Shown here: one piece after another, positions 1 through 21,970 of the stretch | Layout of the letters: every line of letters starts with the position of its first letter | Numbering within the stretch: the first letter of the stretch is position 1 | Origin: Hyphomonas sp. | GTDB lineage: Bacteria; Pseudomonadota; Alphaproteobacteria; Caulobacterales; Hyphomonadaceae | Assembly: GCA_024743015.1 (NCBI GenBank) | Contig: JANSXJ010000011.1 | Location: 1-21,970, forward strand | Direction: 5' to 3' | DNA length: 21,970 nt | Program-made: the position numbers and the translations under genes | Notes under the pieces: model-generated | What the model saw: the letters and a program-made list of their open reading frames with translations, nothing else | Database searches by the model: none | Told to the model about the DNA's origin: nothing

Positions 1-130
1 GATGCGCATGGCCCAGAAACGAACGGTTCAGGACACTTGGCAACATGTTGGACGCCTCGTGCCAACCATCTCCGCCGATGAATGCCAGAACTATTTCCTC
101 AATGCCGGTTACGCTTCCGTCAAAACGTGA
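1..130 (+). CDS. IS630-type transposase, C-terminal end (partial at left edge)
   Basis: The frame is open from the window edge and ends in TGA at 128-130. The visible 42 residues include a W-x-x-(V/I)-G helix and the closing pattern E-C-x-N-Y-F-x-x-A-G-Y-A-S-V, which I recognise as the usual C-terminus of IS630/Tc1-mariner-type DDE transposases. The DDE catalytic core would lie left of base 1, so whether the element is intact cannot be judged. It runs towards the 3' end of the leftward ABC operon, which stops 90 bp further on. I could not identify a terminal inverted repeat in 131-220, although the IS end should lie there. Confidence 0.8.
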   Translation, partial: MRMAQKRTVQDTWQHVGRLVPTISADECQNYFLNAGYASVKT

Positions 131-220
131 AATGCTCTAGATCAACCGCCGCGTCGGCTGAATTCTGACCAACATGAACCGGCCAGAACCGCGGGCCGAT
201 AGCTGGACTTATGCCGCTGC

Positions 221-730
221 TTACGCCAGCAGTTGCGTGGCGTAGATGTCGGAAGCGGTTAGAGGCAACAGCCGATCCGCCATTTCGCGTTTCAACATTT
301 CCAATCGCTGGTTCTGTTCGGCGGATCGGTGAGATGTGGCGCCGAGGCGAACGAACTCCTCTCGTACATGACCGGGACGGATCTTGGCTTCGACCGTTTG
401 GCCGCGGTAGGTGAAGCGCCAAAGATAAGGACCAGGCGGATCGGTGATCACGTCATGACCACCAAGGCTGCGATCGACGGTCAGCCGTTCGTCCGTCAGC
501 GCGCGAGTCACCGCTTCGATCGCGTCGCGGCCGCCGGGACCGGTGAACGCGGTGATGATGGTGACCTTTCGCCGTTCAACCGGTTCTGGCCCGAACAAGG
601 CAAACGCCGCCTGCATTGCCTTCAGCCCATGGACAACGCCACCCGGGAAGCCGCCACCATGGTAGCGCATGATGTATTCAAAATCGAAGGTGAGCGGCTG
701 CCCGGCCTCGAGAACCGTGATGCTATCCAT
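221..730 (-). CDS. FmdE-like protein lacking the family cysteines
   Basis: This 169-residue cytoplasmic protein is the last gene of the six-gene ABC operon; its ATG overlaps the previous stop by 8 bp. Residues 23-35 (H-G-G-G-F-P-G-G-V-V-H-G region) followed by a helix, and residues 63-75 (T-G-P-G-G-R-D-A-I-E-A-V-T), resemble the two conserved segments of the FmdE family, which normally read H-G-H-x-C-P-G and N-D-x-C-x-x-D-A-I. FmdE proteins are named after the molybdenum formylmethanofuran dehydrogenase operon and often carry metal-binding cysteines. Here the whole protein has no cysteine, so any metal site must use other residues; His24, His35, His92, His121 and His134 are available. Family assignment rests on pattern recognition of two short segments and is moderate. 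The role is unknown. Context suggests handling of the ligand or metal imported by the neighbouring transporter. Confidence 0.6.
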   Translation of the reverse strand: MDSITVLEAGQPLTFDFEYIMRYHGGGFPGGVVHGLKAMQAAFALFGPEPVERRKVTIITAFTGPGGRDAIEAVTRALTDERLTVDRSLGGHDVITDPPGPYLWRFTYRGQTVEAKIRPGHVREEFVRLGATSHRSAEQNQRLEMLKREMADRLLPLTASDIYATQLLA

Positions 731-1328
731 CGAGATATGCCCTCAGATTGGGAAGGAACCGGTCCAGGAACCGTGTCGTCGCCGGCATGAAGTGCGAGCC
801 GTGATGGTAGATCGGGTCGAGCGAGGTGACGATCATGCGCCCAGGGGTCGAGACTTCATCGATGTAGAAAAGCGTGCGTCCTTCTGCGTCCTCGGCCAGC
901 ACATCGGCGCCCTCCGGCGTGTCGAAATGGCCGTGCAGATGCCAAGTGATGTCATCCTTGCCAATACCCGCCATCAGCGGATGACCGGGAGCCGTTACAC
1001 GGTTGCCGAGATCAGCACCCGGTTCAAGCCACCACCACCAGTTTGTTGGGCGGCCATGAAATGTGACACCGGGCAGCCAAAGATCGGATCGGCTTTCTCC
1101 CATTGCCACCACGGTGCCACCCGCCGCCAGATATTGCCCAATCTGGTCAGCCTGTGCGATCAGCCGTTGCGCTGGGCTGCGGCACGGAACGAAGATGCAC
1201 GCGTTTTCTGCCCTCACCTCGTCCAGCCGCTCGGGTGTCAGCACCTGATCGAAGTAAGCCGCATAGCGCGGCGCCTCCAGGCTTTCGATATGGTAGTACG
1301 TGCCGGAAGACAGGGCGATCAGACGCAC
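723..1328 (-). CDS. GATase/ThuA-like protein of unknown function (second of a pair)
   Basis: About 201 residues, no signal peptide. I chose the GTG at 1328 because GGAGG at 1338-1342 lies 9 nt upstream; GTG at 1334 and TTG at 1352 are alternatives in the same frame. It overlaps the end of the upstream gene by about 10 bp and the next gene by 8 bp, so translation is probably coupled. An alternating strand/helix N-terminal half with a glycine turn (A-A-G-G-T-V-V-A-M-G-E-S) and an H-P-L-M-A-G-I segment near the middle recall ThuA-like and other class I glutamine-amidotransferase-fold proteins. Histidine-rich stretches (W-H-L-H-G-H-F and D-P-I-Y-H-H-G-S-H-F) are eye-catching possible metal or ligand sites. 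A four-tryptophan run lies in the middle. No clear Cys-His-Glu amidotransferase triad is visible. It looks like a diverged paralogue of the gene before it. Function unknown. Confidence 0.62.
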   Translation of the reverse strand: MRLIALSSGTYYHIESLEAPRYAAYFDQVLTPERLDEVRAENACIFVPCRSPAQRLIAQADQIGQYLAAGGTVVAMGESRSDLWLPGVTFHGRPTNWWWWLEPGADLGNRVTAPGHPLMAGIGKDDITWHLHGHFDTPEGADVLAEDAEGRTLFYIDEVSTPGRMIVTSLDPIYHHGSHFMPATTRFLDRFLPNLRAYLDG

Positions 1329-1939
1329 AGGCACGGCCCTCCGTTGGTCCAATCAAAGATGCGGGCATAGAGAATAGGTGGCAGGTCCCACTCCCTGCCT
1401 GCCTGGCCGAGATCGTTCCCGGCATGGCTGAAGAAACGGCCGCCACCGGGGCGGTGCCAAACCCAGTCGACGGGCACGGTCCCGTTCCGCAGCCCTGTGA
1501 CGGCAATCGCGCCAGCCGGCATGGGATTTGCCCCGCGCCCATAGAACCCGGCAACGCCATGATTTGTCTCCAACTGCGCGATCTCGATGCCCTTAAAAAT
1601 CGGGTGCGCCGCGAGGCGGGTCTGCTCGAAATCGGGCCGTTTTGGGTTTCGCATCGACTGGTAAGGCTCTAGTTCGGCGATCAATGGGCGCACGACATGG
1701 CCGTTGAAGAACCAGCGCCCCCCTGCGTCGAGGAAGCCCTCCAGCGCTTGGCGAAGCTGCAGGAGCGCCTCTTGGTCGAGCTGGTTGCCGGTCACGAGGC
1801 CATGGGCCTTAGCCAGCCGGGCGGCATCCAACTCGGCTTGCGGAATGATCGCAATCCGGCCGGCCGCGGCGGTCTTTCGCACCGGTGCGGGCGGGTCGCC
1901 GAATGCACAATGCAGATAGAGCATCGTGATCGTGCTCAC
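1319..1939 (-). CDS. GATase/ThuA-like protein of unknown function (first of a pair)
   Basis: This 206-residue soluble protein starts at an ATG that overlaps the ATPase stop by 4 bp (ATGA). It has a G-G-R-W-F-F-N-G-H turn near residue 75, an H-P-I-F-K-G-I motif, and a late segment W-V-W-H-R-P-G-G-G-R-F-F-S-H-A-G-N-D. The H-P-I-x-x-G-I and G-R-x-F-x-x-x-G-N-D patterns are reminiscent of ThuA-like / glutamine-amidotransferase-like proteins. The following gene shares the H-P-(I/L)-x-x-G-I segment and similar length, which suggests an old tandem duplication. The only cysteines lie at the extreme C-terminus, so classical Cys-nucleophile amidotransferase chemistry is unlikely. It sits between the transporter ATPase and its paralogue, which suggests a job tied to the imported compound. 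Function not recognised. Confidence 0.62.
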   Translation of the reverse strand: MSTITMLYLHCAFGDPPAPVRKTAAAGRIAIIPQAELDAARLAKAHGLVTGNQLDQEALLQLRQALEGFLDAGGRWFFNGHVVRPLIAELEPYQSMRNPKRPDFEQTRLAAHPIFKGIEIAQLETNHGVAGFYGRGANPMPAGAIAVTGLRNGTVPVDWVWHRPGGGRFFSHAGNDLGQAGREWDLPPILYARIFDWTNGGPCLCV

Positions 1940-2682
1940 GCCGCGTAGACGGGCACGACGGTGCCGTGCCGTGTCCCGGCATGCTCATAATCAAGCCGCC
2001 GCACCGGCATGTCGTAGAGCCGCGACAGGTTGGCTTCGGACAAAACCTCCTGGCTGGGCCCGTACAAATAATCATTCCCGCCGTAGAGCAGCAGCACCTT
2101 GTCGGCCACGTGCAGGGCGTGCTGCGGAAAGTGCGTCGTAAAAAGCACCGTAAGTCCGTCATCTGCGCCCAGCTGGCGCATGACGGACAGGATCTGCGAC
2201 TGGTTGCGGAAGTCGAGCGCCGAGGTAGGCTCGTCCAGAACCAGTCCCTCGCACTCGGATGCAAGCGCGCGTGCGACGAGCACAAGTTGTCGTTCTCCGC
2301 CGCTGAGCGAATCAAAGGGTCTGTCGGCGAATTCAGCGATCTTGAGTTTCTCAAGTGCAGCGCGACAGATCACGGCATCCTTGGCCTTGGGGGCGCCAAG
2401 CGTGTGTACGTGGCGGGCGCGCCCCATCATCACCATGTCGAACACCTTGAAAGGGAATGCGGCCTGCGAGATCTGCGGGACATAACCCAGCGGACCGTCG
2501 ACGCGTGCTCGTCCTTCGCGCGGGCGCAAGAATCCCATGATCGCCTTCAAAAGCGTGGTCTTTCCACGTCCGTTCGGACCGAGGATGGCCACGGCCTCGC
2601 CGCGGCTTGCGGAGAAATCGATCGCGCGCAGCAGCCACGGACCATGGCCATAGCCGTGCCCCAGTCCGCGCACGTCAATCAC
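1936..2682 (-). CDS. ABC transporter ATP-binding protein, FecE/BtuD-type
   Basis: This 248-residue nucleotide-binding subunit of a type II (metal-chelate) importer acts on the inner face of the cytoplasmic membrane. Motifs in order: Walker A G-P-N-G-R-G-K-T-T at about residues 34-42, Q-loop in Y-V-P-Q-I-S, signature L-S-G-G-E-R-Q, Walker B L-V-L-D-E-P-T-S-A-L-D, and switch histidine in F-T-T-H-F-P. The Walker A loop has Arg where Ser or Cys is usual. The start overlaps the permease end by 8 bp and the stop overlaps the next gene by 4 bp. Permease and binding protein partners are immediately upstream in the operon. Family: iron-siderophore, haem, cobalamin or molybdate/tungstate importers. The substrate cannot be read from this subunit. 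Confidence 0.93.
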   Translation of the reverse strand: MIDVRGLGHGYGHGPWLLRAIDFSASRGEAVAILGPNGRGKTTLLKAIMGFLRPREGRARVDGPLGYVPQISQAAFPFKVFDMVMMGRARHVHTLGAPKAKDAVICRAALEKLKIAEFADRPFDSLSGGERQLVLVARALASECEGLVLDEPTSALDFRNQSQILSVMRQLGADDGLTVLFTTHFPQHALHVADKVLLLYGGNDYLYGPSQEVLSEANLSRLYDMPVRRLDYEHAGTRHGTVVPVYAA

Positions 2683-3724
2683 GGCTCCATCCTCTCGCTT
2701 GGGTGGATTTCAGCAAATAGCCGAAAACTGGCGCACCGATCAGCGCGGTCAGCACACCCAACGGTATCTCGGCGGTTGTTGCGGTGCGCGCGATCGTATC
2801 GATGATCACGAGATAACCACCCCCGACAACCATCGCCACCGGCAGCAGAATGCGATGATCGGGGCCGACAATCATCCGCGCCAGATGCGGCACGACCAGC
2901 CCAACCCATCCAACGACTCCGGCAACCGCCACCACAGCCGCCGCGATCGCCGCGACGCAGAACACGATGACGAGGCGCATCGTATTGACGGAAACACCAA
3001 GCGACTCGGCTTCCTCGTCACCCAGCGACAGAACGTTGATCCGCCAGCGCAGCAGAAACAGCAAACCGCAGGTCGCAACGACCGGTGGAAGCAGCCAGGC
3101 CAGTTCATCATAGCCCGCAGTCGAAAAGCTGCCCATCAGCCAGAACACGATGGCCGGCAGCTTGTCTTCGGGATCGGCAACATATTGGATCAGCGAGGTG
3201 AGCGCCGCAAACATCGCGCTCGTCACCACGCCGGCCAGCACCAGCATGAGGACGGGCGAGCGGCCTCCGACACGGCTCAGCCACAGCACGATCGCCATTG
3301 CAATCAGTCCAAACGCGAAGGCCAGGAGCATCAGTATAAATTGGCTTTCCGATACCAGCAGCGCTAGCGCTCCACCAAAGCCGGCGCCAGACGAAACGCC
3401 GATGATCTGCGGTCCCACCAGAGGATTGCGGAACGTCCCCTGAAGCGCGACACCGGCAGCAGCGAGCGCCGCGCCGCATGTCATCGCCACGAGCACGCGC
3501 GGTAAGCGCAGTGCTTCAACCACCTGCTCCTCGACAAGATCCCAACTAGTATCGAGCGGCATGACATTGCCGAACAGGATGGCCAGAACGCGATGCCAGG
3601 GTATCGGATAGCGTCCCATCCCAAGAGCAAGTACGACCGTTATCAGCAAGGCTGCCGACAAGCCGATCCAAAGAATGGTCTGGCGGCGCGCCCCTGTCGT
3701 TCCGGTGAGTGAAACCTGTGTCAT
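2675..3724 (-). CDS. ABC transporter permease, FecCD/BtuC family
   Basis: This 349-residue polytopic inner-membrane protein has about ten hydrophobic segments, the normal size for the family. Diagnostic segments are L-R-L-P-R-V-L-V-A, A-G-V-A-L-Q-G-T-F-R-N-P-L-V-G-P, the coupling region G-D-E-E-A-E-S-L-G-V, and G-W-V-G-L-V-V-P-H-L-A-R near the C-terminus. It would form the homodimeric translocation pore for the binding protein encoded just upstream, powered by the ATPase just downstream. The ATG overlaps the binding-protein stop by 4 bp. BtuC/FecCD-type permeases take iron chelates, haem, cobalamin, and in the MolABC subgroup molybdate or tungstate. I cannot choose between them from sequence alone. 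Confidence 0.93.
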   Translation of the reverse strand: MTQVSLTGTTGARRQTILWIGLSAALLITVVLALGMGRYPIPWHRVLAILFGNVMPLDTSWDLVEEQVVEALRLPRVLVAMTCGAALAAAGVALQGTFRNPLVGPQIIGVSSGAGFGGALALLVSESQFILMLLAFAFGLIAMAIVLWLSRVGGRSPVLMLVLAGVVTSAMFAALTSLIQYVADPEDKLPAIVFWLMGSFSTAGYDELAWLLPPVVATCGLLFLLRWRINVLSLGDEEAESLGVSVNTMRLVIVFCVAAIAAAVVAVAGVVGWVGLVVPHLARMIVGPDHRILLPVAMVVGGGYLVIIDTIARTATTAEIPLGVLTALIGAPVFGYLLKSTQARGWSRD

Positions 3725-4809
3725 CCCTGCTGGCGCAAGAATCTGTCATAGCCCGGATTTTCGCCATTCACGTCTATTCGCAAAATTGCATCGATCTCGC
3801 TGTCGCTCAGTTCGTAGCCGTAAACGTCTGCGTAAAAGCGCTGCATTTCCCAGCGCAGGTCGTAGTCCATTCGATCGCCATAAAGCAGTTCGGCTAGCCA
3901 CATCCAGGACAGCGGAGACTCCTGCGAAGGCGGGTCCCATCGGTAGCCGCCCAGCGGCATCTTGTAGACCCTGCGGTTCTGGACGGCGTTCAAAGCGGAG
4001 TAGAGCGGATTGTTGTAGAAATCCTCGGGCATAGCCGGATCGAAGTTGCCCAGCAGGATGACATCCGGGTTCCAGGCCAAAAGCTGTTCGGGATTGATCT
4101 CGGTGCGGCTGCCTGAAGGCCCTGCCGGGTTCACGCCGCCGACCATATCCATGTAGAAGTGATTGTAGCTGCCTTCGCCGCGTACTTCGAGAGAGTTGGC
4201 CGCCCGCAGGAAATAGAGCACCGAAACACGTTCGTCGTCCGGCACCTCGGCAGCTTGGGCACCAATGCGCTGGATTGCGTCTTCGTGTTTGCCGAGAATC
4301 AGGTCAGCACGGTCGGGTTGGTCGATCGCAGCGGCCAAGGTACGGATCCAGGTTTCCGTATCTTCCTGGGTGCCGTAGGTGAGCCCGATAACGGGAAGGC
4401 CGACTGCCTCCATGGGCTCCAGCAATTCGTCGCCGCGGCCGGCCCATTGCACGACAAGATCCGGCTTGAGGTTCAGTACGGCCTCGACATTGGGCGCGAA
4501 GACACCGCCCGACGTGATTCCGGTCTCAACGTCCAGAGCCTCCGGGAAGATCACCCCGAGGATGCCCTCCTCGATCGCCGCCTGCGATGCTGGATGCATT
4601 GCCACGAGAGGCTCTGCGCTTCCGGCGACCGACGCAAATAACGCCGCAGCCGGCATCGGGAACGTGACGAGGCGCTCGACGGGCCCATCCAGTTCGACGG
4701 TGACGTCACGCTGGTCGGTCAGCGTGATCTTGTCCTCAGCAAATGCGCTTGATGTGACGGCCACCGTCAAGCCTGTGATCACAACGCCCTGCAGAATCGG
4801 CTTTGTCAT
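3721..4809 (-). CDS. Periplasmic binding protein, BtuF/FecB/MolA-type (TroA-like fold)
   Basis: 362 residues, beginning with a Sec signal peptide (basic start, hydrophobic core, cleavage after A-F-A at about residue 24); no lipobox, so probably soluble in the periplasm. The mature part has the two-lobe class III layout: N-lobe with E-A-V-L-N-L-K-P-D-L-V-V-Q, a long linking helix, and C-lobe with N-P-D-V-I-L-L-G and V-Q-N-R-R-V-Y-K-M-P-L-G-G-Y-R-W-D. Such proteins bind metal chelates, haem, cobalamin or oxyanions. It is the first gene of the operon. AGGAGAT lies 4-5 nt before the ATG. Expression is likely set by the promoter and leader upstream. No TonB receptor gene is present, so the outer-membrane step is encoded elsewhere or uses porins. 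Confidence 0.9.
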   Translation of the reverse strand: MTKPILQGVVITGLTVAVTSSAFAEDKITLTDQRDVTVELDGPVERLVTFPMPAAALFASVAGSAEPLVAMHPASQAAIEEGILGVIFPEALDVETGITSGGVFAPNVEAVLNLKPDLVVQWAGRGDELLEPMEAVGLPVIGLTYGTQEDTETWIRTLAAAIDQPDRADLILGKHEDAIQRIGAQAAEVPDDERVSVLYFLRAANSLEVRGEGSYNHFYMDMVGGVNPAGPSGSRTEINPEQLLAWNPDVILLGNFDPAMPEDFYNNPLYSALNAVQNRRVYKMPLGGYRWDPPSQESPLSWMWLAELLYGDRMDYDLRWEMQRFYADVYGYELSDSEIDAILRIDVNGENPGYDRFLRQQG

Positions 4810-4893
4810 TGGTATCTCCTATGATCGTGCTTCTCATCACGAGCTTCGTCGTTCCGGCGCGTGCGTTTGCCGTGCTGACCACGTCTGAACGAC

Positions 4894-4929
4894 AGTGTTT
4901 TCGCGAGCAGGAAGCCCGCGAGTTTCACT
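4894..4929 (-). promoter_or_regulatory. Foldable stem in the long leader of the ABC operon
   Basis: In leader RNA, bases complementary to 4914-4920 and 4902-4908 form a seven-pair stem (CGCGGGC with GCTCGCG, one G-U) over a 5-nt loop. It is enclosed by AGTG/CACT pairing (4926-4929 with 4894-4897) across an A-rich internal loop. A second short hairpin, CTTGG-TTGG-CCAAG, lies at 4939-4952. With transcription starting near 4995, the leader is about 185 nt, long enough for a riboswitch or attenuator. I do not recognise the cobalamin riboswitch box or another known class. Confidence 0.35.
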
Positions 4930-5001
4930 AATCACCGGCTTGGCCAACCAAGACAGACCATCCCATCCGCTGCACATCGACCAAAGCTGATAGACGCACT
5001 C

Positions 5002-5031
5002 AGAATATGCAGATTGGAAAAGTGGTGTCAA
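5002..5031 (-). promoter_or_regulatory. Sigma-70-type promoter of the ABC operon
   Basis: On the minus strand TTGACA (5026-5031, a perfect -35 match) is followed by an 18-bp spacer and TATTCT (5002-5007, four of six -10 bases). Transcription would start near 4995 and run left into the binding-protein gene at 4809. The adjacent palindromes suggest that it is regulated. Confidence 0.6.
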
Positions 5032-5033
5032 AT

Positions 5034-5059
5034 ACTCTAGTTTGAAATGATTCTAGAGT
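5034..5059. promoter_or_regulatory. Inverted repeat next to the -35 box
   Basis: ACTCTAG (5034-5040) and CTAGAGT (5053-5059) are perfect inverted repeats around a 12-bp AT-rich centre. They lie immediately upstream of the -35 box of the ABC-operon promoter, a usual place for an activator site. No regulator gene for it is recognised in the window. Confidence 0.4.
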
Positions 5060-5076
5060 TCTCTTGAGGTGCTTGG

Positions 5077-5088
5077 CGGTTGCAACCG
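5077..5088. promoter_or_regulatory. 12-bp palindrome CGGTTGCAACCG
   Basis: A perfect 12-bp palindrome lies 17 bp upstream of the CTCTAG repeat. Its symmetric CG-rich form resembles a LacI/GntR-type operator half-site arrangement, but no match to the LacI-family operators at 12463-12497 is visible. It could be chance. Confidence 0.25.
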
Positions 5089-5264
5089 ACGACTACTCGT
5101 GGCGGCACAGCGGACATGCATCGTCCTGCCAAGCACATGCCCTGGAGCCAAGTCTGGCAATTATGAGACAATCTCAATTCGCTCTTGGGAAGACGTCGCC
5201 GAACAGCACTCATGGGCTCAAGGCCAACGCTCCACTGCCAGCCCCCGCCAACGACTGATCTGGA

Positions 5265-6173
5265 TCAGCCATCGGCGTCAAGCCCGTAGAATCTCACCGC
5301 ATTGGTCGCAAAGAATGCCTCGGCGATGTCCGGATCGCAACGCTGGACGAGCTGGCTGGCGCGGTCGATGCAGTTTGCATACGAAACGCCGATACGATCG
5401 ACCGGAAAGTTGCTACCAAACATCAGGCGATCGGGTCCGAAGACCTCGACCAGCCGATCGAACACCGGGTTTGCGCTCTGGGCGGTCCAATTGCGGCAAA
5501 ACATCGTCATGCCGGAAAACTTCATGCTCACCGAAGGCTGGTCGGCGAAGACCGACAGTGCTTCTGACCATGCGTTCAGATAGTCCGGCTCGAGCGATCG
5601 GGGCATTCCGCAATGGTTGATGGCTATCTGCAGGCCCGTGTCGTCGGCAAGCTGCGCCAGATCGGAAAATTGCTGATGCCAAACCTGGGCTTCGAACCGC
5701 AAACCCAAACGCGCCAGATGCGCAAACGATCGGCGCGCCGCCCTGGACCGGAGCAGGTCCTGATCGGCAAAGTTCCATGTCGGATCGCCGCTGTCCCAGT
5801 TCAGAATCTGCCGAACACCGACGACGCGACGCGTTTGCGCAATTGCGTCTGCCTGCGCGCGCGCATCGTCGGCCAGCAAATCGAGAAAGGGCACAATGGC
5901 CGTTGGCAATCCATGCCGGTCCGCCACCGCATTGAGCCAGTTGGTCTCAGCCTGTGCTAGATCGGGCCGCACCACGGCCTCCACATGCACCGAGCCCACC
6001 AGGTCAACGACGGACGTATCGGCAAGAAAATCCTGTGCGGTGTAGTCGGTCTGAATGGCGGCGATGTCACCCAGCCCCGGCAGCGGATGAACCAATGGTT
6101 CAGACAGCCAGGGATAGTGGAGCTCATCCAGCTTCCAGAGGTGATGGTGCGCATCGATGACTTTTCGCTTCAT
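5265..6173 (-). CDS. Amidohydrolase-2 family sugar lactonase (L-fuconolactonase/L-rhamnonolactonase-like)
   Basis: About 302 residues of the COG3618 TIM-barrel hydrolase family, cytoplasmic. It likely opens the sugar-acid lactone made by the neighbouring dehydrogenase. The N-terminus K-V-I-D-A-H-H-H-L-W carries the metal/active-site histidines; later markers are I-N-H-C-G at mid-protein and the strand-end motif G-S-N-F-P-V-D, both typical of this family. I place the start at the ATG at 6173, whose ATGA overlaps the stop of the aldo-keto reductase, rather than 28 codons upstream, where the extra residues would lie inside the previous gene and precede the conserved start. It is the last gene of the sugar operon. 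L-fuconate, L-rhamnonate and L-galactonate lactones are all possible substrates. Confidence 0.87.
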   Translation of the reverse strand: MKRKVIDAHHHLWKLDELHYPWLSEPLVHPLPGLGDIAAIQTDYTAQDFLADTSVVDLVGSVHVEAVVRPDLAQAETNWLNAVADRHGLPTAIVPFLDLLADDARAQADAIAQTRRVVGVRQILNWDSGDPTWNFADQDLLRSRAARRSFAHLARLGLRFEAQVWHQQFSDLAQLADDTGLQIAINHCGMPRSLEPDYLNAWSEALSVFADQPSVSMKFSGMTMFCRNWTAQSANPVFDRLVEVFGPDRLMFGSNFPVDRIGVSYANCIDRASQLVQRCDPDIAEAFFATNAVRFYGLDADG

Positions 6174-7204
6174 TGCGGCGCAGCCCCGCAATCGAGCGCC
6201 GCCGGGATCAGACCCTCGGCTTGAAGGTCCGACCAAAATTGCGGCGGAATGGGGCAAAGCATCGCCGCTGCGTTCGCTGCGACCTCATTCACCGAGCGCA
6301 TACCGGCAAGAACGCTGGCAACCGCCGGATGAAGCAGTGGAAACTGCAGCGCGGCGGCCGGCAGGGGCACCGAGTGGGTCGCGCAAATTGCCTCGATCCG
6401 GCGGACGCGCACGATCGTTTCGCCGTCGGCATCTCCGTAGTTGGCGTTGAGCGTGTCGCCGGACGTTCCGGTCGCGAGAATGCCCGACTGAAACGGAGCG
6501 CCGACAATGATACCGGTCTGCGTCCGGGCCGCATCGTTCATCAGTTCGGGAAACGCCGACTGGTCGAGTAAGGTGAACCGCAACGCCAGTAAAATGAAGT
6601 CGATCTCGGGCCGCTCGATGAACCGATTGCACAAGGTCAACTCGTTGGCGCCGGCCCCCACTGCGCGCACCGTTCCTTCGGCGCGCAGTTTCTCAAGCGC
6701 CCGAAGACCACCGCCGGCCAGGTCCTTGTAGTGGCCTTCGAGGACGTCCGTTGTTTCCATGTGCCACAGGCCCAGATCGTGGATCACCAGGCAGTCGACG
6801 CGGTCGCGGCCCAGGCGCTGAAGGCTGTCCTCGACCTGCCGCATAACACCGTCATGGGTGAAATCGAACGCGGCTCCGAACGGCGGCGCCTCGCGAAAGA
6901 TGCCATGATCGACCGGCCGGCCCTTGGCGGGAAACAGTGTTCGGCCCACTTTGGTCGAGATCATCACCTCTTCTTCTGCCCCCAGGGCCACGCCAAGTCG
7001 ACGCTCGCTCAGCCCGAAACCGTAAAAGGGCGCGGTGTCGAAATAATCGATCCCCGAATTGCGCGCGGCAGTCACCGTCTCCAGTGCCTGCGAGGCCGAA
7101 ATCGACGTGTAGAGATTGCCCAGCGGCACGCAACCGAACCCCAGCGGCCCTAAGCGCAGATCTGACGATCCGAGCTTGCGCCCAGGGCGCTCCAAAAGGC
7201 TCAT
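6170..7204 (-). CDS. Aldo-keto reductase, aldose 1-dehydrogenase type (L-fucose/L-galactose dehydrogenase-like)
   Basis: 344 residues with an AKR barrel. The catalytic tetrad is visible: Asp56 and Tyr61 in D-Y-F-D-T-A-P-F-Y-G, Lys85 in S-T-K-V-G, His142 in L-V-I-H-D. The G-x-G-C-x-x-L-G-N-L-Y start and the long internal insert after Lys85 fit the subgroup that includes L-fucose, D-threo-aldose and L-galactose dehydrogenases and pyridoxal dehydrogenase. It would oxidise the imported sugar at C1 with NAD(P)+ to the lactone that the next gene product opens. The ATG overlaps the mutarotase stop by 4 bp and its stop overlaps the lactonase start by 4 bp, so all three are probably co-translated. The exact sugar is inferred from context only. 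Confidence 0.88.
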   Translation of the reverse strand: MSLLERPGRKLGSSDLRLGPLGFGCVPLGNLYTSISASQALETVTAARNSGIDYFDTAPFYGFGLSERRLGVALGAEEEVMISTKVGRTLFPAKGRPVDHGIFREAPPFGAAFDFTHDGVMRQVEDSLQRLGRDRVDCLVIHDLGLWHMETTDVLEGHYKDLAGGGLRALEKLRAEGTVRAVGAGANELTLCNRFIERPEIDFILLALRFTLLDQSAFPELMNDAARTQTGIIVGAPFQSGILATGTSGDTLNANYGDADGETIVRVRRIEAICATHSVPLPAAALQFPLLHPAVASVLAGMRSVNEVAANAAAMLCPIPPQFWSDLQAEGLIPAALDCGAAPQ

Positions 7205-7518
7205 CCCTCAAATTCCCATATGAGTGGCAGCATGTAGGGATAGCCCGTCGTCGGGTCGATCTCGGCCTTCATCAGATGAGCGTTGAACTCACCCCATCTG
7301 GCGAAGACCTCGCTGTTCTTCATCACCTCATAGACCTTGTCGATATCGTCGCAGACAAAAGTGCCGAACAAGGTCAGGCCGTGGCGGAAGATGGCATAAT
7401 CGCGCTGCCCGGCCCGCCGCATCTCTTCCAGCAGTTCCGGCCATATCTCGTCATGCCGCTTTTCGTATTCTTCCTCGTAACCTGGGCGCACTTCCAGGAC
7501 CCACGCATACCGTTTCAT
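7201..7518 (-). CDS. L-rhamnose/L-fucose mutarotase-like protein
   Basis: A 105-residue protein of the RhaM/COG3254 (DUF718) ferredoxin-like fold, which interconverts sugar anomers. R-Y-A-W-V-L-E-V-R-P-G, then E-K-R-H-D-E-I-W-P-E-L with the catalytic-type histidine, then F-A-R-W at residues 72-75, follow the family order. The start at 7518 is chosen over an in-frame ATG at 7524 because GGGAGG (7525-7530) lies 6 nt before it. The C-terminal segment (G-Y-P-Y-M-L-P-L-I-W-E) differs from classical RhaM. It lies 17 bp after the permease stop and overlaps the dehydrogenase start. Its presence points to a sugar that enters metabolism as one specific anomer, such as L-fucose or L-rhamnose. Confidence 0.88.
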   Translation of the reverse strand: MKRYAWVLEVRPGYEEEYEKRHDEIWPELLEEMRRAGQRDYAIFRHGLTLFGTFVCDDIDKVYEVMKNSEVFARWGEFNAHLMKAEIDPTTGYPYMLPLIWEFEG

Positions 7519-7535
7519 TCCCATCCTCCCAGTTT

Positions 7536-8528
7536 CTAGGTTCTCCTGCGCTTTTCCCGAATCTGGTCGATCCCGACGGCCAGCAACAGCACCACGCCAT
7601 GCGTCACCTTCTGCCAGAAGCTCGATACGCCCAGGATCACCAGCGCGTTGTTCAACGTGCCCAGGATCATCACCGCGATCAGGGTTCCAAGAATAAAGCC
7701 GCGACCGCCAAGCAGGCTGGTCCCGCCGAGGATAACCGCGGCGATCACGGTCAGCAGGCTGGCCGAAGCCGCGGTCGGGGCGGTCGCGCCAAGCCGAGCC
7801 GCCAGGAGTAGGCCGGCCAGCGCACCGCAGAAGCCCGAGAAGGTGTACAGCGCGATGCGCAGTCGCTCGACCGGAACGCCCGCGATCTCGGCCGCTTCCG
7901 GGTTGCCGCCGCACGCGAAGATGTAGCGGCCCGAGCGCGTCTGCGTCATCACATAACCCACGATCACAAAGACGGCGATCATGAACAGCGCGATAATGGG
8001 AAAGCCCATGACGCGGCCGCTGCCCAGCATGTTGAAGACCGGGTCGATCAGCGGCCGGGTCAGCCCTCCCGTGAGGACCAGTGCCCCGCCTTCGACGATG
8101 CTGAGCATGCCGAGCGTCGCGATAAAGGGGTTGACCCCGATCTTCTCAATGATCAGCCCGTTGACGAACCCGATCGCCGAGCCAACGACAAGCGCCAGAC
8201 CGGCCGCGACCCAGATGTCGAGACCATGAGCGACGAGCATTCCAAGCACCACGCCCGATAGCCCGGCGATGGCCGGTGAAGACAAGTCCAGCCCGCCGGC
8301 GATGATGAGCGGGGTCAGCGCGGCAGCCATGATGCCGATGAAGGCCATGTTCGCCACGATGTTGCTGATGTTGTTGAAGGTCAGGAAGTACGGCGAAAGC
8401 ACGGAGAACGCGACCACGAGAACGATGTAGAAGGCAAAAAGGATGCCCACCGTCTCTGTGCCGCCGGAGATCAGGCCGCGAAGACCGCGCCAATTCTGGG
8501 TCGACTCGACTGCGTTGTTATCCGACAT
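7536..8528 (-). CDS. ABC sugar transporter permease, RbsC family
   Basis: 330 residues with about eight to ten hydrophobic segments, forming the membrane pore of a sugar importer. Family landmarks are L-I-I-A-G-G-L-D-L-S near residue 80, N-P-F-I-A-T-L-G-M, the cytoplasmic coupling loop A-C-G-G-N-P-E-A-A-E-I-A-G-V, and L-G-G-T-S-L-L-G-G-R-G in the C-terminal third. It overlaps the ATPase gene by 11 bp; AAAGGGGA lies just before the ATG. It works with the upstream ATPase and binding protein. There is only one permease gene, so the pore is presumably a homodimer, as in ribose-type transporters. Confidence 0.93.
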   Translation of the reverse strand: MSDNNAVESTQNWRGLRGLISGGTETVGILFAFYIVLVVAFSVLSPYFLTFNNISNIVANMAFIGIMAAALTPLIIAGGLDLSSPAIAGLSGVVLGMLVAHGLDIWVAAGLALVVGSAIGFVNGLIIEKIGVNPFIATLGMLSIVEGGALVLTGGLTRPLIDPVFNMLGSGRVMGFPIIALFMIAVFVIVGYVMTQTRSGRYIFACGGNPEAAEIAGVPVERLRIALYTFSGFCGALAGLLLAARLGATAPTAASASLLTVIAAVILGGTSLLGGRGFILGTLIAVMILGTLNNALVILGVSSFWQKVTHGVVLLLAVGIDQIREKRRRT

Positions 8529-10059
8529 GTCTTCCCCTTTCGGAACTGGCGGCTGCCGCCATCAGATCTTCGGGCGATGCGCCGGAGGTGAACTCGCCAA
8601 CGATCCGCCGGTCACGCACGACGTTCACCCGGGCGCTGCAGCCGGCAATCTCGTCAACGTCTGACGAAATCAACAGCACTGCGACGCCTTGATCTGTCAA
8701 CACTCTGATTTTCTTGTATATTTCCTCGCGCGCGCCCATATCGACGCCGCGTGTCGGCTCTTCCAGCACGAGCAGCTTGAGCCGATCGTCGATCCAGCGC
8801 GACAGACAGGCCTTCTGCTGATTGCCACCTGACAGTTCGCCGATCGGCTGGAAAACAGACTGACAGCGCACCGACAGAAGCTGAGACTTTTCGGCCGACG
8901 TGTGGTGCATGCGTCTCTTGTTCAGCTTACCGGCCCGGCTGAACAGCTCCAGTCTGGGCAAAGCGATGTTCTCTGAAATGCTCATCTGCGGAACGATCGC
9001 ATCACGCTTGCGCTCGGCCGGCAGATAGCCGATGCCGGCCGATATCCGCCCGGCGGCGGAGTTGGGCATCGGCGCTCCCTCGAAGATCGCACGACCGCCC
9101 GCGATCCGGGACTCCTTGGCAAAAAGGGCGTGGCCGAAGTTTTCGACTCCCGAGCCAAGCATGCCGAACATGCCTACGGTCTCGCCGGCCCGGACCACCA
9201 GGTCGATGTCTTGCATGCCCTTTTGGAGGCTTACGCCGTCCAGACGCAAAGTCTCCGGCGCATCCTGCGCAGCTCTGGCAACCGGCGGAAAAAGTTCGTC
9301 GAACTGACGCCCCAGCATCGCAACCAGAATGTCGGCTTCCGTCGTAGTCTTGGGCTCGAACGTTCCGGAAATGCGCCCATCCTTCAGGACATGGATCCTG
9401 TCCGAGATCGCCAGCACTTCGTCGAGATAGTGCGATATGAAGATGATGGAGGTTCCGGCATCGCGCAGACGACGAAGGTTGCCGAACAGCTCTTCTTTTT
9501 CAGCGTCCGACATCGATGCGGTCGGTTCGTCCATGATCAGAAGGCGGGCGTTTCCGGCCAATGCGCGCGCGATCTCCACCAGTCTCATCTGCTGCAAGCT
9601 GAGATCACGCACCTGAATGTCGGGCCTCACATCGAGCCCGACGCGCTCAAGCAGGCTTTCTGTGCGGCGACGCATCTCCCCTCGGTCAAGTCGCGCCGCA
9701 AAACCCGATCCGTTCACAGGCAGATCGCCCAGAAGCACATTCTCAGCCACACTGAGTTCGGCGACAATGCTGATTTCCTGAGGCAGAAGCCGCACGCCGC
9801 TCGCCATGGCTTCCATAGGCGAGGTGAAATTGATGGGGTCGCCGTCGAGCACCATCGTGCCCGCGTCTGCGCTGTAGACACCACACAGTATCTTGATGAG
9901 CGTAGATTTGCCGGCGCCATTGGCGCCGAGCAAAGCGGTTATCTCGCCTGAACCGAACTCGGCCTCTATGCCCTTGAGCACCGTGTTTGTGCCGAAGGAC
10001 TTCTCAAGCCCTGATATGACAAGGCGCGCGGAGGCTGGGTTCGGGGCGGGTTCGGTCAT
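8518..10059 (-). CDS. Sugar ABC transporter ATPase with two nucleotide-binding domains, RbsA/MglA type
   Basis: 513 residues, two fused ABC domains. The first has Walker A G-A-N-G-A-G-K-S at about 45-52, a shortened signature L-S-L-Q-Q-M in place of L-S-x-G-Q-Q-Q, and Walker B L-L-I-M-D-E-P-T-A-S. The second has the degenerate Walker A G-M-L-G-S-G-V-E usual in this family, signature L-S-G-G-N-Q-Q-K and Walker B L-V-L-E-E-P-T-R-G-V-D. The start is set at the ATG at 10059, which overlaps the binding-protein stop as ATGA. A longer upstream frame exists but would lie inside that gene and has no ABC homology. It powers uptake by the adjacent permease. Confidence 0.93.
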   Translation of the reverse strand: MTEPAPNPASARLVISGLEKSFGTNTVLKGIEAEFGSGEITALLGANGAGKSTLIKILCGVYSADAGTMVLDGDPINFTSPMEAMASGVRLLPQEISIVAELSVAENVLLGDLPVNGSGFAARLDRGEMRRRTESLLERVGLDVRPDIQVRDLSLQQMRLVEIARALAGNARLLIMDEPTASMSDAEKEELFGNLRRLRDAGTSIIFISHYLDEVLAISDRIHVLKDGRISGTFEPKTTTEADILVAMLGRQFDELFPPVARAAQDAPETLRLDGVSLQKGMQDIDLVVRAGETVGMFGMLGSGVENFGHALFAKESRIAGGRAIFEGAPMPNSAAGRISAGIGYLPAERKRDAIVPQMSISENIALPRLELFSRAGKLNKRRMHHTSAEKSQLLSVRCQSVFQPIGELSGGNQQKACLSRWIDDRLKLLVLEEPTRGVDMGAREEIYKKIRVLTDQGVAVLLISSDVDEIAGCSARVNVVRDRRIVGEFTSGASPEDLMAAAASSERGRHVG

Positions 10060-11231
10060 TGGGGAAGAACGTCGAGGCTTTCCGCGTAACGAGGATCGGC
10101 CTTGATTTCTTCGAGCAGAGCGTCGAACGCCTCTTCGGGATAGTCGTACTGGAAGCTGACAAAGGGGTCCGCTTCCGCGCAAGCCGTTTCGCCGTAGTAC
10201 TCGCAAACGTTGGTCTTGTTGACGACGACATGGTTGATCAGGAGCGCCTCGGGCAGGTCCTGGCCGGCAAGCTGCGCGAGCGACAACGGCACCACCCAGT
10301 TGCCGTAGCGTTCGGGAAAGAAAGCGACTGAACCGACCATGTTGGGCGTTGCCATCATCGTTTCGATCTCATCCGACCCCATACCGACGCCGATCGCCAT
10401 ATCCCCGCGTCCGGCAGCGGATATGGCGCGCAACATACCGATCACGGATTGGTCATTGTTGGCCGTGACCATGATGGGCGCGTCAGCGGGGATGCGCGCC
10501 AGAACGCTGTTCATCTGGCTGAATGCCTGTTCGATCGACGCCGTGGTGTCGAGAGTTACGACCCGGTCCTTCGGCAGGTCGAGCACCGCTTCGACACCGG
10601 CGCGCTGGCCGTGCGAACGCATGCCCAGAACCGCGCCCGACTGAGTCAGTTCACCAACAACGAACACGCCATTTTCACGTACGATTTCCTCTCCAAATCG
10701 CTCCATGGCGGCGGATGCCAGATAGGTCCCGGCTATGAAGCCCGATTGGGGATTGTTGACGCCAAAGAACATTGCGCCCGGCATTGGAATATCGATGGCA
10801 ACGACCGGTGCCTCGATCTCGTTGAAGGCGTCCATGATGGCGGGTCCGAAATTGACATCGAGCTGAAATTCAATGACAGCGTCGACCTCACGCTGGGCAA
10901 AACCCTGGGCAACGGAAAGCGCCGTTGGACCGTCCAGCTGGTTGTCGGCGACGATCACCTCAATGCCGGCACGCTCGCCGTTTTCGAGAATGCTGCGTTC
11001 GACAAGCTGGGTGAACACAATGTCCCGCGACAGATTGGCAAAGCCGATCGTCAGGGTTACGCCGTCATTGGGCGGGCTGTTTTCTCTGGCCGCAGCCACG
11101 AGCGCCTCATACTCCGCCTCCGACAGCATGGTGCCGTCGAGCCTATCGAGATCAAGAGGCTCGGCCATGGCGAGCGTTGAAAAGGCGAGTACTGCCAAAG
11201 CAGATGAACCAAGCAATAATTCGAGTTTCAT
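10056..11231 (-). CDS. Periplasmic sugar-binding protein, RbsB-like (Peripla_BP_4)
   Basis: 391 residues. The signal peptide is M-K-L followed by a hydrophobic core and cleavage after A-M-A at about residue 23. The mature part has the type I periplasmic fold: a first strand T-I-G-F-A-N-L-S with I-V-A-D-N-Q-L-D, the middle A-P-V-V-A-I-D-I-P-M-P-G ligand segment, and A-P-I-M-V-T-A-N-N-D-Q-S-V in the second lobe. A C-terminal extension carries two nearby cysteines (N-V-C-E-Y-Y-G-E-T-A-C) that could form a disulfide in the periplasm. Strong GGGAGG sits 5 nt before the ATG. It follows the dehydratase gene by 18 bp and overlaps the ATPase start. It would bind the sugar degraded by the enzymes of the same operon. 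Confidence 0.92.
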   Translation of the reverse strand: MKLELLLGSSALAVLAFSTLAMAEPLDLDRLDGTMLSEAEYEALVAAARENSPPNDGVTLTIGFANLSRDIVFTQLVERSILENGERAGIEVIVADNQLDGPTALSVAQGFAQREVDAVIEFQLDVNFGPAIMDAFNEIEAPVVAIDIPMPGAMFFGVNNPQSGFIAGTYLASAAMERFGEEIVRENGVFVVGELTQSGAVLGMRSHGQRAGVEAVLDLPKDRVVTLDTTASIEQAFSQMNSVLARIPADAPIMVTANNDQSVIGMLRAISAAGRGDMAIGVGMGSDEIETMMATPNMVGSVAFFPERYGNWVVPLSLAQLAGQDLPEALLINHVVVNKTNVCEYYGETACAEADPFVSFQYDYPEEAFDALLEEIKADPRYAESLDVLPQ

Positions 11232-11249
11232 GTTTTCCTCCCTGCGAGT

Positions 11250-12431
11250 TTAAGTGAAATCCATGTATTCGGTCTGGTCTTTCCGTATCCGGTCCCAGTC
11301 ATATTCGACGCCCAGCCCCGGCCCCTCGGGAACGGCAACGCACCCTTCGGCGTCGATTGCCTCGAGTTGATCGGAGTAGTCGCACGCGTAGATGGGCGGG
11401 AGCGCATTGGGCATCCCGGGCCCGACCAGCGCGATCTCGTAGTAGCTCGTGTTCCTGATGGCCGACATGCAGTGCCGATGTGCCGGCCCGCATGCGTGAA
11501 GCTCGACATCCAGACCCAGCCCTTCGGCAATGTGGGCGATCTTCATGCAGCCGGTGATACCCAGATCGTATTCGGGATCGGCGCGCAGAATGTCCGTTCC
11601 GCCCGCAATGGCGAAGTCGGCCTTGGGTTCGATCCCCCGGACGTGCTCGGTAATCAGGAGCGGCGTTTTGATCTTCTCGCGCAGACGCTTGTGCGCAAAG
11701 GCCGACACGCCGGAATCGCGGAATGGGTCCTCATACCAAATGAACCCGGCCTCATCGCAGGCGTAACCAAGCCGAAGCGCATCGGCAAAAGTCCTGATCT
11801 GACATGCCGGGTCGATCGCCAGATCCATGTCGCCCCCGACGGCCTTCCTGACTGCCAGCACATTGTCGATCTCGCGCGACACCAGGCCGTCATGCCAACC
11901 GTGAATCTTGAACGCGCGATAGCCCATCTGGCGACACTCCAGCGCGAAGTCGCAAAAGGCTTCGGTCGAGTTCAAGCCATGGCCCGAGGTCTGGGCGTGA
12001 TAAGTGCTGGCATAGGCACGCAGTTTGCTCCGGTAGCCGCCCAGAAGCGTCGACACGCTCTGACCAACGGCTTTGCCGGCAAGGTCCCACAGGGCGATAT
12101 CAAAAATGCCATGGGCCATATGATCGTATTGGCGGAACTCGCGCTTGAGATCGTCGAAGATGGCTTCGCGATGGAAAGGATTACGGCCGATGAGGAACGG
12201 CGCCATCATCCGCGCCTGACCCAGGACGGCCGGTGTGCCGCCCCATTGGGCGACATACTCGCCCTTCAGCCCGCCATCGGTTTCGATCCGAACGGCGAAT
12301 TTGGACACTTGCAAGGTGCCCGAAGGGTCGGCGGAGATGTTTGTAACCGCCGCCGATGCGGCAGATTCGATGGCCAGCCCCGGTATCGAGCTGCTGAAGA
12401 CGACAATCTCTACCCGGCGAATACAGTCCAT
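11250..12431 (-). CDS. Enolase-superfamily sugar-acid dehydratase (mandelate racemase-like)
   Basis: 393 residues; first gene of the sugar operon. Metal ligands are Asp207 (A-I-D-P), Glu234 (Y-E-D-P) and Glu262 (T-E-H). The general-base side has His312 (L-H-A-C-G-P) with Asp285 upstream and Glu332 after it, as in the mandelate racemase subgroup. The second-strand motif is K175-I-H177, i.e. K-x-H, not the K-x-K of mandelate racemase itself. It would dehydrate the aldonate to a 2-keto-3-deoxy acid. The start at 12431 is supported by AAGGAAGG about 4-5 nt upstream; a frame extending to 12692 would run through the operators and the regulator. Expression is expected to be repressed through the LacI sites 30 bp upstream. 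L-fuconate or L-rhamnonate is likely but unproven. Confidence 0.87.
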   Translation of the reverse strand: MDCIRRVEIVVFSSSIPGLAIESAASAAVTNISADPSGTLQVSKFAVRIETDGGLKGEYVAQWGGTPAVLGQARMMAPFLIGRNPFHREAIFDDLKREFRQYDHMAHGIFDIALWDLAGKAVGQSVSTLLGGYRSKLRAYASTYHAQTSGHGLNSTEAFCDFALECRQMGYRAFKIHGWHDGLVSREIDNVLAVRKAVGGDMDLAIDPACQIRTFADALRLGYACDEAGFIWYEDPFRDSGVSAFAHKRLREKIKTPLLITEHVRGIEPKADFAIAGGTDILRADPEYDLGITGCMKIAHIAEGLGLDVELHACGPAHRHCMSAIRNTSYYEIALVGPGMPNALPPIYACDYSDQLEAIDAEGCVAVPEGPGLGVEYDWDRIRKDQTEYMDFT

Positions 12432-12462
12432 TTGGCCTTCCTTTGGCGAACAATTGCCAGCT

Positions 12463-12497
12463 ATGGCAACGTTGCCATTCAATTGGTAACGTTGCCA
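12463..12497. promoter_or_regulatory. Two tandem LacI-family operators, centres 20 bp apart
   Basis: The first site is a perfect 16-bp palindrome, ATGGCAAC/GTTGCCAT (12463-12478). The second, TGGTAAC/GTTGCCA (12484-12497), has one mismatch. Both have the central CG and T-G-G...C-C-A edges usual for LacI-family operators. Centre spacing is exactly 20 bp, about two DNA turns, so both would face the same side. They lie between the divergent dehydratase and regulator genes and probably control both. Confidence 0.82.
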
Positions 12498-12573
12498 TTG
12501 GCGCCCGTCAATGAAAATGTTAAAAATGAGTGCGCCGTGATGCGACGCATGAAAACGACAAAGGAGCAATTGA

Positions 12574-13587
12574 GTGGCGTCGAGGAGCGGGCTGAAAAGC
12601 GTGGCGCGCCGCGCTGGCGTCTCTACCACAACTGCCGGTCGTGTCCTTCGCGGCGAGCGGAATGTCAGCGAGAAAACTGCGACGGCCGTCAAAGAGGCCG
12701 CTGCGGAGTTGGGTTATGTTGTCAATTCCATGGCAAGCGGCCTGAAGAACAGCAAGTCACGCCTGGTTGCGATCGTTGTGCCCACTTTCCACGGGTCCGT
12801 GTTCAGCGAAGCGATCGAAGCGGCGGCTGCCGCGCTGCGAGAACACGGATTTCAGATGATCATCGGCGAAAGCTCGTACGAGGTAGACCAGGAGGAAGAG
12901 GCGGTCGCCGCTCTGCTTGCGCGCCGCCCCGATGGAATCGTCATTGTCGGCACTAGGCATACGCCGCGCACGCGCAAGATGCTGGAGAGCGCCGGCATTC
13001 CGGTGGTTGAGACATGGGATATCGCCGATCATCCGCTTGGAGCGAACATAGGGTTCTCCAACTTTGATGCCGCCGAAGCGATGGGGCTGGCCCTGATCAA
13101 GAAGGGTTATAGCAGGTTCGGCGTCATCAGCGGGCCAGCCGTCGACGGCAACAGAGCTCTGCAGCGCCTGAGTGGATTTCGATCGGCTCTGAGAAAGCAC
13201 GGGCTGCAGGAAAAGTGGTGCGAGATCGTCCCCTACCACCACGTTCTGGGGAATTTGGCTGAAGGCGGCCGCCACATCGTTGGCTTGCTGCAAAAACGGG
13301 CGCGGATCGATTGCCTGTTTTGCACCAATGAGCTCAGCGGCATTGGCACGATCGTCGCGCTGCGACGCGCCGGGACCAAGGTTCCCGAAAACATCGGCGT
13401 TGCCGGTTTCGGGGACGTCGAAATAGCCTCGCTGATCGAACCCGCTTTGACGACGGTGCGCATAAGAGGACGCGAAATGGGCCTGAGGTCTTCCCAGTTG
13501 CTATTGAAGCACATTGAAGAAGACGAGGATATCAGTGGAATTGTTGAAGACGTCGGGTTCGAGATCGCTGAACGCGACAGCGCCTGA
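12574..13587 (+). CDS. LacI-family transcriptional regulator of the sugar operon
   Basis: 337 residues starting at a GTG at 12574 with AAGGAG (12561-12566) 7 nt upstream. The helix-turn-helix and hinge helix occupy residues 6-57 (S-V-A-R-R-A-G-V-S-T-T-T-A-G-R-V-L-R-G, then E-L-G-Y-V-V-N-S-M-A-S-G-L). The C-terminal domain is of periplasmic-binding-protein type (L-V-A-I-V-V-P-T-F, P-V-V-E-T-W-D, I-G-V-A-G-F-G-D-V-E), similar to the GntR-type branch. It is divergent from the operon it probably represses. The likely inducer is the sugar or an early intermediate. A single regulator with paired operators in the shared intergenic region also implies autoregulation. Confidence 0.92.
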   Translation: MASRSGLKSVARRAGVSTTTAGRVLRGERNVSEKTATAVKEAAAELGYVVNSMASGLKNSKSRLVAIVVPTFHGSVFSEAIEAAAAALREHGFQMIIGESSYEVDQEEEAVAALLARRPDGIVIVGTRHTPRTRKMLESAGIPVVETWDIADHPLGANIGFSNFDAAEAMGLALIKKGYSRFGVISGPAVDGNRALQRLSGFRSALRKHGLQEKWCEIVPYHHVLGNLAEGGRHIVGLLQKRARIDCLFCTNELSGIGTIVALRRAGTKVPENIGVAGFGDVEIASLIEPALTTVRIRGREMGLRSSQLLLKHIEEDEDISGIVEDVGFEIAERDSA

Positions 13588-13639
13588 ACAAGCCATAGAA
13601 TTGTTGCCTTTCGCGGATGCCGGTCGGTTTAGCGCTCGT

Positions 13640-13662
13640 TTGACTGGCGTGGTTCCAGTCAA
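13640..13662 (+). terminator. Hairpin after the LacI-family gene, possible terminator
   Basis: TTGACTGG (13640-13647) and CCAGTCAA (13655-13662) pair perfectly over a 7-nt loop, starting 53 nt after the regulator stop. There is no uridine run after it, so Rho-independent action is doubtful. It could instead protect the 3' end or be an operator. The rest of 13588-13844 holds nothing I can name. Confidence 0.4.
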
Positions 13663-13844
13663 GGCTTTCACCGGCGCATTCAGAGTTCGAGCCAGCGCTT
13701 AGGCTGCTTTTCCATGGATCGTTGACAATCGAAATTGGACCCGATCGGCTCGTTCCAGCCGACGCATCCTGATCCCAGCATATTCGCTGTTCTGGCGGCC
13801 AAGCTGCCGTTGAGATGCAAGCCATGAGCGTCCGGTGACGGCCG

Positions 13845-14228
13845 TCAACTCTCCTGTCGATGCCACCACTCTTCGAGGCTTTCACAGCGTAGCTGACCAG
13901 AAACCATCGAAAACTTCAGCCGAAATGCGCCGTCAAGCTCCACTCTCGCACCTGACGATTTTCGCGTGAACTTCGCTTTCCACCCTGCAACCGCAGTCTC
14001 GGCATCCACAGCCCACACCTGTGATGAAAACTCAACGTTCTCTTGTGCGTCAGCCGTGCCTTCTTGCCAGTACCGTTTGATGGCCTCCCGCCCAATCATG
14101 GCTTCGTCAAATGGAGTTTCCCGATAGCTGGCTGTCTCGGTAAACAATGGCGCGACTAGATCAGGATCACCTTTGATCCAAGCATCGCCGTATTGGTCCA
14201 AACATTGCTCAATGTTGCGTTTCTCCAT
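13845..14228 (-). CDS. SnoaL/NTF2-like small protein
   Basis: 127 residues, no signal peptide, single-domain cone-shaped NTF2-like fold: an N-terminal helix pair (C-L-D-Q-Y-G-D-A-W-I-K-G-D-P), the typical V-A-P-L-F-T-E-T-A-S-Y turn, G-R-E-A-I-K-R-Y-W-Q, then strands with A-V-A-G-W-K-A-K-F and L-D-G-A-F-R-L-K-F ending in E-E-W-W. Members include ketosteroid isomerase-like enzymes and many proteins of unknown role, so no reaction can be assigned. AGGA lies about 9 nt before the ATG. It is a lone gene, convergent with the LacI-family gene. The MerR/SoxR-type promoter 36 bp upstream suggests that it is switched on by redox or metal/drug stress. Confidence 0.82.
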   Translation of the reverse strand: MEKRNIEQCLDQYGDAWIKGDPDLVAPLFTETASYRETPFDEAMIGREAIKRYWQEGTADAQENVEFSSQVWAVDAETAVAGWKAKFTRKSSGARVELDGAFRLKFSMVSGQLRCESLEEWWHRQES

Positions 14229-14263
14229 AGTCAGTTATCCTAGGGTTCCATTGATTTCGGCGA

Positions 14264-14294
14264 AGTCTGCGACCTCAACCTAGGTTGAGGTCAA
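14264..14294 (-). promoter_or_regulatory. MerR/SoxR-type operator-promoter
   Basis: On the minus strand, TTGACC (-35, 14289-14294) and CAGACT (-10, 14264-14269) are separated by 19 bp, the overlong spacer typical of MerR-family promoters. Between and overlapping them lies a perfect 22-bp palindrome (14271-14292) with half-site GACCTCAACCT. Its core CCTCAA-N6-TTGAGG equals the known SoxR-box half-sites. It would drive the SnoaL-like gene from about 14257. No MerR/SoxR gene lies in the window. Confidence 0.72.
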
Positions 14295-14506
14295 GCGTGA
14301 AGCTAAGAACCCGACATTCGGTCGCCGAGCGGTAATCAGCAAGTTGGCTTCGGAGCTGCCATCCAAGCCTCGTCAGGAGGTGGCGGCTAAGGGGACAAAA
14401 CACCGAAGTCGGGGCGTGGGGGAGTTCAACCAGTCAGTAGTCGGCGTCTCCAGTTCCTTCACCAGGCTGGGTAGGAGCGCTCCCTAAAGGACGTTTGTCG
14501 CAAGCA

Positions 14507-14534
14507 ATGTGGCGGTTTTGTTGAGCCGCCACAT
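14507..14534 (-). terminator. Terminator-like hairpin after the hydrolase gene
   Basis: ATGTGGCGG (14507-14515) and CCGCCACAT (14526-14534) form a perfect nine-pair stem with a 10-nt loop, 12 bp past the hydrolase stop. The following minus-strand bases are TGCTTGC-like, only weakly U-rich, so termination may be partial. Confidence 0.55.
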
Positions 14535-14545
14535 CCAGAGCTGGT

Positions 14546-15490
14546 TCAGTCTGCAGCTTTCATAAAGCGGTCGAACCAGGCGATCATGCGTTCGGGGTTT
14601 TGGCCGAAATAGTTGTAGCCATCGAACCGGCGTGACGTGCCTTCGATCCAGAACAATTCTTTTTCGTTGCTGCCGAGCAGATCGAAGCTCTTCTGTCCGT
14701 CTTCGGGCGTGGTCCACGCATCGTCCTTCACCTGCACAATGAATGTGGGGACCTTCACATCGGCAGCAAACAGATGCGGACTCATCTCGGCATTGGCAAA
14801 ACCGCCCAGCTTCTTCTGTTCGAAATCAAGCGTGTCGAGATGATCGCCCACGCCCTGGAGCGTTGCGAAACGCCCCATCAGCGCCGTCATCGAGACGACC
14901 AATGGGCTCAGCATGCAGCGGACGTTTTCAAACAGTTCGGGCCGGCGTGACATCGCTTCATATTGTGCGTTGCCGCCGGTGCACTGGCTGTACAGGCCGA
15001 GCGTCATTTTCGACAGGCGCGGATGGGCATCGACATAGGTCTTGGCGCCCACGCAATCGCGCCATTCATAGCGGCCGATGCCGCAAACGCCGCCATTGGC
15101 AGCGCCTGAGGTGCCGTGATTGCGCAGATCGTACGCGAGCACATTGTAGCCGGCGCGCGCCAGATGGGCGATATGAGCGACAAAGTCGATCTCGATATCG
15201 TCGACGCCGCTCCATGGCTCGCCCCAATGGCCGGTGAAGCCAGACCGGCTCATTGGCATGGGATGGTTCATTATGATCAGCTTGCCGCTTTCGCCGCCTA
15301 CTGCCGGCACATACCAGCCTTCGAGCGGCGTGCCATCATCCGAGGCAAAATAGACGTCCTCCCACGCGGTGATGCCGTGGTCGGTTGGCGTCTTGTGCAC
15401 CGGCGTGCGGAACATGGGCTTGACGGCGAAATTAGCCAGATACTTAACCACGGCCAGCTTGTCTTCGGGGATGATTTGATCGGTCGTCAT
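14546..15490 (-). CDS. Alpha/beta hydrolase with atypical active site
   Basis: 314 residues, no signal peptide, alpha/beta-hydrolase fold. Core markers: strand L-I-I-M-N-H-P-M-P with the oxyanion region, Y-N-V-L-A-Y-D-L-R-N-H-G-x-S typical of esterase/peptidase-like members, nucleophile elbow G-L-Y-S168-Q-C170-T-G-G, and acidic turn V-K-D-D-A-W (Asp256/257). If the elbow is aligned as small-x-Nuc-x-Gly, the nucleophile is Cys170, as in dienelactone hydrolase, with Ser168 at the -2 place. No histidine follows residue 239; the place where the catalytic His is expected reads R-R-F-D-G-Y-N-Y-F. So catalysis is non-classical or weak. It is divergent from an AraC-type regulator that may control it. 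The substrate is not predictable. Confidence 0.85.
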   Translation of the reverse strand: MTTDQIIPEDKLAVVKYLANFAVKPMFRTPVHKTPTDHGITAWEDVYFASDDGTPLEGWYVPAVGGESGKLIIMNHPMPMSRSGFTGHWGEPWSGVDDIEIDFVAHIAHLARAGYNVLAYDLRNHGTSGAANGGVCGIGRYEWRDCVGAKTYVDAHPRLSKMTLGLYSQCTGGNAQYEAMSRRPELFENVRCMLSPLVVSMTALMGRFATLQGVGDHLDTLDFEQKKLGGFANAEMSPHLFAADVKVPTFIVQVKDDAWTTPEDGQKSFDLLGSNEKELFWIEGTSRRFDGYNYFGQNPERMIAWFDRFMKAAD

Positions 15491-15586
15491 GCGTCGCTCC
15501 TGATGTTGGGTGCTTCAGAGCTTATCCAGGGCGGCCACGGTCCAAAATGACACCGGGTCTCAAAGCGATGACGGATCCTCTCAATC

Positions 15587-15601
15587 GTGCGAAAGTCGCA
15601 C
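15587..15601. promoter_or_regulatory. Inverted repeat GTGCGA-N3-TCGCAC upstream of the AraC-type gene
   Basis: A perfect 6-bp inverted repeat with a 3-bp centre sits 54 bp before the preferred start of the AraC-type gene and 97 bp before the hydrolase start. A regulator-binding role in this divergent control region is plausible but unproven. Confidence 0.35.
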
Positions 15602-15654
15602 TGCATTTGCACCTCCAATGTGGACATTTCTCTCACGGGCGGCAGATTGGGCGT

Positions 15655-16545
15655 ATGGAAGACGCTTTGAAAGATCGATTGGCAAGGCTGCGGGCCGAAC
15701 TTGGCGGCTCAGGGCAGACGGGCTTTCTGCCCACACGCTTGGCCTCAGTGCGGCTCTTCTGGTCGGATCATCGGCTGCCGCGCATGCCGTTGGCTTATGA
15801 TCCGGGCATCGCGGTGATCGTGTCGGGCCGCAAAATCGGGTTTCTGAACGGATCGCGGTTTGTCTATGATGCCGGATCGTACCTGGCCGTCGGTTTGCCG
15901 GTCTGCTTTGATTGCGAGACCCATGCCACCCCGGACCGGCCGTTGATCGGCCTTTTTTTGAACGCCGATCAGGCAATGCTGCAAGAACTGTCTGCTGGAC
16001 TTGCGGAGACGCGCGACGCCAGGCCAGCAGGCCAGACCACGCTCGGGGTTGAGCCACTTAAGCTGACAATGCCGATGCGCGAAGCGGTCACCCGCCTGGC
16101 CGATCAATTGTCCGATGACGCCGAAGCACAGCTGCTTTCGCCGGCAACACTGCGGGAAATCTTCTTTCACGCACTCCAGGATCGCCACGGTCAGGCCCTT
16201 CTGGCGCAAACTCGGCCCGACAGGCCCGAGGCGCGCATTGCCGCGCTGTTGCGCCGGATCGAGAGCACAGGAGATCGGCCGCCGAGTGTCGAGGAGATGG
16301 CGCAGGCCGTCGGCATGAGCCCGGCGAGCTTTCACCGCCATTTCCGGGCGGCATTCGGCGCATCACCGCTTCAGTATCTCAAGCTACGTCGCCTCATCCG
16401 CGCCCGAACCTTATTGGCCGATCACGGATCGAGTGTTGCTGAGGCGGCGCATGCGACCGGTTATGCAAGCGCCGCCCAATTCAGTCGCGATTTCCGGACC
16501 TATTTCGGTGAGCCGCCGAGCGCAGTTCATCAAAACGCCGCTTGA
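15655..16545 (+). CDS. AraC-family transcriptional regulator
   Basis: About 296 residues from the preferred ATG at 15655. In-frame ATGs at 15547 and 15568 would add up to 36 residues that lack family similarity and cover a palindrome; no start has a strong ribosome site. The N-terminal effector domain is AraC_N-like: Y-D-P-G-I-A-V-I-V-S-G-R-K-I-G-F, Y-L-A-V-G-L-P-V-C-F-D-C-E-T-H-A-T-P. The C-terminal two HTHs are P-S-V-E-E-M-A-Q-A-V-G-M-S-P-A-S-F-H-R-H-F and then S-V-A-E-A-A-H-A-T-G-Y-A-S-A-A-Q-F-S-R-D-F. In this subgroup the regulator often sits beside an oxidoreductase or hydrolase gene that it activates; here the divergent alpha/beta hydrolase is the obvious target. It is convergent with the LysR gene. 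Confidence 0.9.
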   Translation: MEDALKDRLARLRAELGGSGQTGFLPTRLASVRLFWSDHRLPRMPLAYDPGIAVIVSGRKIGFLNGSRFVYDAGSYLAVGLPVCFDCETHATPDRPLIGLFLNADQAMLQELSAGLAETRDARPAGQTTLGVEPLKLTMPMREAVTRLADQLSDDAEAQLLSPATLREIFFHALQDRHGQALLAQTRPDRPEARIAALLRRIESTGDRPPSVEEMAQAVGMSPASFHRHFRAAFGASPLQYLKLRRLIRARTLLADHGSSVAEAAHATGYASAAQFSRDFRTYFGEPPSAVHQNAA

Positions 16546-16705
16546 TTTGGTTGTTCCGTCGGATCTGAGCAGGCCCGTCTCTGCCCTAAGGCAACTCGTG
16601 GCGGCTAAACGATCATAACGTTTTTTGGGTAGTTTCGGCACGCAGCCGCCGTTCGAATATCAACACGTTGTTTGCCAAAAGCAAGCAAGCTAGTTTCCGG
16701 CCCAA

Positions 16706-17572
16706 TCAGGCAGCTCGCGACTTCAGGAAGCCAAGCATTGACTGCACTTTTTCGGTGCGGTGAAGATCGACATGGGTGACAAGCCAAAGTGCCACGGACC
16801 AAGCCTTGTTTGGCGATGATATGCGGTGAAAGCTCGAGTCATGAGCGGTGTCATGATCGCCAAGAAAACCCAAGCCTATACCGCCAGCAACGGCCTCGTA
16901 ATTCACCCAACGATTGGCCGAATCCAATGCCAATTGCTCTGGCAGGACATGGTCCGCCATCCACCGCGCGAAAGGAACACGCGCCTTCTTGGGTGAAGAG
17001 CCGACGAAGACGTGACCTTCCAGGTCATCCTCGCTTGCCGGTAGGCCATGACGTTCGATGTATTTGTCATGGGCGTAAAGGCTGAAGGTTATGCGCCTGA
17101 AGGGCTGCACAACATAGTCCGGGTGGTCTGGTTTGGGACCCGCACGTACCGCGATATGCGCTTCGCCATATTCCAGCTTGGCGAGATCTTCGCTCGCATC
17201 AATAGACACACGGCAATGCGGGTTTTGAGCTCTAAAGGCTGCGACCGCCCCCATGATCAAGCTGGAAAACGGCGCCAGAATGGTCAGCTTGATCTCGCCT
17301 TCGATAAGGGCTTTGCTGCCGCGCACGCGGCCTGACAGATCATCGATAAGCTCTTCGGTTTTTTGGGCTACGCGCAGCACATCTTGGCCAAGTTCTGTCA
17401 GCGTGTAACCGCGGGCATGACGGATGAAGACCCGTGCGCCCAGTTCCTCTTCGAGCACATCGATATGGCGGTTGACCGTTGCGCGGTGAATGCCAAGTGC
17501 CTCGGCGGCCGCACTGACAGTCCCCAGTTTTGCCACCTGATAGGCCGTGCGCAACTCTGCCCATTTGTCCAT
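16706..17572 (-). CDS. LysR-family transcriptional regulator
   Basis: 288 residues. The N-terminal winged HTH covers about residues 3-60 (A-Y-Q-V-A-K-L-G-T-V-S-A-A-A-E-A-L-G-I-H-R-A-T-V-N-R-H-I, then L-E-E-E-L-G-A-R-V-F-I-R). The effector-binding domain follows, with I-K-L-T-I-L-A-P, A-H-I-A-V-R-A-G and A-V-A-G-G-I-G-L-G-F-L. I place the start at 17572 (M-D-K-W), with GAGCAGG about 5 nt upstream; upstream in-frame starts add non-conserved residues. The HTH reads H-R-A-T-V-N-R-H in place of the common S-Q-(P/S)-A-(V/L)-S-x-x, a mild oddity. It is divergent from the DoxX-like gene with about 110 bp between, the usual arrangement for a LysR protein and its target operon. Confidence 0.9.
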   Translation of the reverse strand: MDKWAELRTAYQVAKLGTVSAAAEALGIHRATVNRHIDVLEEELGARVFIRHARGYTLTELGQDVLRVAQKTEELIDDLSGRVRGSKALIEGEIKLTILAPFSSLIMGAVAAFRAQNPHCRVSIDASEDLAKLEYGEAHIAVRAGPKPDHPDYVVQPFRRITFSLYAHDKYIERHGLPASEDDLEGHVFVGSSPKKARVPFARWMADHVLPEQLALDSANRWVNYEAVAGGIGLGFLGDHDTAHDSSFHRISSPNKAWSVALWLVTHVDLHRTEKVQSMLGFLKSRAA

Positions 17573-17683
17573 GATAGCCTGCTCAATTTCCGCGCATATC
17601 ATGCGGATGACTGCGCGTTGAGAACATTTTTGATGCAGGGCATCTATGTGCTCAACCTCAACAATCAACCAGGGTACATACCC

Positions 17684-18040
17684 ATGAATTATCTATCCAT
17701 CGCCCTGCGCGCGCTTTTGACATTGGTTTTCCTGGGAGCTGGCGGAGCCAAGCTTATTGGCGTCGACATGATGGTCGAAACATTTGGGGAAATCGGTTTT
17801 GGCCAGGGCCTGCGTTACTTCACCGGGATTGTTGAAGTTTTGGGCGCAGCGCTGTTGTGGTTGCCGCACCGACAGATCTTTGGCGCAGCCTTGCTTGGCG
17901 GCACGATGGTCGGCGCCGTGTTGACGCATTTGCTCATTCTGGGCCCATCTGCCGTACCGGCGATCATATTGGGCCTGCTTTGCACCGCTGTCATCTACCT
18001 GCACCGCGACCAGGTTTCTGCTCTGCTTCAGCGTTCCTGA
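17684..18040 (+). CDS. DoxX-like membrane protein
   Basis: 118 residues with four predicted transmembrane helices. The start L-R-A-L-L-T-L-V-F-L-G-A-G-G-A-K-L and the third-helix G-I-V-E-V-L-G-A-A-L-L-W-L-P fit the DoxX/DoxD-like inner-membrane family, whose members are linked to thiol or quinone redox processes and in most cases have no known reaction. The ATG at 17684 is taken as the start because the frame upstream runs through the LysR gene. The ribosome site is weak (AGGG). It is the first gene of the LysR-linked cluster; its stop overlaps the next ATG by 1 bp (TGATG), so the two small membrane proteins are probably made together. Confidence 0.82.
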   Translation: MNYLSIALRALLTLVFLGAGGAKLIGVDMMVETFGEIGFGQGLRYFTGIVEVLGAALLWLPHRQIFGAALLGGTMVGAVLTHLLILGPSAVPAIILGLLCTAVIYLHRDQVSALLQRS

Positions 18041-18546
18041 TGCCGGCTGTCGCAACGAGCCGGGAGACGGAGCGCCTCTCGATTGATGAGGCTGCGTTTG
18101 GCGTTATCTATGGTGCAATCACAGTGATGGGGGTTCTGGTTGCCACAGGAGCGGACGGGCTGAACCCGCTGGTCACAGCCGGAGTGCTGTTCACCACCGT
18201 TTTGGCCGTGGCGCTGGCCAAAGCCTATGCCGACGTTGCGTCCAGCGCTTTGCGATCGGGGCGCAATGCTGACCGAGGCTTGATTGCGAAAAGCTGGGCG
18301 CACAGCCGCACCACGTTGATTGCTGCCAATGGTCCAACGCTTGCCATGTTGCTTGGCGCCGCTGGTTTCTACAGCACACATGTTGCGCTGATCTTGGCGC
18401 AACTGTGCGCCATTGGCCTGCTCTTTTTCTATGGCGCTCGGATCGGCTTACGACTGACTGGGCGCATTGTTCCCGCAATGCTTGGCGCAGCTTTTACCGG
18501 CGGCATTGGGCTGGCGCTGGGTTTGCTGAAGAACGTTTTGCATTGA
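18040..18546 (+). CDS. Small membrane protein of unknown function
   Basis: 168 residues with four or five hydrophobic segments (approximately residues 18-40, 46-65, 100-120, 122-142 and 147-165). A short acidic start, R-L-S-I-D-E-A-A-F-G-V-I-Y-G-A, precedes the first helix. A basic cytoplasmic loop with R-S-G-R-N-A-D-R lies in the middle. I do not recognise the family. The start overlaps the DoxX-like stop (TGATG), arguing for joint production and perhaps a complex. A strong hairpin covers its stop codon and the bases after it, between this gene and the exported-protein genes. Confidence 0.72.
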   Translation: MPAVATSRETERLSIDEAAFGVIYGAITVMGVLVATGADGLNPLVTAGVLFTTVLAVALAKAYADVASSALRSGRNADRGLIAKSWAHSRTTLIAANGPTLAMLLGAAGFYSTHVALILAQLCAIGLLFFYGARIGLRLTGRIVPAMLGAAFTGGIGLALGLLKNVLH

Positions 18547-18589
18547 ACTGCGCGGCTTGCCCGGTTTGCGCGCACAGGCTGCGCGTTCA
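18544..18589 (+). other. Hairpin between second and third genes of the cluster
   Basis: TGAAC-t-GCGCGGC (18544-18556) pairs with GCTGCGCGTTCA (18578-18589) in a 12-pair stem containing one bulged T and one G-U pair, over a 21-nt loop. It begins at the stop codon of the upstream gene. No U-run follows, so an RNA-processing, stability or partial-attenuation element is more likely than a full terminator. Confidence 0.4.
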
Positions 18590-18636
18590 GCGATCTATCG
18601 GATGTGTGCGCAGTGCAGCAAACTGACAGCTTCTGT

Positions 18637-18648
18637 TCCGTTAACGGA
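18637..18648 (+). promoter_or_regulatory. 12-bp palindrome overlapping the ribosome site of the exported-protein gene
   Basis: TCCGTT/AACGGA is a perfect palindrome whose right arm overlaps the Shine-Dalgarno GGAG (18646-18649), 7 nt before the ATG at 18657. It could be a DNA operator or limit ribosome access, or be chance. Confidence 0.3.
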
Positions 18649-18656
18649 GACCTCCC

Positions 18657-19889
18657 ATGAATAAAACGCTTCTGACCTTCCTTCTTTCGACCGCAACGCT
18701 TGTCTCACTGCCAGCCCTCGCACTGGCCGATGCGCCTCAGTCTGCGACCGTCCTGGAGTTTGCCGACCCAACAACTCTGTTCGTGGCAGACAGTGCAGGC
18801 GCGGCCATCCACGCTTACACCTTGCCGGACATGGCACCAGCGACGCGTTCGGCGCCCTACAATTTGGAAGGGTTCAGTCGCACGCTTGCAGTCAGCCTTG
18901 GTGTTGCCGAAGCAGACATCGCGTTCAACGATCTGGCTGTCAACCCAGCTAACCAAGCTGCCTTCGTATCACTGAGCGTTGGTGGATCACCCGCTGTGGT
19001 GATGGTGACGCAAGATGGTGCCATCACGCAGCTTGATTTGACAACGCTGCCTTCAACAAGCGCGCCGCTTGGACTGGCCGCCGAAGATGGCGTGACGTTC
19101 TGGCGTGATATTCCCGCCGCGGCGCTGACTGTGACCGATATGGATTTTTCTGATGGGACACTGTTCGTCTCCGGCCTGTCGACCGGTGAATTTGCCTCAA
19201 CGCTGAACCAGATTGCCTATCCATTTGATGGTGTGGCCCAGAACACAAGCGTTGAAGTCTATCATGCTGTTCATGACCAGATGGAAACCCGTGCACCGAT
19301 CCGCGCAATGGAGATTGTCGACCTTGACGGCGTGCAGACAGTCGTGGCCGCTTACACCTGCACCCCGCTGGTGACGATGCCGACGGCAGAGCTTGCCGAC
19401 GGCGCTCATGTCACCGGCACGACAATCGCCGAGTTGGGCTATGGCAACACGCCATTGGAAGTTCTCTCGTTCACCGCTTACGATATGCAACAGAACGCCT
19501 CGCAGTTCGTTCTGGTCATCAACCGTGAGCTTCAGGCTGATCTGATTTCTCTGGATGCTGTGACCGAAGCTGCCAACGGCCCCGGCCTTACCACCCCTGT
19601 GGCGATGATGTCAGAAGCGGGCGTCGAGACCTCGCAGATTCCGATGAGTGGCGTTTACCAGGCCGCTGATCAGGATCCGCAATTCCTGCTCACGCTCAAG
19701 CGCAACCTTGATACCGGCGCAATGGATTTGGTGTCCTTCCGCAAGGGCGTGTATCTGCGCCTGAGTGACTTCATCTCAGAGTATGATTTCCCCGACTATG
19801 AGTACGCCGACAACCAAGGCGGCGAGGCTATCCGAGGATTTCATAATCTTTTGAAAGCCGAAGAAGGCTTCCCCGATCTGACAGAATAG
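18657..19889 (+). CDS. Exported protein of unknown function, possibly beta-propeller
   Basis: 410 residues. The signal peptide is K-T-L-L-T-F-L-L-S-T-A-T-L and onward, with cleavage after A-L-A at about residue 24. The mature protein is acidic and rich in short strand-turn units such as A-D-P-T-T-L-F-V-A-D-S-A-G-A-A-I-H-A-Y-T, F-S-D-G-T-L-F-V-S-G-L, and A-Y-D-M-Q-Q-N-A-S-Q-F-V-L-V-I. This rhythm suggests a propeller-like beta protein, though I cannot name the family. There is one cysteine in the mature chain (Y-T-C-T-P), no haem-binding CxxCH and no membrane anchor. GGAG stands 7 nt before the ATG. The next gene, also exported, starts 9 bp after its stop, so the pair likely acts together in the periplasm. 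Confidence 0.8.
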   Translation: MNKTLLTFLLSTATLVSLPALALADAPQSATVLEFADPTTLFVADSAGAAIHAYTLPDMAPATRSAPYNLEGFSRTLAVSLGVAEADIAFNDLAVNPANQAAFVSLSVGGSPAVVMVTQDGAITQLDLTTLPSTSAPLGLAAEDGVTFWRDIPAAALTVTDMDFSDGTLFVSGLSTGEFASTLNQIAYPFDGVAQNTSVEVYHAVHDQMETRAPIRAMEIVDLDGVQTVVAAYTCTPLVTMPTAELADGAHVTGTTIAELGYGNTPLEVLSFTAYDMQQNASQFVLVINRELQADLISLDAVTEAANGPGLTTPVAMMSEAGVETSQIPMSGVYQAADQDPQFLLTLKRNLDTGAMDLVSFRKGVYLRLSDFISEYDFPDYEYADNQGGEAIRGFHNLLKAEEGFPDLTE

Positions 19890-19898
19890 GCGAGCACG

Positions 19899-20738
19899 AT
19901 GCGTCTTGGCTCAACACTGATCAGCCTCGCTGCCATTATGGCGGCGGGGTCCTTGTCCGGCCCCATATTGGCGCCTGCGCACGCTTGCGACTTACCCAGC
20001 ACAAGCGTTTCGGATGTCTACCCGACAGGAGAAATGTTGCCGGAAAATCTGCTGCGCTTTTATGTCTATTTCTCCGCCCCCATGGGGCAGGATGACATAC
20101 TGCCCTCGATCACCGTGCTCGATGAAAGCGGCGACCCGCTTGAGGGCGTGTTTCTGAGCAACCGCTATGACCTGTGGTCGGCTGATCGCACACGCTTGAC
20201 GCTCTTGCTTGATCCAGGCCGTGTCAAAACCGGGCTGGCGGCCAACCAGGCGATGGGTCGCGCCCTCGTGGCAGGGCGAACCTACCACTTGCGGATTTCC
20301 CAAACAGCGCTTGATGCCACTGGCTGCGGGCTATCGGCAGCACACTCGGTCTCCTTTCAAGCGATTGATGCTGATGTCACTTCGCCAACACCAGAAGACT
20401 GGGTTCTTAGCACACCTCGCACAGGCGCGCGTGATCCAATAACCGTGACAGTCGATGGCCCTATCGATCACCTATCGCTGGCCTATCGTTTGCGTGTGCT
20501 GAGGCCAGATGGAACTCCGGTGGCCGGCAGTCTTGCGCTTGAAGCTGCGGAGACCATTTGGCGATTCACACCGCGCGAACCATGGGGGGATACTGCCTAT
20601 CACCTTCGCATTGATCCGCTGCTCGAGGACCTTGCAGGCAATCGTATGGACGCTGTTTTCGACCTTGATCTGGGCTCAGGTGCTCCCAGCATGGCGCCAT
20701 CTGATCACCGCATGATCTCGTTCACACCCTTGCCTTGA
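19899..20738 (+). CDS. Exported protein with Ig-like (Big_5/SbsA-like) domains
   Basis: 279 residues with a long signal peptide ending near A-P-A-H-A-C (about residue 30). The Cys just after the cleavage region is not in a good lipobox, so lipidation is uncertain; it could pair with Cys143 (T-G-C-G-L-S). Residues about 38-150 and 160-260 each look like an Ig-like beta-sandwich. The first starts Y-P-T-G-E-M-L-P-E-N-L-L-R-F-Y-V-Y-F-S-A-P-M, typical of Big_5/SbsA-type domains that read P-x-N-x-x-R-(I/F)-x-(V/F)-x-F-S-x-P-M. The second ends L-L-E-D-L-A-G-N-R, another mark of that class. It follows the other exported protein by 9 bp. Its role is unknown; a partner or scaffold in the periplasm is likely. 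Confidence 0.78.
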   Translation: MRLGSTLISLAAIMAAGSLSGPILAPAHACDLPSTSVSDVYPTGEMLPENLLRFYVYFSAPMGQDDILPSITVLDESGDPLEGVFLSNRYDLWSADRTRLTLLLDPGRVKTGLAANQAMGRALVAGRTYHLRISQTALDATGCGLSAAHSVSFQAIDADVTSPTPEDWVLSTPRTGARDPITVTVDGPIDHLSLAYRLRVLRPDGTPVAGSLALEAAETIWRFTPREPWGDTAYHLRIDPLLEDLAGNRMDAVFDLDLGSGAPSMAPSDHRMISFTPLP

Positions 20739-20761
20739 TAGGCACCAACCAAGAGGCATTC

Positions 20762-21409
20762 ATGACATCACATGCAAAGATATTGCCGGTCGAAGATGGC
20801 CCCCTCATTGTGACAGACCTGCCCGCTCTGCATGATGGTGACGGCACGACGATCGAGGCCGGTGAAAAGACAGCGCTGTGCCGCTGCGGCCTGTCAGCAA
20901 AGAAGCCGTTCTGTGATGGATCCCATAAAGCGGCCGGGTTTTCGAGCGCGCCTGAAACGGCAAGCATCCGCAACACGCCGATCACCTATTCAGGAGACGT
21001 GGAGGGCACACAGGTAACCGTGCATTACACGCCGGTTTTGTGCTCGCATGCTGCTGAATGTGTGAAGGCATCGAGTGCGATTTTTGATCCGACCCGCAAG
21101 CCCTGGGTGATGCCGGAACAAGGTTCAATGGCTGATCTTCTGGCGGCGATGTCGCATTGCCCATCAGGTGCGTTACGCTTGGAGGTTGGCACAAGCGAGC
21201 CGCAGCACATGGTCAATGGCGATGTTGATGTGACCGTTGAGCGCAATGGTCCGTACCGGGTGAAAAACGTGGCCCTTGATGCTGAGTTCAATGGCGCCGG
21301 CGCTAGCCAGTCAAAGTATGTCTTGTGCCGTTGCGGGCACTCAAAGAACAAGCCGTTCTGCGACGGATCACATCGCGATGCAGGATGGACTGACGGCTCG
21401 GAGGCCTGA
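20762..21409 (+). CDS. CDGSH-type iron-sulfur protein with a central ferredoxin-like domain
   Basis: 215 residues, cytoplasmic. There are two CDGSH 2Fe-2S motifs: C40-R-C42 with C51-D-G-S-H55, and C189-R-C191 with C200-D-G-S-H204. Each has three Cys and one His ligand, as in mitoNEET-type proteins. Between them lies a divergent ferredoxin-like domain (DUF1271/Fer4_19 pattern): C94-S-H-A-A-E-C100, then F-D-P-x-x-x-P-W-V, then C133-P-S-G-A-L. I choose the ATG at 20762, with AGAGG about 6 nt upstream, over a TTG 27 bases earlier inside the previous gene. It likely carries three clusters and acts in electron transfer or redox sensing. As the last gene of the cluster, it links the two small membrane proteins to redox chemistry. 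Confidence 0.9.
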   Translation: MTSHAKILPVEDGPLIVTDLPALHDGDGTTIEAGEKTALCRCGLSAKKPFCDGSHKAAGFSSAPETASIRNTPITYSGDVEGTQVTVHYTPVLCSHAAECVKASSAIFDPTRKPWVMPEQGSMADLLAAMSHCPSGALRLEVGTSEPQHMVNGDVDVTVERNGPYRVKNVALDAEFNGAGASQSKYVLCRCGHSKNKPFCDGSHRDAGWTDGSEA

Positions 21410-21663
21410 ACCCAAAGGGCCGCCTCTTGCCCATCTCGGCATTCAATTCTCACGTGCAGAGAATGACCGGCTTTCCGCTTAAATTGCTGCCGCCGCTCGC
21501 GGCCCTTAGCCGACCTTGGCTCGCAGTGCGATGCGGGTCTGGAGGTGGCGGCAGTCAGACATAACCAAATGAAGGAAATGCGGACAAAGAGCCCAGCGGA
21601 TAGCTGAGGTTGGTTCGGACTGAGCGGGTATTCGCTCACCAACCCAAGGGACGTTCAAACTGG
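21410..21663. repeat. Intergenic region with widely spaced inverted repeat
   Basis: No gene is visible between the CDGSH gene and the TetR gene, which run towards each other. AAGGGCCGC (21415-21423) and GCGGCCCTT (21499-21507) are perfect 9-bp inverted copies separated by 75 bp. This could be a large hairpin at the 3' ends of two convergent transcripts or an intergenic repeat unit. GGAGGTGGCGGC at 21541-21552 also occurs at 14376-14387. Confidence 0.35.
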
Positions 21664-21970
21664 TCATCCCATCGGGTTGATAGACAGCAATTGGCCGATC
21701 TCAACGACATGATGGTCAAGGTCTGGTCCTTCTTTGATGAAGCCGGTTCCTACCAGCAGCGTCAATCCGTGGACCATCGACCAGGCCAGTTCGGCGTCCC
21801 GTCGGGCGTTTTGACCTGACCCAGAGAACTGCTTGACCAGCTCTGCGAACACGTCTTCGCCTGCGTCGCGAACAACCGTTCCTTGGGGCGCGGCCGGCCG
21901 GGCGAACATGACGCGATAGAGGCCGGGCCGCTCTAAACCGAAATCAACATAGGCCGCAGCGAGTGCCGAA
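21664..21970 (-). CDS. TetR-family regulator, C-terminal part (5' end beyond window)
   Basis: About 101 residues are visible, ending in TGA at 21664-21666. The frame is open to the right edge, so the N-terminal HTH is not seen. The segment A-Y-V-D-F-G-L-E-R-P-G-L-Y-R-V-M-F-A-R-P is the characteristic start of the TetR C-terminal WHG-type (TetR_C_33) domain, and A-W-S-M-V-H-G-L-T-L-L is its W-x-x-(V)-H-G helix. TetR proteins of this type are ligand-responsive repressors; the ligand is unknown. It converges on the CDGSH cluster, so it is not obviously its regulator. An internal ATG at 21909 is not a likely true start because conserved sequence continues upstream of it. Confidence 0.85.
   Translation of the reverse strand, partial: SALAAAYVDFGLERPGLYRVMFARPAAPQGTVVRDAGEDVFAELVKQFSGSGQNARRDAELAWSMVHGLTLLVGTGFIKEGPDLDHHVVEIGQLLSINPMG

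Follow-up and report, generated by a model that had tools for sequence, protein, structure and literature searches.

Mixed importers and C-P lyase neighbours among relatives of a six-gene Hyphomonas operon suggest an undescribed route for small-molecule uptake and handling

Introduction

The ABC importer MolABC of Haemophilus influenzae (HI1470-HI1472) has the permease and the ATPase that, among solved structures, come nearest to those of the locus described here. In the available part of PMC4031551, MolBC-A is described as a low-affinity molybdate importer whose binding protein, MolA, also binds tungstate, and its cluster has two extra genes, HI1469 and HI1473, labelled modA and modD in the available part of PMC3928620. 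Three further groups of described proteins bear on the locus. Proteins of the FmdE family (PF02663; 2glz, 2gvi, 3d00) carry an FHGHxC metal-binding motif; according to the accessible sections of PMC2954224, 13 of 208 members adjoin a dehydrogenase and most adjoin metal-ion transporters. ThuA-like and class I glutamine amidotransferase proteins (1t0b, 3rht) have a fold in common with two proteins of the locus. The phn (C-P lyase) operon with its PhnCDE importer resembles a paralogous form of the set, in which genes for the importer likewise continue into phn genes. Here, we compare these systems with six genes found in a stretch of 21,970 nucleotides of a Hyphomonas sp. contig (JANSXJ010000011.1, assembly GCA_024743015.1), called the window.

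Results

The six genes, A-F, occupy positions 221-4809 on the minus strand (Table 1), and adjacent genes overlap by 4-10 bp, as originally claimed, provided that E starts at position 1328. The set recurs in Rhizobiales and Rhodobacterales, so it is a conserved co-occurring unit; it was not found described in the open-access literature, as far as this was available, in line with its presentation as an undescribed system. The named loci used for comparison are the best 80 of 231, ranked by similarity to the window's E, and FecCD-type loci are therefore over-represented; many are close kin and several contexts stop at contig ends. D lies at most 400 bp before E in all 80, and in 35 of the 80 the two are fused into one protein. 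Overlaps are kept between B and C in 55/56 named loci, between C and D in 41/42, and between E and F in 57/60. Gene order is permuted while the set is retained (D-E-F-A-B-C, A-B-C-E-D and D-E-A-B-C-F). Each of the six genes gave a match in a single piece in Rhizobium anhuiense CCBAU 23252 (L061); in R. johnstonii 3841 (L064), B is divided between two frames.

Table 1. The six genes of the operon, with their positions in the window
Gene	Position	Strand	Description
A	3721..4809	-	periplasmic substrate-binding protein, 362 aa, PF01497 (Pfam)
B	2675..3724	-	FecCD-type permease, 349 aa, MolB-like, PF01032 8.1e-91
C	1936..2682	-	ABC ATPase, 248 aa, MolC-like, PF00005 1.8e-24
D	1319..1939	-	class-I-amidotransferase-fold protein (predicted), 206 aa, without Pfam family
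E	723..1334	-	ThuA-like-fold protein (predicted), 203 aa from GTG 1334 (201 aa from GTG 1328)
F	221..730	-	FmdE-fold protein (predicted), 169 aa, without second His and Cys of the FHGHxC metal motif

Leaving antisense frames aside, no gene other than A-F recurred in over 10 of the 81 sequences, and no shared catabolic partner is thus apparent; this is weak evidence, as most neighbour clusters carry no annotation. Antisense ORF clusters 6-8, all on the minus strand, were taken for frame artefacts. Rfam at the gathering score found no RNA within the window, PADLOC gave no match, and a search of upstream regions for k-mers and palindromes returned promoter-like and lineage-bound strings only.

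Against solved structures, B matched HI1471 (MolB) at 7.1e-88 and then HmuU at 1.6e-48, while C matched HI1470 (MolC) at 1.1e-56, with the next match at 1.4e-33. A control FecCD permease from the same assembly ranked HI1471 last of its eight matches. The binding protein A has a signal-like stretch at its N-terminus (read by eye). MolA is among its relatives (3psa, 6e-14), but A is much nearer to 4ovk (3.8e-59), whose only name is "periplasmic binding protein", and then to 4pag (6.1e-20). Its family, PF01497, is not that of the PhnD-type binding proteins (PF12974).

D and E are each predicted to have a fold of the ThuA-like/class I glutamine amidotransferase type, in agreement with the original prediction of two GATase-like proteins. 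Neither protein of the window gave a Pfam match to ThuA (PF06283), which 4 of 26 E relatives matched at E<=0.1 (best 4.7e-4). No Cys is invariant among the D columns (24 rows) or in the wide E alignment (20 rows), Cys49 being invariant in a narrower E alignment only (26 rows); the catalytic Cys nucleophile of class I glutamine amidotransferases was accordingly not found conserved in D or in the wide E alignment. The D-E pair differs from proteins of the 1t0b and 3rht type in this respect, in having two domains, present as a pair or a fusion, and in its own conserved His motifs. An HHalign comparison of A1 with A2 told nothing, because one row of A1 is a fusion that includes D sequence.

F is predicted to adopt the alpha+beta core fold of FmdE, which covers its 169 aa, so that the extra zinc-finger domain could not be accommodated. 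Against PF02663 it scored 16.1 bits, under the cut-off of 22.9, and 6 of 23 F relatives matched this family at E<=0.1. In F and nine relatives, with the motif placed by eye, the first His and the Gly of FHGHxC are invariant, and the second His and the Cys are replaced in 10/10 rows. Membership in the FmdE family had been taken to point to molybdenum or tungsten; with two ligands replaced in F, and with so few family members beside a dehydrogenase in the portion of the source available, it does not do so by itself. TAL-effector PDB matches of the F profile were rejected: no stretch passed by itself, and the alignment covered a single 48-residue part of repeat proteins. Pfam matches of single homologues to unrelated families were discarded as weak.

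D-E, F or both accompany four unrelated types of ABC importer: FecCD/MolBC-like, Opp/Nik-like, SsuABC-like and one archaeal fused permease. Among 90 sequences, grouped by our own classification, D-E was chained with a FecCD-type importer in 69, an Opp-type importer in 12, an SsuABC-type importer in 2 and none by that criterion in 7. D-E (or E) was thus chained on the same strand with importer genes in 83/90, and the soluble genes did not lie mostly apart from the transporter in this sample, which favours window-like loci. Of 71 further rows listed, 13 regions were inspected (one, H21, without annotation). In additional records, the order is SsuCBA-D-E in Chelatococcus and F-D-E-oppA-oppB in Paenibacillus, and the set in a haloarchaeon consists of a binding-protein gene, one of the size of D, E, a fused-permease gene and an ATPase gene. 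The original prediction therefore stood as to a conserved unit in which soluble proteins go with an importer; its reliance on the transporter family to tell the substrate did not. Since D-E, F or both occur with unrelated importers and in permuted orders, their target is more likely to be the imported compound than any one transporter.

A paralogous set, [D-E-]A-B-C-F, is followed by phnGHIJKL in seven genomes (phnL is incomplete in L043; one genome is split over two contigs and one over both contig ends). An Agrobacterium vitis plasmid and a Proteus mirabilis plasmid likewise carry A-B-C-F with phnGHIJKL after it, the Proteus operon having no D-E; on a third plasmid, from Labrenzia, phnG-H-I comes next, where the stretch ends. 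No phnCDE genes were seen beside the sets in these seven genomes and three plasmids, and the seven linked contigs gave no PhnD-family match; no phnM, N or P was named in the annotated plasmid stretches, for which the PLSDB tables are incomplete. Compared with the PhnCDE-phn operon, the relatives' set has A-B-C-F for PhnCDE and an adjoining LysR gene. A second PhnI and a strong PhnD-family match lie elsewhere in 6/7 of the phn-linked genomes. In the draft genome G465, PhnI is matched solely at the linked site, and the strongest PhnD-family hit stands at 2.9e-8 (33.9 bits, still over the Pfam cut-off); each of the remaining 13 of 14 genomes reaches 2.7e-45 or lower. The phn genes are close by in 8/80 named loci, and the window has none. 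PhnI was found in 19/20 D-E genomes, seven of which were picked for their phn link; the family of G120, being a single genome, gives no kin control. The F proteins linked to phn genes branch as a clade of their own (support 99/81), so their ligand need not equal that of the window. A scan for Pho boxes upstream of A gave matches of at least 10/14 in 13/65 regions, with about 8.6 expected from resampled sequence; this is no clear excess, and the signal was rejected as unconvincing.

Discussion

The mix of importers among the relatives, together with their phn neighbours, suggests an undescribed route for small-molecule uptake and handling. Our leading interpretation, held tentatively, is that the six genes together import and handle a small ligand able to pass through porins. 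This ligand would most likely be an organic anion and, in the phn-linked branch, a phosphonate. A small ligand fits the 3 of 20 D-E genomes, one with the full A-F set, in which no TonB receptor was matched (genome completeness is unstated), and the Proteus operon, with a porin-family gene of 126 aa (probably a fragment) after it. Urease was found in 17/20 genomes, which says little.

A serious rival to a small organic anion is a metal: A-B-C would be a MolABC-type importer of molybdate/tungstate (or nickel), and D-E-F would handle or store the metal in the cytosol. B and C have MolB and MolC as their nearest solved relatives, far above the others, which leaves molybdate or tungstate as a possibility; this part of the original hint stood. 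The import of molybdate by MolBC-A and the location of most FmdE genes beside metal-ion transporters, both from partly available sources, point the same way, and genomes free of TonB receptors would suit an oxyanion equally well. The best model for Opp-type permeases with D-E was nickel Opp2B (2/2 scanned), and NikA was best for 1/4 of the binding proteins; however, all these scores were below cut-off, and the oligopeptide model Opp4A, also below its own, was higher in 3/4 of the binding proteins. HupE/UreJ-like genes are present in two Opp-type loci, L069 and L117, the former also with DUF364, which is absent from the window's own genome. Against a metal stand the loss of two FHGHxC ligands in F and the association of D-E with SsuABC-type importers and of A-B-C-F with phn operons, in which there is no obvious metal logic. 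On balance, we consider metal uptake somewhat unlikely.

The window's branch might instead import a sulfonate or other small organic acid as a C, N or S source, with no phosphonate involved. The SsuA-type binding proteins beside D-E scored 162.7 and 169.8 bits, around a cut-off of 163.5; the lack of a shared catabolic partner argues weakly against such a role, which we regard as improbable.

That D-E and F regulate or inhibit the importer ATPase, gating uptake, would agree with the strict C/D overlap. However, their relatives occur beside ATPases from several families of importer, and loci such as L072-L079 have Opp-type genes for a permease and a binding protein ahead of D-E, with no ATPase match in the stretch searched. 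Contact with a single ATPase would hardly survive such variation, and gating is quite improbable. That the ligand is a large chelate (cobalamin, haem or a siderophore), as the FecCD family name and PF01032 and PF01497 would suggest, is very improbable: a TonB receptor under a cobalamin riboswitch adjoins the set in L004, but on the other strand, such receptors lie near the set in just 4/80 named loci (L004, L016, L054, L065; single query), some genomes have no receptor match at all, and the two cobalamin riboswitches found by Rfam in 14 loci (that of L004 and one about 6 kb downstream of F in L005) are never upstream of A on its strand.

Returning to the small, porin-permeable anion, we propose the following scheme, in which the ligand's identity, the sequence of steps, any catalysis and the site in the cytosol are all inferred. 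A would bind the ligand in the periplasm, and a MolBC-like B2C2 importer would move it inward. Inside the cell it would then meet the co-translated D-E, often fused, and F, both acting in the cytosol: D-E probably as an enzyme or ligand-binding pair with conserved His/Asp in place of the amidotransferase Cys, and F as a partner that binds the ligand or hands it on. In the lineage in which A-B-C-F is joined to phn, a phosphonate would be passed on to C-P lyase; that the window's own ligand is a phosphonate too would be an extrapolation. A broader proposal, which we consider doubtful, sees D-E-F as a "receive and process" cassette that is not tied to any transporter and serves a single class of small compounds, probably phosphonate-like. 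It would have been coupled to at least four unrelated ABC importers, in various bacteria and in an archaeon, and would feed, among other routes, a second, plasmid-borne C-P lyase lineage whose own MolBC-like importer replaces PhnCDE.

The usual practice of assigning a substrate by importer family fails here, as the D-E pair follows several families. Identification of the ligand would annotate several hundred proteins, mostly "hypothetical", and would give a first function to a clade of FmdE-fold proteins and to a pair of ThuA-like proteins in which no Cys is invariant. If the phosphonate reading is true, the phn-linked sets would constitute a second way into C-P lyase, missed by surveys based on PhnCDE.

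The six-gene operon and its surroundings

The original prediction had described six genes overlapping by 4–10 bp, and this arrangement was recovered: from the binding protein A through the FecCD permease B, the ATPase C and the class-I-amidotransferase/ThuA-fold proteins D and E to the FmdE-fold protein F, successive neighbours overlap by 4, 8, 4, 10 (or 16) and 8 bp. Pfam named A, B and C confidently, gave zero matches for D or E, and matched F to FmdE below cut-off only; NCBIfam searches with D, E and F yielded weak matches only, far under cut-off.

The next same-strand gene upstream encodes an amidohydrolase (PF04909), ending about 450 bp before A. ORF reading of the region upstream of A also gave aldo/keto-reductase-like, mutarotase-like and enolase-superfamily-like genes, a sugar-type ABC importer and a LacI-like regulator, a content that looks like deoxysugar catabolism. 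Only two of the remaining window ORFs cluster with ORFs from other loci (3 and 2 loci), and both, read by eye, are parts of the sugar-type importer. Among the named genomes scanned, an uncultured Rhodobacteraceae (L003; E at 80%) has the set closest to that of the window. E was not found in any of 28 same-genus genomes, nor in 32 other relatives searched; the window contig was either horizontally acquired or wrongly binned.

Features in the window and in compared loci (L-numbers)
Feature	Sequence	Position	Strand	Remark
Genes A–F	window	4809 to 221	minus	six genes
Region upstream of A	window	5265–13587		amidohydrolase by Pfam; others by ORF reading only
Divergent C-P lyase lineage	L049	about 7948–12231
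Divergent C-P lyase lineage	L108, L109, L111
D'-E' paralogue	L016	11166–13529
D'-E' paralogue	L028	4990–6351
D'-E' paralogue	L115	3882–8054
D'-E' paralogue	L107	6920–10900
D in pieces	L049	3013–3617
B in pieces	L012	7602–8517
B in pieces	L064	7629–8608
TonB receptor-like ORF	L004	707–6387
SsuABC-type importer with F-like proteins	L110	9001–12436
HupE/UreJ-domain protein before D-E, DUF364/DUF4213 protein after E	L069	8107–11706
HupE/UreJ-domain protein before D-E	L117	7185–8396

Conservation of the set and its importers

A scan of named genomes with E returned 231 relatives, of which the best 80 loci by similarity to the window's E were kept. In all 80, D ends less than 400 bp before E, and in 35 the two are fused in frame. 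E is rare: it was present in 6/384 other genomes sampled in the class and 4/397 in the phylum, one at just 3.4e-4. Overlaps were present at B/C (55/56), C/D (41/42), E/F (57/60) and A/B (20/54). Besides A–F and antisense frames, each ORF cluster was confined to at most 10 of the 81 sequences, and the clusters were mostly without annotation. D in one locus and B in two match in pieces and in different frames, being either broken copies or assembly errors. A more diverged D'-E' paralogue (27–36%), sometimes fused, also occurs, next to a FecCD set that is either its own or a different one.

Among 90 sequences (the 80 loci, nine more and the window), D-E shared a gene chain with a FecCD-type importer in 69, with an Opp-type in 12 and with an SsuABC-type in 2; in the other 7 its chain held no importer genes. 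A wider count placed Opp-type importers with D-E in 14/80 loci, including Thalassospira, Stappia and Azospirillum. Pfam confirmed PF00496 for both Opp-type binding proteins scanned (L069, L077); the closest NCBIfam models, all below cut-off, were NikA (1/4) and Opp4A (3/4) for binding proteins and Opp2B (2/2) for permeases. SsuCBA-D-E was found in two genomes, with PF09084 and SsuA-model scores of 162.7 and 169.8 bits against a cut-off of 163.5, and likewise in Chelatococcus. Azospirillum thermophilum has F without D-E, 3' of SsuCBA, and on the E. coli ED1a plasmid pECOED (L110) a pair of diverged F-like proteins, at 32% and 28%, flanks an SsuABC-type importer. Paenibacillus (Bacillota) carries F-D-E-oppA-oppB; the haloarchaeon Natribaculum luteum carries a binding protein, a D-sized gene, E (31% over 80%), a fused two-domain permease and an ATPase. 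Gene orders also differ (D-E-F-A-B-C; A-B-C-E-D; D-E-A-B-C-F).

In two distant Opp-type loci a HupE/UreJ-domain membrane protein lies immediately 5' of D-E, and in L069 a DUF364/DUF4213 protein lies 3' of E. DUF364 homologues are reported (PMC2954201) to be associated with transporting and chelating iron, tungstate, vanadium and molybdate.

Linkage to C-P lyase genes

Seven genomes carry phnG, H, I, J, K and L behind A-B-C-F on the same strand (one of the genomes is spread over contigs L050 and L094; L052 and L095, equal in size, seem to be opposite ends of a single 30.5-kb contig; L043 holds an incomplete phnL). In Martelella and the like, D-E precedes A-B-C-F-phn, 3' of a divergent LysR gene; in the Rhizobium group the stretch upstream holds A-B-C-D-E-F, whole or only its end. 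The Agrobacterium vitis plasmid pRvVAR031b holds both sets, and its annotation agrees with the phn link; on the Labrenzia plasmid pTHAF187b_d the linkage is visible as far as phnI. The Proteus mirabilis plasmid pPM33-2 has a phn-linked set without D-E, with a short porin-family gene behind its final phn gene. The annotations put 34 bp between F and phnG in Labrenzia and 12 bp in Proteus; in A. vitis the two genes share 26 bp. The phn-linked F proteins form a separate clade; among the matches listed, F relatives at 70% were also on Morganella and Klebsiella plasmids. L093 has a further A-B-C-D-E-F set, with another, divergent phn cluster some 5 kb away.

No phnCDE importer is named in the annotated phn-linked plasmid stretches, and PhnD-family proteins had zero matches on the seven phn-linked contigs. 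In the draft genome G465 the sole PhnI is the linked copy, and PhnD-family matches get no better than 2.9e-8 (33.9 bits); the other 13/14 genomes gave 2.7e-45 or better. PhnI occurs in 19/20 D-E genomes, which was not taken as support because seven were chosen for the phn link.

In Martelella, Labrenzia, Agrobacterium and Proteus the linked phnGHIJKL genes, with an adjoining LysR gene, constitute a C-P lyase lineage that is divergent and in part carried on plasmids; neither phnCDE nor phnM is named there. The divergent PhnI matches score 1e-103 to 1e-112, where ordinary copies reach 1e-162 to 1e-167.

The ligand

Among solved structures, B best matched MolB (7.1e-88), then HmuU (1.6e-48), and C best matched MolC (1.1e-56; runner-up 1.4e-33); for A the order was 4ovk (3.8e-59), 4pag and MolA (6e-14). 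For a control, the other FecCD permease of the assembly, MolB ranked last of eight matches. The list of matches for B holds just eight distinct solved relatives, four of them BtuC (its eight remaining rows are repeat proteins), which makes the proximity to MolB less telling than it may seem. PMC4031551 describes MolBC-A as a molybdate importer of low affinity, with MolA binding tungstate as well.

We tentatively favour a small organic anion as ligand, with phosphonate as the lead candidate. Phosphonate accounts for the phn operons and suits the Proteus porin and the genomes without TonB receptors, but leaves the MolBC likeness as such and the HupE/UreJ and DUF364 neighbours (L069, L117) unexplained; applying it to the window's own operon would be an extrapolation from the phn-linked paralogues. 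A metal, which we rate as only somewhat less likely, accounts for that likeness and those neighbours, but leaves the phn and Ssu links unexplained. Cobalamin, haem and large siderophores are spoken against, since 3/20 D-E genomes (completeness unstated) lacked a TonB receptor match, one of them Pelagibacterium limicola, whose set is complete; such genomes fit molybdate, phosphonate and small organic acids alike. In L004, a cobalamin riboswitch heads a TonB receptor-like ORF that diverges from the A–F operon and is followed by matches to a FecCD-type permease and ATPase.

That an importer comes with its own downstream enzymes is a known arrangement. FmdE genes adjoining metal transporters have already been published (PMC2954224). 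In the open-access literature searched we found nothing on D-E or its use with several importer families, nor on A-B-C-F within C-P lyase operons. The set stays together despite altered order and importer family, which argues that D, E and F act on the common ligand rather than on one transporter.
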